Source: Desulfomarina profundi (GTDB lineage Bacteria > Desulfobacterota > Desulfobulbia > Desulfobulbales > Desulfocapsaceae). Taken from it: 64,000 bases of DNA. The DNA lies in NCBI RefSeq assembly GCF_019703855.1, contig NZ_AP024086.1:2562501-2626500 (forward strand), in the 5' to 3' direction. A program made the position numbers and the translations under genes. Below are positions 1 to 64,000 of this stretch, in pieces. Position 1 is the first letter of the stretch. The number at the start of each line of letters is the position of its first letter. The notes under the pieces are model-generated. The model had not been told where the DNA came from and searched no databases. It saw nothing but the letters and a program-made list of their open reading frames with translations.

Positions 1-590
1 TCCGTTATTTCGACCTTACGCGGCTGCAATGACTTTTCATCAAAAACTATGGACACAGAACTGATAAAATCAGCAATATTTTTATCAACTGGTGTCACCT
101 GCAGGGTGGAGTTCCCTGTTTTTTTGAGGGTAAACATCTTGGCCATTTTCATATAGTCACCACCAAGCCAGAGCCAGAGCTGCCCGGCAACCACCTTCAT
201 CACCGGATCCTCCGAAAGACTGAAATGACGGGGAGCTGGACCATCGCCGCACTTCAATCCCTCCTCTCCCCTAAAAATCAGGGCAGAAGGAACAGGAGAG
301 ATAAATTCCCAACGCAATCTGTCCGGACGGACAATATAGAGTTTTCCCTTGAAATGGACAGGTCGGGCAAAGAGGGTCAGAATTTTTTCCTGGCTGAAAT
401 CAGCAGAAAAACTGCGGGTAAGGTTTGCTTTTTTCTGGATTTTTTCAAGAAACGATTGCAGGTCATCCTGTTGGGAACTCCATGCACAAACCGGTATACT
501 GACAGAAAAAAGGAGAATGGAAAGAAGAAAAAACAGGAGAATACTGTTTTCAACCGAGGTCTTCCCATACCTTGATATCTCCTGCCGCAA
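1..590 (-). CDS. LolA-like outer-membrane lipoprotein carrier family protein (partial, 3' end outside window)
   Basis: An open frame runs on the minus strand to the window edge without a stop. After a hydrophobic segment (ILLFFLLSILLFSV, ending near PVCA) it reads like a periplasmic LolA-type carrier, with FSADFSQEK followed by RPDRLRWEF, the typical LolA signature order. LolA-like proteins in aryl-polyene clusters are thought to help move lipid across the periplasm. No ATG lies near the N-terminus. The only in-frame start seen is TTG at 590, inside the upstream dehydratase gene. If one A is missing from the run at about 547-550, a TTG at 553 overlapping the upstream stop (TTGA) would give a cleaner signal peptide beginning MKNSILLFF. 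It is the last visible gene of the lipid operon. Confidence 0.75.
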   Translation of the reverse strand, partial: MRQEISRYGKTSVENSILLFFLLSILLFSVSIPVCAWSSQQDDLQSFLEKIQKKANLTRSFSADFSQEKILTLFARPVHFKGKLYIVRPDRLRWEFISPVPSALIFRGEEGLKCGDGPAPRHFSLSEDPVMKVVAGQLWLWLGGDYMKMAKMFTLKKTGNSTLQVTPVDKNIADFISSVSIVFDEKSLQPRKVEIT

Positions 591-993
591 GCAATACTTC
601 ACCATCAAAAACTTCTCCATGAATAATTTTAACCGGTCCGAACTCAAATGTTTTTTCAATGTCAATCTGCAGTCTGGTTCCGGGTGAAGCCGTATGATAA
701 AAAGAAAATGAATCGATTCCAACCAGCATGCCGTCATTCACCCCGCTTCCCGCACAGAGGGCATCATAACCGTTTGCCATGGCCATCGCCTGGGCCACAA
801 CTTCTATGAAAAATTCCGGAAAAACCAAACCATCATCAACGCAGATACCCTCCGCAGGCATTTTGGCCAGGGCTCTTGCCCTGTTTCCGGATCGCTCCAG
901 CAGTTGGTCCACAAAAAGCATGGGAGGTCTGTGCGGTAAAAGCGAATGGGCCGCCATTGGCAGACGGGCGGGTAGCGATTTTTTCCCGGTCAT
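550..993 (-). CDS. FabZ/ApeP-like 3-hydroxyacyl-ACP dehydratase
   Basis: Hot-dog-fold dehydratase of about 147 residues, predicted to remove water from 3-hydroxyacyl-ACP to give a trans-2-enoyl-ACP during polyene or fatty acyl extension in the cytoplasm. The catalytic His lies in PHRPPMLFVD and the catalytic acid in FPEFFIEVVAQAMA, matching the FabZ/FabA pair. The ATG at 993 is preferred; an in-frame TTG at 1008 is the only upstream alternative. It lies 26 bases after the FabG-like gene. The family resembles the short dehydratases of aryl-polyene clusters more than housekeeping FabZ, which usually has HRFPFLLVD and a GVL turn. The assignment to a dedicated cluster role rests on context. Confidence 0.85.
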   Translation of the reverse strand: MTGKKSLPARLPMAAHSLLPHRPPMLFVDQLLERSGNRARALAKMPAEGICVDDGLVFPEFFIEVVAQAMAMANGYDALCAGSGVNDGMLVGIDSFSFYHTASPGTRLQIDIEKTFEFGPVKIIHGEVFDGEVLLAAGDIKVWEDLG

Positions 994-1019
994 ACTGGTT
1001 TCTCGCAAAATAATTTTAA

Positions 1020-1754
1020 TTACATGTACATACCACCGTTAACACTGAAAACCTGGCCGGTAATATAACCAGCTTCCTCGCTGAGCAGAAAGCGTACAAC
1101 CCCGGAGACCTCTTCCACCCTCCCCACACGACCCAGGGGAATAAGGGGCAGGATTGTATCCAAGGGTAACTTTTCTATCATTTCCGTTTCAATAAGTCCG
1201 GGAGAAACGACATTCACAAGAATATTTCTTTTTCCCAGTTCCCGGGCCAGGGCCTTGGAAGCCCCGATCAGGCCTGCCTTGGCCGCAGAATAATTCACCT
1301 GTCCCGCCTGCCCGGTTTCACCCGAAAGGGAGGCAATGGAGATAATGCGCCCCTCTCTCCTGGAAAGCATCACCTTGGAAAAAAGGCGGGCCAGGATAAA
1401 AAAACTGTTGAGATGAACATCGATAACAGAATCCCATTCATCCCTGCGCATAAGCGGTAACAACGTATCCCTGGTGATCCCGGCATTATGGATAAGCCCA
1501 TACGGCACCTGATCCCTGAGAAGAGGTTCCATATTCTCATTCACCGCAGTTTCATCAGAGACATCAAAGGGCAGGAGAGTACAGGTGCGACCAAAAGCTT
1601 CAATCTCTTTTTTCACTTTTTTGGCCTGCCCGGTGGACGAGCGGTAGTTCAACCAGATATCATAGCCGCTCCGCGCCAGATCCTTTGCAATAGCCGCACC
1701 GATGCCCCTGCTTGCACCACTGATAAATACTGTTCTTTTATCTTTATCACTCAT
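1020..1754 (-). CDS. FabG/ApeQ-like 3-oxoacyl-ACP reductase
   Basis: Short-chain dehydrogenase of 244 residues that should reduce 3-oxoacyl-ACP to 3-hydroxyacyl-ACP with NADPH. The cofactor motif SGASRGIGAAIA is near residue 12, the NAG motif follows (HNAGITRDT), and the catalytic Ser-Tyr-Lys set lies in SIASLSG and NYSAAKAG. It ends with the usual FabG C-terminus ITGQVFSVNGGMYM. The start is the ATG of MSDKDKRTVFISGA; a longer frame exists upstream but precedes the Rossmann core by an unlikely 26 residues. Gaps to both neighbours are very short (7 and 26 bases), so it is co-transcribed with the ketosynthase-like and dehydratase genes and supplies the reduction step of the same cycle. Confidence 0.9.
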   Translation of the reverse strand: MSDKDKRTVFISGASRGIGAAIAKDLARSGYDIWLNYRSSTGQAKKVKKEIEAFGRTCTLLPFDVSDETAVNENMEPLLRDQVPYGLIHNAGITRDTLLPLMRRDEWDSVIDVHLNSFFILARLFSKVMLSRREGRIISIASLSGETGQAGQVNYSAAKAGLIGASKALARELGKRNILVNVVSPGLIETEMIEKLPLDTILPLIPLGRVGRVEEVSGVVRFLLSEEAGYITGQVFSVNGGMYM

Positions 1755-1761
1755 ATTTTTT

Positions 1762-2535
1762 TCACACCAGAAGTCTGCACCGAACAGCAGCAGATGGTGC
1801 CCTGACCAGACACTCCAGAGAAGCTCTGCCATTCACCATCTCTTTCGTTAAAATCCTGCCTGGTGCCAGCGGGTCAGGGCAGTCACATCTCTTTTCATTA
1901 TTAAAAATCATCTCCCCAAAATTCTTCGGGAAGCATTCCGTCTTTTCAGGAATTCCCGCTTCCACTGAAACCTTTTCAAGGAGCCATCCCCTTTCCTGGT
2001 CAGTATCTGCAAGGAGCCAGCAGACCACACCGGGAGTCCAGGGCTGAACATCAGGATTCATTTTTTCTGCAGCATCATTTAAGAGCGCACTGTAACTTTC
2101 TACCTGCAGGACAATGCAACTGTCCAGCATACCGCCAGCAATGGCCAGAACTCCCTGCTCAAGCGCCCTGAAAAAAGGCAGAGAAAAATCGGTTATGGTA
2201 AGACTGCATCCCCGAAGAGAAAAAACGGAAGCCATATACCCGGCAGCCGCATTGAAAACAGAGTGTGAGAAGAGGATCGGTGAGGTCTGCTCGCCGGAGA
2301 TAATCTGATCCAACACATCAAAATTCGTCTCCATCGTTCCAAAGGCCGTTCCCAGAAACAGACCGCGTCGCCCATGGGGAATATCCCCAATCTCAATTGT
2401 TTCCTTCAGAACGTTATATCCACCAACTACGGCCAGCCTGATATAATCGTCAGCCCTGCGCAGCTGTTTTGCCAGTTCTGCCGGTGTTTCCAGTTCCGCC
2501 AGCTCCAGGGTACAGACCTTGAGAATCCGTATCAT
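1762..2535 (-). CDS. Ketosynthase-like protein lacking the catalytic Cys (chain-length-factor candidate)
   Basis: 257 residues resembling only the N-terminal half of a ketoacyl synthase. RRGLFLGTAFGTMETN matches the region before the active site and LRGCSLTITDFSLPFFRAL matches the active-site helix, but the nucleophile position is Phe rather than Cys. The C-terminal half with the two catalytic His is absent. Such proteins accompany true ketosynthases in aryl-polyene clusters and probably act as heterodimer partners, like chain-length factors. Its ATG overlaps the stop of the upstream ketosynthase by 4 bases, which supports stoichiometric co-translation with it. The function is inferred from family and overlap; no catalysis is expected. 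Confidence 0.7.
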   Translation of the reverse strand: MIRILKVCTLELAELETPAELAKQLRRADDYIRLAVVGGYNVLKETIEIGDIPHGRRGLFLGTAFGTMETNFDVLDQIISGEQTSPILFSHSVFNAAAGYMASVFSLRGCSLTITDFSLPFFRALEQGVLAIAGGMLDSCIVLQVESYSALLNDAAEKMNPDVQPWTPGVVCWLLADTDQERGWLLEKVSVEAGIPEKTECFPKNFGEMIFNNEKRCDCPDPLAPGRILTKEMVNGRASLECLVRAPSAAVRCRLLV

Positions 2536-3764
2536 CCCGCCCCCTCCAGCACAAGAACACCATTGGAACCGCCGAAAGCCAGGGATTGACTCATTCCAAT
2601 CCTTCCCCCCAGGGGTGATGTTTCTCCTTCAGCCAGAACAGCAACAGGAAAGTCGGGATCACAGTTACGACATCCCGCGGTGCCGGCAACCTCTCCCCTG
2701 TTCAGAGTAAGCAAGGTGAAAACTGCCTCAATAGCTCCGGCAGCCCCCAGGGTATGTCCTGTAACCCCCTTGGTGGAAATCATGGATAGTCCGGTAGAAT
2801 TCAATCCGAGCTCATAAACAGCCCTGGTTTCCGCCCTGTCATTAGCCGGAGTCCCCGTACCATGGGCATTGATCATGGCAATATCACCAACTGTAACATT
2901 GCCGTCAGCCAGGGCCATCCGTACTGCCAACTGCAATCCGCGACCACTTGGATGCGGGGCCGTGGGATGGTGGGCGTCTCCGGCGATACCATATCCCCGG
3001 ATCCAGCCCAGGCACGCTCTTTTTTCAGCGATAATCTGCTCATCTCTTTCCAGCAGAACAATCCCTGCACCTTCACCCAGGTTCAGCCCCTGACGGTCCC
3101 TGTCAAAAGGCCTGCAATCCTCCGGAGAGACAAGCATGAGACTCTTAAAGCCGTGACAGGCTATCCGGGAGAGCTCATCAGCACCGCCGGCAATGGCAAT
3201 ATCACACAGGCCATGGCGCAACCAGTTTCTGGCAAGTCCTATTGCGTCAGTTCCTGACGCACAGGCGTTGGTAATAACCGCCCGTGGCCCCCGAACACCG
3301 AGAATCCCTTGTACCCGCTCTGCCAGGTTTGACGACAGATAAGTACGCAGTGGCTTTTCATCAGGATCTCTGCCCTCTTTCCAGTCAATATAATAGGGTT
3401 CATTATGAAAAGTGCAGCCCACCGTCGTGCCGAGAGCAACCCCGACCCGCTTCCGTCTCAAATCTGCTGCACTGATTCCGGCCTGCTCCAACGATTCATT
3501 GATGGCGGCCAGGGCCAGCAGGAGGGTACGGTTGACTCCTGCAAGTACCGAATCATCAATGGAAAAAGAAGAGGAAAGAGCAGGTAATTTTCCGGCCACC
3601 ACAAAACAGGGAGCTGCAGGTGGAGGAAAAAACGGTTCTCCCTTCATGGCTGTTGAAACCGTCCATGAAGCAATAGAAGCCATCGCCTCTGTACTACTGC
3701 CACCGGCCGCGCAAACCACACCACAACCGGTCACTGCGATCAAAGGCGCTCCTTCACCCACCAT
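2532..3764 (-). CDS. FabF-type 3-oxoacyl-ACP synthase (ketosynthase 2 of the cluster)
   Basis: 410-residue condensing enzyme with an intact thiolase fold. The nucleophile is near residue 168 in NACASGTDAIG, the first catalytic His near 301 in NAHGTGTPANDRAET, and the second near 337 in TKGVTGHTLGAAGA. It should extend an acyl-ACP with malonyl-ACP by decarboxylative Claisen condensation. Length and motifs equal KAS II (FabF, about 412 residues), but position among FabG, FabZ and a Cys-less ketosynthase half points to a dedicated pathway as in ApeO or ApeR. The closely overlapping downstream half-ketosynthase may be its partner. The ATG at 3764 follows the exported-protein gene by 21 bases. Confidence 0.93.
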   Translation of the reverse strand: MVGEGAPLIAVTGCGVVCAAGGSSTEAMASIASWTVSTAMKGEPFFPPPAAPCFVVAGKLPALSSSFSIDDSVLAGVNRTLLLALAAINESLEQAGISAADLRRKRVGVALGTTVGCTFHNEPYYIDWKEGRDPDEKPLRTYLSSNLAERVQGILGVRGPRAVITNACASGTDAIGLARNWLRHGLCDIAIAGGADELSRIACHGFKSLMLVSPEDCRPFDRDRQGLNLGEGAGIVLLERDEQIIAEKRACLGWIRGYGIAGDAHHPTAPHPSGRGLQLAVRMALADGNVTVGDIAMINAHGTGTPANDRAETRAVYELGLNSTGLSMISTKGVTGHTLGAAGAIEAVFTLLTLNRGEVAGTAGCRNCDPDFPVAVLAEGETSPLGGRIGMSQSLAFGGSNGVLVLEGAG

Positions 3765-3785
3765 ATGCGCTCCCTGGGCCTTGAA

Positions 3786-4229
3786 CTATCGGGCCAGCTG
3801 AACCACGGTTCCCTTGAGAACCACATTGACCATCATACCGCCAACCAGGCAGCTGTATTCCGTTGAGCTGGAATTTTCCCTGTTCTTGATATAGGATTTG
3901 ATGTTGATAACCCCATTGCCTCCCTCCCGGTCGGCACGATCCTGCAGAGCAACCAGGGCAGAGGCAAGGGCCCGGGCACAGGCATCGTCATGTTTTTTGC
4001 GGAAACCATTGGTCCTTTTATTGCTTTTAAAGGTGCCGTATTCCCGCACCACGGCCGGATGAGGCTGGTCCCCCCAGTAAAGAGCAACACCATTATTCAG
4101 CACGTCCTGAACAACGGGTTTTTCCATGGCATCCCTGATTGAAAAATTTTTCTTCACATCCCTGGAAAACGCTGTAGATGCGCATAGCAACAAAGATAAA
4201 ATAGAAATTACAACTATTCTGACTTTCAT
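3786..4229 (-). CDS. Exported YbjQ-like small protein of the lipid operon
   Basis: 147 residues with a clear signal peptide (hydrophobic VVISILSLLLCAS, cleavage near AFS). The second half has a pattern seen in the YbjQ/UPF0145 fold: an Ala-rich helix (RALASALVALQDRADREGG), then NGVINIKSY, then a strand pair ending MMVNVVLKGTVVQL. YbjQ proteins form oligomers of unknown function and are normally cytoplasmic, so an exported member is unusual. It sits between an acyl carrier protein and a ketosynthase, so a periplasmic or envelope role in handling the cluster's product is possible but unproven. A good ribosome site (AGGAGG, read as tcctcctt on the plus strand) lies just upstream of the ATG. Confidence 0.65.
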   Translation of the reverse strand: MKVRIVVISILSLLLCASTAFSRDVKKNFSIRDAMEKPVVQDVLNNGVALYWGDQPHPAVVREYGTFKSNKRTNGFRKKHDDACARALASALVALQDRADREGGNGVINIKSYIKNRENSSSTEYSCLVGGMMVNVVLKGTVVQLAR

Positions 4230-4311
4230 TTTTCCTCCTTGACAGTTTTCTGACTGTTAATGCCACACCAATAGGTGTTAATGTAACAACATAGTGTATA
4301 AAATCAACAAT

Positions 4312-4563
4312 TCATTTATTATCAAGGATATAGCGGGCAAGACATTCAATGGATTCGAAAGCTTTCCGGCCTTCGTCCATGTCGGCTATCTGCACACCGA
4401 AATGTTTCTGAATCAGAACCACCAGCTCAACCGCATCCAGAGAATCCAGTTCCAGTCCCTCCCCGAAAAGCGGATCAGTATCACTGATACCGTCAACGGT
4501 AACACCCTGTACCTTTAAATCATTAATCAATATTTCCTTGATTTTTTGTTTCGTCTCTTCCAT
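4312..4563 (-). CDS. Acyl carrier protein
   Basis: 83 residues, acidic, four-helix acyl carrier protein. The phosphopantetheine attachment Ser lies in LELDSLDAVELVV near residue 41, the canonical DSL motif. It would hold the growing chain as a thioester for the ketosynthases, reductase and dehydratase around it. Its sequence differs from the second carrier protein at 13448-13711, so the cluster has two non-identical carriers, as aryl-polyene clusters do (ApeE and ApeF). An 82-base gap precedes the next gene of the operon, and a 162-bp mobile element lies directly upstream, so its expression may be partly uncoupled from the upstream genes. Confidence 0.92.
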   Translation of the reverse strand: MEETKQKIKEILINDLKVQGVTVDGISDTDPLFGEGLELDSLDAVELVVLIQKHFGVQIADMDEGRKAFESIECLARYILDNK

Positions 4564-4642
4564 AATTTTCCGCTTTTCCTTTTTTCCTGAATACGTACAA
4601 AACTCAACCTGAGTTTCATGAACAATCAGATTTTTTATTATT

Positions 4643-4804
4643 GATGGACTCGTAAAAACTCCGATCTACTGCGTTGTGGGGTGATCGTGTAATGCTCGAC
4701 GTACCATATGTACGCCTGCGCTTACACGACACCGCCACGCCTTGTATATCGAAGTTTTTCCAGAGTCCATCTGGGAACGTTGAACGACTTTTTACGAGAT
4801 CATC
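4643..4804. mobile_element. 162-bp MITE, copy A
   Basis: First of three copies of a 162-bp element (others at 40679-40840 and 63683-63844). Ends are imperfect inverted repeats (GATGGACTCGTAAAAACT against GATGATCTCGTAAAAAGT). The middle forms a second long inverted repeat around a CATATG centre (arms near 4682-4706 and 4711-4735). It encodes nothing and is flanked on both sides by ATTATT (4637-4642 and 4805-4810), a target duplication. It lies in the lipid operon between the acyltransferase stop codon and the acyl carrier protein gene, so the operon transcript must read through a long hairpin here. Confidence 0.88.
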
Positions 4805-4805
4805 A

Positions 4806-5684
4806 TTATTGCTTCCAGATATTATAAAAATTATACCATTGAAAGGGAAATTGCTGCAGGTATGCTTCCATTGCCGCAATATATTTCCCCGCACACTCCC
4901 TCAACATCAGTGCTCTCCTGGACCTGTCTTCGTAACGGGGATAAAAATAATCCCACATTTTCAGCTGGTAAGTCTTCCGACCGGTCTTGGCAGCAAATAA
5001 AACAGCCACCGGCGCCCCTGCCGTTGCCGCCAGCATATAGGCCGCATCAGGCAGCTTCATGGGCTCACCCAGAAAATCAACGCCGGAGGAGGAACCGCTG
5101 ATCAACCTGTCTCCCATTATGGTCACGACCTCCCCCCTCTGAAGGGCGGCAGCAGCGTCAATCATACCTCCAAAGGGACCATCGGCATCAATAATTTCAA
5201 AACTCCGCTTTCCCCTGATATCGAAAAAATGTTTGGCCACAGCCTGCCGATCATACTGCATCAGGGCATGTACCCTCACCGGCAGACCGTCAAGATTGGC
5301 AAGAGCGGCCTGCCAGTTTCCCACATGGCCCGTCAGAAGAACAACCCCTTTCTTTTTTTCTATGAGGTCCAGCAGGGTATTATAACCGATAAACTCACCG
5401 TCAAAACTGCTGTCCCCGGTCAAGCCTATCCACCCCCTGTCAACAAGAACCTGCCCGAACGAGAGAAGATTTTTAAAAGTATACCACCAGTATTTCCAGG
5501 CCTTTCGCCCGGGAAACCTGTGGTTGAAATAGGGGCGAACTGTTCTGTGAATCCCGCGGCTGCAGAGTGCATAGCAGAAAATCACCGGAACCAGCAGCAC
5601 AGAACCTCCACCATGACCAAAAACCCGCATGGTCATATAGAAAAACCAGTGTCCCAATGCCTCCAGCTGTTTTTTCAGAGCCAT
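4806..5684 (-). CDS. LPLAT/HtrB-like lysophospholipid or lipid A type acyltransferase
   Basis: 292 residues of the LpxL/HtrB acyltransferase superfamily. An N-terminal membrane segment is followed by LLTGHVGNWQAAL near residue 120, the conserved GHxGNW variant of the HX4D site. Later come IMGDR and a hydrophobic C-terminal region. Members acylate a lipid at the cytoplasmic face of the inner membrane using acyl-ACP. In aryl-polyene clusters a comparable domain is fused to a glycosyltransferase (ApeJ); here the glycosyltransferase is the separate gene 12 bases upstream. It may attach the finished acyl chain to a glycolipid. The stop codon is one base from the MITE boundary, so the insertion spared the coding region. 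Confidence 0.83.
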   Translation of the reverse strand: MALKKQLEALGHWFFYMTMRVFGHGGGSVLLVPVIFCYALCSRGIHRTVRPYFNHRFPGRKAWKYWWYTFKNLLSFGQVLVDRGWIGLTGDSSFDGEFIGYNTLLDLIEKKKGVVLLTGHVGNWQAALANLDGLPVRVHALMQYDRQAVAKHFFDIRGKRSFEIIDADGPFGGMIDAAAALQRGEVVTIMGDRLISGSSSGVDFLGEPMKLPDAAYMLAATAGAPVAVLFAAKTGRKTYQLKMWDYFYPRYEDRSRRALMLRECAGKYIAAMEAYLQQFPFQWYNFYNIWKQ

Positions 5685-5696
5685 CTTTCCCTCAAT

Positions 5697-6905
5697 TCAG
5701 CCGACGTCCCGGCCACCTCTGCTGAAACTTCGTGCGGCGAAGTAAATAATCGCTGCCCCGATCAGACCGAGCAGGGGCCCGACCAGGAGAGAACCAAGCA
5801 GCCAGTCCCAGATCCGATGGTGAACTTCAAATAACCATTTTTCATGGGACAGATCGAACAAAAAATGGCCGGTCCTGAAATAATATCCCGTCTCGATACA
5901 GAGGGCCGGAACCAGGGGCGGCATGCAGAACTGACTGGCCGCCACCGCCGCAACTTTATTGAGATGAAAGCGATGGGACACATAGATGATAACAATCGTA
6001 TGGCAGGCAATAAGGGGTAGAGCACCCAGAAAAATACCAATCCAGACAGCAACTGCCAGCCATAAGGGAGAACCATTTTCCCTGCAGAGGTTTTTTAAGA
6101 TCCGCCAGGGCCCGCCGGTCGGCTTCTTCTCTTTTTCTGTACTTTTCACAACCAGCTGCCTGTTCGGCAATGGCAGAAGACGGCGAAATACTAACCTGCT
6201 GTGAATCCGGGTCAGTCGCCAGTTATCAATTATTTTATCGAAATGACTGATCCGCTCCCCGGGTGGCGGATAATGGACAGAGACATCAACAGAACGCACG
6301 TCAAGCCCGGCCCAGATTGTCTTCACCAGGACCTCAATCTCAAAATCATACCGTTTACGTTCCAGGGGCAGCTGAATCAATTCCCGAACCGGATAAAGCC
6401 GGAAACCACTCTGGGTGTCACTCAACTCTTTTCCCGCTTCCAGACGTACCCAGAAATTTGAAAATGTCCGGCCAAACCGGCTTGAACCAGGGACCGTTTC
6501 CTGGACCATCCTCCTCGCTCCGATAATAATTGCCGGCCACTCTCCCCGTTCAGCCTCGGCAGTCAGCGTTACAGCCTCCCGGGGGTCATGCTGTCCGTCA
6601 GCATCAATTGTTAGAATTGCATCATACCTTCGCTCTGCCGCGAAATTTGCTGCAGCGAGGATGGCCGCCCCTTTACCCCTGTTTTCAGAAAACTTCAGGG
6701 TATAACAGTTCAACTCTGCCACCCTGTCCAGGCCACCATCACTGCTGCCGTCATCCACAACCAGCACAGGAAATCCAGTCGGAATCGCACGCCGGACCAC
6801 ATCTCCCAAGGTTGAACCATGATTGTAGACCGGGATTACAAGCAGAACCTTGAGACGGGACATTAAATGTAACTGGTTACAGGATTTGTAATTCTGTGTC
6901 TTCAT
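5697..6905 (-). CDS. GT2 glycosyltransferase with C-terminal DUF2062 membrane domain
   Basis: 402 residues in two parts. Residues 15-240 are a GT2 domain: LLVIPVYNHGSTL, the nucleotide-sugar VVDDGSSDG, and TIDADGQHDP carrying the DxD metal site. Residues about 270-390 hold the membrane segments of a DUF2062 domain (WIGIFLGALPLIACHT, PPLVPALCIETGYY). The architecture resembles polyisoprenyl-phosphate or lipid glycosyltransferases anchored to the inner membrane. Position next to an HtrB-like acyltransferase suggests building a glycolipid head group for the cluster product. A second ATG at 6863 begins right before the GT2 core (MSRLKVLLVIP) and is an equally plausible start. A long palindrome lies upstream. 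Confidence 0.85.
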   Translation of the reverse strand: MKTQNYKSCNQLHLMSRLKVLLVIPVYNHGSTLGDVVRRAIPTGFPVLVVDDGSSDGGLDRVAELNCYTLKFSENRGKGAAILAAANFAAERRYDAILTIDADGQHDPREAVTLTAEAERGEWPAIIIGARRMVQETVPGSSRFGRTFSNFWVRLEAGKELSDTQSGFRLYPVRELIQLPLERKRYDFEIEVLVKTIWAGLDVRSVDVSVHYPPPGERISHFDKIIDNWRLTRIHSRLVFRRLLPLPNRQLVVKSTEKEKKPTGGPWRILKNLCRENGSPLWLAVAVWIGIFLGALPLIACHTIVIIYVSHRFHLNKVAAVAASQFCMPPLVPALCIETGYYFRTGHFLFDLSHEKWLFEVHHRIWDWLLGSLLVGPLLGLIGAAIIYFAARSFSRGGRDVG

Positions 6906-6921
6906 CCGTATATAAACCTGT

Positions 6922-7025
6922 AAGTGATCTGGGGTGCTGCAGATTCGTGCAGGCGTGACTGGCCGCTATAGCCCCTCTATGCGGGCAGTCGCGACCGTGC
7001 GAATATGCCGTGCCCCTGATCACTT
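6922..7025. repeat. 104-bp long imperfect palindrome between two operon genes
   Basis: Arms of about 45 bases face each other: the left begins AAGTGATCTGGGG and the right, reverse complemented, begins AAGTGATCAGGGG, with roughly three quarters identity and a centre near CTATAGCCCCTCTAT. The transcript would form one long hairpin between the B12 radical SAM gene and the glycosyltransferase gene. It lacks a U-run, so a role as terminator is doubtful. It may be a processing or mRNA-stability element or a decayed mobile palindrome. No second copy is seen in the window. Confidence 0.7.
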
Positions 7026-7034
7026 ACCATTGAA

Positions 7035-8399
7035 TCAGCGCCTCCCCTTTGTCAGCAGGAGATCCCACAAAGGTCCCGTGTGACCCATGTCATGCAGCAT
7101 GGCAATACGTTCCTCAAATTCATGACAGGGATAAATTCTGTCCATCCTGTTCCCGAACGAATCCAGTATCATCTCTTCCATTCGCTCCCTGTCTATCCCG
7201 GGGGAATAATAATATTCCGGGGTCAACAGGGGCTCGTCCCCCGTTATGATACCATCCGACACGGCCCTGTCAAAGATACCGGTCCCCGGCAGAATGCGGA
7301 TACCGATAAAGGCAAAGACAACACTCTTTTCCAGTTTTTCGATATTGGCCAGCCCCTCTTTCATGGTCCTTTCATCTTCACCGGGACAGCCGAACATAAT
7401 GAAATGGGCGCAGGGGATCTTCTCAGCCACCACACGCCGGTGAACCTGCAGGACATCCTCGAAACTGAAATTTTTCCCTATTCCCGCCAGAGTCAGGTCC
7501 GTTGCCGCATCGGTCCCCAGTTCCATGGCCGCCAGGCCCGCCCGCTTCAACAGCCTGAGATCGTCCCGTTCCAGGCCCTGGGGCCTGAAAAACGCACACC
7601 AGGGCAGCCTGTTCTCCCTGCGGATAAGGGCCTCGGCCACCTGGAGAAACCTCTTCTCCGAATCATTGAAAAAACTGTCAGTAAAAAAGAGATAGCGGGC
7701 TCCGGATTCCCGCTGCAGATGGATAACCTCTTCGGCAACATCTTCCGGATCACGATAGCGCAGTGTCTTCCCTTCGATCATGGGATAGGAACAGTAGCTG
7801 CATCCATACGGGCACCCCCGCTTGGTCTGGACATTGAGCATTCCCCCATGCTCCGTATAATACCTGACTGTACTCGTGCTGAGATCCGACGGATACCACT
7901 CCCCCTCCCGGGGGCTGGCCACAAAAATCTTTTCTTTCGGCCTACGTCCGGCTGCCAGTTCCGTTGCCAGCCAGGGAACGATGATCTCACCTTCTCCCAC
8001 CACACCGTAATCCGCCTGGAGAAAGGTGAGTAATTTTTCGGGCATAATGGAAAAGGCGGGACCGCCCAGTACCAGGATTGTATCAAGTTGTTTCCGGATT
8101 CCCTGGACGGTTTTCAGAATATCCTGAAGGTATTCCCTCGGGTCGGCACTGTCAACGGTATCCAGGTTACGTATGGAGACTCCGACAAAATCATATTTCT
8201 TTCCGTGGAGAAATTCCATCAGACCATTTAACCCGCCATCGGCAAGGAGGTCAAAATGGTACACCCTGTGACCGGATCGGCGCAGAGCCCCAACCACATA
8301 GGCTGCGCCAATGGGATAGACGGGATACGGTGTCACCACCTGGTTGGCGGAAACGATAAGGCAGGTTGCCCGTATGTTCCGGGTCAGTTTCCCGCCCAT
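7035..8399 (-). CDS. B12-binding-domain radical SAM enzyme 1
   Basis: 454 residues. Residues 1-150 form a Rossmann-like cobalamin-binding-type domain (YPIGAAYVVGALRRSGH, then VLGGPAFSIMPEKLL, then VVGEGE), though no DxHxxG base-off motif is visible. The radical SAM core follows, with the iron-sulfur motif CPYGCSYC at about 196-203 and the GGE-like and strand motifs after it. Such enzymes (relatives of BchE, hopanoid and P-methylases) do methylations, cyclisations or rearrangements on unactivated carbon under anaerobic conditions. It overlaps the next radical SAM gene upstream by 16 bases, so the two are co-translated and probably act in the same pathway. The substrate is unknown; an ACP-bound or free polyene lipid is inferred from context. 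Confidence 0.87.
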   Translation of the reverse strand: MGGKLTRNIRATCLIVSANQVVTPYPVYPIGAAYVVGALRRSGHRVYHFDLLADGGLNGLMEFLHGKKYDFVGVSIRNLDTVDSADPREYLQDILKTVQGIRKQLDTILVLGGPAFSIMPEKLLTFLQADYGVVGEGEIIVPWLATELAAGRRPKEKIFVASPREGEWYPSDLSTSTVRYYTEHGGMLNVQTKRGCPYGCSYCSYPMIEGKTLRYRDPEDVAEEVIHLQRESGARYLFFTDSFFNDSEKRFLQVAEALIRRENRLPWCAFFRPQGLERDDLRLLKRAGLAAMELGTDAATDLTLAGIGKNFSFEDVLQVHRRVVAEKIPCAHFIMFGCPGEDERTMKEGLANIEKLEKSVVFAFIGIRILPGTGIFDRAVSDGIITGDEPLLTPEYYYSPGIDRERMEEMILDSFGNRMDRIYPCHEFEERIAMLHDMGHTGPLWDLLLTKGRR

Positions 8400-9643
8400 T
8401 TTCGCTCTTCCGACAGTTTCATGGATTTATAGGTGCCGTCAGCCATTTCCTTTTTAACAAGATCGGAAAACAGCCGGGCCATGCGCAGAGACTGGGACAT
8501 ATCCCGGTAAAACGTCCTCCAGGCATAGCTGTACATTTCCTGCAGGGTATCCGGACTCATATTTTTCGGCTTATAAACAACCTCTGCCGTGGTATAACGG
8601 GACCAGTCCCTGTGAAGAATACGTCCCTCCCGCTCGTAGGTGGCCGTTACGGGGGTATGGGGGAAAGGGGTGAGAATGGAGAATTCCGACATATCCACAT
8701 CAATTTCCAGCAAAAAATCCACCAGCCTTTTGATGTAATCCGCATCCTGGTTGTCGGTACCGAGCAGCACAGCCGCCTCGACTCCGATGCCGTGATCCTT
8801 GAGGCGTTTTACCCGGTTTCTGATCACATCAGAGGTATCAAAAACCGCCTGGTACACGTACCAGCAACCGGCCTCCGCCGCCTTGGCAATAACATCATCC
8901 TCATCAAGAATTGGATGGCTGATCCACTTTTTCTTCAAGGGAATAAGGGCTTCAAACAGCTCCATCACCCATCCTTTGTCCTGGGCCAGGGAATTGTCCA
9001 CCAGGAAGAGGCGGTTATTGTCAATACCGCTGATCTCCTCCACCACCTTTTCAATGGGACGGGGACGAAACTGCCTGCCGCCCAGGTAGGCGGTGGCACA
9101 GGGAAAACAGTTAAACCGGCACCCCCGTGAGGCGTGAACCAGATCCACCATTCTCACTCCCCTGTACACATACCGTTCATCGTTAAGAACGGACCGATCT
9201 GCAGGACCAACGCTCTCAATTGGCGGAAAGTCGTGGAAATAGTCATACTTCTTTCTCAACCGTCCCTTTTCAAGATCGTCCAGGACAGTGGCCAGACGAC
9301 CGTCTTCCGTTTCTCCCAGGAAGATGGAATCAACAAAACTTTCCACTTCCCCGGCATGGAGCATGGTAGAGATGCCACCGGCGATGACCGGCACCCCCTT
9401 TTCCTGATACAGCGCCGCAATTTCCCGCCCCCGGGGCAGCTGACAGGTAAGCATCATGGAGAGCAGAACCACATCGGTATCCGCCTCAAAGTCTATTGCA
9501 TCCACATTCTCATCAATAAAACGGACCTCATATTTATCGGGAATGGATGCCGCCACACAGACGGGTCCGTGGGGTGGGAGATGAAACTCGGTCTGCTCGG
9601 GAATCTTATGCCACTTGGGATAAACCAGGGTTACAGTCTGCAT
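8384..9643 (-). CDS. B12-binding-domain radical SAM enzyme 2
   Basis: 419 residues with the same layout: an N-terminal cobalamin-binding-like domain (PPHGPVCVAASIPD, FIDENVDAIDFE, VIAGGISTMLHAGEVESFVD) and a radical SAM core with CRFNCFPC at about 175-182. The C-terminus contains ILTPFPHTP and YERE motifs common in this family. It differs clearly from the neighbouring enzyme, so the pair is not a recent duplication. Its ATG overlaps the stop of the upstream ketosynthase-like gene by one base. Pairs of B12 radical SAM enzymes in a type II fatty-acid-like cluster are reminiscent of candidate ladderane loci. The reaction is not predictable from sequence alone. Confidence 0.87.
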   Translation of the reverse strand: MQTVTLVYPKWHKIPEQTEFHLPPHGPVCVAASIPDKYEVRFIDENVDAIDFEADTDVVLLSMMLTCQLPRGREIAALYQEKGVPVIAGGISTMLHAGEVESFVDSIFLGETEDGRLATVLDDLEKGRLRKKYDYFHDFPPIESVGPADRSVLNDERYVYRGVRMVDLVHASRGCRFNCFPCATAYLGGRQFRPRPIEKVVEEISGIDNNRLFLVDNSLAQDKGWVMELFEALIPLKKKWISHPILDEDDVIAKAAEAGCWYVYQAVFDTSDVIRNRVKRLKDHGIGVEAAVLLGTDNQDADYIKRLVDFLLEIDVDMSEFSILTPFPHTPVTATYEREGRILHRDWSRYTTAEVVYKPKNMSPDTLQEMYSYAWRTFYRDMSQSLRMARLFSDLVKKEMADGTYKSMKLSEERKWAGN

Positions 9644-10182
9644 TATATTCTTTCTACAACAGTTAAATTTACGGATATTTCCTCCTGCCCGTCCACGGTG
9701 TGATAATGATCAAAATCACAGGCGAGCATGAACTCCAGAGTCCTGTCGGATTCCAGAAAACGCCTGGCCTCCAGTTCTGCCTTTTTCAAAGGTATTTTAT
9801 TCTCAAACACAGCAAAAACCGGACCTGTCAATCCAAATGCCACAGCTGTTTCAGCCAGGGGAATATTGGGCAGGGTATAACCAAACAGAGCCGGACTGGC
9901 CAATCCTTCCACCATGGAATCGACAAAGGCAAGGTCTGTATGCAGAGAACCTCTTTTTGTACCGCCGATCAGACCAACCCTGCGACCGGAATCACTGAAT
10001 CTGTGACCGCTCTCCAGCAACCCGCGATCCTGCAGTAACTGAGCGCTCTGTACAATCAGCAGGCGACAGAGAGGAGTCATCCGCCCCCATCGGCCTGGCA
10101 CCTTTCCCAGCAGAGCGGAAACAGACTCATCCGCCTGGTCGGAAAATATCCAGTTTTTGTCAACCCCATCCGGTCGTTTCAT
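9643..10182 (-). CDS. Ketosynthase-like fragment protein without active site (second chain-length-factor-like partner)
   Basis: 179 residues. RRVGLIGGTKRGSLHTDLAFVDSM and LFGYTLPNIPLAETAVAFGLTGPVFAVF match the ketosynthase N-terminal region, but the active-site Cys segment is replaced by FENKIPLKKAELEA and the C-terminal His half is missing. It resembles the 257-residue protein at 1762-2535 in plan but is shorter and divergent. It is probably non-catalytic and could pair with one of the ketosynthases. It sits between two radical SAM genes with 1- and 3-base junctions, so it is firmly in the operon. I am sure of the family resemblance, less so of any role. Confidence 0.6.
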   Translation of the reverse strand: MKRPDGVDKNWIFSDQADESVSALLGKVPGRWGRMTPLCRLLIVQSAQLLQDRGLLESGHRFSDSGRRVGLIGGTKRGSLHTDLAFVDSMVEGLASPALFGYTLPNIPLAETAVAFGLTGPVFAVFENKIPLKKAELEARRFLESDRTLEFMLACDFDHYHTVDGQEEISVNLTVVERI

Positions 10183-10185
10183 GGA

Positions 10186-11229
10186 TCAACTGTCCTTTTT
10201 CAGCCAGCAGAGCGGGTCTTCCGCCAGATAATCTCCAGTGACCTGGTAGGCGTGCCCCCGGCAGCCATAACAGTGATCGCTGATATCACAGGTCGCACAC
10301 TGACCCTTAATAGTTGTCCGGATATTTCGCAGCTCACGGATAACCTGACTGTCCTTCAGGATGTCCGCAAGTTTTCTTTCACGTATATTCCCGGCGGCCA
10401 CACTGACACCCGGACATGGATGCACTTCACCGACAGCGGTAACAGTACAGGAATATTCGTGCCTGGCACACTGGGAGGCCACCAGTGGAGGATGGGGATT
10501 CCAGGTACAACCAAATTCCTCCCTGTCGATTCGGGACAGCTCCTCAAAAAGTGCCTTGACCATTGCCGGCTCAACCTCCAGGTCATCGTGTTCCGTGGCC
10601 CTGCCCTGCATGGTCATTGCCTCCACATAGGGGACAATGCCAAGCCTTCTGGCCCAGCGCCACAGGTCAGGCAACTCGTCATAATTCTGATTGCAGATGA
10701 TTGTTTCCACCCCGAGAGGATGTTCCATATCAGGATAGCCCGCCTCCTGCAATGCCTCCAGACCCCGGTTGATGGCGGCAAATGCTCCATCTTTTCCGGC
10801 CAGATAATCCTGGACCTCTGCCTTTCTGCTGTTCATTTTGAGAATGACACCGACCCCGCGTCTGTAGAGTTCTTCTGCCATTTCTCCGGTAAGGCACAAC
10901 CCGTTGGTGAAAAGATCAACCACGATTTTTTCACTGAGAATCTCGTCAATCACTTCAAAAAGGTGAGGGTACAGGAGCGGTTCCCCACCACCGAGTACTA
11001 TGATTTTTTTAACCCCAAGCTCCTTTGCCTGTCCTATGACATCGAAAATTTCATCCAGGGAAAGTTCATTTTCAAGGGCTGTCCCGGAGGAGGCATAACA
11101 ATATACACATCGCAGATTGCACACCCTTGATAATTCCAGTTCCAGGGAAAGCAATCCATTTCGTTTCCTGCACCAAGCTATTTCTTCCGGGGAAAACTCC
11201 ATCCCCAGCTGATCACCTAAACACGTCAT
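10186..11229 (-). CDS. Radical SAM/SPASM-domain enzyme
   Basis: 347 residues. The radical SAM motif CNLRCVYC is at about 37-44, preceded by LELELSRV and followed by the GGGEPLLYP strand. The C-terminus carries a SPASM-type Cys set (CTVTAVGEVHPCPG, then GQCATCDISDHCYGC and a final Cys) able to bind auxiliary iron-sulfur clusters. SPASM enzymes usually modify peptides or proteins, but some act on small molecules. Here the neighbours are lipid genes, so either a non-peptide substrate or modification of an acyl carrier protein or enzyme is possible. No precursor-like small ORF was noticed next to it. It is the third radical SAM enzyme of the operon. Confidence 0.85.
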   Translation of the reverse strand: MTCLGDQLGMEFSPEEIAWCRKRNGLLSLELELSRVCNLRCVYCYASSGTALENELSLDEIFDVIGQAKELGVKKIIVLGGGEPLLYPHLFEVIDEILSEKIVVDLFTNGLCLTGEMAEELYRRGVGVILKMNSRKAEVQDYLAGKDGAFAAINRGLEALQEAGYPDMEHPLGVETIICNQNYDELPDLWRWARRLGIVPYVEAMTMQGRATEHDDLEVEPAMVKALFEELSRIDREEFGCTWNPHPPLVASQCARHEYSCTVTAVGEVHPCPGVSVAAGNIRERKLADILKDSQVIRELRNIRTTIKGQCATCDISDHCYGCRGHAYQVTGDYLAEDPLCWLKKDS

Positions 11230-11285
11230 TACAGCCTGTTATCCTTTCGACCCAAACGAGTCGTATTCCGTAGCGTAAAATAAAA

Positions 11286-11376
11286 CAACCAACCTACCCC
11301 TAACACCTAACACCTAACGCCTAACGCCTCACTCCTCACTACCAACGCCTAACCCTCAACCCCTCAACCCCTCAAC
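11286..11376. repeat. Degenerate heptamer tandem repeat (CTAACRC-type)
   Basis: About 12 units of 7-8 bases (CTAACAC, CTAACGC, CTCACTC, CTCAACCC) fill the gap between the radical SAM/SPASM gene and the ligase gene and run into the ligase stop codon. On the minus (transcribed) strand this is G-rich, with several GGG or GGGG tracts spaced by TTGA or TTA, so a G-quadruplex in the mRNA is possible. Units vary, so slippage is likely. The rest of the intergenic stretch (11230-11285) shows nothing further. Confidence 0.8.
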
Positions 11377-12676
11377 GATAATCAAAAAACTTCTTCGGCT
11401 TTCTACCGCCACTCTCAAACATCTTGGCCACAACCTCTCCGCTCTTGCGAATTTTTACAGCAGGTCGCACGCGCAGTGCAGCCTGGAGGTTCTCTTCAAT
11501 ACTCTTCTGGCCGATATCGGTATCACAGCCGACGACCACCGTCACATCGTCTGCACCGTCGGCAGCGACGCGCACTTCCACATAGGCACCCCGTATCCGG
11601 TCATCTTCCTGAAGAACATGAAAGACAGTTTCGGGGTAAAACGTGGTTCCCCGGTACTTCAACCGCTGGGCCAGCCTGCCTTCAATGGGCCCCAGACGTT
11701 GTGTATTCCAGCCACAGGAACAGGGTGAACTCTCAAGACGGGCAATATCTCCTGTTCTGAATCGAACCAGGGGAAAGCCTTCCACACCAAGAGGAGTCAC
11801 AACAATCTCTCCAGCTGTTCCGTCCGGCAGGGAACACCCGGAATCATCAACAATCTCCACCAGCATCAGTTCCGGATGCACATGTCCACCACAGGATTTG
11901 ACACATTCACAAAAGGCCGTCTCAAATTCCGTAGCACCATAGGAAGAGCGCACCTTTGCTCCCCACAGCCTCTCAACCTGTTCCCCAAGCGCCGTAAGAG
12001 AATGATCAGGCCGCCGTACCGGTTCTCCAATAGTGATAATGGTATGAATAGAGGAATCGGCCACGGCCAGCCCCTTGTCCATTCCCCATTCACCGATCTC
12101 CTTTAAAAAACTGGGCACTCCGACAATTACCCCCGGATTCAGTTTTTCGATGATGTGCCACTGGCGCGCCGGTTGTCCCGGTCCACTCCTGATTGCCCTG
12201 GCCCCGAGAAAGGTGATGCCGCTGTAATAGGCCAGTCCCGCGATAAAACAGCGATCCAGGGTAACCGTCAGCAGCACTCTGTCCCCTTTTTTCACACCCG
12301 CGCCATGAAAGGCAACCGCTTCATTAAAGGCCAGGCGCTGGAGATCGGCTCCACTGTAGGGAATAATCACCGGTTCCCCCGTGGTGCCCGAAGTCAGGGC
12401 GATGTCCCGAATATTCTCACTGTCGGCAAGACCAAATCGTTTGGGAAAGCGGTCAAGATCATCACGACAGGTAAAGGGCAGCTGCGAAAGGTCGGCAACA
12501 GATTCCAGTGATACGGCCTGTTCATCCTGGCCGAGAATCTCCCTGTAGAACGGTATCCTGCGGGCTTTTTCCAGGTGTTTTTTCAACAGGTGTAACTGTT
12601 TTTTTTCAATCTCGTGCCGGGGTGCCCTCCTCAGGGCAAGTGCCTGCTCAAGACTATATGGATTATTCTGATTCAT
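11372..12676 (-). CDS. PaaK-like adenylate-forming acyl/aryl-CoA or ACP ligase
   Basis: 434 residues of the phenylacetate-CoA ligase branch of the ANL superfamily. The P-loop-like motif SGTTGEPVIIPYS is near residue 100, followed by SSYGATEFETAF and the adenylate-binding RFRTGDIARL. A four-Cys set may bind a structural zinc (CECVKSCGGH and CSCGW). It activates a carboxylic acid as an acyl-AMP; in aryl-polyene clusters a comparable ligase loads the aryl starter onto a carrier protein. The ATG at 12676 follows AAAGG by 7 bases and is preferred over the TTG at 12691, which overlaps the upstream stop. Its place next to an acyl carrier protein and PlsC supports a starter-loading or product-activating role. 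Confidence 0.85.
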   Translation of the reverse strand: MNQNNPYSLEQALALRRAPRHEIEKKQLHLLKKHLEKARRIPFYREILGQDEQAVSLESVADLSQLPFTCRDDLDRFPKRFGLADSENIRDIALTSGTTGEPVIIPYSGADLQRLAFNEAVAFHGAGVKKGDRVLLTVTLDRCFIAGLAYYSGITFLGARAIRSGPGQPARQWHIIEKLNPGVIVGVPSFLKEIGEWGMDKGLAVADSSIHTIITIGEPVRRPDHSLTALGEQVERLWGAKVRSSYGATEFETAFCECVKSCGGHVHPELMLVEIVDDSGCSLPDGTAGEIVVTPLGVEGFPLVRFRTGDIARLESSPCSCGWNTQRLGPIEGRLAQRLKYRGTTFYPETVFHVLQEDDRIRGAYVEVRVAADGADDVTVVVGCDTDIGQKSIEENLQAALRVRPAVKIRKSGEVVAKMFESGGRKPKKFFDYR

Positions 12677-12687
12677 AACAAGGCCTT

Positions 12688-13443
12688 TCAAATAGAAGAG
12701 TCACTCCCTGTAAAATGTCCCCTCTTCTGCAATGTTTCCTCAATTCTTGTATACACTTTTGAGCGAAGTCGCTGGATTTTTTCCTCAACCTTAAGCTCCC
12801 CTGTCTCAGGATAGACCGCCTCCAGGACAACAAGGTATATCTTTCCCGGGGTCAGCATTCTGGCGCCTGGCGGCAATACCCTGCCGGATCCGAGAATACA
12901 GACAGGAACCACCGGAAAACCAGTCTCAACAGAAAGGGCGAATGCACCGTTTTTAAAGCGACCGAGACGACCGTTACGGGAACGGTGACCTTCAGGCCAG
13001 ATAGTGACGGAACTCCCTGCTTCCAGCAACTGTCTGCAATTCACCCGAACCTCTTCCCAACCCGCTTCTGCGTTAACGTAACCGGCCAGACGCATGAATA
13101 CATTATAGACCGGAATTTTAAACGGCCACGAGGTTACAAATCCGTTTTCAGTAGCTATCAGACCGAAAAGATAGGGATCAACAGCGGAATTATGGTTGGC
13201 GACAAAGACGGCCGGTGAGGGAAGATGGTCCCCGCAAAACTCAACCCTGACAGGGTCAAGAAATGATATCAGGCGAACAAGAACAAAACCGTAAAATCGT
13301 ATGGCCCTTCTCAGGCCGGACGCCAGAGGGCGGCCCAGCAGGAAAATATTGACGAAAAGAATCAGAGGCAGAATCAGCAGACCGACGCAGGTAACCAAGG
13401 TGAACAACGACCAGAAGTAAATATTAAAAAACAGTTTCTTCAA
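12688..13443 (-). CDS. PlsC-family 1-acylglycerol-3-phosphate-type acyltransferase
   Basis: 251 residues with two N-terminal membrane segments and the PlsC motifs NHNSAVDPYLFG (HX4D catalytic pair, residues about 86-91) and WPEGHRSRNGRLGRFKNG (phosphate-binding EGxRS block). It transfers an acyl group to a lysophospholipid or glycerol phosphate at the inner membrane. Aryl-polyene clusters carry an analogous gene (ApeD). The start is TTG, four bases after the acyl carrier protein stop, with AAGG upstream; the missing ATG and tight spacing indicate translational coupling. Together with the HtrB-like gene the operon has two acyltransferases, consistent with a product that ends up in a membrane lipid. 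Confidence 0.88.
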   Translation of the reverse strand: MKKLFFNIYFWSLFTLVTCVGLLILPLILFVNIFLLGRPLASGLRRAIRFYGFVLVRLISFLDPVRVEFCGDHLPSPAVFVANHNSAVDPYLFGLIATENGFVTSWPFKIPVYNVFMRLAGYVNAEAGWEEVRVNCRQLLEAGSSVTIWPEGHRSRNGRLGRFKNGAFALSVETGFPVVPVCILGSGRVLPPGARMLTPGKIYLVVLEAVYPETGELKVEEKIQRLRSKVYTRIEETLQKRGHFTGSDSSI

Positions 13444-13447
13444 CGGT

Positions 13448-13711
13448 TCAGCCTTTTTCCTGCTCTTTTTTCAACCGTATGAGAAACTGAAAGAGATCTT
13501 CCATGGTACGGATTGAGCGCAGGGCTTCCTCGTCGGTCAGCTTCATACCAAAACTTTTTTCAAGAACCACGACCATATCCACCGCATCAAGGCTGTCCAG
13601 ACCCAGATCATCGTACAGGGTTGCCTCAGGGCCCATTTCTTCCGGGTCCAGTTCAAATTCTTCCGCCAGGACCTCAACTACCTTCTGCCGAAGTTCATCG
13701 TCGGAAATCAT
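13448..13711 (-). CDS. Acyl carrier protein (second of the operon)
   Basis: 87 residues, acidic, with the phosphopantetheine Ser in LGLDSLDAVDMVVVLE near residue 40 and a charged C-terminal tail (RLKKEQEKG). It carries acyl intermediates as thioesters. Its ATG overlaps the ketosynthase stop by 4 bases (ATGA), pairing it physically with that enzyme, and the PlsC-like gene follows at once. Compared with the carrier at 4312-4563 it has a different helix III (TDEEALRSIRTMEDL), so the two may serve different partner sets. Confidence 0.93.
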   Translation of the reverse strand: MISDDELRQKVVEVLAEEFELDPEEMGPEATLYDDLGLDSLDAVDMVVVLEKSFGMKLTDEEALRSIRTMEDLFQFLIRLKKEQEKG

Positions 13712-14939
13712 AGAGTACGTCTCCTTATCGCCAGGGAGGTATTCACTCCTCCCAGGGCAAAATTATTTTTCAACACTGTTTCCAGGTTTGCCACCCGCTT
13801 CTCCCCAACAAGGTCAACAACTGCACAACGGGGGTCAATACTGCCCAGATTTCTCGTTGGAATAATTTCCTGCCGCTCGAGCATCTCCAACAGAACTATC
13901 AGTTCAAGGGCTCCCGCGGCCCCCAGAGTGTGACCGAGATGGCCCTTCAGGGAACTGACCGGTATTGCCCTGTCCACAGCGGTACTGATCGCCGCGGCCT
14001 CGGCAATATCTCCCTGTTCCGTCCCGGTCGCATGGGCATTGACATAATCGATATCCCCAGCCACAAGACCACCCTCTCCCATGGCCAGTTCCATTGCCCG
14101 TATCATCATCTTTTTATCCGGGCTGGCAATATGCCCGCAGTCAGTAACATTGCCAAACCCAACAATCTCACCATATATTTTCGCCCCCTCCTCTCTGCTG
14201 ATTCCAGGCTTTCAAGGACAAGAATTCCACTGCCACCACCGCAGACAACTCCATCCCGATCCCGTTCAAAGGGACGACATCCGCCCTCAGGGTCCGAATT
14301 ATTAAAGGAGGCTGCCCGCAGCAGATCAAAAACGCCGGTTACGGAAGCATGGGCCTCATCCGCTCCTCCGCACAGGACAATATCCTGCCGTCCCGCCTGA
14401 ATCAGGATATACCCGAGACCTATTGCCTGGGAAGAAGATGTGCAGGCACTTACCGGGGCCCACTGTTCACCTTCGACACCGAGGGCAAGACAGACATTAG
14501 CCACACAACTGTGCCCCATCATCTTAAAAAACTCTCCGGACTTGATCCCGTCGAGTACCTTTTCAGGCAGATATTTCAGGTAAAACTCCTCATAGGCAGC
14601 TGCACTCCCGGTGGTGGAACCAATGGCAACCCCTGTTCTCCCGCCTTCCAGCATCTCTTGTTGGATATCAGCATCAGCAATGGCCTCCCTGGTGGCCAGG
14701 GTTGCATACACTGCCATTGCCCCCATGGTTCTCCGAGCTGATCTGGGCAGGAATTTTTTGGCGTCAAAATCCGGCACCGGTGCGGCGATATGACTTCGCA
14801 GTCCCCTGATCTCCGCCCATTCCTCCATATGGCGGACTGCAGAACTGCCGGCCCAGATTTTTTCCAGAAGAAGGGGAACTCCAAGACCAAACGGCGATAC
14901 AGCCCCCCTTCCGGTGATAACAACCCTGTTCACTGCCAC
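13708..14939 (-). pseudogene. FabF-type 3-oxoacyl-ACP synthase, split by a one-base frameshift (ketosynthase 1)
   Basis: Two frames together give a complete ketosynthase of about 410 residues. The upstream frame holds the nucleophile Cys in PVSACTSSSQAIG; the downstream frame holds both His (NAHATGTEQGD and SLKGHLGHTLGAAGA). The break is at the C5 run 14184-14188: one extra base there restores a standard reading ERRGAKIYGEIVGFGNV into the second half. All catalytic residues survive, so either the enzyme is intact and the sequence has lost a base, or the frameshift is recent. The start is GTG at 14939 with GGAGG ten bases upstream, overlapping the FAD gene end. It shares the ATGA junction with the downstream acyl carrier protein. 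Confidence 0.8.
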
Positions 14940-16430
14940 GTTTTCACTTCCTCCCACAGGGATTCAAGACCAAGTATTTCTCCGGCGCCCACCAACCCTG
15001 AAATGGATGCTCCAACAACTCCTGTCATTAATGTGGACTGACCACTCAGGTAAAGACCTGGAAGCCGGGTACGAACATCCGGATTAAACTGATCCAGACA
15101 ATGCATAGCTCCGTAGGCACACCCGTCCGGTGCTGCCAGTTCATCGCGAAATGTGAGAGGAGTGCCTATGGCAGACGGCTTTATTTCCCCACAGATATCT
15201 CCCCACCTCCGCTGTGCTGAACTCACCATATCCCGGGCAACATTCTCCTTCAAATCCTCATATGCAGAAGGACGATTTCCAGGAGAGCTCTTCGCAAAAC
15301 CGGCAACATCATCCCAATACCCAAGCCGGAGCAATATAATGCCATTTTCTCTCCCCTGCAAGATTTCCCCCTTGCGGACAGCAGTCCCGGTCATCATCAT
15401 CGGGCGGAAATGGGGCGGGGTTAAACTGCTTTTCGGAATGACCTCGTTTTCATCCGGAAGAAGATAATAATTAAGTGGACCGTCAGCAAGTTCGACCGGA
15501 CGACTGCTTTGACCGAACACTGCAAACATGGAAAGAGAATTACGCAACTCCCGTAACCTTGTGCTGTATGCCGGTCTGAAAACCCCTGGGGGTACCATAT
15601 CTATAACATGTGCCGGATGACCGGTAAAAATCACCTGGTCGCATTCTATGTGCCCGCCACCGCTGATATCCACCCCGCAGACCTTCCCGCCCTTGACCCG
15701 AATCCCCGTTACCTCTGAGGAGGAGTACATCTCTCCCTCCTGGGTTTTCAACCTGTTCACAAAGGCATCAACAATTGCCTGTCCCCCACCGCTGATGGTA
15801 TACGCACCGGAATAGTAACCGTGGGCAACAAGGGCATGGATTTCCAGGGAGGCCAGTTCAATGGGAACTCCATACAGAAAGGCGGGTGCAGCGAGAATGG
15901 CCCTGAGATAGCGGTTTTCGGTAACAGTGTCCAGAAAAGTTGCAAGTGATCTGGGCCGTGACTTATATCCACGTAGGAACGGTGTCAGGGGCAGGCAGGT
16001 GTTATAAAAAGGTACATCTGCACAGATGTCACGAACTGTTGCGAAGTATTTCTGTATTCCCTGTTTTTCATCGGGAAAACAGGAGATAAGTTCGGCTTCA
16101 AAGCGACCATAGGAAAAATAACCTCGTACAGGATTTCCAAGTCGTGCAAACTCAAACTGGTCATACCCTTCAGCCGACAGGGGATGATCGGAATTTCCGT
16201 CCGGACACCACAATACCCCCAGAGCAGATCGAGCAATTCTCCCTGTCCAAGACAGCCGGTATAGTGGAATCCCACATCATAGGCAATCCTGTTCCGTCTG
16301 AACTGACGAAGAGCACCTCCGAACTCAGCCTGCCTTTCAACCACTGCCACCTTTCTACCTTTTTTCGACAGCAACACTCCGGCCGTCAACCCGAAATACC
16401 ACTGCCGACAATGACTACATCAGCTTTCAC
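14930..16430 (-). pseudogene. CrtI/phytoene-desaturase-like FAD oxidoreductase, frameshifted twice
   Basis: The first gene of the lipid operon. Three frame segments join into one protein of about 500 residues: VIVGSGISG (FAD-binding GxGxxG), then TAGVLLSKKGRKVAVVE through GVRTEIPIIP, then LSAEGYDQFEF to a C-terminus with GLYLSGQSTLMTGVVGAS, the family's second FAD motif. Breaks lie at about 16388-16392 and at the G4 run 16180-16183; each is repaired by one added base. Relatives (phytoene desaturases, retinol saturase) oxidise or reduce conjugated polyenes. In candidate ladderane clusters such enzymes accompany radical SAM genes. The start is probably GTG at 16430 (another GTG at 16445). Likely an intact gene in a sequence with run errors. 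Confidence 0.78.
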
Positions 16431-16445
16431 CCACTTCGCCCTCAC

Positions 16446-16854
16446 AATACATACTCGTTACCCCCATATCATACAGACCTTCGGAAGATCTCAACAACTC
16501 CCAAAAGAGTCACCATACGAAAAATCATTGTCAAAAACAACCAAATATGAACTGTACAGCCACAGATAGTAGGATTTTCTGAATCCCCTTTTCCTCATAA
16601 CAAAAAATTGAACCACCACTTTATAATCCTGCAATGTTTTAAAATAGTCCTGAAAACACAGCTATCATGCTGCCATTTTCAGAATAAAGGTTGGGATCGA
16701 AAGCATTTTCTATCACGCAATTGCTGTTTTTTCTTTCAAAGAGCAATTAAAATGATTAAAATAAAATATCAACACTCTTATAATGAACAAAATGACAATC
16801 ACTTTTCCCCGGTAAGTGTAAGAAAGCGTACTTATACGTACACCATGTACGTGG
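16446..16854. promoter_or_regulatory. Divergent intergenic region with a GTAC-rich palindrome at 16828-16862
   Basis: About 400 AT-rich bases separate the minus-strand lipid operon from the plus-strand binding-protein gene, so both promoters should lie here. At 16828-16862 GTACTTATACGTAC and GTACGTGGATGAGTAC face each other around ACCAT, an operator-like inverted repeat that overlaps the first possible ATG of the plus-strand gene. No convincing small gene is visible in the rest. Confidence 0.4.
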
Positions 16855-17910
16855 ATGAGTACCCCAGAAGAGATCTGCCCAACCAACTATAAAAAAATGT
16901 CCCCATTGCTGGAAAATATTCTCATATCGGGAAACAACTGCAGCCGGATCTCACCGGTCGGAAAAAAAATTACTTTTTCTCCCCTGCCGACATTTATAGT
17001 GTTCTTCTGCTTCTCAGCACTCTCTTTTCTCTTTCCTCTCCAGGCCTGTGCAGATGAGATACTCATACTCATGAGCGGTTCACATCCAGCCTATATTGAA
17101 GCCACGAGAGGCATCATGTCCGCTCTCAATACAGAAAAAGGTACAGGCGGCCCGAAAACTGTTCTGCAACACAATATTACAGAATTGGTCCTTCAGAACA
17201 GTGGAGACAACAACTACTGGAGACAGACAATTATTAATTATCGCCCGACCATGATTATAGCCGTTGGCAAGAGAGCCTTGAAAATTGCCACGGAACTGAA
17301 GGATATTCCAATTGTCCATGTCATGGTACCCGGAAGCACCCGACTCCACAACACAAGTGACACAATCAGCGGTGTTTCACTTGAAGTACCACCGCTGACC
17401 AGTCTGCAGAAATTACATAAAACTTTTCCTCATATCAAAAAAATCCTGGTTCCCTACAGCCCTGGATACAGCAATGAATTTATCACAAAAGCGAAAGAGG
17501 CCGCCAAACTTCTCCATATCACATTGACAACAGTTCCAATTGATTCTTCCCGGGAAGTCCTGACATTCCTCTCTTCCTGGAAAAAGAAAACAGATGCCAT
17601 ATGGATGATTCCCGACCCGACCATCCTGACACGGCAGACCGTTCCCGCCTTTCTCCAGTTCTCTATCAGTAACCGAGCCATCCTGCTTACCTTTGCCGAA
17701 AAATATATGAAAACCGGTGCTGGATTTGCAGTTTCTGCTGATATTTTTGACATGGGCAGGGAAGCGGGAACCATGGCCCTTGATATTCTCCGTAAGAATG
17801 GGCAAACTGACTATTCCCTGCAGGCTCCTCGCTCCATTCGTACCTATTACAATAGAGAATTGCTGAAAAAACTGGCAACTCTCTCAATAAAAACCGACAA
17901 TTTATTTTGA
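16855..17910 (+). CDS. ABC-type (TrpX-like) substrate-binding protein coupled to a sensor kinase
   Basis: 351 residues of the ABC_sub_bind family (periplasmic binding proteins related to TrpX/ABC sugar-type folds). A signal segment (FIVFFCFSALSFLFPLQACADE) precedes the mature domain, which shows IAVGKRALKIA, VMVPGS, HIKKILVPYSPGYSNEF and a closing YYNRELLKKL. The N-terminal extension of about 45 residues before the signal suggests a later start, for example ATG at 16897; neither site has a strong ribosome site. No transporter permease or ATPase is adjacent; instead its stop overlaps the start of a histidine kinase, so it probably presents a ligand to that sensor rather than feeding a transporter. 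Confidence 0.8.
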   Translation: MSTPEEICPTNYKKMSPLLENILISGNNCSRISPVGKKITFSPLPTFIVFFCFSALSFLFPLQACADEILILMSGSHPAYIEATRGIMSALNTEKGTGGPKTVLQHNITELVLQNSGDNNYWRQTIINYRPTMIIAVGKRALKIATELKDIPIVHVMVPGSTRLHNTSDTISGVSLEVPPLTSLQKLHKTFPHIKKILVPYSPGYSNEFITKAKEAAKLLHITLTTVPIDSSREVLTFLSSWKKKTDAIWMIPDPTILTRQTVPAFLQFSISNRAILLTFAEKYMKTGAGFAVSADIFDMGREAGTMALDILRKNGQTDYSLQAPRSIRTYYNRELLKKLATLSIKTDNLF

Positions 17911-19529
17911 CACCCGGAAAAATCAAAAAAAAGCTTGAAACGAGCTTTGCAGCCAGGGTGTTTGTGCTTCTTTCCACCGGCATGATTATTGCTGTTATCG
18001 GTCTCAACTTTTTTCTTTACAAACTCCAGGAAACCAGGCTCGAAAAACAGATCAAGGTGCAGGGCAAAAGCCTGACCAGGCTCCTGGCACATAATGCGGA
18101 ACTGGGTGTCTTCTCCGGAAGTGTTAAAATGTTGAAAGCTCCGGTTGAAGCTCTTCTCAGAGAACCGGAAGTAGAGGAAATACGTATTTATGACGAACAG
18201 TTTTCTCCTCTTTTAATCCGGCCGGACACCCTGCATAACCAGCATTCACCATGCGGAGTAAACACCACCAACAGCATACCAGCACCCGATAAGGATATCG
18301 TGATTGAAGGGAAAAACTGCTTTTCTTTCATTTCACCCATAACCATTGATATCAGTATAAATCCTGAGGAAGAACTATATTTTGAACCCAACGCAAAGTC
18401 GACCAACAAGCTTATCGGATATGTCAGCCTGGCACTTTCCAACAGACAGTTCCTCAGCGCCAAACGTGAACTTGTGTTGCAAAGTATCGTTCTTGTAGTC
18501 TGTTTTATCCTGATTACAGTACCGATTCTCTATATTGTCATCAAGGAAACCACTCTTCCCCTTCGCCGTCTCCTTGGCAGAATCAGAGAAACCATTCCCG
18601 GTGGTTCGGAAATAAGAAACGATATGGAACTGCTGGATTCAACTTTTGATACACTCGTTGCCGAAGTTGAAGAGGCCTTCGGTACCATCAACCAGCTCCG
18701 CGAACACCTGGAACAGAAAGTAAAAGAGAGAACCATCGAACTGGAACAGTCCAACAGGGAGTTGCAGCAGTCAATTACCGAATTGCAGCGGACTCAGATG
18801 CAGCTGGTACAGTCGGAGAAAATGGCCAACCTCGGTCTGCTGACTGCCGGGCTGGGCCATGAAATCAATAACGCACTCAACTATATCAGCGGCGCCGTTG
18901 TCCCGCTGCGCGAACTTTGCCTTGATATTTCACGAAAAGCTGAAAATGGAGAAACCGTTTCAACAAAAGAGAAAAAACAGCTGGAAACCCTGCTGAGGTA
19001 TACGGAGACCGGCGTCAAAAGGATATCATCATTTATCCAGGATCTCATGAGTTTTGCCAGGCCGGATGAGACGGAGTACAAGCTCATCGATATAAACAGA
19101 GAGCTGGATACGGCAACCAGATTGCTGTCCCTGAAAAGAGACGGTAATATCATCATCAAGACGAATTTCGGACCCCTGGAAAAGTTTCCAGCTCTCGACA
19201 ACCAGCTGGGTCAGGTCTTTCTCAATATACTCTTGAACGCCAAACAGGCGATAAAAGACGAAGGAACAATAACAATCACCACAAAATCATCAGAAAAAGA
19301 TATTACAATAATCATTTCGGACGATGGGTGTGGTATTGAAAAAAAGATTCTACCCTCTATTTTCGATCCTTTTTTTACAACCAAGGAACCTGGAAAAGGC
19401 ACAGGACTGGGACTGGGAATCTGCCAGACAATTATCAAAAAACATGGAGGAGAAATTACCGTTAAAAGTGAAACCGGCAAAGGTACCACTTTTACAATAA
19501 GGCTCCCGTTTTCAAAAATGCACCACTGA
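17907..19529 (+). CDS. Membrane sensor histidine kinase
   Basis: 540 residues starting at TTG, whose last two bases form part of the preceding stop (TTGA overlap). Layout: membrane helix at about 17-38, periplasmic domain to about 190, second helix (SIVLVVCFILITVPILYIVI), HAMP-like linker, coiled coil (EQKVKERTIELEQSNREL), then HisKA with GLGHEINNALNYISG carrying the phospho-His, N-box VFLNILLNAKQAI, and ATP-lid motifs DDGCGIEKKI and GTGLGLGICQTI. The class with GHEINN often controls sigma54 activators. No response regulator is adjacent, so its partner is elsewhere; the coupled binding protein is the probable signal receptor. Confidence 0.9.
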   Translation: MTPGKIKKKLETSFAARVFVLLSTGMIIAVIGLNFFLYKLQETRLEKQIKVQGKSLTRLLAHNAELGVFSGSVKMLKAPVEALLREPEVEEIRIYDEQFSPLLIRPDTLHNQHSPCGVNTTNSIPAPDKDIVIEGKNCFSFISPITIDISINPEEELYFEPNAKSTNKLIGYVSLALSNRQFLSAKRELVLQSIVLVVCFILITVPILYIVIKETTLPLRRLLGRIRETIPGGSEIRNDMELLDSTFDTLVAEVEEAFGTINQLREHLEQKVKERTIELEQSNRELQQSITELQRTQMQLVQSEKMANLGLLTAGLGHEINNALNYISGAVVPLRELCLDISRKAENGETVSTKEKKQLETLLRYTETGVKRISSFIQDLMSFARPDETEYKLIDINRELDTATRLLSLKRDGNIIIKTNFGPLEKFPALDNQLGQVFLNILLNAKQAIKDEGTITITTKSSEKDITIIISDDGCGIEKKILPSIFDPFFTTKEPGKGTGLGLGICQTIIKKHGGEITVKSETGKGTTFTIRLPFSKMHH

Positions 19530-19617
19530 GAGCCTTACCTTCTCATGACTGTAACGTATTGATTTACAATGGCCGGTGAATAATACTACGGAACACAATC
19601 AACACTTTTGGGAGACG

Positions 19618-20184
19618 TTAAAAACAACCTGTTTCTTCAGAAAATCCCGTCAAATCAATATTACTCGACCATTTTCCCAAATAAACGTCGTCAAAACCAT
19701 ATATTTTTTTATTTATCTGTCTCACCTTGCGAATTTCACCATCTTTTCTCCTGATACGAAAGAATACTTCCCAAGAGGGTATATTTCTGGGATCCTGCAG
19801 AGCTCTTCTTAATTCTTTTACGACCTCAACAAGATCTTCTTCTATTATAATAGTTAACAGGCGCCGTTCATTTTCATAAAAATACTCAGGTTTATATCCT
19901 GTCAATCTCTCACAAGAAGGAGACATGAAAATCAATTCTCCAGCAGGTGTGGTCCAATATTCACAAGTATACATATTTTGACTGACAATCCGACCGAACT
20001 CTTCACTGGCATGAATTTGTTCATCTTTTCCTTGAAGCAGTTTTTCAAACCTCTTTATTTTTGTTCTCAATTTTTCATTTTCTGCTTCCAGTTCTGTTAC
20101 TCGCTTGACTGTGTCGATGTTATCCAAACTGCCATCAGACAAACGAGAATCACCTTCTGAAAAGGTATTCTTTTGAGGTATCAT
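19618..20184 (-). CDS. Stand-alone PAS-domain protein
   Basis: 188 residues. Residues 25-60 form a coiled coil (RVTELEAENEKLRTKIKRFEKLL), and 65-180 a PAS domain (YWTTPAGELIFMSPSCERLTGYKPEYF, then FRIRRKDGEIRKVRQINKKIYG). No kinase, cyclase or DNA-binding domain follows, so it may be a sensory adaptor. It is transcribed opposite to the kinase at 17907-19529. Base use is more AT-rich than in the lipid operon, as for the genes that follow. Confidence 0.75.
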   Translation of the reverse strand: MIPQKNTFSEGDSRLSDGSLDNIDTVKRVTELEAENEKLRTKIKRFEKLLQGKDEQIHASEEFGRIVSQNMYTCEYWTTPAGELIFMSPSCERLTGYKPEYFYENERRLLTIIIEEDLVEVVKELRRALQDPRNIPSWEVFFRIRRKDGEIRKVRQINKKIYGFDDVYLGKWSSNIDLTGFSEETGCF

Positions 20185-20285
20185 AGAGTTTACTATTATA
20201 AGTTACAATCAGGGAATATTGTCATTGAACCGGTGAGCAGGTATCTCCAACTAGAAACCTCCATCACCGCAACACCTTAAAGATG

Positions 20286-20744
20286 TCAGGCAGCTGTTCC
20301 GGTAAAACTCAAAGCAAACTGCTTTATTCTGTCAACATGTGGTGTACTGATCTTCTCGCTTTGCTTGAGCACTATTTTTTCCAAAAATGCTATAGTCGCC
20401 AGATAATCTTCTACAGGGTCTCCAGTTGCTTTAATCATCCAATTATCTTCAAATTGAACATTTCCTGAATAATTATCATCCGTATCCATTTCCTCGCATG
20501 AATTTCCCTGTTCAAGATAGCAGGCCTGTTCACGTTTCATCGGCCCCCTCCCATCAAAAAGCCAATCAAGGGAATAATCAGTTTTCTCAGCTATTTTAAA
20601 AAACCACTCTTTAGGAATTTTATCGTTTCGAATTGCCGAGTATACGGCTTGACGATTAATTTTCAGGTAATCTGCCAACCCAGAATGTGATTGTGTTTGA
20701 GTAGCCTTGTAGAACCTTTCCAGAATTTCAGTAGTTTGACTCAT
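20286..20744 (-). CDS. CI-repressor-like helix-turn-helix regulator
   Basis: 152 residues. Residues 1-65 match the phage CI repressor DNA-binding domain: GLADYLKINRQAVYSAIRNDKIPKEWFFKIAEKTDYSLDWLFDG. The C-terminal part lacks the LexA-type Ser-Lys protease and is acidic, then helical (DYLATIAFLEKIVLKQSEK), perhaps for dimerisation. It is divergent from the sigma54 activator gene 226 bases away and may control it. No phage structural genes are near, so this is a domesticated or accessory regulator rather than an active prophage. Confidence 0.8.
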   Translation of the reverse strand: MSQTTEILERFYKATQTQSHSGLADYLKINRQAVYSAIRNDKIPKEWFFKIAEKTDYSLDWLFDGRGPMKREQACYLEQGNSCEEMDTDDNYSGNVQFEDNWMIKATGDPVEDYLATIAFLEKIVLKQSEKISTPHVDRIKQFALSFTGTAA

Positions 20745-20969
20745 ATTCGTTCATTAAATTATTTATACCTGCATCGCCCATGACTGTAAATTAATGTTTG
20801 ACAAAACAGTATATATTTGTCACTCTTATCTTTACGGCGACAAATATAGCTCTTTTCAATCTGATTTCAGAGAACAGGTTACCTGGGCTTTCTCTGCGAA
20901 CGTTTTATTTTATACCAAATTGTCCAATATTTACAATATTTTTTTACACTATTCAACAAAGGTTAAGTC

Positions 20970-22220
20970 ATGTTTACTCATCGTTATATTGCCAATTATG
21001 ACGCTCTCGGTATTCCAGAAGATATTACCCAAACAATTACACGTAGTTTTCAAAACAATCAGCAAAAAGACAATATTCCTTCTGGAAACAATATTAATCA
21101 ATTGAATTCATATAAAATTATTGGAAATTCAACCTCTATCCGGACCGTAAACGAATCAATTTCAAAACTGGCAAAAATGGACAGAGTTTCCGTACTGATA
21201 ACTGGAGAACCCGGTACAGGAAAAGAATTGATTGCCAGAGGAATCCACAATGGCAGCAAAAGGAAAAATAAACCTTTCGTGCCAATTAATTGTGCCGAAA
21301 TAAACCCTGATCTCATTCGCGGGGAACTGTTTGGATACGTAAAAGGAATATTTACAGGTGCAGGGGAGGATACCGATGGATGTTTTTTAAAGGCAGGAGA
21401 AGGCACTCTTGTCCTTGACGAAATCGGCGATCTTCCGCTCGAAGCACAGGGCATATTGCTCAGGGTTTTACAGGAAAGGCAAATCCGCAGGATCGGGGAT
21501 GCAAAAGAAACCCCTGTGAAATGCAGATTTATTTTTATAACCAATAAAAATCTTCGTGAATTAGTCAATTCCGGACATTTCAAGGAAGACCTCTACTACA
21601 GAATAACCCAGGGTGAAATATTATTCTCTCCACCTCTCAGAGAGAGACAGGAGGATAAATTGTATATTGCTGTTTACCTTCTTATAAAAATATCAGTAGA
21701 GCTCGGGTTCACAAATGAATCGTCTGTCTATATTTCTAATTCCTTTATTCGGGTAATCAACAAATATGAATTCCCAGGAAATATAAGAGAACTTGAGGGA
21801 ATCATTACCAGAATACTCATTCGCAACCAGACAGGACCGGTGACAGATACGGATTTTTATGGAAGCCTCAATCTGGAAAGGACAGATCACAGCCCACCCT
21901 CCAAACTCAGCAAAGACGATCCGGCAATAAAAATCTGGCAGAAAAAACTGCGAGACATCAGCGGCATCCTTTCCAAAAACAAGATTTTCATTGCCGAAAG
22001 TCTGGCCTGTTTAACAAAAAAGGAATTCAGCCAGAATGAATTTATTTCTCAAATGAAACGACGTACTCGTCTGCATGACAATACCCTGAGAAGATATCTC
22101 TCAATTTTGAAAAAACATAAATTTCTTACTCACAATAACGAAAAAACAAATAAAGTCAGATACAGGATTGCAGATCAGGAAGTACCTGGACTGATGAAAA
22201 ATGGGGGTCATCTACTTTGA
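20970..22220 (+). CDS. Sigma54-interacting AAA+ transcriptional activator with GIFTGA loop and non-Fis C-terminus
   Basis: 416 residues. The AAA+ domain spans about 48-285: Walker A GEPGTGKELIARGIH, sigma54-contact loop GYVKGIFTGAGED, Walker B TLVLDEIGDLP, sensor I ITNKNL, and arginine-finger region FKEDLYYRI. The contact loop has Ile where GAFTGA has Ala. There is no receiver domain, and the C-terminus is not a Fis helix-turn-helix but a winged-helix-like stretch (RTRLHDNTLRRYLSILKKHKFLTH). Such a protein may bind DNA differently or act through a partner such as the CI-like repressor next to it. The Walker A Pro replacing Ser is tolerated. Other ATG codons exist, but 20970 lies close before the AAA+ core. 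Confidence 0.87.
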   Translation: MFTHRYIANYDALGIPEDITQTITRSFQNNQQKDNIPSGNNINQLNSYKIIGNSTSIRTVNESISKLAKMDRVSVLITGEPGTGKELIARGIHNGSKRKNKPFVPINCAEINPDLIRGELFGYVKGIFTGAGEDTDGCFLKAGEGTLVLDEIGDLPLEAQGILLRVLQERQIRRIGDAKETPVKCRFIFITNKNLRELVNSGHFKEDLYYRITQGEILFSPPLRERQEDKLYIAVYLLIKISVELGFTNESSVYISNSFIRVINKYEFPGNIRELEGIITRILIRNQTGPVTDTDFYGSLNLERTDHSPPSKLSKDDPAIKIWQKKLRDISGILSKNKIFIAESLACLTKKEFSQNEFISQMKRRTRLHDNTLRRYLSILKKHKFLTHNNEKTNKVRYRIADQEVPGLMKNGGHLL

Positions 22221-22353
22221 ATCGAGAAATAAGATATTGTTTACTGAAGACATATATTAAATATACTGAAGATAAATCTTAAAGACCGCAAAGATATGGA
22301 GAACAATATCCGTTGATGGACAAACTACAGAAGGCATGGATTCCGGCCTGATC

Positions 22354-23640
22354 TCAGATGATCACTGATCCCCCGGCCTTTTTTATTTCCTCCTCAATAT
22401 AATTCATGGAATAAAAAAGTATCTGGCCATACCTACAGTCTACACCGTCAAAGTTCCCATGTTTGATCAGAGCCTGGTTTCGGCAACCTCCTTTACACAG
22501 AGGTAAAAGAGAACATTGTCGGCATTTTTCCGGTAATAAACGATTGCACATGACAGCCTCCCTGTAAAAATCAATTCCCGTAACAACATCACCATAAGCC
22601 ATTTCCCCGGGTTGCAGACTTGGACAAGGCAGAACAAACCCGGCAGCATCAAAAACAAACCTGTGTTTCAACTCCGCCAGACATGTATTTACAGGTGGAG
22701 CGACAGGCGGAGACAGATTTCTCTTAACTGCTTCATGCTGTAACCAAACCTGTTTTTCCGGATCATCCAATCCACCCTTGAATTCATCGCTGTGCCGTTG
22801 AGCAAGAATGGGAGTAAACTGCACATCATCAATCGAAATGTCATTGTCAATAAAATCATCCAGCATTTCCGGTGCGCGCAAATAGGAATCATCCAACCCG
22901 TCATATTGATATTCAATTCTTATGGAAATATTTCCTGATATTTCTCTCAGATTTTTGACAATCACATCATATGTTCCCTGTCCATTCCTGCCCGGCCGCA
23001 AATAATCATGTAAATCTGCAGGCCCCGCAAAACTGACACGGAGTCGATCCAATCCGACTCTCTGCAGTTTTTCAACAGAGTTACTGCTTATCAAGGTTCC
23101 GTTTGTCGTTATCTGAAAGCTATACGGAATTCCTCTTTTTTCACAAAACGTTTTTCGTTTTTCAGCAATTTCCAAAATCAGGGAATGCTTCATCCATGGC
23201 TCACCACCGGAGTAATCATCTACAACCTCAACTGGCGATGTCTCCTCAATATGTTGAAAATAAAAATCATTTATTCTGTCTGCCGTTTCTCTATCCATGG
23301 AAATGCTGCTTTTTTCAATAATACAGTAACGACACCGGTTGTTACACTCTCCTGTTACCAGCATTTTTGAGCCAACGCTTCGTCCGTCATGAATCTGTTG
23401 CTGATACCAGTGCTGATACACTTGAAACTCATCTATATTATCTTCAACCCAAATATTCATCTCTACAAGTTTCTTTAACAACTCATTTTTTTTCCCCTTA
23501 TTTGTAACCAGCTCCCTGATATCATTTTCGGGGAGCAAAACCAGAGAGCCTGTTAATGTATTATAGATTGCACGATGGGATTTTCCCTGAAAGATACAAG
23601 CTTTTTCAAGATTGAAAATTGATGATTTATATTGTACCAT
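22354..23640 (-). CDS. Radical SAM/SPASM peptide-maturase candidate
   Basis: 428 residues. An N-terminal domain of about 90 residues (FNLEKACIFQGKSHRAIYNTL, LLPENDIREL) resembles the precursor-recognition regions of RiPP radical SAM enzymes. The core motif CNNRCRYC is at 99-106, followed by DYSGGEPWMKHSL and QITTNGTLIS. The SPASM region has NTCLAELKHRFVFDAAGFVLPCPS and CRQCSLLPLCKGGCRNQ with a final Cys, enough for two auxiliary clusters. The ATG has a strong AAGGAG site just downstream of a GC hairpin, and two short ORFs lie immediately upstream on the same strand. A TonB receptor is divergent at 24126. It probably installs a thioether or C-C crosslink in a short peptide, but the substrate is not proven. 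Confidence 0.82.
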   Translation of the reverse strand: MVQYKSSIFNLEKACIFQGKSHRAIYNTLTGSLVLLPENDIRELVTNKGKKNELLKKLVEMNIWVEDNIDEFQVYQHWYQQQIHDGRSVGSKMLVTGECNNRCRYCIIEKSSISMDRETADRINDFYFQHIEETSPVEVVDDYSGGEPWMKHSLILEIAEKRKTFCEKRGIPYSFQITTNGTLISSNSVEKLQRVGLDRLRVSFAGPADLHDYLRPGRNGQGTYDVIVKNLREISGNISIRIEYQYDGLDDSYLRAPEMLDDFIDNDISIDDVQFTPILAQRHSDEFKGGLDDPEKQVWLQHEAVKRNLSPPVAPPVNTCLAELKHRFVFDAAGFVLPCPSLQPGEMAYGDVVTGIDFYREAVMCNRLLPEKCRQCSLLPLCKGGCRNQALIKHGNFDGVDCRYGQILFYSMNYIEEEIKKAGGSVII

Positions 23641-23654
23641 TACACGGCTCCTTT

Positions 23655-23682
23655 CCGGACAGATCCACCAGAACCTGTCCGG
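23655..23682 (-). promoter_or_regulatory. Perfect 8-bp GC hairpin between small ORFs and the radical SAM gene
   Basis: CCGGACAG and CTGTCCGG flank a 12-base loop and are followed closely by AAGGAG and the ATG of the radical SAM gene. There is no U-run, so it looks like an mRNA-processing or partial read-through element that lowers expression of the enzyme relative to the upstream peptides, a common arrangement in RiPP operons. Confidence 0.6.
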
Positions 23683-23691
23683 TTATTTTTT

Positions 23692-23829
23692 TTACATGCG
23701 CCCCAGGGAAACAGAAGCCTCACCGAGAATTAATCCACGTAAAGGCAACTTCCGGGCACGTGCTGTTTCCAGATCAAAACGCACTTGCAGGACCAAATCT
23801 GCAGCAAAACAGTTGCGTTTTATTGACAT
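23692..23829 (-). CDS. Candidate 45-residue precursor peptide (overlapping alternative)
   Basis: A 45-codon ORF starting MSIKRNCFAADLVLQ and ending GEASVSLGRM, with AAAAGG five bases before its ATG. Charged middle (VRFDLETARARKLPLRG) and a Gly/Ser-containing tail would suit a leader plus small core, but it has only one Cys. It ends just before the GC hairpin. It overlaps the 26-residue ORF in another frame, so at most one is likely to be the main product. No family recognised. Confidence 0.35.
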   Translation of the reverse strand: MSIKRNCFAADLVLQVRFDLETARARKLPLRGLILGEASVSLGRM

Positions 23830-23854
23830 AACAACCTTTTTTAAGAATAACCAT
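23774..23854 (-). CDS. Candidate 26-residue Cys-rich peptide upstream of the radical SAM gene
   Basis: A 26-codon ORF starting MVILKKGCYV, with a consensus AAGGAG six bases before the ATG, the best ribosome site in this stretch. It contains three Cys, two adjacent (LFCCRFGP), spaced so that thioether formation by a SPASM enzyme is conceivable. It is too short to be recognised by similarity and overlaps the 45-codon ORF. The good site and position make it a credible precursor, but comparison with relatives is needed to choose. Confidence 0.4.
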   Translation of the reverse strand: MVILKKGCYVNKTQLFCCRFGPASAF

Positions 23855-24125
23855 TTTACTCTCCTTATTGTTTATGATTCAGGTTGAGCATGCTCTTGAC
23901 AAACGTATACTTGCACTATCCATACCAAGAGCTCTTCTTTTGGTATATTTATATTTTACAAAACATAAACAGCTATAATAAATGGAACTATTCTTTTCAT
24001 TTTTGCCCCCTTTTTCTTATTGCACTTTCTGAAGTTATGACTTTATGTAAAATACAGGCAAACAAGTTGTAACTTAAACAGCAAAAGTTGCTTCTTTATA
24101 GAAATTTTTATTTACAAAATCGACT
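23855..24125. promoter_or_regulatory. AT-rich divergent intergenic region
   Basis: About 270 AT-rich bases between the minus-strand peptide/radical SAM genes and the plus-strand TonB receptor gene. Promoters for both directions are expected here. I see no riboswitch fold, no clear inverted operator and no credible coding frame. Confidence 0.3.
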
Positions 24126-26033
24126 ATGAACCTTAAAGCGCTCCTGCAGTTTTCAACAGTTTCAATCATCATTTTTTTTTGCAGTTTTCCCGTTTTGGCG
24201 CAGGAAAACAGTCTTTCCATGTTTTTTGATGACGAAATGCTGGTGCAGACTGCGTCGCGGCACTCCAAACCACTGACCGAGGTTGCGGAAAACCTCACTG
24301 TTGTCAATGGAACCGCCATAAAGGCAATGAATGCCCATACCCTGTATGAAGTACTCGCTCGTGTACCCGGACTCTTTGTCACATATGACGGGATGGATTT
24401 TGGCAGCGCTGCTTCCCTGACCATTCACGGTGCAAGCAGCGAAGACCTGCACCGAATCCTGGTTTTACTGGATGGAGTCAGGTTAAACCTGTCTTCAAAT
24501 GGCAATGCGATTCTGAACGGTATCCCGGTATCAATCATTGAAAGACTTGAAATCATCAAAGGCCCCGCCTCTTCAAGCTGGGGTTCAGCCATGGGTGGTG
24601 TCGTCAATATTATCACCAAAGCAGCATGGAAAAAAGGTCATGAGGGGCAGGTATACGGTTCCTACGGCACTGCGGACAGCCGTGAAGTGAGAATGGAACT
24701 CTCCGGCAAGGGAACGGATGCGGGCTACTATCTTTTTGCCGGTAACCAACATTCGGACGGACTGACAGAGGACAGGTTCTTTAACAACACTCAGGTCTAT
24801 GTCAAGGGGAACGCGACACTCAAACCGGGTATCCGGCTGGTGTTGAGTGGAGGCAGTTTCCGGCCCGAATGGAAAAATCTCAATTTTCCCCCAGCGGATC
24901 TCATGATTACGGCAGAAAACCGAAATGGTTTTTTCACCAGTGGTCTGGACCAGTCAGTGGGAAATCTGCTCAGTTTTCATTTAAGCGGCGGGATCATCGC
25001 CAGAAATTACACAAAAAAGTACAACGTACTTTCGGGGCTGATTGGTACGCCGGATGAAACATTGTCGAAACAGACCTGGCGGGAAAAAAGTTATAACCTG
25101 AACAGTAGACTGGTTTACAGTGACGACATTCATACCTTCGTTCTGGGAGCCGAATATGCTTATAACAGACTTGAAACCTCTGTGGATTCAACCGCCACAG
25201 CTGTTGTCGCCTGGGGAACATCATCGTCCAGTGAGCTTCCACCGGCCACCAATAAAACTGTTGGTGTCTATCTAAACGATACCCTGTCCTGGGGCAGGTT
25301 CACCCTGACTCCTGGAGTTCGCTATGACTATAACTCCATCAGTAATGATTTCATCAGTCCCAGTCTCGGACTGGTTTACAGGGCAACCGAGAACAACAGG
25401 CTGCGAATAACTGCGGCCCGTGGTTTTTCCACACCCTACTTTTCCCTGCTGAGAGATATCTCCCAGAATCAATCCTCTAATCCGAACCTTAAACCGGAAG
25501 AAATATGGTCAGTTCAAGCTGGCCTGGAAACCAAGTCCATTCCTCTCCTGCTCTGTAAAACAACACTTTTTTTTCATAATATCGACGAGATCTGGGAGTA
25601 CAGCCCCAACAGTGGCCAAATTGAAAATGGCGACAACACTAAAAGGTCCGGCTTTGAAATTGAAGTGGAATCTGTTCCTTTCCACGGCCTGAGTGTGACG
25701 GGCGGATTCACCTATACCATGGATGATCCCGATAACACATCAAGTGAAGATTTTTATAACACCCAGATAACTGTGAACTACACCAACCCGGAACTTTTTT
25801 CTCTCCAGCTGTTCGGCACAGCCTTAAAATGGCTGAAAGGAACGACTTTTGAGGCGGAAGAAGATTTCATATGGGATCTGAATATCAGCAGACACTTCCC
25901 GTCCGTTTCATTTGCTTCAGGCTTTGATCTTTTTATGACAGTGCACAACCTCTTTAATGGTGATCAATACTGGTCGAGTTTCTATCCCAATCCTGAACGA
26001 TGGGTTGAGGCCGGATTGAAATTTCGCTTTTAA
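24126..26033 (+). CDS. TonB-dependent outer-membrane receptor
   Basis: 635 residues: signal peptide (FSTVSIIIFFCSFPVLAQE), a TonB-box-like segment (EMLVQTASRHSKPLTEV), plug domain (LYEVLARVPGLFVTYDG, IHGASSEDLHRILVLLDGVR, IERLEIIKGPASSSWGSAMGGVVNIITK), and a 22-strand barrel ending in Phe (VEAGLKFRF). Its short length resembles vitamin B12 (BtuB) and small siderophore receptors. The substrate is unknown; no cobalamin riboswitch is seen upstream. It is divergent from the peptide-maturase locus, so import of a metal or a modified peptide linked to that locus is a possible but unproven connection. Confidence 0.9.
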   Translation: MNLKALLQFSTVSIIIFFCSFPVLAQENSLSMFFDDEMLVQTASRHSKPLTEVAENLTVVNGTAIKAMNAHTLYEVLARVPGLFVTYDGMDFGSAASLTIHGASSEDLHRILVLLDGVRLNLSSNGNAILNGIPVSIIERLEIIKGPASSSWGSAMGGVVNIITKAAWKKGHEGQVYGSYGTADSREVRMELSGKGTDAGYYLFAGNQHSDGLTEDRFFNNTQVYVKGNATLKPGIRLVLSGGSFRPEWKNLNFPPADLMITAENRNGFFTSGLDQSVGNLLSFHLSGGIIARNYTKKYNVLSGLIGTPDETLSKQTWREKSYNLNSRLVYSDDIHTFVLGAEYAYNRLETSVDSTATAVVAWGTSSSSELPPATNKTVGVYLNDTLSWGRFTLTPGVRYDYNSISNDFISPSLGLVYRATENNRLRITAARGFSTPYFSLLRDISQNQSSNPNLKPEEIWSVQAGLETKSIPLLLCKTTLFFHNIDEIWEYSPNSGQIENGDNTKRSGFEIEVESVPFHGLSVTGGFTYTMDDPDNTSSEDFYNTQITVNYTNPELFSLQLFGTALKWLKGTTFEAEEDFIWDLNISRHFPSVSFASGFDLFMTVHNLFNGDQYWSSFYPNPERWVEAGLKFRF

Positions 26034-26049
26034 TCCAGGATACAATCAA

Positions 26050-26160
26050 TCACCCGTCCGGGCATTTTGAACATCTTTTTCCTTTTTTCTTTAAAAATTT
26101 ACCACAGCACTTTTTTTTAGCCTTATCTTTTTTTTTCTTTTTCTTTTTCTTTTTACCCAT
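26050..26160 (-). CDS. 36-residue Lys-rich Cys-containing miniprotein
   Basis: An ORF of 36 codons starting MGKKKKKKK, with 20 Lys among 36 residues and four Cys arranged CC near residue 18 and CSKC near the end (GKRCSKCPDG). The CC..CxxC set could bind a metal, while the Lys tail would bind nucleic acid or polyphosphate. It lies 36 bases downstream of the ParA gene on the same strand and overlaps nothing. The poly-Lys codons form an A-rich run that could be dismissed as low complexity, but the ordered Cys motif argues for a real gene. Function unknown. Confidence 0.55.
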   Translation of the reverse strand: MGKKKKKKKKKDKAKKKCCGKFLKKKGKRCSKCPDG

Positions 26161-26196
26161 ATTGACTTGCCATGCATTTTTCCTGAAATTATCACA

Positions 26197-26943
26197 TCAC
26201 AAATCCATTTCCCGCCTGATCTCCCGCCACAGTTTCCTGTAAGCCTTTGCTGCTGCACTTCGTTCTGCATAAGACAAAACAGGTTCTCTGTGCAGACCCA
26301 TTTTTTCTATGTCAGTGGAGAACGGAATCGATTTCTGCAAAAATTTCCTGTATTTTTTCTTCAGTCTCACCATGGTTTCATTGTGAAGTTTTTTACTTCT
26401 CTGTACCATGGAGAAAAACGGTAACAGTTTATTTTTCTGATATTTTTTCTCCCTGAAAAACCCGAACAACTGTTCCAGGGTTCGTTCGGAAAGGGTTGTC
26501 GGGATCACCGGAACCACAATCCTGTCCGACACCCTGAACACATTCTCCGAAAGAAGAGAAATATTGGGAGGGCAGTCAAGGATAAGAACATCATAATCAT
26601 TTTTTACACTCTTCAAGGCCTTTTTCAGACGGGATCTGCTATTTTTCATTCTGGAGAGAAAAATATCAAAATCACGGTAACTCATGTTGGCGGGCAGTAA
26701 ATCCAGATTCTCGAAATCACTGGCACGAATAGCTCCCGTAAAACAATCAACATCCTTGAAAAAGGCCTGTTTTTTCAACTTTCTGGACGGTTTCACCCGA
26801 AAATAAAACCCGGACGCCCCCTGGGGATCCAGGTCGCAGAGCAACACGCGATAGCCGTCCATGGCGCAACTGTAGGCGAGATTGACGGAAGTGGCCGTCT
26901 TGCCAACACCGCCCTTATTACTGTAGCAGGCTACTATTTTCAT
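26197..26943 (-). CDS. ParA/MinD-family ATPase
   Basis: 248 residues. The deviant Walker A YSNKGGVGKTATSVN with signature Lys is at the N-terminus, followed by CDLDPQGASGFYF (Walker A') and VLILDCPPNISLL (Walker B). It lacks the N-terminal helix-turn-helix of plasmid ParA, and no ParB gene is near, so it belongs to the orphan ParA-like group that positions cargo. Its start overlaps the stop of the CHAD gene by 4 bases, suggesting that cargo is polyphosphate-related. The insertion FRVKPSRKLKKQAFF is unusually basic. Confidence 0.9.
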   Translation of the reverse strand: MKIVACYSNKGGVGKTATSVNLAYSCAMDGYRVLLCDLDPQGASGFYFRVKPSRKLKKQAFFKDVDCFTGAIRASDFENLDLLPANMSYRDFDIFLSRMKNSRSRLKKALKSVKNDYDVLILDCPPNISLLSENVFRVSDRIVVPVIPTTLSERTLEQLFGFFREKKYQKNKLLPFFSMVQRSKKLHNETMVRLKKKYRKFLQKSIPFSTDIEKMGLHREPVLSYAERSAAAKAYRKLWREIRREMDL

Positions 26944-28517
26944 TCTGACAGTCCTTTGACTTGATGTTCAAAAAGTTCCTGAAAAGCCGCGTGAACCTTC
27001 TCGGTATCAAACCTGGCAAAATTTTCCATTACCAGATCTCTCTCCCGGCATTGCAACTGGTAGAGCATGGCAGTAAGAGCACCTATGGCCTCGGCCATTT
27101 TTATTCCCTTACGACTCCGTTTCATCTTTTCTTCGAAAAACTCAGAGGGAAAGCGCTGCTGCACAGAATAATCGTTAAATCTTCCGAGATTATCCTGCAG
27201 TCTTTTCAGGGAACGAATGAGTTTTTTCATTTTTTTCCCGGCAAAAAACGGAGTGGAAAACTCCATGAGATAGCGAAGTTTTTTACACTCTATACGCAGT
27301 TCATGAACAACCGCATCTTCTGTGCGGGCATCAATTGACCGGGCAATCCTGCAGACCTTTTTATACCGTTTTACAATACGCTTTGCCGCAAAGACGGATG
27401 ACACTCTCCTTTTCTGTCTACCATCTGACAGGTTGGATGGATCACTGAACAGTTCTTTCCAGGTATCCATACTCTTTCTATACTCCTTGCTCTTGAGTAC
27501 CCTGCAGAAAGCACGGTGCTCGGTTTTTCTTACACGCCGCAGATGAGTAAACAGTATTTCCAGCCCTTCGTGACTGCTTTCCGGTACCAGGCTGAAATAT
27601 CGATCCCGGTCAAGGAGATATACGTCCAGATCCCTCAGACGATTTGTCTTTTTCATCAGCTCACCGAATTCCTTTTTCAGGCGGGCTGTCTCCTTACTTT
27701 CATAGATTCCGCTGAAAAGGCTCAGTGCCGAACGTATTTTACGAAAACTCACCCGATAATCGTGTAGAAATTCCGTATCCAGGTCGGCTATAATACCAGG
27801 CTCATTCTGCTCGGCAACTCCGAGAGATGTCCTGATTATAGTGGTAACACTCTTTTTAATATCATCCGTCCCGGAAATATCCAGCCGGGGTTTTACCGAG
27901 TAATCCCTTGTCTGAATACCCAGCTGTGCATAAACCGCTAGGGGATCACTGTTTTCCTGTGCGCCTTCAGCCAGCAGCCAGGAGACAAGTATTCCATGAG
28001 TCTTTTCGTATCCCCGCAGGATTCGGGTTACCCCGAACAGAAGTGATTTATTCTTTCGTCTGAAGGAAAAAAATGACAACCGAACCCTGGTCTTGACCTC
28101 ATCATCAAGAACCAGCCCTTTATCTTGTCTTATCTTCAGTCCGGCCACGGGATTGATCGCTCTGATTTCCGAGACACCTTTCAGATTATCGCGGACGGGA
28201 CCACTCTTCAGTTCCGGCAGGAACGACCAGGAATAATCCACCGGCTGTTCAAAAATGTCTCCTGAACGCCAGTCAATAAGAAGCAGACGGTCGTTGATCG
28301 AAAACAGCAGTTTTCCGGACTTTCTCACCTCTTCAGTGAATGTATCCAGCAACCTGCCTTCCTCAAACAATCCGGCAGTTACTTCGAGGGAGAACGGACT
28401 CTTACCAATTTTCAGGGGTTTGGATTCCCTTATTATTTTATCATCTGGAAAGGTAAAAACAAAAGAAGACGATTCCATAACAGCTTTCCCGGTAAAAGAA
28501 AACATCTCTGCCACCAA
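26940..28517 (-). CDS. CHAD-domain protein with N-terminal extension
   Basis: 525 residues. The C-terminal half (about 235-520) is a CHAD domain: FLHDYRVSFRKIRSALSLF and VVHELRIECKKLRYLMEF are the two repeated His/Arg/Lys-rich helices that bind inorganic polyphosphate. The N-terminal 230 residues are not a recognisable CYTH domain, though the strand-rich charged pattern (VRLSFFSFRRKNKSLLFGV) would fit a derived one. CHAD proteins localise to polyphosphate granules. Coupled translation with a ParA ATPase gene suggests granule positioning. Starts at residues 5 or 14 (MESSSFVFTFP) are also possible. Confidence 0.83.
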   Translation of the reverse strand: MVAEMFSFTGKAVMESSSFVFTFPDDKIIRESKPLKIGKSPFSLEVTAGLFEEGRLLDTFTEEVRKSGKLLFSINDRLLLIDWRSGDIFEQPVDYSWSFLPELKSGPVRDNLKGVSEIRAINPVAGLKIRQDKGLVLDDEVKTRVRLSFFSFRRKNKSLLFGVTRILRGYEKTHGILVSWLLAEGAQENSDPLAVYAQLGIQTRDYSVKPRLDISGTDDIKKSVTTIIRTSLGVAEQNEPGIIADLDTEFLHDYRVSFRKIRSALSLFSGIYESKETARLKKEFGELMKKTNRLRDLDVYLLDRDRYFSLVPESSHEGLEILFTHLRRVRKTEHRAFCRVLKSKEYRKSMDTWKELFSDPSNLSDGRQKRRVSSVFAAKRIVKRYKKVCRIARSIDARTEDAVVHELRIECKKLRYLMEFSTPFFAGKKMKKLIRSLKRLQDNLGRFNDYSVQQRFPSEFFEEKMKRSRKGIKMAEAIGALTAMLYQLQCRERDLVMENFARFDTEKVHAAFQELFEHQVKGLSE

Positions 28518-28637
28518 CTGAGTTGAAAAGTTCTGTCATTTATGCCCTTCCAGGTACAAAACAAATGAAAAACCTTGTCAATCAACTCATGGTGACTACA
28601 ATAAACGCAAGATACTCATTGCCCTGGACCGAAACCT

Positions 28638-30032
28638 TTGACAACACATTACAACACCTTTATCCATCGATCCTCTTATCCCTGTCTGGCACAGGATCTT
28701 TACGATTTTCACGCAAGACCGGGTGCCCTGCAGCGGTTACTGCCTCCCTGGGAAAACACCACGGTCATTTCCAGCGACGAAGGCATAACTCCGGGATCCC
28801 GGGCCAGGGTCAAACTGCATACAGGCCCTTTGAGCCTGAACTTTGAAGCACTGCATGTGGAGGAAAAACCTGGGCAAATGTTCAGGGATGTCCAAGAAAA
28901 GGGTCCCTTTGCCCACTGGTCACACACCCACATTTTCCATGACAGCGGAGGTAAAACCATCCTGGAGGACAGGATCGAATACGGGCTTTATGGCCATCTA
29001 TTTATCCCCGCGCTCATCAAACAGCAAATCGAGAACAAACTTACCAGACTCTTCCGACATCGACAACAAATCCTCACACATGATATTGCAGTCCATGGAA
29101 AATACAGCAGAAAACCGCTCAATATCCTTGTAACAGGAGCCGGTGGTATGCTTGGCAGAAGATTGCTGCCTTTTCTGACAACGGGGGGACATCGGGTCTG
29201 GCGACTCGTCCGCAGGCGCCCCTGTTCCAACAAAAATGAGATTTTCTGGGATCCGGAAAAAAACTATCTGCAGGCAGTTGACCTGCCCCCACTGGATGCG
29301 GTCATCCATCTGGCCGGAGAACCGATAGGCCTCAATTGCTGGAACGAGGAGAGAAAAAATAGAGTTCTCACCAGCAGGACAGCAGGAACCGAACTTCTCT
29401 CACGGACCCTTGCAGAACTGAATAATCCGCCGTCAGTTCTTCTTTCGGCCTCGGCCGTTGGATATTATGGTGATTGCGGTCACAATCCCGTAGATGAAAA
29501 CTGCAATCCTGGAGAGGATTTCATCGCACAAGTCTGTCACCGGTGGGAAAAATCCACATTGTCTGCTCAACAGGCCGGTATCCGCACTGTCCTTATGCGG
29601 ATCGGAGTAACCCTGTCTCCGAAAGGTGGCGCTCTGAAACGTATACTCTCCACGGCCCCTTTCGGATTTATGCGCCATTTCGGCTCCGGCAGGCAATATA
29701 TCAGCTGGATCTGCGAAGATGACCTGCTTGCGGCCATGCTCCACGCCATGACAACCCCCGCTCTTGAAGGTCCGGTAAACATGGCAGCTCCCCGGGCGGT
29801 CACCAATGGAGAACTGATGCGTGTTCTCTCAACCGTAACGGGGCGGCCCCTGCTCCTTCCCATGCCGGGGCGCCTGTTTGAAATCATGTATGGACAAATG
29901 GCCCGGGAAGTCATACTCTCCGGGTGTCGTGTTTCCACAAAAAAGCTGGAAAAAACCGGTTTTGTTTTCAACTGGCCGACAATTGAACCGGCACTGGGTT
30001 ATCTCCTTGGAAAAGAACAGAAAGAACCATGA
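28638..30032 (+). CDS. SRPBCC-SDR39U1 (YfcH-like) fusion protein
   Basis: 464 residues. Residues 1-150 form a START/SRPBCC-like ligand pocket (YDFHARPGALQRLLPPWE, RVKLHTGPLSLNFEALHVEEKPGQMF). From about 160 an atypical epimerase of the SDR39U1/TIGR01777 family begins with ILVTGAGGMLGRRLLPFL, then VIHLAGEPIG, SASAVGYYGD and a C-terminal ALEGPVNMAAP. The reaction of this family is not established; relatives bind NAD(P). The fusion is common in proteobacteria. The ATG at 30029 of the next gene overlaps its stop, so they form an operon. Confidence 0.87.
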   Translation: MTTHYNTFIHRSSYPCLAQDLYDFHARPGALQRLLPPWENTTVISSDEGITPGSRARVKLHTGPLSLNFEALHVEEKPGQMFRDVQEKGPFAHWSHTHIFHDSGGKTILEDRIEYGLYGHLFIPALIKQQIENKLTRLFRHRQQILTHDIAVHGKYSRKPLNILVTGAGGMLGRRLLPFLTTGGHRVWRLVRRRPCSNKNEIFWDPEKNYLQAVDLPPLDAVIHLAGEPIGLNCWNEERKNRVLTSRTAGTELLSRTLAELNNPPSVLLSASAVGYYGDCGHNPVDENCNPGEDFIAQVCHRWEKSTLSAQQAGIRTVLMRIGVTLSPKGGALKRILSTAPFGFMRHFGSGRQYISWICEDDLLAAMLHAMTTPALEGPVNMAAPRAVTNGELMRVLSTVTGRPLLLPMPGRLFEIMYGQMAREVILSGCRVSTKKLEKTGFVFNWPTIEPALGYLLGKEQKEP

Positions 30033-31168
30033 GCAAATCACTAAAATCACTTTTCTGGATCATCATGACAACGGCCCTGACCTTCGGATTTTTCCATCAC
30101 CTCATTGACCCGAAGGTCCTCAATTTTGAACGACTGCATATTTTCCTCTTCAACCTGTGCGGCGGCGGCACCATGCTCGTTTACTTCACGGAAGATCAAC
30201 CACAGTTGAGCCGGCGAGGCATCTTCTTTCTCTGTTTTTCACTTCTTTTTGCCTTCTGTGCCTTTATGCAGTGGTACGGATTTACCCTTGTTATTCCCCT
30301 GGTTCTCGCCACTATCCTTGAATCGGTCAGGATACACCATTTCGGCAGCTTTCTCCCCCGGGGGCTTTTTTCAAAGCGGGAAAAAACCTCAACAAAATTT
30401 CACCAGGCCTCCCTTCTCTGCCTTTCCCTCGGTCTTGTAATTTCCAGTCTCGCCATCCTCAACAGTGAATACGGCCACTGGCTTACCCTGGACAAACTGA
30501 AGCTGGACACCTTTTTCCTGGGATTCTCCTTTCCCCTCTCTCTGATCACCATGTCCGTCATTTTTGGGCTGATGAAAAATAATAATACCCCTCCCATCGG
30601 CACACTCAAGGAAATTTCCTTCTGGATAATCAATCTCGGGGTCATTATTTTCTTTCTCTTCATCCTGGCAAACTGGTTTATTCCCCAGGTCCTTATTGCC
30701 TCAACCCTGTTTCTCACCGTGGCTCTGATCTTTTATCTCTACTGGTACCAGGGGAAACGACTGCAGCAGAAGGCCTTTCTCACCTCCGGCATTCTTTTTC
30801 TACTGGTCACTTCGGTAACAGGTATTCTTTATATTCTGCTGGCCTTCAGCAAAAATTATGATCACCAGCAGGCTCTGCCTCTTCTGAGAATGCATGCCTT
30901 CACCGCCCTCTATGGCTGGAACCTGAGCGGCCTGACCGTGATAAGCAGACACAAGGATTTCCCCCTTCGCCTCCATTCCCGCAAAGTTCTTTTCCTTCAC
31001 TGGCTTACCGTGCTGATTCTCTGTCCCCTGGGATATTTTTATCCGCTTTTCGCCATCGCAGCCGTTCTCTGTTATGGCTGGTTGCTTGCCGTTCTCCTCT
31101 TTAATGAAGGCAGGATGGATCAGAAAATTGTCGAGCTTGAAGACAGAATTCTTAACACAGAAAAATAG
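30029..31168 (+). CDS. Polytopic inner-membrane protein of unknown function
   Basis: 379 residues with about ten hydrophobic segments (for example IFFLCFSLLFAFCAFMQWY, LLCLSLGLVISSLAIL, EISFWIINLGVIIFFLFILANWF). His residues occur near helices (FFHHLIDP, RMHAFTALYGWN, LFLHWLTVL) and could bind heme or a metal, but no family is recognised. Its ATG overlaps the preceding SDR stop (ATGA), so it works with or is co-expressed with that protein. The C-terminal tail is charged and cytoplasmic-looking. It converges on the kinase gene at 31176 with only 7 bases between. Confidence 0.7.
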   Translation: MSKSLKSLFWIIMTTALTFGFFHHLIDPKVLNFERLHIFLFNLCGGGTMLVYFTEDQPQLSRRGIFFLCFSLLFAFCAFMQWYGFTLVIPLVLATILESVRIHHFGSFLPRGLFSKREKTSTKFHQASLLCLSLGLVISSLAILNSEYGHWLTLDKLKLDTFFLGFSFPLSLITMSVIFGLMKNNNTPPIGTLKEISFWIINLGVIIFFLFILANWFIPQVLIASTLFLTVALIFYLYWYQGKRLQQKAFLTSGILFLLVTSVTGILYILLAFSKNYDHQQALPLLRMHAFTALYGWNLSGLTVISRHKDFPLRLHSRKVLFLHWLTVLILCPLGYFYPLFAIAAVLCYGWLLAVLLFNEGRMDQKIVELEDRILNTEK

Positions 31169-31175
31169 ACCGTGT

Positions 31176-32553
31176 CTACAACCTGATGCAAACCGTGACA
31201 CCACCATCACTGTTCTGAACAGCAATTTCCCCATTGTGAAGATCAATGATTCTTTTGACAATAGTCAAACCCAGTCCTGATCCGCCAAGATCTGTGGCAC
31301 GTGATTTCTCAACCCGGTAAAACTGGTTAAAAATACGACCCAGGTCTCTGGCTGGTATTCCCCCACAGGTATTGAACAGTTCCACGTAAACACCTTCTTC
31401 TTTCCGGTAAAGGGAACAACGAATCTGCGAATCATTGCCGGTAGTATATTTTACCGCATTGTCAACAATATTGATCAGGGCCCTTCTTAATTTTTCCCTG
31501 TCGCCCCCAGGTGAATATCGGGCTGAATATCAGTGACAAGCCTGATTTCTGCAGCGGCAATAATTTCCTTGAAATCACATAATACGGCAGAAACCATATC
31601 CGATAGATCAACATCCTCCGGTTCGAATGAATCCTTCAGCTCCAGGGCTGAAAGATCAAGCAGATCTTTGACCAGCCGATCCATGCGATAACAGTTCTTT
31701 ATCTGTACATCAACCTGCTGCTGGAAATCCTCCGGCAGATCGTTTCTGATCCACGCCTCATCAAAAAAAAGACGCTGCATGGCCAGGGGTGTTTTCAGTT
31801 CGTGGGAGGCATTGGCAATAAATTCCTTCTGGCGTTCAAAAGAATACTGCAATCTGTCGAACATCCGGTTCAGTGATGTGGCAAGGGTGTAAATTTCATC
31901 CCGGTTCTTTGCGACCGGAATCCTCTTGTTGAGTGTCTTTTCCGTAATTTCCCGGGCCAGGGAATTAATGGTCGCAATCGGCTGCAGTATTTTTCCTGCG
32001 GCAAAATACCCAAGCCCTACCAGGGCAAGGGCAAATACGATGAGACCTGCTGGAATGGCAATGGCCAGATCGGTGACTTCTTCCTCCAGTTTTTCCATTG
32101 GTCTGGCGATCTGAACAAGGTATTTCTCCCCCTGAAAATCAAGCGTAAAGACTCGAACCCTGAATGTCATATCAGTACCGTCATCCGGATCAAGATTGGC
32201 TGCTTCAGGGATATATCAGCACTGTAGTTATATCGTGTTGTTTCAGTTTTCAACGGCAGATCTACAAACCGTGTCATGGCGGAAGCAAAAACAAGCTCTT
32301 TCCGATGATTAAATACTTTAAACCAGTATAGCCTGCCTATAGATTCCAACATGGGATCATCCGGGGAACGGGAGAGTTTTCCCGCCACAGGAGCCAGCCC
32401 GGTCAGAAGGGTCCTGGCTTGACTTCTCAACTCCGCATCAAGAAGTTCATAGGGTTGTTCAATCAGTTCATAGGTGACAACAATTGAAAAAAGCAGACCC
32501 GCCACCATACCGGCAGCGGTAATCCAGACAGTTATTCTGTTACGGATTTTCAC
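31176..32553 (-). pseudogene. PmrB/QseC-like sensor histidine kinase, frameshifted twice in this sequence
   Basis: Three frame segments form one kinase of about 460 residues: a first membrane helix (VWITAAGMVAGLLFSIVV), periplasmic domain, second helix (IPAGLIVFALALVGLGYF), HAMP, HisKA with NASHELKTPLAMQ, then an ATPase with INIVDNAVKYT, FYRVEKSRATDLGGSGLGLTIV. Breaks are at the G3 run 32208-32210 and the C5 run 31504-31508; adding one base at each restores the reading. It overlaps the response regulator by 4 bases and is divergent from the arn operon, so it probably senses cationic peptides, iron or envelope stress and controls lipid A modification. It may be intact in the cell. Confidence 0.82.
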
Positions 32554-33230
32554 TGGGAATCATCCTTGATCATATACCCCACACCCCTCACGGTTCGAAT
32601 CACCTGTCCTCCGGGATCATTGATTTTTCTGCGGAGATTCTTGATATGGACATCGATATTATTAGACATGCTGTAGGTATCAAACTCCTCACCCCAGACA
32701 TGTTCGGCAATATTAAACCGGGATACGGCCCTGTTCATATTGTACAGGAGAAACTCAAGAATCAGAAATTCTTTCGGGGTAAGACTGACGGGATTGTCAT
32801 CAAGAAAAACCTCCCTTGAAGCCGTGTTAATCCTGATCTTATCCTTCTGCAGAACTGAGGAGGCAAGGTCATTTCCCCGTCGCAGGAGGACACGGATCCT
32901 GGCAAGCAGTTCTCCCATGGAAAACGGTTTGGTCAAGTAATCATCGGCCCCCATGTCAAGCCCCTTGATTTTGTCTTCAGTCATCCCTTTTGCCGTAAGC
33001 ATCAGTACCGGTGTTTTTACATTCTCCCGCCGCATTTCATTGATAACCGAATATCCATCCAGTTTCGGCAGCATGATATCCAGCAGGATAAGGTCATAGG
33101 AATCAACAAAAATCCGTTCCAGGGCTTCCTCTCCATCATAAGCCATATCAACGGTATAGCGCTGTTTGAGCAGAATCTGCCTGATCTGGTGAATCAGCTC
33201 GGGTTCATCATCAATGATAAGTATTCGCAT
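32550..33230 (-). CDS. OmpR/PmrA-type response regulator
   Basis: 226 residues. The receiver domain has DDEP near the N-terminus, the phospho-acceptor D51 in LILLDIMLPKLDGY, and the conserved Thr and Lys in MLTAKGM and DYLTKPFSM. The C-terminal winged helix ends IDVHIKNLRRKI and VRGVGYMIKD. It would bind direct repeats in promoters. As first gene of the regulator-kinase operon facing arnBCADT across 33231-33772, it is the likely activator of that operon, as PmrA is in enteric bacteria. That regulatory link is inferred from position only. Confidence 0.93.
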   Translation of the reverse strand: MRILIIDDEPELIHQIRQILLKQRYTVDMAYDGEEALERIFVDSYDLILLDIMLPKLDGYSVINEMRRENVKTPVLMLTAKGMTEDKIKGLDMGADDYLTKPFSMGELLARIRVLLRRGNDLASSVLQKDKIRINTASREVFLDDNPVSLTPKEFLILEFLLYNMNRAVSRFNIAEHVWGEEFDTYSMSNNIDVHIKNLRRKINDPGGQVIRTVRGVGYMIKDDSQ

Positions 33231-33276
33231 CCCGCCTCCTCATTGCCGTTTTACATCAACAGTTTGTTTTTTACCT

Positions 33277-33520
33277 AAATCCTGCACTTCGGGAACAAAG
33301 AAAAAATATTTATAATGTATAAACAGATAGTTATAATATTACAGTAGGGGCTGTACTACTCACTATCAGAGTGAGATTGTTTTTTCTTTATTCCCTTGCC
33401 CTGGGGGATTGGCAATTTTATCGAATCTGCTTCGTTATCAAGTGCTTGAAGTATGTTAATACGTCTGCGCCCTTGATGCCTCGCATCTCCGAAAAACTTG
33501 CCAATTGCAGGATTTAGGTT
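33277..33520. repeat. 244-bp inverted-repeat element in the arn regulatory gap
   Basis: The ends CCTAAATCCTGCA (33277-33289) and TGCAGGATTTAGG (33508-33520) are a perfect 13-bp inverted pair. Inside lie two further pairs: GGGAACAAAGAAAAAA with TTTTTTCTTTATTCCC, and GATTGGCAATTTT with AAAAACTTGCCAAT. It encodes nothing obvious and separates the regulator gene from arnB. It is probably a nonautonomous element that has inserted in the promoter region. The remaining bases to 33772 hold the arn leader, with AAAGGAG before arnB. Confidence 0.7.
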
Positions 33521-33772
33521 TTAAAAGATGTGTTTCCGAGCTGATTATATCATTTCCACATGAAGAAAAGATAAAGAGGACACTATTTCCCTTAAATTTC
33601 CACCTGACTGTTTCATCTACACAGTGATACATAATTTTACGTTTTCACAACAGCCCTTATCCCACTTCTCGTTTATTTTCCAAAACTGCGTTCATTGTTC
33701 TTCATCATTTCTTAATGAGTTCTCTGGTAAAAGAGGAAACATCACAAACAAGGACACAGTAAAGGAGCATTT

Positions 33773-34924
33773 ATGCAAAAAGGATTCCTCCCTTTCTCCA
33801 GACCGTCAATTAGTAACGACGACATATCAGCCGTAGTTGAAGTATTGCAGAGCGGATGGCTCACAACAGGAAGCAGATGCCAGGAATTTGAAAAAACATT
33901 CCGGCACTATTGCGGGTGCAGAGAGGCAGTTGCCCTTTCCTCGGCCACCGCCGGAATGCACCTTCTGCTGCGTGCTCTGGAAATAGGCCCTGGAGATGAA
34001 GTGATCACCCCTTCGATGACCTGGGTTTCCACTGTAAATATGATCGTCTGCAGTGGAGCAACAGTGGTTTTTGCCGATATTGACCGGGATACACTGATGA
34101 CCGGAATTGAGCATGTCGAACCTCTTGTTTCAGAGAAAACAAAGCTGATCATTCCCGTTCATTTCACGGGTGCGGCCGTCGACCTTGCCCCCCTTCGTAA
34201 ACTTGCCGCTTTCCGCGGAATCACACTTGCGGAGGATGCAGCCCATGCTGCAGGAACTGAATACAACGGTGAAAAAATCGGCAGAAGAGGAACGGCGATC
34301 TTCTCATTCCACCCGACAAAGAACATTACATGCGGAGAAGGCGGCATGGTCTGTTCCGATGATGACAGACTGATACAATCCATCCGCCGACTCAGGTTCC
34401 ATGGCCTGGAAGAGGATGCCTTTGATCGAAAAACCCAGGGAAGGCAACCATGGGCCGAGGTGGTTGAACCTGGATTTAAATACAACCTGACCGATATTTC
34501 AGCAGCACTTGGGCTGCACCAACTCCGCCAACTGGACACCTTCATACAACACAGAAAAACCCTGGCAGATCATTACCTGAACCTGCTGCATGAAGTGGAT
34601 GAAATCATCCCCCTGCAGATCCAGCCCTCCACCAGCCGTCATGCCTGGCATCTTTTCGTGATCAGGCTCACTCCTGAACGAATGACAATGGACAGGGATA
34701 CGTTCATGACAGAGATGGCCCGGCGTAATATTGGCACAGGCCTCCATTTTCGCGCTGTCCATGAACATGAATATTACCGCAGGATCTACCCCAACGCTGC
34801 CGAGGCACTTCCAGCAACGGAATGGAACTCTTCCAGAATATGCTCCCTGCCACTCTTTCCTGGAATGAAAATCGAAGACGTGGAACATGTGGTTTCAACT
34901 CTCAAGGAGGTTCTGACTCAATGA
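33773..34924 (+). CDS. arnB: UDP-4-amino-4-deoxy-L-arabinose aminotransferase
   Basis: 383 residues of the DegT/DnrJ/EryC1 PLP aminotransferases. The Schiff-base Lys lies in [17 protein letters not shown]; other motifs are [28 protein letters not shown], and [13 protein letters not shown]. It makes UDP-L-Ara4N from the 4-keto sugar with glutamate, a cytoplasmic step in adding L-Ara4N to lipid A. Closest in plan to enteric ArnB (379 residues). AAAGGAG precedes the ATG at a suitable distance. It heads the arnBCADT order and overlaps arnC by 4 bases. Confidence 0.95.
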
Positions 34925-35973
34925 AGAAAAAAGAAATTGATCTTTCCCTGGTAATCCCCATCTACAACGAGGCGGAAAACCTGCGGGAGCTAATAAGGCG
35001 CTGCCTGCTGGTCTGCAGACAGTTGAACCGCTCTTTTGAGATTATCCTGGTCAACGACGGAAGCAGGGATGATTCAGCTCGCCTGATTGCCGATGCCACG
35101 AAAACAGCGGGCAACAATATCACCGGTATATTCCTGAACCGGAACTATGGCCAGCACGCAGCCGTTATAGCAGGAATGACCCGGAGCAGGGGAAATATTG
35201 TTATTACTCTCGACGCCGACCTGCAGAATCCGCCCGAAGAGATCCCGAAACTGCTGCGGGAAATAGAAAAAGGTTTTGATGTTGTCGGTACGATCAGGAC
35301 CAACCGTTGTGACAGCCTGTTTCGAAAATTCTTTTCCGGTATCGTCAATTCTGCTGTCCGCAGGGCAACAGGTGTGATGATGCATGATTACGGTTGCATG
35401 CTGAGGGGTTACAGACGTCCTGTCATAGAAGCCATTCTCCAATGCAGGGAACGTTCCACCTTTATACCTATTCTTGCAAACAGTTTTGCCGGGTCAACCA
35501 GTGAAATATCCGTCCAGCATCAGCCGCGAAAGAACGGAGAATCCAAATATTCAATTTTCAAGCTGATCTCGCTGCAGTTTGATCTGTTGACTTCCATGTC
35601 AACCTTTCCCCTGAGGCTGCTTTCATTTCTTGGAACCGTAATTGCCCTCAGCGGTATGACGTTCGGCGCCTTTCTCATGGTCATGCGCTTTCTCATGGGT
35701 GCCGCCTGGGCTGCCCACGGGGTCTTTACCCTGTTTGCCGTACTCTTTGTCTTTATCGGCGCCCAGTTTATCGGTCTCGGGTTGCTCGGTGAATATATTG
35801 GCCGAATTTACCAGGATGTCCGTGCCAGACCACGCTACCATATCCAGTCAATATTGACTGAACAGCAACAGGATAATCCACCCGTCTCAAATAAACCCGA
35901 CAGGATCCTGTCGGAATACCCCGTTAACACTGAAAAAAAATCCTATGAAAACTGTTATACTTGCCTATCATAA
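34921..35973 (+). CDS. arnC: Undecaprenyl-phosphate 4-deoxy-4-formamido-L-arabinose transferase
   Basis: 350 residues. The GT2 domain has [25 protein letters not shown] and [12 protein letters not shown] (DxD). Two C-terminal membrane segments ([20 protein letters not shown] and [20 protein letters not shown]) anchor it. It transfers L-Ara4FN from UDP to undecaprenyl phosphate on the inner face of the membrane. The true start is the ATG at 34921, which overlaps the arnB stop (ATGA); a longer upstream frame within arnB should be ignored. The C-terminus overlaps the start of arnA by 29 bases. Confidence 0.95.
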
Positions 35974-37927
35974 TATCGGCTGCGCAGGCATCAGGGCACT
36001 CGCCAGGCATGGTTTTGATATCCAGGCCGTTTTTACCCACAAAGATGACAACAGGGAAAACATCTGGTTTGACTCCGTCGTGGAAACTGCAGTGGAAAAA
36101 AGCCTTCCCGTCTACGCACCGGACAATATTAACCATCCTCTCTGGGTTGAGCGAATCAGGAAAATGTCTCCGGATATTATTTTTTCCTTCTATTATCGCA
36201 CCCTGCTCTGCAAAGAAATTCTTGCCCTGCCATCGAAGGGCTGTATCAATCTGCACGGCTCTCTTCTACCCCGCTACAGGGGACGATGTCCGGTAAACTG
36301 GGTCCTTATCAACGGGGAAGAAAAGACAGGAGTCACCCTCCACTATATGGAACGACAGCCGGACCGGGGTGATATTATCGCCAGAGAAGAGGTGGCGATT
36401 TCCCGCGGAGATACTGCCTTTACCCTCCATGGTAAGCTGACGAAAGCAGCGACACACCTGCTGGATAAAACGCTTCCCCTCATCAGCCGGGATCAGATTA
36501 CCGCCACTCCACAGGAAAGTGCAGACGCCTCATATTTTGGTGGCCGCGGGCCCACCGATGGAGAAATAGACTGGCGAAAAACCGGAGAAGAAATCTACAA
36601 TCTCATCCGGGCTGTAACCAGGCCATACCCTGGTGCTTTCAGTTATCTGGGCGACCGCAAGGTCCTGTTCTGGACGGTAAGCGTTGCAGACAAACAGCCT
36701 CTGAACTCAGCAGGAACTGTTCTTTCAACAACTCCCCTGCGAATCGCCTGCGGTGATGGCTCGCTTGTCGTCCACACAGGCCAGACTGAAAAGGGACTGT
36801 ATGTGAGCGGTAACCAGCTCGCCGAGGAGTTGGGGCTGGCCGTTGGAATGAAATTTGGCAGAAAGATATCCCCCGGCAACAATGAAAAAAAGAAAAAACA
36901 TGTCCTCATCCTCGGAGCAGACGGCTTTATCGGTAACCACCTGAGTGAACGCCTGCTGGCAAGCGGACGCTACGAGGTACATGCCATGGATCTGGAAAAT
37001 AAATCCATCAACAGGCTGCAGGGTGTTCCTGGTTTTCATTTCAGTGAGGGCGATATTTCAATACACCGGGAATGGATTGAATACCATGTAAGAAAATGTG
37101 ATATCATCCTGCCCCTGGTTGCAATCGCCACCCCGGCTGAATATGTCCGTAACCCGCTCCGGGTCTTTGAGCTTGATTTTGAAGAAAATCTACGTATCGT
37201 GCGCTACTGCGCAAAATACGGCAAACGGATCATCTTCCCCTCAACTTCGGAAGTCTACGGTATGTGTGGGGAAAATGAATTTGATGAAGAGCATTCAAAA
37301 CTCGTGCTGGGGCCGATCCACAAGCAGCGATGGATCTATTCCTGCAGCAAGCAACTTCTTGACCGGGTTATCTGGGCATACGGAGCAACCAGGGGATTGC
37401 AGTTTACTCTTATCCGACCATTCAACTGGATAGGTCCCCGTCTGGACAACCTGGAATCGGCCCGAATCGGCAGTTCCCGCGTCATTACAAAACTAATTCT
37501 CAACCTGGTAGAAGGCACGCCCATCAACCTGGTGGATGGAGGCAGACAGAAACGATGCTTTACTGATGTAAAAGACGGTATAGAATGCCTCTTCAGGATT
37601 ATCGAAAATTGTGACAACTGCTGCGACAACCGTATCTTCAATATAGGCAATCCCAATAATGAAGCCAGTATTCATGATCTGGCTCAACTGCTGACGGACA
37701 GATTCGAACAGCACCCGCTGCGACCAAACTTTCCTCCCCTGGCAGGAATGCAGGCGGTGGAGAGCAGGGAATTCTATGGCTCCGGCTACGAGGATATCCA
37801 GCACAGAAGGCCGTCAACCCGTTTGGCAAACCGTCTTCTTGGCTGGGAACCCAAAATTTCCCTCCACCAGTCTGTTGAAGAAACCCTTGACTATTTTCTC
37901 CAGCAGGCACTGGAAAATTCAAGATAA
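35945..37927 (+). CDS. arnA: Bifunctional UDP-glucuronate decarboxylase / UDP-L-Ara4N formyltransferase
   Basis: 660 residues with both domains expected of ArnA. The N-terminal formyltransferase has [13 protein letters not shown] with the catalytic Asn-His and QPDRGDI with the Asp. The C-terminal decarboxylase begins [18 protein letters not shown], with [26 protein letters not shown] (YxxxK) and RPFNWIGPR. It oxidatively decarboxylates UDP-GlcA and later formylates UDP-L-Ara4N. Full length equals the enteric enzyme. The UDP-glucose dehydrogenase gene (ugd) needed to supply UDP-GlcA is not in the window. Confidence 0.95.
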
Positions 37928-38856
37928 TGTGCGAAATAGAAAAAACGACAGGCCTACGCATTGACGTGGACACCCTGCGCGGCACAAGGCAAGGTGTTCC
38001 CGCTCTGCTTGAGGATCTTGCCCGCTTCGGTATTAAGGCAACGTTCTTTTTTTCTGTCGGTCCCGATAATATGGGCAGACACCTCCGGCGTCTTATCAGA
38101 CCAGCTTTTTTTTTAAAAATGATTCGCAGCAATGGTGCAAGCCTGTACGGCTGGGACATCCTTTTCCGGGGAACTTTCGGACCCGGACCGATAATAGGCT
38201 ACCGGTGCGGGGACATTATCCGCAAAACCGCCGAAGCCGGACATGAAACAGGCCTCCACGCCTGGGATCACCACCTGTGGCAGAATAAAATAGAAACTCT
38301 CGATATCGGCCGAATATACACTGAACTGACAAAGGGTAAAGAACTGCTGGAACAGCTGACATCCCAACCTGTTTACTGTTCTGCTGCACCCGGCTGGCGG
38401 GCAACGGACAAAAGCCTGCTTGAAAAAGAATTGCTGAAATTCCACTATAATGCAGACTGTCGCGGAACTTCTCTTTTTTTTCCCAAGGTCAACGGAAAAA
38501 CACTGACCCAGCCACAGGTACCAACCACCCTGCCGACCTACGATGAGGTTATCGGCAGGAAGGGTATTACAATGACCACCTACAATGATCACCTGCTCTC
38601 GCTCATCAAACCGGACAGGCTCAACGTCCTGACAATCCACGCTGAAGTGGAAGGCCTCTACTGCCGGCAACTGTTCAGAGAGTTTCTTGCGATGGCACAG
38701 GAAAAAAACATCAGGTTCGTCCCACTTAAAACAATACTGAAAACCGATAAACCGCTGTCTGTTTCGCCTGTAACCAGAAAAAAAACTACAGGGAGGGACG
38801 GATGGATTTCCCAACAGTATCAGAATTATCAAACAGGAACAGCCAATGACACGTAA
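37927..38856 (+). CDS. arnD: 4-deoxy-4-formamido-L-arabinose-phosphoundecaprenol deformylase
   Basis: 309 residues of the NodB polysaccharide deacetylase family: RIDVDTLRGTRQG (catalytic and metal Asp), ATFFFSVGPDNMG, and HAWDHHLWQ with metal-binding His. It removes the formyl group from L-Ara4FN-undecaprenyl phosphate, making the donor for ArnT. The ATG overlaps the arnA stop (TAATG), and the 3' end overlaps arnT by 11 bases. Length matches enteric ArnD (about 300). Confidence 0.93.
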   Translation: MCEIEKTTGLRIDVDTLRGTRQGVPALLEDLARFGIKATFFFSVGPDNMGRHLRRLIRPAFFLKMIRSNGASLYGWDILFRGTFGPGPIIGYRCGDIIRKTAEAGHETGLHAWDHHLWQNKIETLDIGRIYTELTKGKELLEQLTSQPVYCSAAPGWRATDKSLLEKELLKFHYNADCRGTSLFFPKVNGKTLTQPQVPTTLPTYDEVIGRKGITMTTYNDHLLSLIKPDRLNVLTIHAEVEGLYCRQLFREFLAMAQEKNIRFVPLKTILKTDKPLSVSPVTRKKTTGRDGWISQQYQNYQTGTANDT

Positions 38857-40510
38857 CGCATTTTCTTTTCTGCTGCTCTTTCTTTTTATTGGACTCTACC
38901 TGGCACCACTGGGCCAACGCCCGCTGATTATTCCCGATGAAACCCGGTATGCGGAAATACCAAGAGAAATGGTGGCGACCGGCGACTGGACAGTACCCAG
39001 GATTAACGGTGGCAGATACTTTGAAAAACCGGTATTAGGCTATTGGCTGACGGCCATTTCCCTGACGGTTTTTGGAGAAAACAACTTTGCCGTCCGTTTT
39101 CCCCAGGCCGCGTCAACAGGCTTGACCGCACTGCTTGTCTTCCTGCTCTGCATGCAGGTAAAACGAAACGATACATGGTTTCCATGGCTTGCAGCACTGA
39201 TATACCTTACTTCCCTCAGTGTCCTGGGAATCGGAACCTTTGCCGTGCTGGACCCGCTGTTTTCCTTTTTTCTCAGCGGTTGCCTTATCCTTTTTTTTCT
39301 TGCTGCAGAAAAGATTCCCGGCTCCAATTCAGAAAGAATTTTTCTGTTTGCAGCAGGAATATTGGCCGGTCTGGCCTTTTTGACCAAAGGATTTCTTGCC
39401 TGCGCGATCCCTGTTCTTGTGGTTGCTCCCTACCTGCTGATCCGTAAACGTCCCCGTGACATGGTGCGAATGGTCTGGATACCGATCCTTGGAGCCGTCC
39501 TGGTCAGCCTGCCCTGGTGTATACGTATCTATCTCAGGGAACCTGACTTCTGGCATTTTTTCTTCTGGAACGAACATATCCGCCGTTTTCTCTCGGAGAA
39601 TGCCCAGCATCGCCATCCGTTCTGGATCTTTGCAGCATCACTGCCGGGAATGTTCCTGCCCTGGACATTGCTGTTTCCTTCCGCCCTCATCGGCCTGCGA
39701 AAAAAACAGTGGAAGAACTGGGCTGAATACCGATTGTATCTCTTCTGCTGCTGCTGGTTTTTCCTGCCGTTTCTCTTTTTTTCCCTCTCCAAAGGAAAAC
39801 TTGTTACCTACATCCTGCCATGCTTTCCACCCCTGGCTGTTCTTTTTGCCCTCGGACTCGATCACATCCTGCGCAACAGACGGATAAAGCATTTTTTTCA
39901 ACACAGTGTCGCCATTGCCGCACTGCTTGTCTTCCTGGCCCTTGTGACACTTGTTGAACTTTATTTTTTCTGGCCGGAAAATTATTCCCTGTTTCGCCAT
40001 ACCTATCAATGGCTGTTACTCGGCAGCACATTTTCCGTCATGCTCATACTGTTGTTTGTCACCTTTCGAGCCAAAAACATGCTTAAAAAGACTGTGCTGT
40101 TTTCTTTCGCGTTTACGATACTGTTTGTAATGGTCAACTTCACTCTTCCCGACCTCACCCTCCAGAGAAAAGCACCGGGAGAACTCATTCGCCGAAATGC
40201 CCGTTTCATAAAACCAGACACTTTTGTGCTTGCGGGCGAACAGGCAGTACGGGCGGTCTGCTGGTATCTGAAGCGACATGATGTTTTAATGATTGAACGT
40301 GCGGGAGAACTGCGATACGGCCTGAAATATGAAGACAGCAACCGGTCATTACTGAGTCCACATGAGGCCGCAATGCTGATCAAAAAACATCCCGGCCGGG
40401 TCGTGCTGATTGCGGATACCAACCAGTACAAACAATGGAAACACCTCCTTCCTTCTCCTGTTTCCATCGACTCCAACGGAAAAGAGGGCTATCTGCTTCT
40501 CACCTATTAA
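38846..40510 (+). CDS. arnT: Lipid A L-Ara4N transferase (GT83)
   Basis: 554 residues, polytopic, with about 12 membrane helices and the GT83/PMT signature near the N-terminus (LIIPDETRYAEIPREMVATGDW, including the acidic DE pair). It moves L-Ara4N from undecaprenyl phosphate to lipid A phosphates on the periplasmic face of the inner membrane, lowering negative charge and giving polymyxin resistance. It is the last gene of the operon; arnE/arnF flippase genes are absent. Its TAA stop is part of the end sequence of a repeat element that starts there. Confidence 0.93.
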   Translation: MTRNAFSFLLLFLFIGLYLAPLGQRPLIIPDETRYAEIPREMVATGDWTVPRINGGRYFEKPVLGYWLTAISLTVFGENNFAVRFPQAASTGLTALLVFLLCMQVKRNDTWFPWLAALIYLTSLSVLGIGTFAVLDPLFSFFLSGCLILFFLAAEKIPGSNSERIFLFAAGILAGLAFLTKGFLACAIPVLVVAPYLLIRKRPRDMVRMVWIPILGAVLVSLPWCIRIYLREPDFWHFFFWNEHIRRFLSENAQHRHPFWIFAASLPGMFLPWTLLFPSALIGLRKKQWKNWAEYRLYLFCCCWFFLPFLFFSLSKGKLVTYILPCFPPLAVLFALGLDHILRNRRIKHFFQHSVAIAALLVFLALVTLVELYFFWPENYSLFRHTYQWLLLGSTFSVMLILLFVTFRAKNMLKKTVLFSFAFTILFVMVNFTLPDLTLQRKAPGELIRRNARFIKPDTFVLAGEQAVRAVCWYLKRHDVLMIERAGELRYGLKYEDSNRSLLSPHEAAMLIKKHPGRVVLIADTNQYKQWKHLLPSPVSIDSNGKEGYLLLTY

Positions 40511-40888
40511 CCCACATTTCTCATGAACATTGTGTCAATTTTGAGAATAGTTGTAGAATACAAATAATTAGCCAACTATCAGTAATCGAACAAAATTCAC
40601 ACAATGTTCACCCAAGGTCAGCCCAGGCGACGCCATCTTCTGCAATATTTCAACGGTAAATATAGGTCACTATTATTTGATGGACTCGTAAAAACTCCGA
40701 TCTACTGCGTTGTGGGGTGATCGTGTAATGCTCGACGTACTCTATGTACGCCTGCGCTTACACGACACCGCCACGCCTTGTATATCGAAGTTTTTCCAGA
40801 GTCCACCTGGGAACGTTGAACGACTTTTTACGAGATCATCATTATTTACTGTTGAAAATTTTGAAGCTGACGCCGCCTGAACTGATGA
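40509..40888. repeat. Composite 228-bp-type repeat, left part, interrupted by a MITE and an IS element
   Basis: 40509-40675 (167 bp) and 40845-40888 (44 bp) are adjacent in the intact copy at 62981-63208, but here a 162-bp MITE separates them. The right end is cut off by the IS at 40889 and its remnant (AAATGCGGGTTAA) reappears at 42515-42527. An inner inverted repeat TGAACATTGTGTCAATTTT pairs with a copy near 40596-40614. The end motif supplies stop codons of both arnT and the convergent ABC-F gene. Confidence 0.8.
40679..40840. mobile_element. 162-bp MITE, copy B (inside the composite repeat)
   Basis: Same length and nearly the same sequence as copy A, same orientation. The flanks 40672-40678 and 40841-40847 are both ATTATTT. 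The uninterrupted repeat at 62981-63208 has exactly one ATTATTT at the corresponding point, so this is a filled site with a 7-bp target duplication, direct evidence of transposition. Confidence 0.93.
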
Positions 40889-40901
40889 GGTAAAATGAGA
40901 A

Positions 40902-40983
40902 GGCTGGTTCTCCCGAGCTATGTTATAGAACATGCTCAACCATAAAACGCAGTCATGATGCTGCAAAAAAAGGAGAACCAGCC
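40902..40983 (+). promoter_or_regulatory. Inverted repeat that hides the transposase ribosome site
   Basis: GGCTGGTTCTCC (40902-40913) and GGAGAACCAGCC (40972-40983) are a perfect 12-bp pair. The second arm contains the AGGAG ribosome site and ends at the base before the transposase ATG. Transcripts that start upstream of the first arm, for example by read-through, would have the site in a stem, limiting transposase synthesis. Confidence 0.65.
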
Positions 40984-42039
40984 ATGAACAGTATAACAAT
41001 TGGAATGGATTTAGGCGATAAAACAAATTTTGTTTGTATTGTGGGTGACAGAGGTACCATCCTGCTGAGTAAATTTATAGACAACAATGTAGAATCCATA
41101 AGAAAATTTTTTAGGAAATATAAAAGAACTACGGTCGCTATTGAAGCGGGAACTCATTCCCCATGGATGAGTAGACTCCTGAGCTCCATGGGCTGCAATG
41201 TTTTAGTGGGGAACCCAAGAAAACTACGTGCAATATGGGAGAGTGATTGTAAGACAGATCAGCGAGATGCTGAAATGCTTGCAAGGATAGCACGATTCGA
41301 TCCCAATTTGCTTTATCCGATACAACATAAAGGTGAACAGGTACAAGCGGATCTTGCACTATTGCACTCAAGAGATTTATTGGTGAGAACCCGCTCCAGT
41401 CAGATTAATCATGTTCGTGGCATTGTAAAATCCTTTGGTGAGCGGTTACCAAGTTGTAGCACAGAATGTTTTCATAAAAAGGCTATATCCCATATTCCTC
41501 AACAGTTGCAGCTTGGCCTTGGACCTGTACTGATACTCATTGCACAGCTTAACAAACAAATTAAAGCTTTGGATAAAGAAATCGAGAGTATTAGCAGTGA
41601 GCGGTATCCTGAGACAGAGTTGCTCAGGCGAGTGAAAGGAGTCGGTCCTATAACAGCTCTGGCATTTGTGTTGACGGTTGAAGATCCTGGTAGATTTGGA
41701 AAAAGCAGACAGATTGGCCCATATCTCGGGCTGACACCTCGTCGCGATCAATCTGGAGAGACAGATAAACAGCTTCGAATAACCAAAGCTGGCAGTCCGT
41801 TTTTACGAAAGCTATTGATAAATTCGGCGCAATATATTCTTGGCCCATTTGGAGAGGACTGTAACCTGCAACGTTTTGGTTTACGTCTGGCATCTAGAGG
41901 CGGGAAAAATGCAAGACGTAAAGCTGTAGTGGCAGTGGGAAGGAAACTAGCAATACTCCTACATCGTCTGTGGAAATATGGAGAAATATATGACCCGGTT
42001 TACAAACGTAACGTTTTATCAAGAAGAAAGGCAGCATGA
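40984..42039 (+). CDS. IS110-family DEDD transposase
   Basis: 351 residues. N-terminal RuvC-like DEDD domain: IGMDLGDKTNF (first Asp), VAIEAGTHSPW (Glu), and CKTDQRDAEMLARIA (Asp pair). After a coiled linker the transposase_20 domain holds RVKGVGPITALAFV, IGPYLGLTPRRDQSG and ITKAGSPFLRKLLINSA. The catalytic Ser of the second domain is in the KAGS region. Reading frame is intact, so the element may be active. These recombinases are guided by an RNA encoded in the element's own non-coding end. Confidence 0.95.
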   Translation: MNSITIGMDLGDKTNFVCIVGDRGTILLSKFIDNNVESIRKFFRKYKRTTVAIEAGTHSPWMSRLLSSMGCNVLVGNPRKLRAIWESDCKTDQRDAEMLARIARFDPNLLYPIQHKGEQVQADLALLHSRDLLVRTRSSQINHVRGIVKSFGERLPSCSTECFHKKAISHIPQQLQLGLGPVLILIAQLNKQIKALDKEIESISSERYPETELLRRVKGVGPITALAFVLTVEDPGRFGKSRQIGPYLGLTPRRDQSGETDKQLRITKAGSPFLRKLLINSAQYILGPFGEDCNLQRFGLRLASRGGKNARRKAVVAVGRKLAILLHRLWKYGEIYDPVYKRNVLSRRKAA

Positions 42040-42498
42040 GTTACATAGTCTCACTGCACCTGTCAAGGACAATGTTCCCCAGGAACCGTAAGTACCCGGT
42101 AATACATACTGTGACACTTAAAATGAACTTGGTGAGTATATTTATAGAGGAACATTCTCCTTGACAGCTTTGTTCGTTATGTACAACCGGTAACTGTGAA
42201 AAGGGGAAAAATGATTTTCCCTTTTTATAAGCAACGTAAAATGAGTGGAGACTTTCAAGTCATTTTGAAAATAAAGCCCTGAATAAAGAACGTCCCGTCC
42301 GGAAGACTGCGTGAATTTCTCTGGTCTGTCATATGCCAATGACAATTTTTAAGACCGATGATGAGGTGGCAGCTCCAGGACGGACCCTACAATGCACCGA
42401 ACTTTTTGGCAGAGGTTCATAAATGAGTGCGAATGGAAGCATGACGTTTCAGGGATTATTTAAAAAATGGTTCGCCACGTCGAACTTATATCTTGACA
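42040..42498 (+). ncRNA. Candidate bridge RNA region in the right end of the IS1111 element
   Basis: The 460 non-coding bases downstream of the transposase hold structured sequence. TGTCAAGGACAATGTTCC (42061-42078) pairs with GGAACATTCTCCTTGACA (42149-42166) at 17 of 18 positions, and ACCGTAAGTACCCGGTAA-like segments and a GGGGAAAAATGATTTTCCC hairpin follow. Family knowledge places a guide RNA in the longer end of IS1111 elements. I cannot define its exact ends or its target and donor loops from sequence alone. Confidence 0.5.
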
Positions 42499-42523
42499 AG
42501 CCTTCTCATGGAAGAAATGCGGG

Positions 42524-44494
42524 TTAACCAGTGCCCAGCTCCCGGTCGATCTCATCAATCTTCTCCTGGGCCGTTTCCCATCGCTCATACCAGCGGTCCA
42601 GGCGACGCTTGCAGGCCTCATACTCCCGACCCGCCTCGGCCCAGCCGTTTTCATCCGAATAGAGTCCGGGATCGGCCATGCGCTCTTCCAACGCCTGTTT
42701 TTCCGCCTCCAGTTTTTCCACCTCTTTTTCGGCTTCCGCCACCTTTTTCAGCCAGGGACCGGCCTTTCTGCTGCGCTTTTGTCTGCGCTCCGCCTCAATT
42801 CGCTTTTTCTCTTTTCTGGATTCCTTTGACTCATCCGTTTTTTTCCGCCTGCCACCCTTGTCCTCCCTGCTTTCTTCTGCCGCCTGTTCCTCCTCCCTGC
42901 GCCGCAGGTATTCGGAAACATTTCCCTCGTAGAGAACCATTCCACCATCTTTTACCTCCAGCACCTTATTTACAAAGCTGTCGAGAAAATATCGGTTATG
43001 GGAAACGACGATAATAGTACCGTCATACTGGGCCATGGCCTCCTGCAGCACCTCCTGAGAACTCATGTCCAGGTGATTGGTCGGTTCATCCAGCAGCATA
43101 CAGTTTGCCGGGGTGGCGATCATCCGGGCCAGGGCAAGGCGGCTTTTTTCTCCCCCGGAAAGCACCGCCACCTTCTTGTCCACATCATCGCCCCGGAAGA
43201 GAAAAGCGCCAAGCAGGGAACGCGTGCGGGTGATGGTCATCTCTTCACCCCCAAGGGTCATGGTCTCAAGGACGGTGAGCTCAGGAGACAGTTCCCGTGC
43301 CTGGTGCTGGCCGAAATAGGACATTTTCACGTTTGCCCCCAGCTTCAATCTGCCGCTGTCCGGCTCAGTTTCTCCGGCCAGAATCTTCATAAAGGTCGAC
43401 TTTCCGGCACCGTTCACTCCAACCACAGCCACCTTGTCACCACGGTTAAGCAGCATCTCCACCCTGGAAAAGACAGTCTTTCCGCTATAACTTTTACTTA
43501 AATTTTCAATCAACAGCACATCCCGACCTGAATGAGGCGCTGGAGGAAAGGTGAATTTTATCTGCTGCTCATCACTTTCCAGTTCAATCAACTCCATCTT
43601 CTCCAACTGCTTCACCCGACTCTGTACCTGTTTTGCCTTGGTGGACTTGGCCCGAAAGCGCTCAACAAAACGCATGGTCTGGCGAATCTTTGCCTGCTGG
43701 TTGTCGTAGGCGTTTTTTGTAATACTCCGGCGCTCGGCCTTTTCCCTTACGTAGTAACTGTAATTACCCTTGTACACATCCAGGCGACCCAGGGTAATCT
43801 CCCATGTATATTCAGTAATCTTATCGAGAAACATCCTGTCATGGGAAATAATGACCATGGCCCCTTTGTAATTTCGCAGAAACTGCTCCACCCATGTGAG
43901 GGACTCAAGATCAAGGTGATTGGTCGGTTCATCCAGCAGCAGAAGGGAGGGCGCTTCCAAAAGCATCTTGGCCAGCTTCACCCGCATCTGCCAGCCACCG
44001 GAGAAAGCGGCCACCGGCTTTCCCAGATCCTCCGTAGAGAACCCAAGCCCCTGAAGCACTTTTTCTATCCTGCCGCGGATTGTATATATATCGCTGTCAT
44101 CAAGGCGGTGCTGAATCTCCCCCTGCCGTTTGAGCAGTACCTGGAAATCATCTGATTCCGGCGATATTTTGCTCATCTTCTCATGGAGCTGTTCAACCTC
44201 TTCCTGCAAAGCCAGCAGGGAAGCAAAGGCACTCTTCGCCTCTTCATAGAGGGATCTTTCAGACACCAGATCATCAGATTCCTGGGCCAGGTAACCAACG
44301 GTAAAATGCTTTGAGCGGCTGATCACCCCGTCATCGGTTGCTGAAACACCCGCCATAAATTTTAAAAGGGTCGATTTGCCGGCTCCGTTCACTCCCACGA
44401 GACCAATACGATTACCGCTGTGCACCTGCACCGATACATTTTTAAAGAGATGTTTCTTGCCATACCTCAAGTCCAGATTATTTACTGACAACAT
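42524..44494 (-). CDS. ABC-F ATPase (Uup/YheS-like)
   Basis: 656 residues with two ATP-binding cassettes in one chain and no membrane part. First: GVNGAGKSTLLKF and FSGGWQMRVKLAKMLL; second: GVNGAGKSTFMKI and LSGGEKSRLALARM. Both have LLDEPTNHLD. The inter-domain linker is rich in Arg/Lys (YVREKAERRSITK). The C-terminal 130 residues are a charged coiled coil (KVAEAEKEVEKLEAEKQALEERM). ABC-F proteins act on the ribosome. Its stop codon coincides with the end of the composite repeat. It is translated after the Elp3-like gene with a 17-base overlap. Confidence 0.93.
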   Translation of the reverse strand: MLSVNNLDLRYGKKHLFKNVSVQVHSGNRIGLVGVNGAGKSTLLKFMAGVSATDDGVISRSKHFTVGYLAQESDDLVSERSLYEEAKSAFASLLALQEEVEQLHEKMSKISPESDDFQVLLKRQGEIQHRLDDSDIYTIRGRIEKVLQGLGFSTEDLGKPVAAFSGGWQMRVKLAKMLLEAPSLLLLDEPTNHLDLESLTWVEQFLRNYKGAMVIISHDRMFLDKITEYTWEITLGRLDVYKGNYSYYVREKAERRSITKNAYDNQQAKIRQTMRFVERFRAKSTKAKQVQSRVKQLEKMELIELESDEQQIKFTFPPAPHSGRDVLLIENLSKSYSGKTVFSRVEMLLNRGDKVAVVGVNGAGKSTFMKILAGETEPDSGRLKLGANVKMSYFGQHQARELSPELTVLETMTLGGEEMTITRTRSLLGAFLFRGDDVDKKVAVLSGGEKSRLALARMIATPANCMLLDEPTNHLDMSSQEVLQEAMAQYDGTIIVVSHNRYFLDSFVNKVLEVKDGGMVLYEGNVSEYLRRREEEQAAEESREDKGGRRKKTDESKESRKEKKRIEAERRQKRSRKAGPWLKKVAEAEKEVEKLEAEKQALEERMADPGLYSDENGWAEAGREYEACKRRLDRWYERWETAQEKIDEIDRELGTG

Positions 44495-45485
44495 ATCTGA
44501 TACTGCCTCGCTGCAAAGTTTTATCTACTGTAATCGTAAAGCGGCCGCCAAAACCGAGCTGCTCAAGCCGTTTTATATTTTGACGACGTCTGCCGACAAT
44601 CTGGGACATGTCCCGATGGGACACTGTTATTTCCAGGCTTTCACCTGCTGCCAGCCGAAAAAGTCTCTCCCGCATTTCCCGATAATGAAGCCGTGACCTG
44701 ACCAGCTCCCCGAAAGCAGGATGATGCGGCCCGGCCACCATACTTTTACGTAATGACTCGGACGGCTGCAACCCCATGCGTATCACGGGGATACCCGCTT
44801 CTTCCAACTGACTGCAGGCGAGTGCAGACAGCGCTATGGCCCGGTTCAGAGACAGGGGACGAAATTCTCCCCTGTTATAGAGCAGCTCAAGCCCGGAACC
44901 CTTCACCACCACAACCGGGTAGAGACGGACAAATCCAGGTCGCAGATTCCGCACCCTGGCAATCCCACGGAGAAAGGTGGCAGTGGTCTCCCCCGGCAGA
45001 CCAACCATAAGCTGAATGCCGATTTCCATTCCACCCTCCCGTAGTACCTCCACGGCAGTCAGGATGGAGCGAACATCATGCCCACGGCGGGATATTTTCA
45101 AGACCCTGTCATCAAGGGACTGAGCCCCCAGCTCCACAGTCTTGACCCCATGACGGGACAACATCAGGCAGATTTGCTTATCAAGACAATCAGGGCGGGT
45201 GGAAAGCCGGATGGAATGAACTTCTCCCGACTCAAAAAAGGGGCGGACCGCAATCAGCATACGTTCCTGTTCACGGAGAGGGAGACAGGTAAAAGAGCCG
45301 CCATAAAAGGCTACCTGCACCCTGTCATTCTGCCGACAACGACTGAGCCATTCCCGAACAGTTCCTGCAATTTCCTCTGCCGAATGACGATTGTCAGCCT
45401 CCCCCGTAATTGATCGCTGATTACAGAAAAGACACTGGTGGGAACAACCCAGGTGGGGAATAAAAACCGGTATTACCAGGGACAT
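44478..45485 (-). CDS. Elp3/HemN-like radical SAM protein
   Basis: 335 residues. The cluster motif CSHQCLFCNQRSITG (CxxxCxxC) is at about 14-21; then VAFYGGSFTCLPL, STRPDCLDKQIC, VELGAQSLDDRVL and MVGLPGETTATFL, the signature of the small Elp3-like radical SAM family often found before rnc in this group. The C-terminal RRQNIKRLEQLGF is basic and may bind RNA. A tRNA-related modification is plausible but not shown. It follows the RNase III gene with no gap between stop and start. Confidence 0.85.
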   Translation of the reverse strand: MSLVIPVFIPHLGCSHQCLFCNQRSITGEADNRHSAEEIAGTVREWLSRCRQNDRVQVAFYGGSFTCLPLREQERMLIAVRPFFESGEVHSIRLSTRPDCLDKQICLMLSRHGVKTVELGAQSLDDRVLKISRRGHDVRSILTAVEVLREGGMEIGIQLMVGLPGETTATFLRGIARVRNLRPGFVRLYPVVVVKGSGLELLYNRGEFRPLSLNRAIALSALACSQLEEAGIPVIRMGLQPSESLRKSMVAGPHHPAFGELVRSRLHYREMRERLFRLAAGESLEITVSHRDMSQIVGRRRQNIKRLEQLGFGGRFTITVDKTLQRGSIRYVVSK

Positions 45486-46217
45486 TTACAGGGAACCATC
45501 CTGCAGCTTTTTAAGGGCGGCCGCTGCGGCGCGCTGTTCCGCCTCCTTTTTGGAACCGGCCTGGCCCAAACCCAGGACATCTCCTCTAAAGTCGGCGGCT
45601 ATGGTGAAAATCTTCTGGTGGGAAGGCCCTTCCTCCGCCTCCACTCTATACTGGGGAGCCTCGTTATACCTTTCCTGGAGAACCTCCTGGAGCCTGCTCT
45701 TGGCATCGGCAACCAGCATATCTTCTTTTTTTTCTTCAATGGCCGGAACAAAATATTTCTCCACAAGTTCCCTGACCGTTTCATAACCGCCATCCTCAAA
45801 AACGGCCCCTATTACCGCTTCATAACCACAGGAGAGGATGGACGACTTATTCCTGCCGTTGGAGGCATCTTCCCCCTTTCCCAGTGAAAGGAAATCCCCG
45901 AGACTGACATTTCTTGCCATTTCCGCAAGATGTGATTCATTCACCAGGGCCGAGCGAAGGCGTGTCAACTCCCCTTCCCGCATCTTCGGATATTTTTTAT
46001 AGAGAAGATTGCCCACAACCAGGTCGAGCACGGCATCTCCCAGGAACTCCAGGGTCTGGTTGTCCTGTCCGGCCCTGCCCCGCTCAAAGGCATAGGACGA
46101 GTGGACCAGTGCCCGCTGTAGAAGACGTAAATCCGTGAACCGGTACTCAATTATCTTTTCAAACCTGCTCAACTCTTCCTTGTTCCTGCGAACAAGTGAA
46201 TCAATACCCAAACCCAT
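45486..46217 (-). CDS. rnc: Ribonuclease III
   Basis: 243 residues. The nuclease signature NQTLEFLGDAVLDLVVGNLL is at about 55-75 with the catalytic acidic residues, and a second acid set in EAVIGAVFEDGGYE. The double-stranded RNA-binding domain fills the C-terminus (DAKSRLQEVLQERYNEAPQYRV ... GSKKEAEQRAAAAALKKL). It processes rRNA precursors and mRNA. It heads an rnc - elp3-like - ABC-F gene run. Confidence 0.95.
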   Translation of the reverse strand: MGLGIDSLVRRNKEELSRFEKIIEYRFTDLRLLQRALVHSSYAFERGRAGQDNQTLEFLGDAVLDLVVGNLLYKKYPKMREGELTRLRSALVNESHLAEMARNVSLGDFLSLGKGEDASNGRNKSSILSCGYEAVIGAVFEDGGYETVRELVEKYFVPAIEEKKEDMLVADAKSRLQEVLQERYNEAPQYRVEAEEGPSHQKIFTIAADFRGDVLGLGQAGSKKEAEQRAAAAALKKLQDGSL

Positions 46218-46279
46218 TTTTTAAATATTTCCCTTGTCAAAAACTAAAACTGTGGTATAAAGATTGCCGCAACATCTTC

Positions 46280-46355
46280 GGCGGCGTAGCCAAGTGGCTA
46301 AGGCAGTGGTCTGCAAAACCATTATTCATCGGTTCGACTCCGATCGCCGCCTCCA
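46280..46355 (+). tRNA. tRNA-Cys (GCA)
   Basis: 76 nt with CCA encoded. The acceptor GGCGGCG pairs with CGCCGCC, the anticodon stem GTGGT/ACCAT-type loop is CTGCAAA with anticodon GCA, and the T loop is TTCGACT within a 5-bp stem (ATCGG/CCGAT). It is followed at once by a strong terminator. Confidence 0.97.
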
Positions 46356-46363
46356 GCAATTTC

Positions 46364-46405
46364 AAAGGGATTACAGATTATCATAATTTGTAATCCCTTT
46401 TTTTT
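46364..46405 (+). terminator. Intrinsic terminator of the tRNA-Cys gene
   Basis: AAAGGGATTACAGATTA pairs with TAATTTGTAATCCCTTT (one mismatch), followed by a run of eight T. It lies 9 bases after the tRNA. Confidence 0.92.
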
Positions 46406-46822
46406 ATCTAAAAATCCCATAGCAAAAGGTTTTTTTGCCGTAGTCGGATTTTCAATACTCTGTTGTAGCCGAGCTTTAAGGTCCGGCTACGCCGGTTTAT
46501 TTGAAAATCCCGCCACCAGAGGTTATTCTGTCGCCAACCTCGTGGACCTGTAAATACCGCATATCACAGTACAGGTCAAGGTGGATCATAATTCTCCCTC
46601 ATATATGCGGGGATACTGTAAGGGTTAAGCCCCTTTTCTCTTTCCGGGAAAACCTTCAGCAATTCACAGAGAAAAACAGTATAATAATAAAATTCCATTC
46701 AATTTTCTTTCAGATATCTGCAACACACCTGATAAGACAAGCAAATTCTCAGGCTCACAAAAAGGTTGAGTTTCGTACGTAATTCGCTTTTAAAAAGGTA
46801 TATGCCAATCAAGGTAATTCAG
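46406..46822. other. Non-coding stretch with a 68-bp imperfect hairpin at 46445-46512
   Basis: CGGATTTTCAA pairs with TTGAAAATCCCG across the region and GTAGCCG with CGGCTAC inside, a two-step palindrome of unknown type. The rest (46513-46822) has no credible coding frame and no tRNA-like fold that I can see; the last part is the leader of the Cys-rich protein gene. Confidence 0.5.
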
Positions 46823-47296
46823 ATGAAAATTAACCCAGCTCATATCTCCCCTTGTGGGCTTTATTGTGGAGTTTGCGGCATCTATCATGCCACCCGGGAA
46901 AACAACCTGCGATTCCTGAAAGTACTTTTAAGAATGTACAAATCAATTCTCCCGGGAACAGAAGGTTACACGATAGATGACCTCCGCTGTGACGGTTGCC
47001 ATGCCGAAAGAAGATCTTTTACCTGTAGATCATGTGCAGTTCGAGATTGTACAGAGAAAAAACAATATGATGGATGCCACGAATGCAATTCCTTTCCATG
47101 TTCACTCATTATCAATTTTCCTGTAAAAACGGGGAGAAAAGTAATATTACGAACTATACCTTACCGTCGGGAACATGGAACGGAGAAATGGATCAGGGAT
47201 GAAGAAAAACGGTATTTCTGTCCTGGATGCAACAGCAGATTGTTTCGCGGAATAACTCGTTGTAATAAGTGCCGGGAATCCGTCAATCTTGATTGA
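46823..47296 (+). CDS. Cys-rich DUF3795-type protein
   Basis: 157 residues with about 15 Cys. It starts ISPCGLYCGVCGIY, the usual DUF3795 opening, then CDGCHAE, CRSCAVRDC and CHECNSFPC, and ends with a zinc-ribbon-like CPGCNSR ... CNKCRES. It probably binds zinc or iron-sulfur clusters; the biological role is unknown. The ATG at 46823 after AAGG is preferred to one at 46802. It faces the PEP-CTERM gene with a shared terminator between them. Confidence 0.8.
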   Translation: MKINPAHISPCGLYCGVCGIYHATRENNLRFLKVLLRMYKSILPGTEGYTIDDLRCDGCHAERRSFTCRSCAVRDCTEKKQYDGCHECNSFPCSLIINFPVKTGRKVILRTIPYRREHGTEKWIRDEEKRYFCPGCNSRLFRGITRCNKCRESVNLD

Positions 47297-47369
47297 GCAA
47301 AGACCCACGGCGCGGAGAGGAGGTCGGCCAATTTGCCGATTGCAGAATTCAGGTATAAATATCACAGAA

Positions 47370-47395
47370 AAGCCCTGCACGATGCACAGGGCTTC
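47370..47395. terminator. Bidirectional terminator between convergent genes
   Basis: AAGCCCTGCACGATGCACAGGGCTT forms a stem of 8-9 pairs; a T-rich stretch follows on the plus strand (TATTTTTATATA) and an A-rich one precedes it, so it can stop transcripts from both directions. Confidence 0.75.
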
Positions 47396-47442
47396 TAATA
47401 TTTTTATATATAATTTTCCAGCTTATGCCTGCCTTGAAAAAA

Positions 47443-48111
47443 TTATTTCTTCCTTTTCATCTTTCCTGCCATGCCGGCCAAACCCAGCAGACCAGCACCA
47501 AAAAGAAGTAGAGTAGTCGGCTCTGGAACAGGCGATGCATTATTATCGGTATATATTTTAACGTTATCAATACCCCAGGATTCATCCGTCAAACTCTGCA
47601 GATGACGACCGTAAAAATCCAATGTCAGGGTAGAGCTGAAATGATCGAAGCTGAACCCGTCATTAAAATTTTTATACAGGGCATCCTCCCATCTTCGATT
47701 ACCCCCGAAATAACCTGTGAGATCAGGAGTAGTATCCGGGTTCGTTGAAGAAGCACCGGAACCGGGTCTGCTGAATGTATACTCATATACCCTTGTGTTA
47801 TCGGCAGTAAGTCCCTGAAAGTCTCTACCCCATCTTGTATTGTCACCATCCCAGCTATCCCAGAGAATCAAATCAAAAGAGACTGTAACAGTGGAATGGG
47901 CTCCAATACCCGTCAGGTTCAGTGTAGCTGTATCATTTCCGAATCTGCCAAGAAAGGTCGTTGTATCATTATCGTAACTTGTCGCTGTTGTTGACCACTC
48001 TGAACCGATTGCGCCTTCAAAATCGTTAGAATAAATAAGGGTTGCCTGAGCCTGGATAGAAAACAGGACAACCGCTGAAATTATAATCCCCAGGTTAAAT
48101 ATTGATTTCAT
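47443..48111 (-). CDS. PEP-CTERM sorted exoprotein
   Basis: 222 residues: signal peptide (FNLGIIISAVVLFSIQAQA), an Asp/Thr/Ser-rich beta-type body (LIYSNDFEGAIGSEW ... WGIDNVKIYTDNN) and a C-terminal sorting signal VPEPTTLLLFGAGLLGLAG followed by MAGKMKRKK. Such proteins are cut and anchored by exosortase (EpsH) together with exopolysaccharide. The lectin-like body suggests a polysaccharide-binding or matrix protein. A sigma54-type promoter lies 40-60 bases upstream, as for other PEP-CTERM genes under PrsK/PrsR control. Exosortase is not in the window. Confidence 0.9.
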   Translation of the reverse strand: MKSIFNLGIIISAVVLFSIQAQATLIYSNDFEGAIGSEWSTTATSYDNDTTTFLGRFGNDTATLNLTGIGAHSTVTVSFDLILWDSWDGDNTRWGRDFQGLTADNTRVYEYTFSRPGSGASSTNPDTTPDLTGYFGGNRRWEDALYKNFNDGFSFDHFSSTLTLDFYGRHLQSLTDESWGIDNVKIYTDNNASPVPEPTTLLLFGAGLLGLAGMAGKMKRKK

Positions 48112-48151
48112 TTCTTATGACTCCTGTTTATTGATAATCTTTCCCATTTAT

Positions 48152-48169
48152 TTGCAGTTACCATGCCAA
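48152..48169 (-). promoter_or_regulatory. Sigma54-type (-24/-12) promoter of the PEP-CTERM gene
   Basis: On the minus strand TTGGCATGGTAACTGCAA places GG and GC exactly 12 bases apart, matching TGGCAC-N5-TTGC closely. It lies about 40 bases before the ATG at 48111. The remaining bases to 48404 look empty apart from a short GATGAC/GTCATC hairpin at 48316-48334. Confidence 0.75.
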
Positions 48170-48404
48170 CAGAAGTAATTTTCAGGTAATGATTCAAAAA
48201 AGACATTTTATATCAAGATGATACCAAGTTATACTAAATTTTTTAAATTAAAATACCCCTCACTTTTCCTTATTTTTTCCTCTTAAACAGGTAATCGATA
48301 ACAAAATCGTTCTACCGATGACAAAAACAGTCATCAAGGTGACAAAAAAGGACACACGAAACCAGGCGTTTCAGGTATCTGCACTTTTTTCTCTCTTTTC
48401 TCAT

Positions 48405-50903
48405 TTATCCCACCGGAATACCCCAAATCTCCTCAGCATATTCCTTTATTGTACGATCGGTAGAGAATTTACCCATACGGGCCACATTGAGGATGGCGGT
48501 TCTGGTCCAGTTTTCCTGGTCCAGATAGGCCCGGTTTACCCGTTTCTGGCAGTCAATATACGACTCGAGATCAAGGAGGAGCAGATACGGATCATGCTTA
48601 TCCATCAGGCTGTCCACCAGTGGCTTAAAGAGATCCTTGTTACCGTCGCTGAAGGAACCATCGCCAATTGACTCAATGATTTCGGCAATTTCTCCGTTCT
48701 TCCTGCATATCTGCCAGGGTGTTCTGGAAGCGTTTTTTCTTTCATACTCCGCCTCTTCCGCCGTCATGCCAAAGATAAAAATATTTTCTTTGCCCACCTC
48801 TTCCCTTATTTCAATATTTGCGCCGTCCAGGGTGCCTATTGTCAGGGCACCGTTGAGGGAGAACTTCATATTGCCGGTTCCAGAGGCCTCTGTTCCAGCT
48901 GTGGAGATCTGCTCGGAAAGGTCTGCGGCCACCATGATGATTTCCGCCTGGGAGACATTGTAATTGGGCAGAAAAACCACCTTCAACCTGTCTTTTACCC
49001 GGGGATCATTATTAACCACGTCAGCGATGGAAGTGATCAGCTTGATGATCAACTTTGCCCGCCAGTATGAAGGCGCCGCCTTACCGGCAAAAACTGCGGT
49101 TCTCGGTACCATGTCATCAGCCTCGCCACGAACAATACGATGGTAGAGGTAGATCAGGTGGAGGGCGTTTAAAAGCTGGCGTTTATATTCGTGGATCCGT
49201 TTAACCTGGATATCAAACATGGTATCAGGGCTGACGGTTACCCCTACAGTTTTTTTGATATAATCCGCCAACCGCTTCTTATTATTGAATTTGATCCGCT
49301 GCCAACTTTGCCGAAACTCCGTATCTTCCACAAAGGATTCCAGGCCGCGAAGCTGATCGAGATCGGTGATCCAACCAAAACCGATCCTCCCACTGATAAG
49401 ATCCGCCAGTTCCGGATTGACATCAAGCAACCAGCGCCGGGGAGTGATGCCATTTGTTTTGGAATTGAACCGTCCCGGAAAGAACTCGTGGAAATCGGGA
49501 AAAATCCGCTCTTTTAAAAGCTTTGAATGAAGTTCGGCGACCCCGTTTACTGAATGACTGCCGATAATTGCCAGGTGGGCCATGCGCACCATCTTCACCG
49601 GCCCCTCCTCGATAATGGACAGATCCCGCAGTTTTCTTACATTGCCTGGATATCTTTGCGCCAGTTCATCCAGAAAACGCTGGTTAATTTCGTAAATAAT
49701 CTGAAGATGACGGGGAAGCACCCTGCCCATCATCTCCACACTCCAGCGCTCCAATGCTTCGGGCATAAGAGTATGATTGGTATAGGCGAAGGTATTGACG
49801 CAGATATGCCACGCCTCTTCCCAGCTGAGTCCCTCAAGATCCAGCAGAATGCGCATCAGCTCCGGAATGGCAATGGCCGGGTGGGTATCGTTGAGCTGCA
49901 CAGCCACCCGATCCGTGAACTGGTCAAAGCTGTCGTGTTTCTTTTTATAGCGCCGCATGATGTCCTGGAAGGTGGCGGCAACAAAGAAATACTGCTGTTT
50001 CAGCCGCAGTTCCTGGCCGGCGTAATTATGATCCGGCGGATAGAGAACCTTTGAGATTGTCTCGGAGCTGACCTTGGATTCAACAGCACCAATGTAGTCC
50101 CCTTTGCTGAAATCGGTCAGATCGAGCTCCCTGGATGACTGGGCCGACCAGAGACGCATATTGATGACATGATCATTCCGGTAGCCGGGCACCATGATAT
50201 CCGAAGCTCGTGCCTTCACATCCTTTGTGTTCACCCATTTAGCCCTATAATTACCGTTTTCATCGACATAACCGGTGACATTACCAAAAAACTGCACGTT
50301 AAAAAGGGGCAGGGAACGTTCAAACTCCCAGGGAGTCCCGTCAAACAGCCAGTTATCCGGCCCCTCCACCTGGTAACCGTCCACAAGCTGCTGAAAGAAA
50401 AGGCCGTATTCGTAACGGATCCCGTACCCGTAGGCGGGAATCTTCAGGGTGGCGATGGAATCCATAAAACAGGCGGCAAGGCGTCCGAGACCGCCGTTTC
50501 CCAGGGCCGCGTCTTCCTCCTGGTTCCGAATCTCCTCCATATCAAAACCCAACTCCTCCACCGCTTTTTTCGCGGCATCGAGAATACCGAGATTGGTCAT
50601 ACTGTTGCCGAGACTCCGACCTATAAGAAATTCAAGGGAAAGATAGTACACCCGTTTTTTCTGCTTGGCATAGAAGGTTTTCTGAGTAGAAATCCATTTC
50701 TCCACCATGATGTCACGCATGGTATAGGCCAGGGCCTTATAAACGTCCCGTGCTCCGGACCGCTCAGGATCACGCCCCTGGAAACTCATCAGATGGTGAA
50801 TGATATTTTCCTTGATGGCCTGCACGGTTGTGGAAAAATAGTTTTCCATAACGTCGTTCCCTTCATGTCCGGTCTGTGACCTGACCTTTTCCAATACCTT
50901 CAT
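48405..50903 (-). CDS. glgP: Glycogen/alpha-glucan phosphorylase
   Basis: 832 residues, full length. Conserved blocks include YYLSLEFLIGRSLGNSM, LGNGGLGRLAACFMDS, YGIRYEYGLFFQQL, TNGITPRRWL and the PLP-lysine region EASGTGNMKFSLNGALTIGTLDGANIE. It releases glucose 1-phosphate from glycogen using phosphate. The ATG at 50903 follows a strong GGAGGAG site, so it is preferred to 50930. It stands alone, divergent from the TPR/met operon. Confidence 0.96.
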   Translation of the reverse strand: MKVLEKVRSQTGHEGNDVMENYFSTTVQAIKENIIHHLMSFQGRDPERSGARDVYKALAYTMRDIMVEKWISTQKTFYAKQKKRVYYLSLEFLIGRSLGNSMTNLGILDAAKKAVEELGFDMEEIRNQEEDAALGNGGLGRLAACFMDSIATLKIPAYGYGIRYEYGLFFQQLVDGYQVEGPDNWLFDGTPWEFERSLPLFNVQFFGNVTGYVDENGNYRAKWVNTKDVKARASDIMVPGYRNDHVINMRLWSAQSSRELDLTDFSKGDYIGAVESKVSSETISKVLYPPDHNYAGQELRLKQQYFFVAATFQDIMRRYKKKHDSFDQFTDRVAVQLNDTHPAIAIPELMRILLDLEGLSWEEAWHICVNTFAYTNHTLMPEALERWSVEMMGRVLPRHLQIIYEINQRFLDELAQRYPGNVRKLRDLSIIEEGPVKMVRMAHLAIIGSHSVNGVAELHSKLLKERIFPDFHEFFPGRFNSKTNGITPRRWLLDVNPELADLISGRIGFGWITDLDQLRGLESFVEDTEFRQSWQRIKFNNKKRLADYIKKTVGVTVSPDTMFDIQVKRIHEYKRQLLNALHLIYLYHRIVRGEADDMVPRTAVFAGKAAPSYWRAKLIIKLITSIADVVNNDPRVKDRLKVVFLPNYNVSQAEIIMVAADLSEQISTAGTEASGTGNMKFSLNGALTIGTLDGANIEIREEVGKENIFIFGMTAEEAEYERKNASRTPWQICRKNGEIAEIIESIGDGSFSDGNKDLFKPLVDSLMDKHDPYLLLLDLESYIDCQKRVNRAYLDQENWTRTAILNVARMGKFSTDRTIKEYAEEIWGIPVG

Positions 50904-51153
50904 TTTTACTCCTCCCGGGGAGATTCTCAAAAACCAACTGTTTATTATTCCACTGTCTACCGTTTAATCCCCTGGACAAACAGGCAGTACAGACATATTT
51001 TTCATTTTATCACATGGATAAATACTCCTGGTACCCTGTTTCCACACTAAGCCGCTTTTTTTGTTGAAGCAAGCACCACAATGTAGTATTTACACTGCAT
51101 GTTTTTAACTTTTCATCTCAATAATCAAGACAAAGACATCATTGGAGATATGC

Positions 51154-51783
51154 ATGGGAGCAGGCAACACTGAAAACAAAAAACAAAAAACAAAAAATAC
51201 CTCACCTGTTACATACCTTGTAATTTTTATCCTCGGTTTTCTGACGGGTGTCGGATTCACCGTCTACAAGACTGGCAGTACAGACAAACATTCAGGCACT
51301 GCAACAAGCAGCCAGAACAGCCAGGACAACGAAGCACACCAGGCCATCCTCAGTATGGAGGCGGAAGTTACCGCCAATCCTGAAGACTACCAGGCCTGGC
51401 GGCAACTCGGCAATCTCTATTATGATCACGATCTTCCCAAGAAGGCAATCGGGGCGTATACAAAATCCATTGAACTCCATGGGGGAGATGCCAATCTCCT
51501 CACCGACCTCGGAGTCATGTACAGGAGAAACAAGGAGCCGGAAAAGGCCATTGCCTCTTTTCAGAAAGCTATCCAGGTCGACAGCACCCATGAGCAGTCA
51601 CGATTCAACATGGGTATTGTCTATATGTATGATTTGAATGATCCGGAAAAGGCATTTGCAAGCTGGCGGGAACTGCTCAAAATCAACCCGGAGGCAAGAG
51701 CCGCCAACGGCGATCTTGTAAAGGATATTATGGCACAGGTGAAAGCACAGCTCACAGAACAACAGGGGGAGAATAAAAAATGA
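51154..51783 (+). CDS. Membrane-anchored TPR protein at the head of the met/cys operon
   Basis: 209 residues: one N-terminal membrane helix (YLVIFILGFLTGVGFTVY) then three to four TPR units (AWRQLGNLYYDHDLPKKAIGAYTKSIEL; TDLGVMYRRNKEPEKAIASFQKAIQV; NMGIVYMYDLNDPEKAFASWRELLKI). The repeats probably scaffold protein contacts at the membrane. Its stop overlaps the MetY-type gene by 4 bases, so it is co-translated with sulfur metabolism enzymes, but its part there is unknown. The start is the ATG of MGAGNTENKK after GGAG. Confidence 0.85.
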   Translation: MGAGNTENKKQKTKNTSPVTYLVIFILGFLTGVGFTVYKTGSTDKHSGTATSSQNSQDNEAHQAILSMEAEVTANPEDYQAWRQLGNLYYDHDLPKKAIGAYTKSIELHGGDANLLTDLGVMYRRNKEPEKAIASFQKAIQVDSTHEQSRFNMGIVYMYDLNDPEKAFASWRELLKINPEARAANGDLVKDIMAQVKAQLTEQQGENKK

Positions 51784-53057
51784 GATTCGAGACAGAAGCC
51801 ATCCACGCAGGACAGACAGTTGACGAACAGACCCTTTCCCGTGCGGTTCCCATATACCGGACAAGCGCCTATCTCTTTAAAAATACCGAACACGCCGCAA
51901 ATCTCTTTGCCCTGAAAGAGCTTGGAAATATCTATACCCGCCTCGGCAACCCCACCCAGGACATTCTCGAACAGCGCATGGCTGCCCTGGAAGGCGGTGC
52001 CGCAGCCCTGGCCCTTTCATCAGGTACTGCAGCTATCTATTATACACTCATCAACATTTGTGAGCAGGGAGACGAGGTGGTCTCCGCCAATACTCTTTAT
52101 GGCGGCACCTATTCCCAGTTTGATTCCATTCTGCCAAAATTCGGCATTACTGTACATATGGTTGACCCATCCAGGCCCGATAATTTCCGAAAGGCCATCA
52201 ACGACAGAACCAGGGCAATCTACTGCGAAACCCTCGGGAATCCGGCTCTGAACATGATTGACCTTGAAGCATTGGCAAAGATTGCGCAAGAATATCATCT
52301 CCCCCTGATTGTCGATTCCACCTTCACGCCACCCTGCCTTCTGCGCCCCTTCGAATATGGTGCGGATATCGTCATCCACTCCCTGACCAAATGGATCGGC
52401 GGACACGGTACATCCATCGGCGGGATCGTTGTTGACGGTGGAAAATTTGACTGGACCGACCCGAAGTTCACCCTGTTCAACGAACCGGACGAATCTTACC
52501 ATGGCCTGCGCTACAGCCGTGACCTGGGTGATCTCAACCCGGTGGCCTTTGCCCTGCGGATGCGCCTGGTTCCCTTGCGAAACCTCGGTGCCTGCATCTC
52601 TCCCGACAACTGCTGGGCCTTTCTCCAAGGCATGGAAACCCTCAGTCTGAGGATGGAACGTCACTCTGAAAATGCATTGAAAACAGCCGAATTTCTGAAC
52701 AGTCATCCCGCGGTGGAATGGGTCCACTACCCAGGTCTACCTGAGTGTCCATCCCATGAACTTGCCGTAAAATACCTGAAAAACGGCTTCGGCGGCATGG
52801 TAGTTTTCGGCATCAAAGGCGGTCTTGAGGCGGGCAGGAGATTTATCGATTCCCTGCAGCTCATCTCCCACCTGGCCAACGTGGGGGATGCAAAAAGCCT
52901 GGCTATTCATCCGGCATCAACAACCCACTCCCAGCTTTCCCCCGACCAGTTGAAAACAGGCGGGATCGATGAATCCATGGTTCGCCTCTCCATTGGCATA
53001 GAGCATATTGATGATATTACAGCAGATCTTGAACAGGCCCTGAAAAAAACAGCATGA
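51780..53057 (+). CDS. metY: O-acetylhomoserine sulfhydrylase (MetY)
   Basis: 425 residues of the Cys/Met PLP-dependent family. Motifs include TRLGNPTQDILEQRMAALEGG, LSSGTAAIYY, the PLP-Lys in IHSLTKWIGGHGTSIGG, and the C-terminal ATTHSQLSPDQL-type block (IHPASTTHSQLS). It forms homocysteine (or cysteine) from O-acetylhomoserine and sulfide, suiting a sulfide-rich anaerobe. Followed with 4-base overlap by MetX, which makes its substrate. Confidence 0.93.
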   Translation: MRFETEAIHAGQTVDEQTLSRAVPIYRTSAYLFKNTEHAANLFALKELGNIYTRLGNPTQDILEQRMAALEGGAAALALSSGTAAIYYTLINICEQGDEVVSANTLYGGTYSQFDSILPKFGITVHMVDPSRPDNFRKAINDRTRAIYCETLGNPALNMIDLEALAKIAQEYHLPLIVDSTFTPPCLLRPFEYGADIVIHSLTKWIGGHGTSIGGIVVDGGKFDWTDPKFTLFNEPDESYHGLRYSRDLGDLNPVAFALRMRLVPLRNLGACISPDNCWAFLQGMETLSLRMERHSENALKTAEFLNSHPAVEWVHYPGLPECPSHELAVKYLKNGFGGMVVFGIKGGLEAGRRFIDSLQLISHLANVGDAKSLAIHPASTTHSQLSPDQLKTGGIDESMVRLSIGIEHIDDITADLEQALKKTA

Positions 53058-54193
53058 TGGAAGCAAAAAAAGACAGACAGTTTTATACCTATGCTTTTCC
53101 ACCCGAAAAAATGATCCTTGAAAGCGGAGCGGAGTTGGGTCCGGTAACCGTGGCCTATGAAACATGGGGGAATCTGACAGAAAAAAAAGATAATGCCATC
53201 CTCCTCGCCCACGCCTTTACCGGTGACTCCCATGTCACGGAAAACCTGAAAAAAGGCGAGGAGGACAAACAGGTCAGACCCGGCTGGTGGGAGTTCATGG
53301 TCGGGCCGGGCAAGGGCATTGACACTGATAAATATTTTGTTATCTGCGCAAATATCCTGGGAAGCTGCATGGGTTCCACCGGCCCCGGTTCCCCTGCCCC
53401 GGACACGGGAAAACCCTACGGACTTGATTTCCCCATGGTCACCATCGGCGACATGGTCGACACCCAGAAAGCACTTCTTGACCACCTGGGTATACAGCAA
53501 CTTCACGCGGTTATCGGTGGTTCAGTGGGTGGAATGCAGGTGCTGGAATGGTCTGTACGCTATCCTGAAATGGTGCGATGTGCCGTCCCCATTGCCACAA
53601 CCATGCGTCATTCGGCCCTGGCCATCGCTTTTAATGAGATAGCCAGACAGTCAATCATGGCAGACCCGAACTGGAATAACGGCAACTACTACGACACCGG
53701 CAAAAAACCGGACATGGGTCTGGCCGTTGCCCGGATGATCGGCCATGTAACCTACCTTTCAGACGAGGCCATGAGACGTAAGTTCGGCAGGCGGCTGCAG
53801 GACAAGGAGACCTTCTCCTTCGGCTTCGACGTGGACTTTCAGGTGGAAAGCTACCTGCGCCATCAGGGAAATAAATTCGTGGCCAGATTTGATGCAAACT
53901 CACTGCTGTATATCACCAAGGCAGCTGATTACTTTGATGTGGTGGCCAGAATGAATCACTCCGGCCCGGTCAACAACAGGGATCAAAATATTATAAAATA
54001 TCTTGTAATATCTTACACATCTGACTGGCTTTACCCCACATACCAGGCAAAAGAGCTGATAAGAACCTTAAAACGCTCGGGCCAGGATGTGAGTTTTTGC
54101 GAAATAGAGGCAGACTGCGGTCACGACGCCTTTCTTATTCCCGATGAAAGACTGACACATCTGATAGGAGGGTTCCTCGATGGGGTTGACTGA
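53054..54193 (+). CDS. metX: Homoserine O-acetyltransferase
   Basis: 379 residues, alpha/beta-hydrolase fold. Nucleophile in VIGGSVGGMQVLEW; catalytic Asp near YTSDWLYPT and His in ADCGHDAF at the C-terminus; HAFTGDSHV and PGKGIDTDKYFVICAN are family blocks. It acetylates homoserine for MetY. Its 3' end overlaps metW by 14 bases; MetX-MetW pairs are common in proteobacteria, where MetW is needed for activity. Confidence 0.95.
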   Translation: MMEAKKDRQFYTYAFPPEKMILESGAELGPVTVAYETWGNLTEKKDNAILLAHAFTGDSHVTENLKKGEEDKQVRPGWWEFMVGPGKGIDTDKYFVICANILGSCMGSTGPGSPAPDTGKPYGLDFPMVTIGDMVDTQKALLDHLGIQQLHAVIGGSVGGMQVLEWSVRYPEMVRCAVPIATTMRHSALAIAFNEIARQSIMADPNWNNGNYYDTGKKPDMGLAVARMIGHVTYLSDEAMRRKFGRRLQDKETFSFGFDVDFQVESYLRHQGNKFVARFDANSLLYITKAADYFDVVARMNHSGPVNNRDQNIIKYLVISYTSDWLYPTYQAKELIRTLKRSGQDVSFCEIEADCGHDAFLIPDERLTHLIGGFLDGVD

Positions 54194-54803
54194 AAATATC
54201 CGTTTTGATCTGCAGATCATCGGCTCCATCATCAGACCCGGGAGCAAGGTGCTTGACCTCGGTTGCGGCAATGGAGATCTGCTGGCCTGGCTGGAAAAAA
54301 ACAAGAACATTCGCGGAACGGGAATTGAACAGAACGAAGAACGGGCCGCCTGCTGCATCGCCCGCGGCCTCAGCGTCCTCCAGGGCGACCTCAATGAAGA
54401 GGTGGATGATTACCCGGACTGCAGTTTTGATTATGTCATCCTCAGCCAGACCCTGCAGCAGGTCTTTGAACCGGCAAAACTGCTCCACTCCCTGGCCCGG
54501 ATTGGCGGCAAGGTCATCGTCAGCTTTCCAAATTTCAGCCACTATTCCATCAGGGCCCAGCTTTTTTTCAAGGGGATTGCCCCCAGAAGTGACCAACTTC
54601 CCTACTCCTGGTATGACTCTCCCAATATTCGGGTCATCACACTCAAGGATTTCAGGAAGTTTTCCAGGGACGTCGGCTATACCATCGTCCGGGAAACTGC
54701 CATTAACACCAACCCGCAGAACCATATGGGCCATGTCGTCCGGTTTCTGACCGATTTACGGGCAACATACGGTATTTTTGTGATCGAAAAACAACACGAG
54801 TAA
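54180..54803 (+). CDS. metW: MetW methyltransferase-fold protein
   Basis: 207 residues with [19 protein letters not shown] (SAM-binding motif I) and [26 protein letters not shown], followed by [11 protein letters not shown]. It belongs to the MetW family, which accompanies MetX and affects its activity. SAM binding is expected; a methylation substrate is not known. Confidence 0.9.
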
Positions 54804-54810
54804 AAAAATC

Positions 54811-55785
54811 ATGTCACAACAAGCGAAACCATTTTCCGACACAGTATTCCCCACCCCTCAATGTGACCATGTCCTGACCACGAATGCAAGCAGGCACGAC
54901 AAGGTACCCGGTGTGGTGAAAAAGTTGCTCAACTCATGGTCCACCAAGGATTGTTACGATCATATCAGCCCGGTATCCATCCCATCCCAGGAGAAAATCG
55001 TCGAAATTGTCCTGCAGGCGAGGCGAATACTCTTCCCCGGCTATTTCACCCGGACAAAACTACACGCTGCCAATCTGGAATATTATATCGGCAAACAGAC
55101 TACGGACCTCTACGACAAAGTGGTGGAGCAGATCACCATGGCTATCCGCCATGACTGCAGACGCAACAACCTGCCATGCACTAACTGTGACGAACAGAGC
55201 CATCGCAAGGGACTCGCCATTATTGAATCACTGCCCGGAATTGCAGCCATTCTGGCAACGGATATCCGGGCGGCTCTGGATGGAGATCCCGCTACCATGA
55301 GTCCGGACGAGGTCATTTTCTGCTATCCCGGGCTGCTGGCAACCCTGATTTTTCGTATTGCCCATGAATTCTACCTGCTGGATATACCAGTCATCCCAAG
55401 AATCATGACAGAATATGCACACAGCATCACCGGCATAGATATTCATCCAGGTGCAACCATCGGCCCCGGTTTTTTTATCGACCACGGCACGGGCGTTGTT
55501 ATCGGGGAAACAACAGTTATCGGCAAAAATGTCCGTATCTACCAGGGTGTTACCCTGGGCGCGCTCTCCCTTCCACGGGATGCGGGGGAAAAAATGCGCA
55601 ACATGAAGCGTCATCCGACAATTGAAGACAATGTAATTATTTACGCAAACACCACCATTCTCGGAGGAAAAACGGTAATCGGAGAGGGATCCATCATCGG
55701 CGGAAATATCTGGCTGACGGAAAGTGTGGCTACGAATACAAAGGTGCTGTTGAAACGCCCTGAACTGATTTACTCCGAATCATAA
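54811..55785 (+). CDS. cysE: Serine O-acetyltransferase (long, EpsC-type)
   Basis: 324 residues. The first 190 residues are helical with several Cys ([10 protein letters not shown]); the last 130 form a left-handed beta-helix of hexapeptides: [64 protein letters not shown]. It makes O-acetylserine for the cysteine synthase encoded next. The extended N-terminus separates it from the 270-residue enteric CysE. Confidence 0.9.
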
Positions 55786-55826
55786 TTTTTTCTTCTCACA
55801 TCTATAAAACACAAGAGGTTCAAGCC

Positions 55827-56744
55827 ATGACCATTCAATTGACTGCCAGTTTCGGGAATACCCCCCTTCTTGACCTGTCCAACTTTTCAGCAGGTACAGG
55901 CGCTTTTATCCTTGGCAAGCAGGAATCGAGAAACCCCATGGGCAGCGTTAAATGCCGTATTGCCGTGGCCATGATCGAGGCTGCGGAAAAAAATGGCCAG
56001 ATTTCAAATAATACGACAATCATAGAACCCACCAGCGGTAATACCGGACTGGGCCTGGCCTTTGTCTGCGCGGCAAAAAATCTGAAACTTGTTCTCACCA
56101 TGCCTGAGAGCATGAGCGTTGAACGGAGAAAACTTCTCACCCACCTGGGAGCGAAACTGGTTCTCACCCCCGCCGCAGATGGCATGAAAGGAGCCATAGC
56201 TGCCGCTGAGCAACTCCTGAGGGAAACCAAAGACAGTTTTATGCCTGATCAGTTCACAAATCCGGCAAACCCCGAGATTCACAGGAAGACCACCGCAGAG
56301 GAAATCTGGCGGGATACTGAAGGGAAAATTGATATCTTTATCGCGGGAGTTGGTACAGGCGGGACCATTACCGGCGTATCCGAAGTACTGAAAAAGAAGA
56401 ATCCAGACCTGCAGACCATCGCTGTTGAACCGGAGGACTCGCCGGTCCTGTCGGGAGGAAAACCGGGTCCGCATAAGATTCAGGGCATTGGTGCCGGCTT
56501 TATTCCGGCCATTCTCAATACGGAAATTATTGACGAGATCATACAGGTCAGTAACGATAACGCCTTTGCAACCGCCAGAAAACTGGCAACCAGCGAAGGT
56601 GTTCTCTGCGGAATCTCCAGTGGTGCCGCTGGGTGGGCAGGGCTGGAAGTTGCAAAGCGTCCGGAAAACAAAGGTAAAAACATTGTCATCATTCTTCCGG
56701 ATACGGGAGAGAGGTATCTCAGCACACCTTTGGTTATTGAATAA
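55827..56744 (+). CDS. cysK: Cysteine synthase A
   Basis: 305 residues of O-acetylserine sulfhydrylase. PLP-Lys in [14 protein letters not shown], substrate loop [14 protein letters not shown], phosphate loop [14 protein letters not shown] and the C-terminal SSGAAGWAG. It condenses O-acetylserine with sulfide. It follows the acetyltransferase gene by 41 bases; the two enzymes usually associate. The gap contains AGAGG before the ATG. Confidence 0.94.
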
Positions 56745-56798
56745 GTATACTGAATAAATTACAATCAGGAGCCAATTCAATATCCAGAGGCAGAAGTC

Positions 56799-57692
56799 AT
56801 CGAAACAAGGCAACTGAAAATATTCATATCGGTCTATAAAAACAAGAGTTTCACCAGGGCAGCAGAAGAGCTGTATACCAGCCAACCGACAATCAGCGAA
56901 CACATCCGCAACCTGGAAGAACAGCTTGACTGCAGACTCTTTGACCGACTCGGCAGATCCATCCTGCCCACGGCGGAGGCTGAAATGCTCTACCCGCGGG
57001 CTCTCACCATCCTGGAAGACCTCACGCGGCTTGAAGAAGAAATCATGTCTGTCGGAAAATCCGTTTCCGGCAGACTGCTGCTCGGTGCCTCGACCATACC
57101 GGGGGCGTATATCCTCCCCCGGCTTGCCGCAGCATTCAAAAACAACTATTCAGAGATTTCCTTTGAAATCAGGATAAGCGATTCAGCCGCAGTTGTGCAA
57201 AGTGTCCTGGACAACGATCTGTTGCTAGGCATTGTTGGGGCAAAATTGAAGGCAAAGTCTCTTCAATATCATGTACTGACGGAGGACGAACTCGTCCTGA
57301 TAGCCGCCGAAAAAAACCCGGTCCCCGATACAATTTCCCCCAAAGAACTCTGCAGCCACCCCTTTATCATGAGAGAACGCGGCTCAGGTACACGACGGAC
57401 TATCGAATCTATTCTGGAACAATCTCACCTGACCACAGGCGATCTCAACACCAGTGCTACCCTGGGATCCAGCACCGCAGTCAAGGAAGCGGTCAAGGCC
57501 GACCTGGGTCTCTCCTTTATTTCACGCTACGCCATCCGGGACGAGCTGAAGAGAGGGTGCATTAAAACCATCAACATTCCGGGTCTCGACATGAAAAGGG
57601 CCTTTTATGTTGTGCTCTCAAATAAACGCACCCTGCCCCATCACTACAACGTTTTTCTGCAGGCCATCTTAACTACTGAATCTACTGACTGA
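56799..57692 (+). CDS. LysR-family regulator without a canonical start codon
   Basis: 297 residues if read from the ATC at 56799-56801 (ETRQLKIFISVYKNKSFTRAAEELYTSQPTISEHIRNLEEQL is a standard LysR helix-turn-helix beginning). The effector domain follows (VSGRLLLGASTIPGAYILPRLAAAF, FIMRERGSGTRRTIE). No ATG, GTG or TTG occurs in frame before the helix-turn-helix; an AGAGG lies 8 bases before the ATC. Either ATC is a rare start or one base is wrong. It closes the sulfur operon and may regulate it. The next in-frame ATG (56985) would cut off the DNA-binding domain. Confidence 0.82.
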   Translation: METRQLKIFISVYKNKSFTRAAEELYTSQPTISEHIRNLEEQLDCRLFDRLGRSILPTAEAEMLYPRALTILEDLTRLEEEIMSVGKSVSGRLLLGASTIPGAYILPRLAAAFKNNYSEISFEIRISDSAAVVQSVLDNDLLLGIVGAKLKAKSLQYHVLTEDELVLIAAEKNPVPDTISPKELCSHPFIMRERGSGTRRTIESILEQSHLTTGDLNTSATLGSSTAVKEAVKADLGLSFISRYAIRDELKRGCIKTINIPGLDMKRAFYVVLSNKRTLPHHYNVFLQAILTTESTD

Positions 57693-57933
57693 CCTCTTTT
57701 TTTATCGTACCGTCCACCTGGGCTATGACGTCGTTGATCCCGGCTGCAATAAGGTCGGGTTTCAGAGCAAGTTTCAGCTTTTTGGCCCCCCTGGCATCAA
57801 CAAAGGTATTTTCATAACGGACACCAGTTTTTTTTATAATTTTAAAGGTCTTGTCAAATAACACGAAATGATAGCTCAACACACCGTATCCAGCGGCGGC
57901 TGCTATCACCAGCATCAAGATTATCTTCTTCAT
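57682..57933 (-). CDS. Small secreted/anchored protein of unknown function
   Basis: 83 residues with a signal segment (IILMLVIAAAAGYGVLSY) and a mature part VLFDKTFKIIKKTGVRYENTFVDARGAKKLKLALKPDL. No family recognised. A ribosome site AAGGAGATGGAATG suits the ATG. It converges on the LysR gene with an 11-base overlap. Confidence 0.65.
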   Translation of the reverse strand: MKKIILMLVIAAAAGYGVLSYHFVLFDKTFKIIKKTGVRYENTFVDARGAKKLKLALKPDLIAAGINDVIAQVDGTIKKEVSQ

Positions 57934-58230
57934 TCCATCTCCTTACATTATTGATATTATTTTATATTGTCTTTCCAGAAATAAAGCGCATACTTGTTCA
58001 TTATGAGAGTATTTGCAATTTTCCTTTAAAAACCTTACAGAAAATTTACTCCATACCTCTTTCCATCCAATCCTCCATTCAAAACTATTTTTTTTATATG
58101 AACCATTTTTGCACGGTCGTGTGCAAAAAATGGTTCGTATCTTTATTATTTTACTGACAAATCGCTCTCAAATACTCAAATAGCCGAATAGTGTTTACCG
58201 GCACGATTTATGCTACAGACAGTATTGATT

Positions 58231-58274
58231 TTTACTGCAGAAAACTTTGAGCCTGGCGCCGCCTGAACTGATGA
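58231..58274. repeat. 44-bp fragment of the composite repeat in a 438-base gap
   Basis: TTTACTGCAGAAAACTTTGAG followed by CGCCGCCTGAACTGATGA matches the 44-bp segments at 40845-40888 and (inverted) 62996-63039, with several changes. A separate hairpin GAACCATTTTT-GCAC/GTGC-AAAAAATGGTTC lies at 58100-58135. The rest of 57934-58371 has no credible gene and carries the leader of the Cache-protein gene (AGGGGG before ATG). Confidence 0.7.
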
Positions 58275-58371
58275 AAAATACGGGCGGCCTGAGTTTCATG
58301 GGTAGACAGATAAAAAATTCAATGTGAAAGCTATCTGGTGCCTGCATATCAAATTTAACAGGGGGAATCTT

Positions 58372-58746
58372 ATGAAACAAATGACTGTAGCTCTTTTCGC
58401 CACAATTGTACTGCTTTTCGCAACCGGGTCATGGGCTGTCAACAAAGCAGAAATCAGCGAAAATGTGAACAGTGTGGCCGCCGCAATCAATAATGGTAAA
58501 GCAGCCGGAACTTTTAAATCTGATACCTTTACTCCTTATGTTTTTATTCTGGAAAAGGAAGGAAAACTCCTTGTACACCCGTCACTGGCAGGAGAAAGCC
58601 TGAAAGTGAAAGCCCCGCCAGTCTATGCCGCACTGGCAAAAGCGACTCCGGAAGGTGTCTGGGTTCAGTATAAATGGAAAGGCAAAACAAAAAATACTTA
58701 CGCCAAAATGACGAAAAACAATCTCATCATCGGCAGTGGTTATTGA
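58372..58746 (+). CDS. Exported single-Cache-domain-like protein
   Basis: 124 residues: signal peptide (VALFATIVLLFATGSWAV) and a mature domain resembling half of a Cache sensor domain (YVFILEKEGKLLVHPSLAGESL, WVQYKWKGKTKNTYAKM, LIIGSGY). Cache domains bind small ligands in chemoreceptors; here no transmembrane or output part follows, so it may be a free periplasmic binding protein. The start is the ATG after AGGGGG. A MITE begins 33 bases after its stop. Confidence 0.75.
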   Translation: MKQMTVALFATIVLLFATGSWAVNKAEISENVNSVAAAINNGKAAGTFKSDTFTPYVFILEKEGKLLVHPSLAGESLKVKAPPVYAALAKATPEGVWVQYKWKGKTKNTYAKMTKNNLIIGSGY

Positions 58747-58779
58747 CCTGCATAACTTGGCCGAACAATTGTTTAGAAA

Positions 58780-58939
58780 GTGTCTGTCCAGAAATGAGAT
58801 TTTTTGTTCGAGTTCAGGTAAGCGAAGACTCCGAGGAGCATAGGAAAATAAAAAGCGCAGCATATTAGGCATATGTGAGCAATTTTACTTTTCGTAGCGA
58901 CGCAGAAATCGGGCAAAAAAGTCATTTATGGACAGGCAC
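58780..58939. mobile_element. 160-bp MITE with target duplication
   Basis: Inverted ends GTGTCTGTCCAGAAATGA and GTGCCTGTCCATAAATGA (reverse complement of the right end) agree at 16 of 18. The flanks TAGAAA (58774-58779) and TAGAAA (58940-58945) are identical, a 6-bp (or 7-bp, if the next G is counted) target duplication. No coding capacity. It is unrelated in sequence to the 162-bp MITE. Confidence 0.87.
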
Positions 58940-58981
58940 TAGAAAGTACCGCGAGCCGGTCCTGCCCTGGATCGGCTTTTT

Positions 58982-60278
58982 TTATTGTGATGTCAGCTCA
59001 GGATTTCTGCATTTTCTGCCGGCTATAATATAGGCGAGCACAGAAACAAGAATCAGAAAACCGAATGTCTGCACACTCTTTGTCTTGAGGATGAATACTA
59101 TGCTCACAATGATGGCCGCGCTGGCCATGAAAAACAGCGGCTTGGGTATCTGCTTCAGGATTATTCGCCCGAAATGAGCAAAACAGATATGGCTGACCAT
59201 AAGGCCAATAGAAAGGGCTGAAATTATCCATAAGCCGACAGGTGGAGCAACCAGTGCCGCACCGAGTACAATCAAGGCTCCTGCAGGACTTGGAAGACCA
59301 TTGAAAACACCATCGGGCAAATCATCCCGCTTCTTGTCCACCACAACAAAACGAATCAACCGGAAAGCGACACCGATAATAAACGCACTTGCAAAAAAAC
59401 CAGCAAGACTCCCACCGGATTGCCAGATGACATAAGCCGGAGCAAGCCCGAAACTGACCAGATCGGCAACATCATCCATATATGGTCCGTATTTTGTGCC
59501 CCCATGCTTTTCCGCCATTCTACCGTCAAACAGATCAAACAACTGCCCGATTATGATAACACAGATCGCCCAGGCAAAGTGGTTGTTGTGGGTGAACACA
59601 AGGCTCGTGATGCCGCAGAAGAAATTAAGCGTTGAAAGAATATCGGCATACAGCCAGTTGGGAATGAATTTACAGACAACCGAGGCCGTGGAAAGAACAA
59701 TACAGGCCACCAACACCTCATCCCCCACATTGATAACCCCGTGGTCTTATCAAGAAGAGCGCAGAAGATGACCAGGGCAAAACAGAGTATTGCCTTAATC
59801 TTACCAAAATTATTTGCCGCACCGGAAATTTCAAGATAGGAAAGGATACGCCTGGCGAAAAATTGTCCCACAAATTCTATTCCCACCAGGATCCAGACAA
59901 GTTTTACCGAAATAATACCGAGATATGCATAACCGACAAGTGGGGGCAGATACGTCAGCTTGTCGCACATGGGATCCAGCCATTCCCCCAGCGCGTGATA
60001 AGATTACAACTCCGCGCCACCAGGCCGTCCACACCGTCCAGCACCGCGGCCAGGGTAAAAATAAGAATGGCTGCGATCTGAAAATGAAATATAAAGTAAA
60101 ATATGAAGGCAACCAACGCCATGCCTGCCCGCCAGTAACAGATTGCATTGGGATGCAGCAACCACTGATGTGCCAGGATATAATCCTGCACCGATTTCTT
60201 CTTCACCATCCTGGAGGACCAGTAATAAAATGCGAGCCCCATGGACGACGCGAAAAGAATGACCAGAAACCTTTGCAT
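58982..60278 (-). pseudogene. Tandem two-domain CDP-alcohol phosphatidyltransferase, frameshifted twice in this sequence
   Basis: Three frame segments form one membrane protein of about 430 residues. Domain 1 has the complete CDP-alcohol motif (LDGVDGLVARSCNLITRWG then EWLDPMCDK in the next frame). Domain 2 has LFDLFDGRMAEKHGG and YMDDVADLVSFG, with Glu where Arg is usual. The breaks are at C5 59985-59989 and C4 59737-59740; each is repaired by one base. Family enzymes make phosphatidylglycerol phosphate or phosphatidylserine. Domain 1 looks PgsA-like and domain 2 PssA-like, so one chain might make two head groups, or one domain is structural. Confidence 0.8.
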
Positions 60279-60433
60279 AACACTCTCAAAACTGGAAGAA
60301 ATTCACCGGGAAACCCCGGGGTAAGGTACACTGTATCTGCCCCTCTTTACCACTTTGACAGCAAAATGTCCATTTTTGTCCAACGCTCATGGAGCCAGGT
60401 ACAATTATTTTGATAATTTCTCTTTCCAGGTAA

Positions 60434-62011
60434 TCAGAAATTCCGCCCTCCGAGCCTGGAGCGGCCAACTTTCACCCTTCCCCCGTGGGCCTCAACAATC
60501 TGTTTTACGATTGCCAGGCCAAGACCATAGCCACCTGTACCACGGTCCCGACTGGGATCGAGGCGAGTAAAGGGATCAAAAATGATGTCAAATGATTCCG
60601 CAGCAATACCTGCCCCATCGTCCTCCACGCGGAGTTGAAATTCTCCATCATTGCAGCCCAGGTGAATATGAACAGTATGCCTTGCATAACGGCATCCGTT
60701 CTGAATCAGGTTGCCAAGAGCCCGTGCCATAAGCCTGGGATCCATACAGTTTACAGGATTAGAAGGTACTTCCGCATCCAGGCTCATTCCCACGTTTTTG
60801 TCGCCGCAATTCTGTTTATGGCGCAGAATCTGCTCTTTCAGCCATTTCCTGAGTTCCACAGGTGCATATTCAATGGCTTTACGGTCAACATCCATACGGG
60901 CATAGGAGAGGAGTTCTCCGAGCATGTCATCAAGCTCGTCAATGTCTGTGTTCATTGATTCCAGATACCGTTTACGCGCGGATGCGTCATCAGTTTTCTG
61001 AAGCATCTCAATGCTGAATCGCAGTCGGGAAACAGGAGTCCGCAGTTCATGGGAAACAGCCCGGGTCAGTTCCTTATGGGACGCAATCAATTGCTGAATA
61101 TGAGATGCCATGCCGTTAAAGGCTTTCAAGATGTTTTTGACCGTGGAATGGCTGGAATACTTAATTCGGGTCTGCAACTGACCTTCACCAACAAGCTGGG
61201 ATGCATGTTGCAGCTTCCTTAAATCCCGCCAGACAGGTCTCAAAAACAACCAGACCATAAAACCCATGAGAAAACCGAGTGCACCAAGAAACACCTGGTC
61301 AGCAAATTTCAAAACCAGTGGCTGTTTCAATGGGCCAATTTTGAGCACATAATCACTTTCCGGGATAAGAGTATAAATTCGATCCAGGTAGTTTTCATAA
61401 AAAATGATAGTGCCCTGTTTTTTGAGTCTTTTTAAGTCCTCTGATTTGATATCAATCTTTTTCAGCGTAACCAGAGAAAGTGGCAGCTCATACTTCCTGC
61501 CAACTGTTTTAAGAACCTCCTGCCATTCTTCCTCAGGTTTTGCCAGTAGATTGTCAGTTATTATTGCCAGGGGACCGGCTACAACTCGCCTCAGATATTC
61601 AATGTCTGTTTCCCTGCTGCTCTGTTCCAGGTCCAATTTCCAGACATTTTTGGCGTCAGCCGATAAATGATAGAGAATATCTTCATGGGCCGGATCCGGT
61701 ACAAATTGACCCTTCTCAAGATTCTGTTTTGCATCCAGCGGCAGATGAACATTGCAAATATCCAGCAATTCCAAGCCAAAAAGAAACTGCTCCTGCAACT
61801 TTCTCAGTTTATCTTTTCTGTCCTCACCTTTGTGGTTTCCCTCATTTTCCAGAAAGTCATCAAGCATAAGAACTATCGGTTTGAATGCTTCCCTGCCTTG
61901 GTTTTCAAGAAAAGATGAAAACAGCGGATCAAGCACATAGCTGATATTAAAAAGAAAAATAGAGGTGAGAATAAAAACAGGTGCGAATAACTGCAGAAAT
62001 AAACGGGTCAT
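60434..62011 (-). CDS. RstB-like sensor histidine kinase
   Basis: 525 residues. N-terminal helix (FLQLFAPVFILTSIFLFNISYV), periplasmic domain of about 200 residues (NILLFQ-type acidic region, VDLEQSSRE-like), second helix (VFLGALGFLMGFMVWLFL), HAMP, HisKA with AVSHELRTPVSRLRF, and ATPase motifs (NLIQNGCRYA, VEDDGAGIAAES, GTGGYGLGLAIVKQIV). The extra-cytoplasmic part resembles RstB. It overlaps its regulator by 4 bases. The 155 bases downstream (60279-60433) hold nothing recognisable. Confidence 0.9.
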   Translation of the reverse strand: MTRLFLQLFAPVFILTSIFLFNISYVLDPLFSSFLENQGREAFKPIVLMLDDFLENEGNHKGEDRKDKLRKLQEQFLFGLELLDICNVHLPLDAKQNLEKGQFVPDPAHEDILYHLSADAKNVWKLDLEQSSRETDIEYLRRVVAGPLAIITDNLLAKPEEEWQEVLKTVGRKYELPLSLVTLKKIDIKSEDLKRLKKQGTIIFYENYLDRIYTLIPESDYVLKIGPLKQPLVLKFADQVFLGALGFLMGFMVWLFLRPVWRDLRKLQHASQLVGEGQLQTRIKYSSHSTVKNILKAFNGMASHIQQLIASHKELTRAVSHELRTPVSRLRFSIEMLQKTDDASARKRYLESMNTDIDELDDMLGELLSYARMDVDRKAIEYAPVELRKWLKEQILRHKQNCGDKNVGMSLDAEVPSNPVNCMDPRLMARALGNLIQNGCRYARHTVHIHLGCNDGEFQLRVEDDGAGIAAESFDIIFDPFTRLDPSRDRGTGGYGLGLAIVKQIVEAHGGRVKVGRSRLGGRNF

Positions 62012-62721
62012 GGCAGAAACAGGTATCCTACAGAACGAACTGTCTTGATGTAACGAGGATTGGCCGGATCATCCTTCAGCAGTTTTCGCAGGCGGGCTAT
62101 ACGGATATCCACGGAACGGTCAAGACCGTCATATTCTATTCCGGATAAAGTTGACAGAATATCATCACGGCTCAAAATTGTTCCCGCATTGCTCGCAAGA
62201 AGATAGAGCATTTCAAACTCCTGACTGCTGAGCGACAATGGCTTTCCACCGAGAAATGCATCCCGCGTTTTTGTGGATATATGCAGTTCACCGATGTCAA
62301 AAGATTCCCTGGCTTCCGATTTCTGCCTGAATCGCCGCAGCAGATTCTGGATGCGGGCCAGCAATACCCTGGGTTTGACGGGTTTTATCACATAATCGTC
62401 TGCCCCCAGTTCCAGGCCAAGGACCTGGTCAATATCCTCGTCCCTGGCGGTGAGCATCAGGATTGGATTTTTGTATTGCGGACGAACCTGCCGACAGACA
62501 TCCATACCGTCAAGCCCCGGCAGCATAAGATCCAATATCACCAGGTCCGGCTGTTCCTCACAGATTCGTGGAACCGCTATATCACCACGTCCTTCAATAG
62601 TAACAGTGAATGAGTGCTGCTCCATATACTCTTTGACAAGCTGAGCCAGACGGACATCATCTTCCACAAGTAAAAGAGTTGGTTTGTCACTCCTGTTGCC
62701 AGGTGTATGCAATTCCTTCAT
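62008..62721 (-). CDS. RstA/OmpR-like response regulator
   Basis: 237 residues from the ATG of MKELHTPGNRSDKP. Receiver: LVEDDVRLAQLV, phospho-Asp in LVILDLMLPGLDGMD, and DYVIKPVKPR. Winged helix: FEMLYLLASNAGTIL and SVDIRIARLRKLL. A possible upstream start at 62817 adds a Cys-rich stretch unlike the family. A motif shared with the far right end of the window lies at 62849-62884, about 130 bases upstream, and may be its own binding site. Confidence 0.92.
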   Translation of the reverse strand: MKELHTPGNRSDKPTLLLVEDDVRLAQLVKEYMEQHSFTVTIEGRGDIAVPRICEEQPDLVILDLMLPGLDGMDVCRQVRPQYKNPILMLTARDEDIDQVLGLELGADDYVIKPVKPRVLLARIQNLLRRFRQKSEARESFDIGELHISTKTRDAFLGGKPLSLSSQEFEMLYLLASNAGTILSRDDILSTLSGIEYDGLDRSVDIRIARLRKLLKDDPANPRYIKTVRSVGYLFLP

Positions 62722-62848
62722 TGGCAATTCCACATTACAGTTTTTGGGGTTGTGGCCGAAAAAACAGCCACATTTCCTGATGCTGATAAGCCATACTGAA
62801 TTTTTATGGGTAAACAAAAATAAATCTTAATATAATCTCCCTGTATAA

Positions 62849-62884
62849 GTCCGTCAGTTTTTTGTTATAGATTTGTATCAGGAT
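62849..62884. promoter_or_regulatory. 36-bp repeated motif upstream of the RstA-like gene, copy 1
   Basis: It shares 31 of 36 bases with 63963-63998. The core TGTTATAGATTTGTATCA is a near copy of TGTTATAGATTTGTAACA, whose outer TGTTA/TAACA are inverted. The same motif also precedes the lipoprotein gene (with the MITE between), so both genes may share a regulator. Confidence 0.6.
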
Positions 62885-62980
62885 AAAGACCAAAAGTTAT
62901 ATTTCTGAAACACTATCTAAATATCCAGCAAACAACAACAGTTCATTTCGAAAACCTTGAGCAGCAACGCAAGCAACAGT

Positions 62981-63208
62981 CTTAGCCCGCATTTTTCATC
63001 AGTTCAGGCGGCGTCAGCTACAAAATTTTCAACAGTAAATAATAGTGGCCTATATTTACTGTTGAAATATTGCAGAAGATGGCGTCGCCTGGGCTGACCT
63101 TGGGTGAACATTGTGTCAATTTTGTTCGACTACTGATAGTTGGCTAATTATTTGTATTCTACAGCTCATCTCAAAATTGACACAATGTTCATGAGAAATG
63201 CGGGTTAG
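62981..63208. repeat. Intact copy of the 228-bp composite repeat (inverted relative to the 40.5-kb copy)
   Basis: Inverted ends: CTTAGCCCGCATTTTTCAT at 62981-62999 and, on the other strand, CTAACCCGCATTTCTCAT ending at 63208. Its 44-bp (62996-63039) and 167-bp (63040-63206) parts are contiguous, with a single ATTATTT (as AAATAAT, 63037-63043) between them: the empty site for the MITE inserted at 40679. The last bases supply the lipoprotein stop codon. No coding capacity. Confidence 0.85.
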
Positions 63209-63660
63209 TCTTGCAGTTCCCACTGACCTGCAGCATTTCTGCAGGCTGTGGTGTATGTTTTTTCTGTCCTGCCGTCAATGGTCGCAACAATTTCAGCCTC
63301 TCTGCAAAGTCTGTTTGGTGTACTGGCAGGCACGTATGCTGGCTGCGGGGTTACTTTGTAATAATTGCCGTTATCTGGGTTTTTCCAGGTGGTCGTATGT
63401 CCGGATTTTCCAAATTCATAGGCCTGATTCAGTTCCTGCCTGTCGTACTTGTCCATTTCGTTGCCAACAATATATCCAAGCATAGTACCAATAGCAGCAC
63501 CGATGAGAGTTGCTTCTTTGTCGCGACCGATCGCCTGACCAATGATAGCGCCAGTGGCTGCTCCCATCACGGCACCATTTTGGCCTTGGGAAAACTGGTC
63601 ACCGCAGGAACTGAGGCCAACAACAAGTAAAGGAAGAAGGATAAGAACTAATTTTTTCAT
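63205..63660 (-). CDS. Glycine-zipper outer-membrane lipoprotein
   Basis: 151 residues. Lipoprotein signal (LVLILLPLLVVGLSSC, lipid-modified Cys near residue 19), then a glycine-zipper block (GAVMGAATGAIIGQAIG and LIGAAIGTMLGYIVGNEMDKYDRQELNQ) resembling the 17-kDa/SlyB-OsmB group, then a C-terminal region with YKVTPQPAY and CREAEIVATIDG. It probably sits in the outer membrane. The true start is the ATG at 63660 after GGAG; the longer frame upstream is MITE sequence. The MITE lies 22 bases before the start, in the 5' leader. Confidence 0.87.
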   Translation of the reverse strand: MKKLVLILLPLLVVGLSSCGDQFSQGQNGAVMGAATGAIIGQAIGRDKEATLIGAAIGTMLGYIVGNEMDKYDRQELNQAYEFGKSGHTTTWKNPDNGNYYKVTPQPAYVPASTPNRLCREAEIVATIDGRTEKTYTTACRNAAGQWELQD

Positions 63661-63682
63661 TTTTTTCTCCAGTGTGAATAAT

Positions 63683-63844
63683 GATGATCTCGTAAAAAGT
63701 CGTTCAACGTTCTCAGATGGACTCTGGAAAAACTTCGATATACAAGGCGTGGCGGTGTCGTGTAAGCGCAGGCGTACATATGGTACGTCGAGCATTACAC
63801 GATCACCCCACAACGCAGTAGATCGGAGTTTTTACGAGTCCATC
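63683..63844. mobile_element. 162-bp MITE, copy C (inverted)
   Basis: Third copy, opposite orientation to A and B. Flanks AATAAT on both sides (63677-63682 and 63845-63850) are a 6-bp target duplication, the reverse complement of ATTATT. It lies in the leader of the lipoprotein gene and has probably moved the upstream motif 162 bases away. Confidence 0.9.
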
Positions 63845-63882
63845 AATAATGATTTTAAAGCATTACACCAACAGCAAATGGT

Positions 63883-63930
63883 GTCCGGTTAGACAAATAC
63901 AAAAAAACATATCCAGGTTCCTAACCGGAC
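63883..63930. repeat. Perfect 10-bp inverted repeat
   Basis: GTCCGGTTAG and CTAACCGGAC with a 28-base AT-rich loop. No U-run follows in either direction. Possibly an operator or a remnant of insertion-sequence ends. The rest of 63845-64000 shows only the motif at 63963-63998. Confidence 0.5.
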
Positions 63931-63962
63931 TATACTGAAAAATAGTGTGAATACAGATAAAT

Positions 63963-63998
63963 GTCTGTCGACTTTTTGTTATAGATTTGTAACAGGAT
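63963..63998. promoter_or_regulatory. 36-bp repeated motif near the right edge, copy 2
   Basis: It matches 62849-62884 at 31 of 36 positions and has the perfect inverted core TGTTA-N8-TAACA. It is about 300 bases upstream of the lipoprotein start, or about 140 if the MITE is removed, comparable with the 130-base spacing at the response-regulator gene. It could also serve a gene beyond the window. Confidence 0.5.
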
Positions 63999-64000
63999 CA

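Follow-up and report, generated by a model that had tools for sequence, protein, structure and literature searches.

A probable, strongly diverged geopeptide locus in the genome of Desulfomarina profundi

The stretch of Desulfomarina profundi DNA analysed here (64,000 nucleotides, hereafter the window) contains what sequence comparison indicates is very probably a strongly diverged geopeptide locus, not a new kind of RiPP locus. It shares with the geopeptide family (TIGR04229/TIGR04280) the order peptide-hairpin-maturase, a VxLxxG...CC peptide, an enzyme of RRE-radical SAM-SPASM type and neighbours of the TonB and, some 4 kb away, PF04392 types. That this identity holds together with the pairing of this particular peptide with this particular enzyme is a stricter claim, which we still consider likely. 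The initial annotation had proposed a possible new RiPP locus with two small overlapping ORFs of no known precursor family. There is good support for the association of a SPASM maturase with a small Cys-rich precursor; novelty in kind has to be given up. The precursor pattern is that of the geopeptides, already present in NCBIfam as TIGR04229/TIGR04280, and a new precursor family was rejected on these grounds. Only the 26-codon ORF matters, the 45-codon ORF being a chance overlap. All the described elements could be confirmed: the 428-codon radical SAM/SPASM frame, the 26-codon Cys-rich ORF with its AAGGAG, the overlapping 45-codon ORF, the hairpin ahead of the enzyme and the divergent TonB receptor. 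The features of the region are the following.

16855-17910, plus strand: PF04392 periplasmic ligand-binding protein, putative sensor partner (Pfam, 74.7 bits)
17907-19529, plus strand: sCache histidine kinase, overlapping the PF04392 gene
20970-22220, plus strand: sigma-54 activator without receiver domain, convergent with the maturase, of uncertain membership (Pfam/NCBIfam)
22354-23640, minus strand: radical SAM/SPASM maturase of 428 aa, with RRE-like N-terminus, CX3CX2C and seven-Cys SPASM (best NCBIfam model TIGR04280)
23648-23654, minus strand: Shine-Dalgarno sequence of the maturase, AAAGGAG
23655-23682, minus strand: hairpin with a 12-bp stem between precursor and maturase, abutting the maturase Shine-Dalgarno sequence (folding z -3.1)
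23692-23829, minus strand: 45-codon ORF, in another frame, overlapping the 26-codon ORF
23774-23854, minus strand: ORF26, putative precursor peptide of 26 aa, MVILKKGCYVNKTQLFCCRFGPASAF, with a hydrophobic VILKKG (putative recognition strand) and then a putative core with CC (profile of relatives' precursors)
23861-23866, minus strand: Shine-Dalgarno sequence of ORF26, AAGGAG, 6 nt before the ATG (read directly)
24126-26033, plus strand: BtuB-like TonB-dependent receptor of the geopeptide-linked clade, divergent (bit scores, linkage statistics)

The genes of the sensor kinase and the sigma-54 activator are separated by those of a PAS-only protein (19618-20184) and a CI-repressor-type HTH protein (20286-20744). 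Beyond the receptor, at 26197-28517, a CHAD-domain protein adjoins a ParA-type ATPase.

The best NCBIfam model for the maturase is, by a wide margin, TIGR04280 (205.9 bits over residues 22-404), followed by CefB (NF038107, 130.2 bits), TIGR04463 (125 bits) and PapB (NF047865, 113 bits). These next-best models describe maturases of Cys-rich substrates, and the enzyme falls far below their cutoffs (340-600 bits). It does not reach the TIGR04280 cutoff of 400 bits either, and is thus not an equivalog as curated, whereas six relatives tested, from the order of the window and from other clades, score 475-620 bits. Searches of the order, class and phylum returned no relative with more than 35% identity, the best in class and phylum being at 34-35%, and the maturase is absent at E 1e-20 from the other genomes of its genus that we examined. 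All ten cluster cysteines are kept (C99/103/106 and C320/339/373/376/382/386/402, invariant in 97 relatives). The cysteine of the linker before the SPASM domain, a feature seen in this comparison and not a curated criterion of TIGR04280, occurs in 89% of the 97 relatives and is deleted here. The aspartate of the DG motif, otherwise 99% conserved, is replaced (D205A), and in total 27 of 76 strongly conserved family columns differ. In the tree the maturase sits on a long branch (2.61) with unresolved placement; its position beside locus L007 is a possible artefact. That locus (G044:C68) has itself a far-diverged maturase on a long branch, has no linked TonB receptor and carries a candidate single-Cys peptide, MLKVVKKGHGKSAKATIVEACTSRTR, downstream of the maturase instead of upstream.

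The predicted structure of the maturase (mean pLDDT 82) has as nearest folds CteB (5wgg, 5why; residues 7-422 of the model, Z 24.6-25.1) and TigE (8vpo, Z 24.9), and ChlB and anSME also match its core. Residues 1-90 can be read as RRE-like from the CteB and TigE alignments and from the order of beta-hairpin and helix in the model. CteB, the SCIFF ranthipeptide maturase, is also the nearest solved relative by sequence, at about 15-18% identity. The two enzymes share the three-domain fold and a seven-Cys SPASM domain, CteB being one Aux I ligand short. The SCIFF enzyme model TIGR03974 gives the maturase only 73 bits against a cutoff of 425, and six Cys are spread over the 45 residues of the SCIFF peptide, against three over the 26 of the window's peptide.

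The case for the precursor starts from the relatives. Just upstream of nearly all related maturases, in Desulfobacterota and Nitrospirota, lies an ORF of 28-45 aa with the pattern (V/I)(V/I)(V/L)xxG-x(6-12)-CC. An ORF led by a Shine-Dalgarno sequence, with a hydrophobic strand, a G and then CC, was found in 91 of 117 related loci, some of which are one contig reached through two collections, so that distinct precursors number 78. At least seven more precursors were recovered by profile, together with several lysine/alanine-rich CC forms. Conservation of CC is partly built in where this pattern served for collection; the profile matches and the lysine/alanine-rich forms, gathered without that filter, nonetheless show it. 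The curated model TIGR04229 matched one of eight upstream precursors tested from the order of the window, at 21.2 bits for a cutoff of 30. Variants were also seen. Five Nitrospirota loci (L039, L041, L072, L081 and L089) have, upstream of the maturase, precursor candidates with histone-H1-like lysine/alanine-rich leaders and a short terminal CC core, and L107 has a tandem pair of geopeptide-type precursors ahead of one maturase. No precursor was found in L002 (G055:C50), where the expected place upstream of the maturase is taken by a 125-aa ORF that resembles, judged by eye, a PIN-domain toxin.

ORF26 has the precursor features: it is short, led by a Shine-Dalgarno sequence, upstream of the maturase, and carries the hydrophobic strand, the G and the CC. 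It departs from the family in having no leading residues, no Asp or Glu (common in relatives) and a third Cys. When a profile was built from these 78 precursors, with the window's own left out, ORF26 ranked first among the 1,122 ORFs of the window, with a weak score (8.0 bits, E 0.17) that was reached by 23 of 5,000 residue shuffles of ORF26. True members score 6.3-42.9 bits by profiles built without themselves or near relatives, and the score of ORF26 is within this range, close to its lower end. Profile-profile alignment (hhalign) to the precursor family put ORF26 in the expected register, with P 4.6e-5. Among 4,000 dinucleotide shuffles of the 485-nt interval, 2% contained an ATG ORF of at least 20 codons with a Shine-Dalgarno sequence at 6 nt, and none contained the family-type motif with such a sequence, this motif having been defined only after the family and the window had been looked at. 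The 26-codon ORF, like the hairpin, is beyond the ordinary level of chance. TIGR04229 did not match ORF26. A profile search of the whole genome for further precursors found none and is uninformative, since it missed ORF26 too. None of these scores is conclusive alone, and it is their combination with position, Shine-Dalgarno sequence and neighbours that makes a diverged geopeptide the best reading of ORF26.

The 45-codon ORF does not share these properties. It lies inside the interval, ending 51 nt ahead of the maturase, as a real precursor might, but its Shine-Dalgarno sequence is weak, it has no match in the precursor family (hhalign P 0.73), and it is unremarkable in length because an ORF of at least 45 codons arises in 40% of the 4,000 shuffles. 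We rejected it as precursor; the chance that it is one after all seems to us very remote. Conservation of the ORFs upstream of maturase homologues was assessed at the level of the family, close homologues of the maturase not having been found, and at this level the 26-codon ORF is conserved and the 45-codon ORF is not.

The hairpin between peptide and enzyme is another shared element. The 133-nt spacer of the window folds at -50 kcal/mol (z -3.1), and most relatives have a hairpin at the same place; their median folding z is -3.1 between the genes, compared with -0.7 for the sequence upstream and -0.2 for the interior of the maturase gene. Many of the hairpins between the genes are terminator-like, with a T-run (42/64 vs 0/64). 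The one in the window lacks a T-run on its coding strand, and a search of Rfam returned no match.

Outside the peptide and the enzyme, the locus is tied to a specific receptor clade. The receptor of the window scores about 240-485 bits against the maturase-linked receptors of other genomes, versus 32-50 bits against the three further receptors encoded in the same genome. Across 258 genomes of the order, 65 encode the maturase, 65 the receptor clade and 58 both (Fisher P 1e-41, which overstates the case, as genomes share descent; adjacency is independent of this value). Within 3.5 kb of a maturase lie 60 of the 74 receptors of the linked clade. Of these, 59 precede the maturase on its own strand; the window provides the single divergent case in its order. 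The divergent arrangement is usual in Geobacter-type loci. With only 3-11 Plug-domain genes per genome, we estimate that adjacency by chance would be near 1%. In locus L174 (G028:C1:2652811-2655127) a receptor of the linked clade is followed only by a C-terminal piece of maturase (open frame of 144 aa), apparently a broken system.

The PF04392 periplasmic protein was found in 53 of the 55 loci with enough flank, and in 50 of 57 related loci a kinase is adjacent to it or fused with it. Against a profile built from locus-linked PF04392 proteins other than that of the window, the protein of the window scores 259 bits and the other four PF04392 proteins of the same genome 18-128 bits. The PF04392/kinase pair at 16855-19529 is thus the closest in type within the genome, but stands at least 4.1 kb from the maturase, beyond the gene of the sigma-54 activator. 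Such an activator occupies a similar place in a few Geobacter-type loci, and a search for sigma-54 promoters near the operon gave only matches at chance level. The neighbours include no exporter or protease shared by most loci (an MFS gene was seen in 7 of 80) and no recurrent immunity gene. The window has all the parts of the module, rearranged. As far as could be checked, this wider module of clade-specific receptor, PF04392 with mostly a kinase, and hairpin is new: no paper was found for 'geopeptide' or 'TIGR04280' in the literature searched. Haft and Basu (2011) reportedly did earlier work on the geopeptide family.

How such a module might work can be approached through related enzymes. 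The leader forms a beta-strand when bound to the RRE of CteB (PMC8326336). Aux I of CteB is open at one site, where a substrate cysteine was bound, whereas in SuiB a linker cysteine closes the Aux I site (PMC6231123). From these findings we infer a recognition strand in the VxLxxG stretch, a core in the CC region and, for most geopeptide maturases, use of the linker cysteine at Aux I. The enzyme of the window would differ: the usual linker cysteine is missing and its Aux I cluster probably has an open ligand site. The VILKKG strand would then dock on the RRE-like N-terminal domain, the enzyme would generate the 5'-deoxyadenosyl radical, and the sulphur of a cysteine (residue 7, 17 or 18) would be joined to a backbone or side-chain carbon. 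Cys-thioether chemistry of the putative product is somewhat favoured. The hairpin might hold the level of the enzyme under that of the peptide. Once finished, the peptide might leave the cell, either as such or bound to a metal or another ligand, be recaptured via the dedicated receptor and be sensed by the PF04392/kinase pair. Uptake and sensing are suggested by the fixed neighbours, and we place this loop of export, uptake and sensing slightly short of an even chance.

Other explanations must be weighed against this scenario. The maturase could be a drifting orphan and ORF26 the remnant of an eroding geopeptide gene without working product. The long branch, the score below the family cutoff, the 27 changed columns, the absence from other genomes of the genus and the short, atypical precursor all point this way. 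But the 428-codon frame is intact, the ten cluster cysteines are kept, both genes have good Shine-Dalgarno sequences, and hairpin, receptor and sensor have all been retained. We regard decay as unlikely.

The product of the locus need not be the ligand of the receptor. The latter is BtuB-like (128 bits with the TonB-B12 model, below cutoff), and with neither exporter nor protease recurrent it might import a metal chelate or a corrinoid, the modified peptide acting inside the cell or in the periplasm as cofactor, chaperone or regulator of this import. This alternative has a real though minority share of the probability, and is at odds with a receptor clade that accompanies the maturase in a nearly one-to-one manner, as would a receptor dedicated to the product and as generic B12 receptors would not be expected to do. 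Antimicrobial activity is common among small crosslinked Cys peptides, as established for sactipeptides (PMC6231123), and the putative product could also have it, with the receptor as its entry port or immunity partner. We find this improbable, with no recurrent immunity gene or exporter among the neighbours and with a producer's sensor kinase and receptor better fitting scavenging or signalling.

The geopeptide module may be an unrecognised uptake-and-sensing circuit of Desulfobacterota and Nitrospirota, built around a secreted, radical-crosslinked CC metallophore or signal, in which the enzyme and peptide of the window changed together towards a different crosslink. This is a tentative proposal, which we hold less probable than not. 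In it, a ribosomal CC peptide would have its own TonB receptor and sensor kinase, and the variant of the window's lineage would combine an open Aux I site with no acidic acceptor. Geopeptides are named in the profile library and have no described function in the literature searched. The near-constant receptor clade, the PF04392 protein, usually with a kinase, and the hairpin or terminator give them a testable role in anaerobic bacteria, as something taken up and sensed. The variant of the window, in which enzyme and peptide have both changed, would offer a natural contrast for the residues that set the crosslink.
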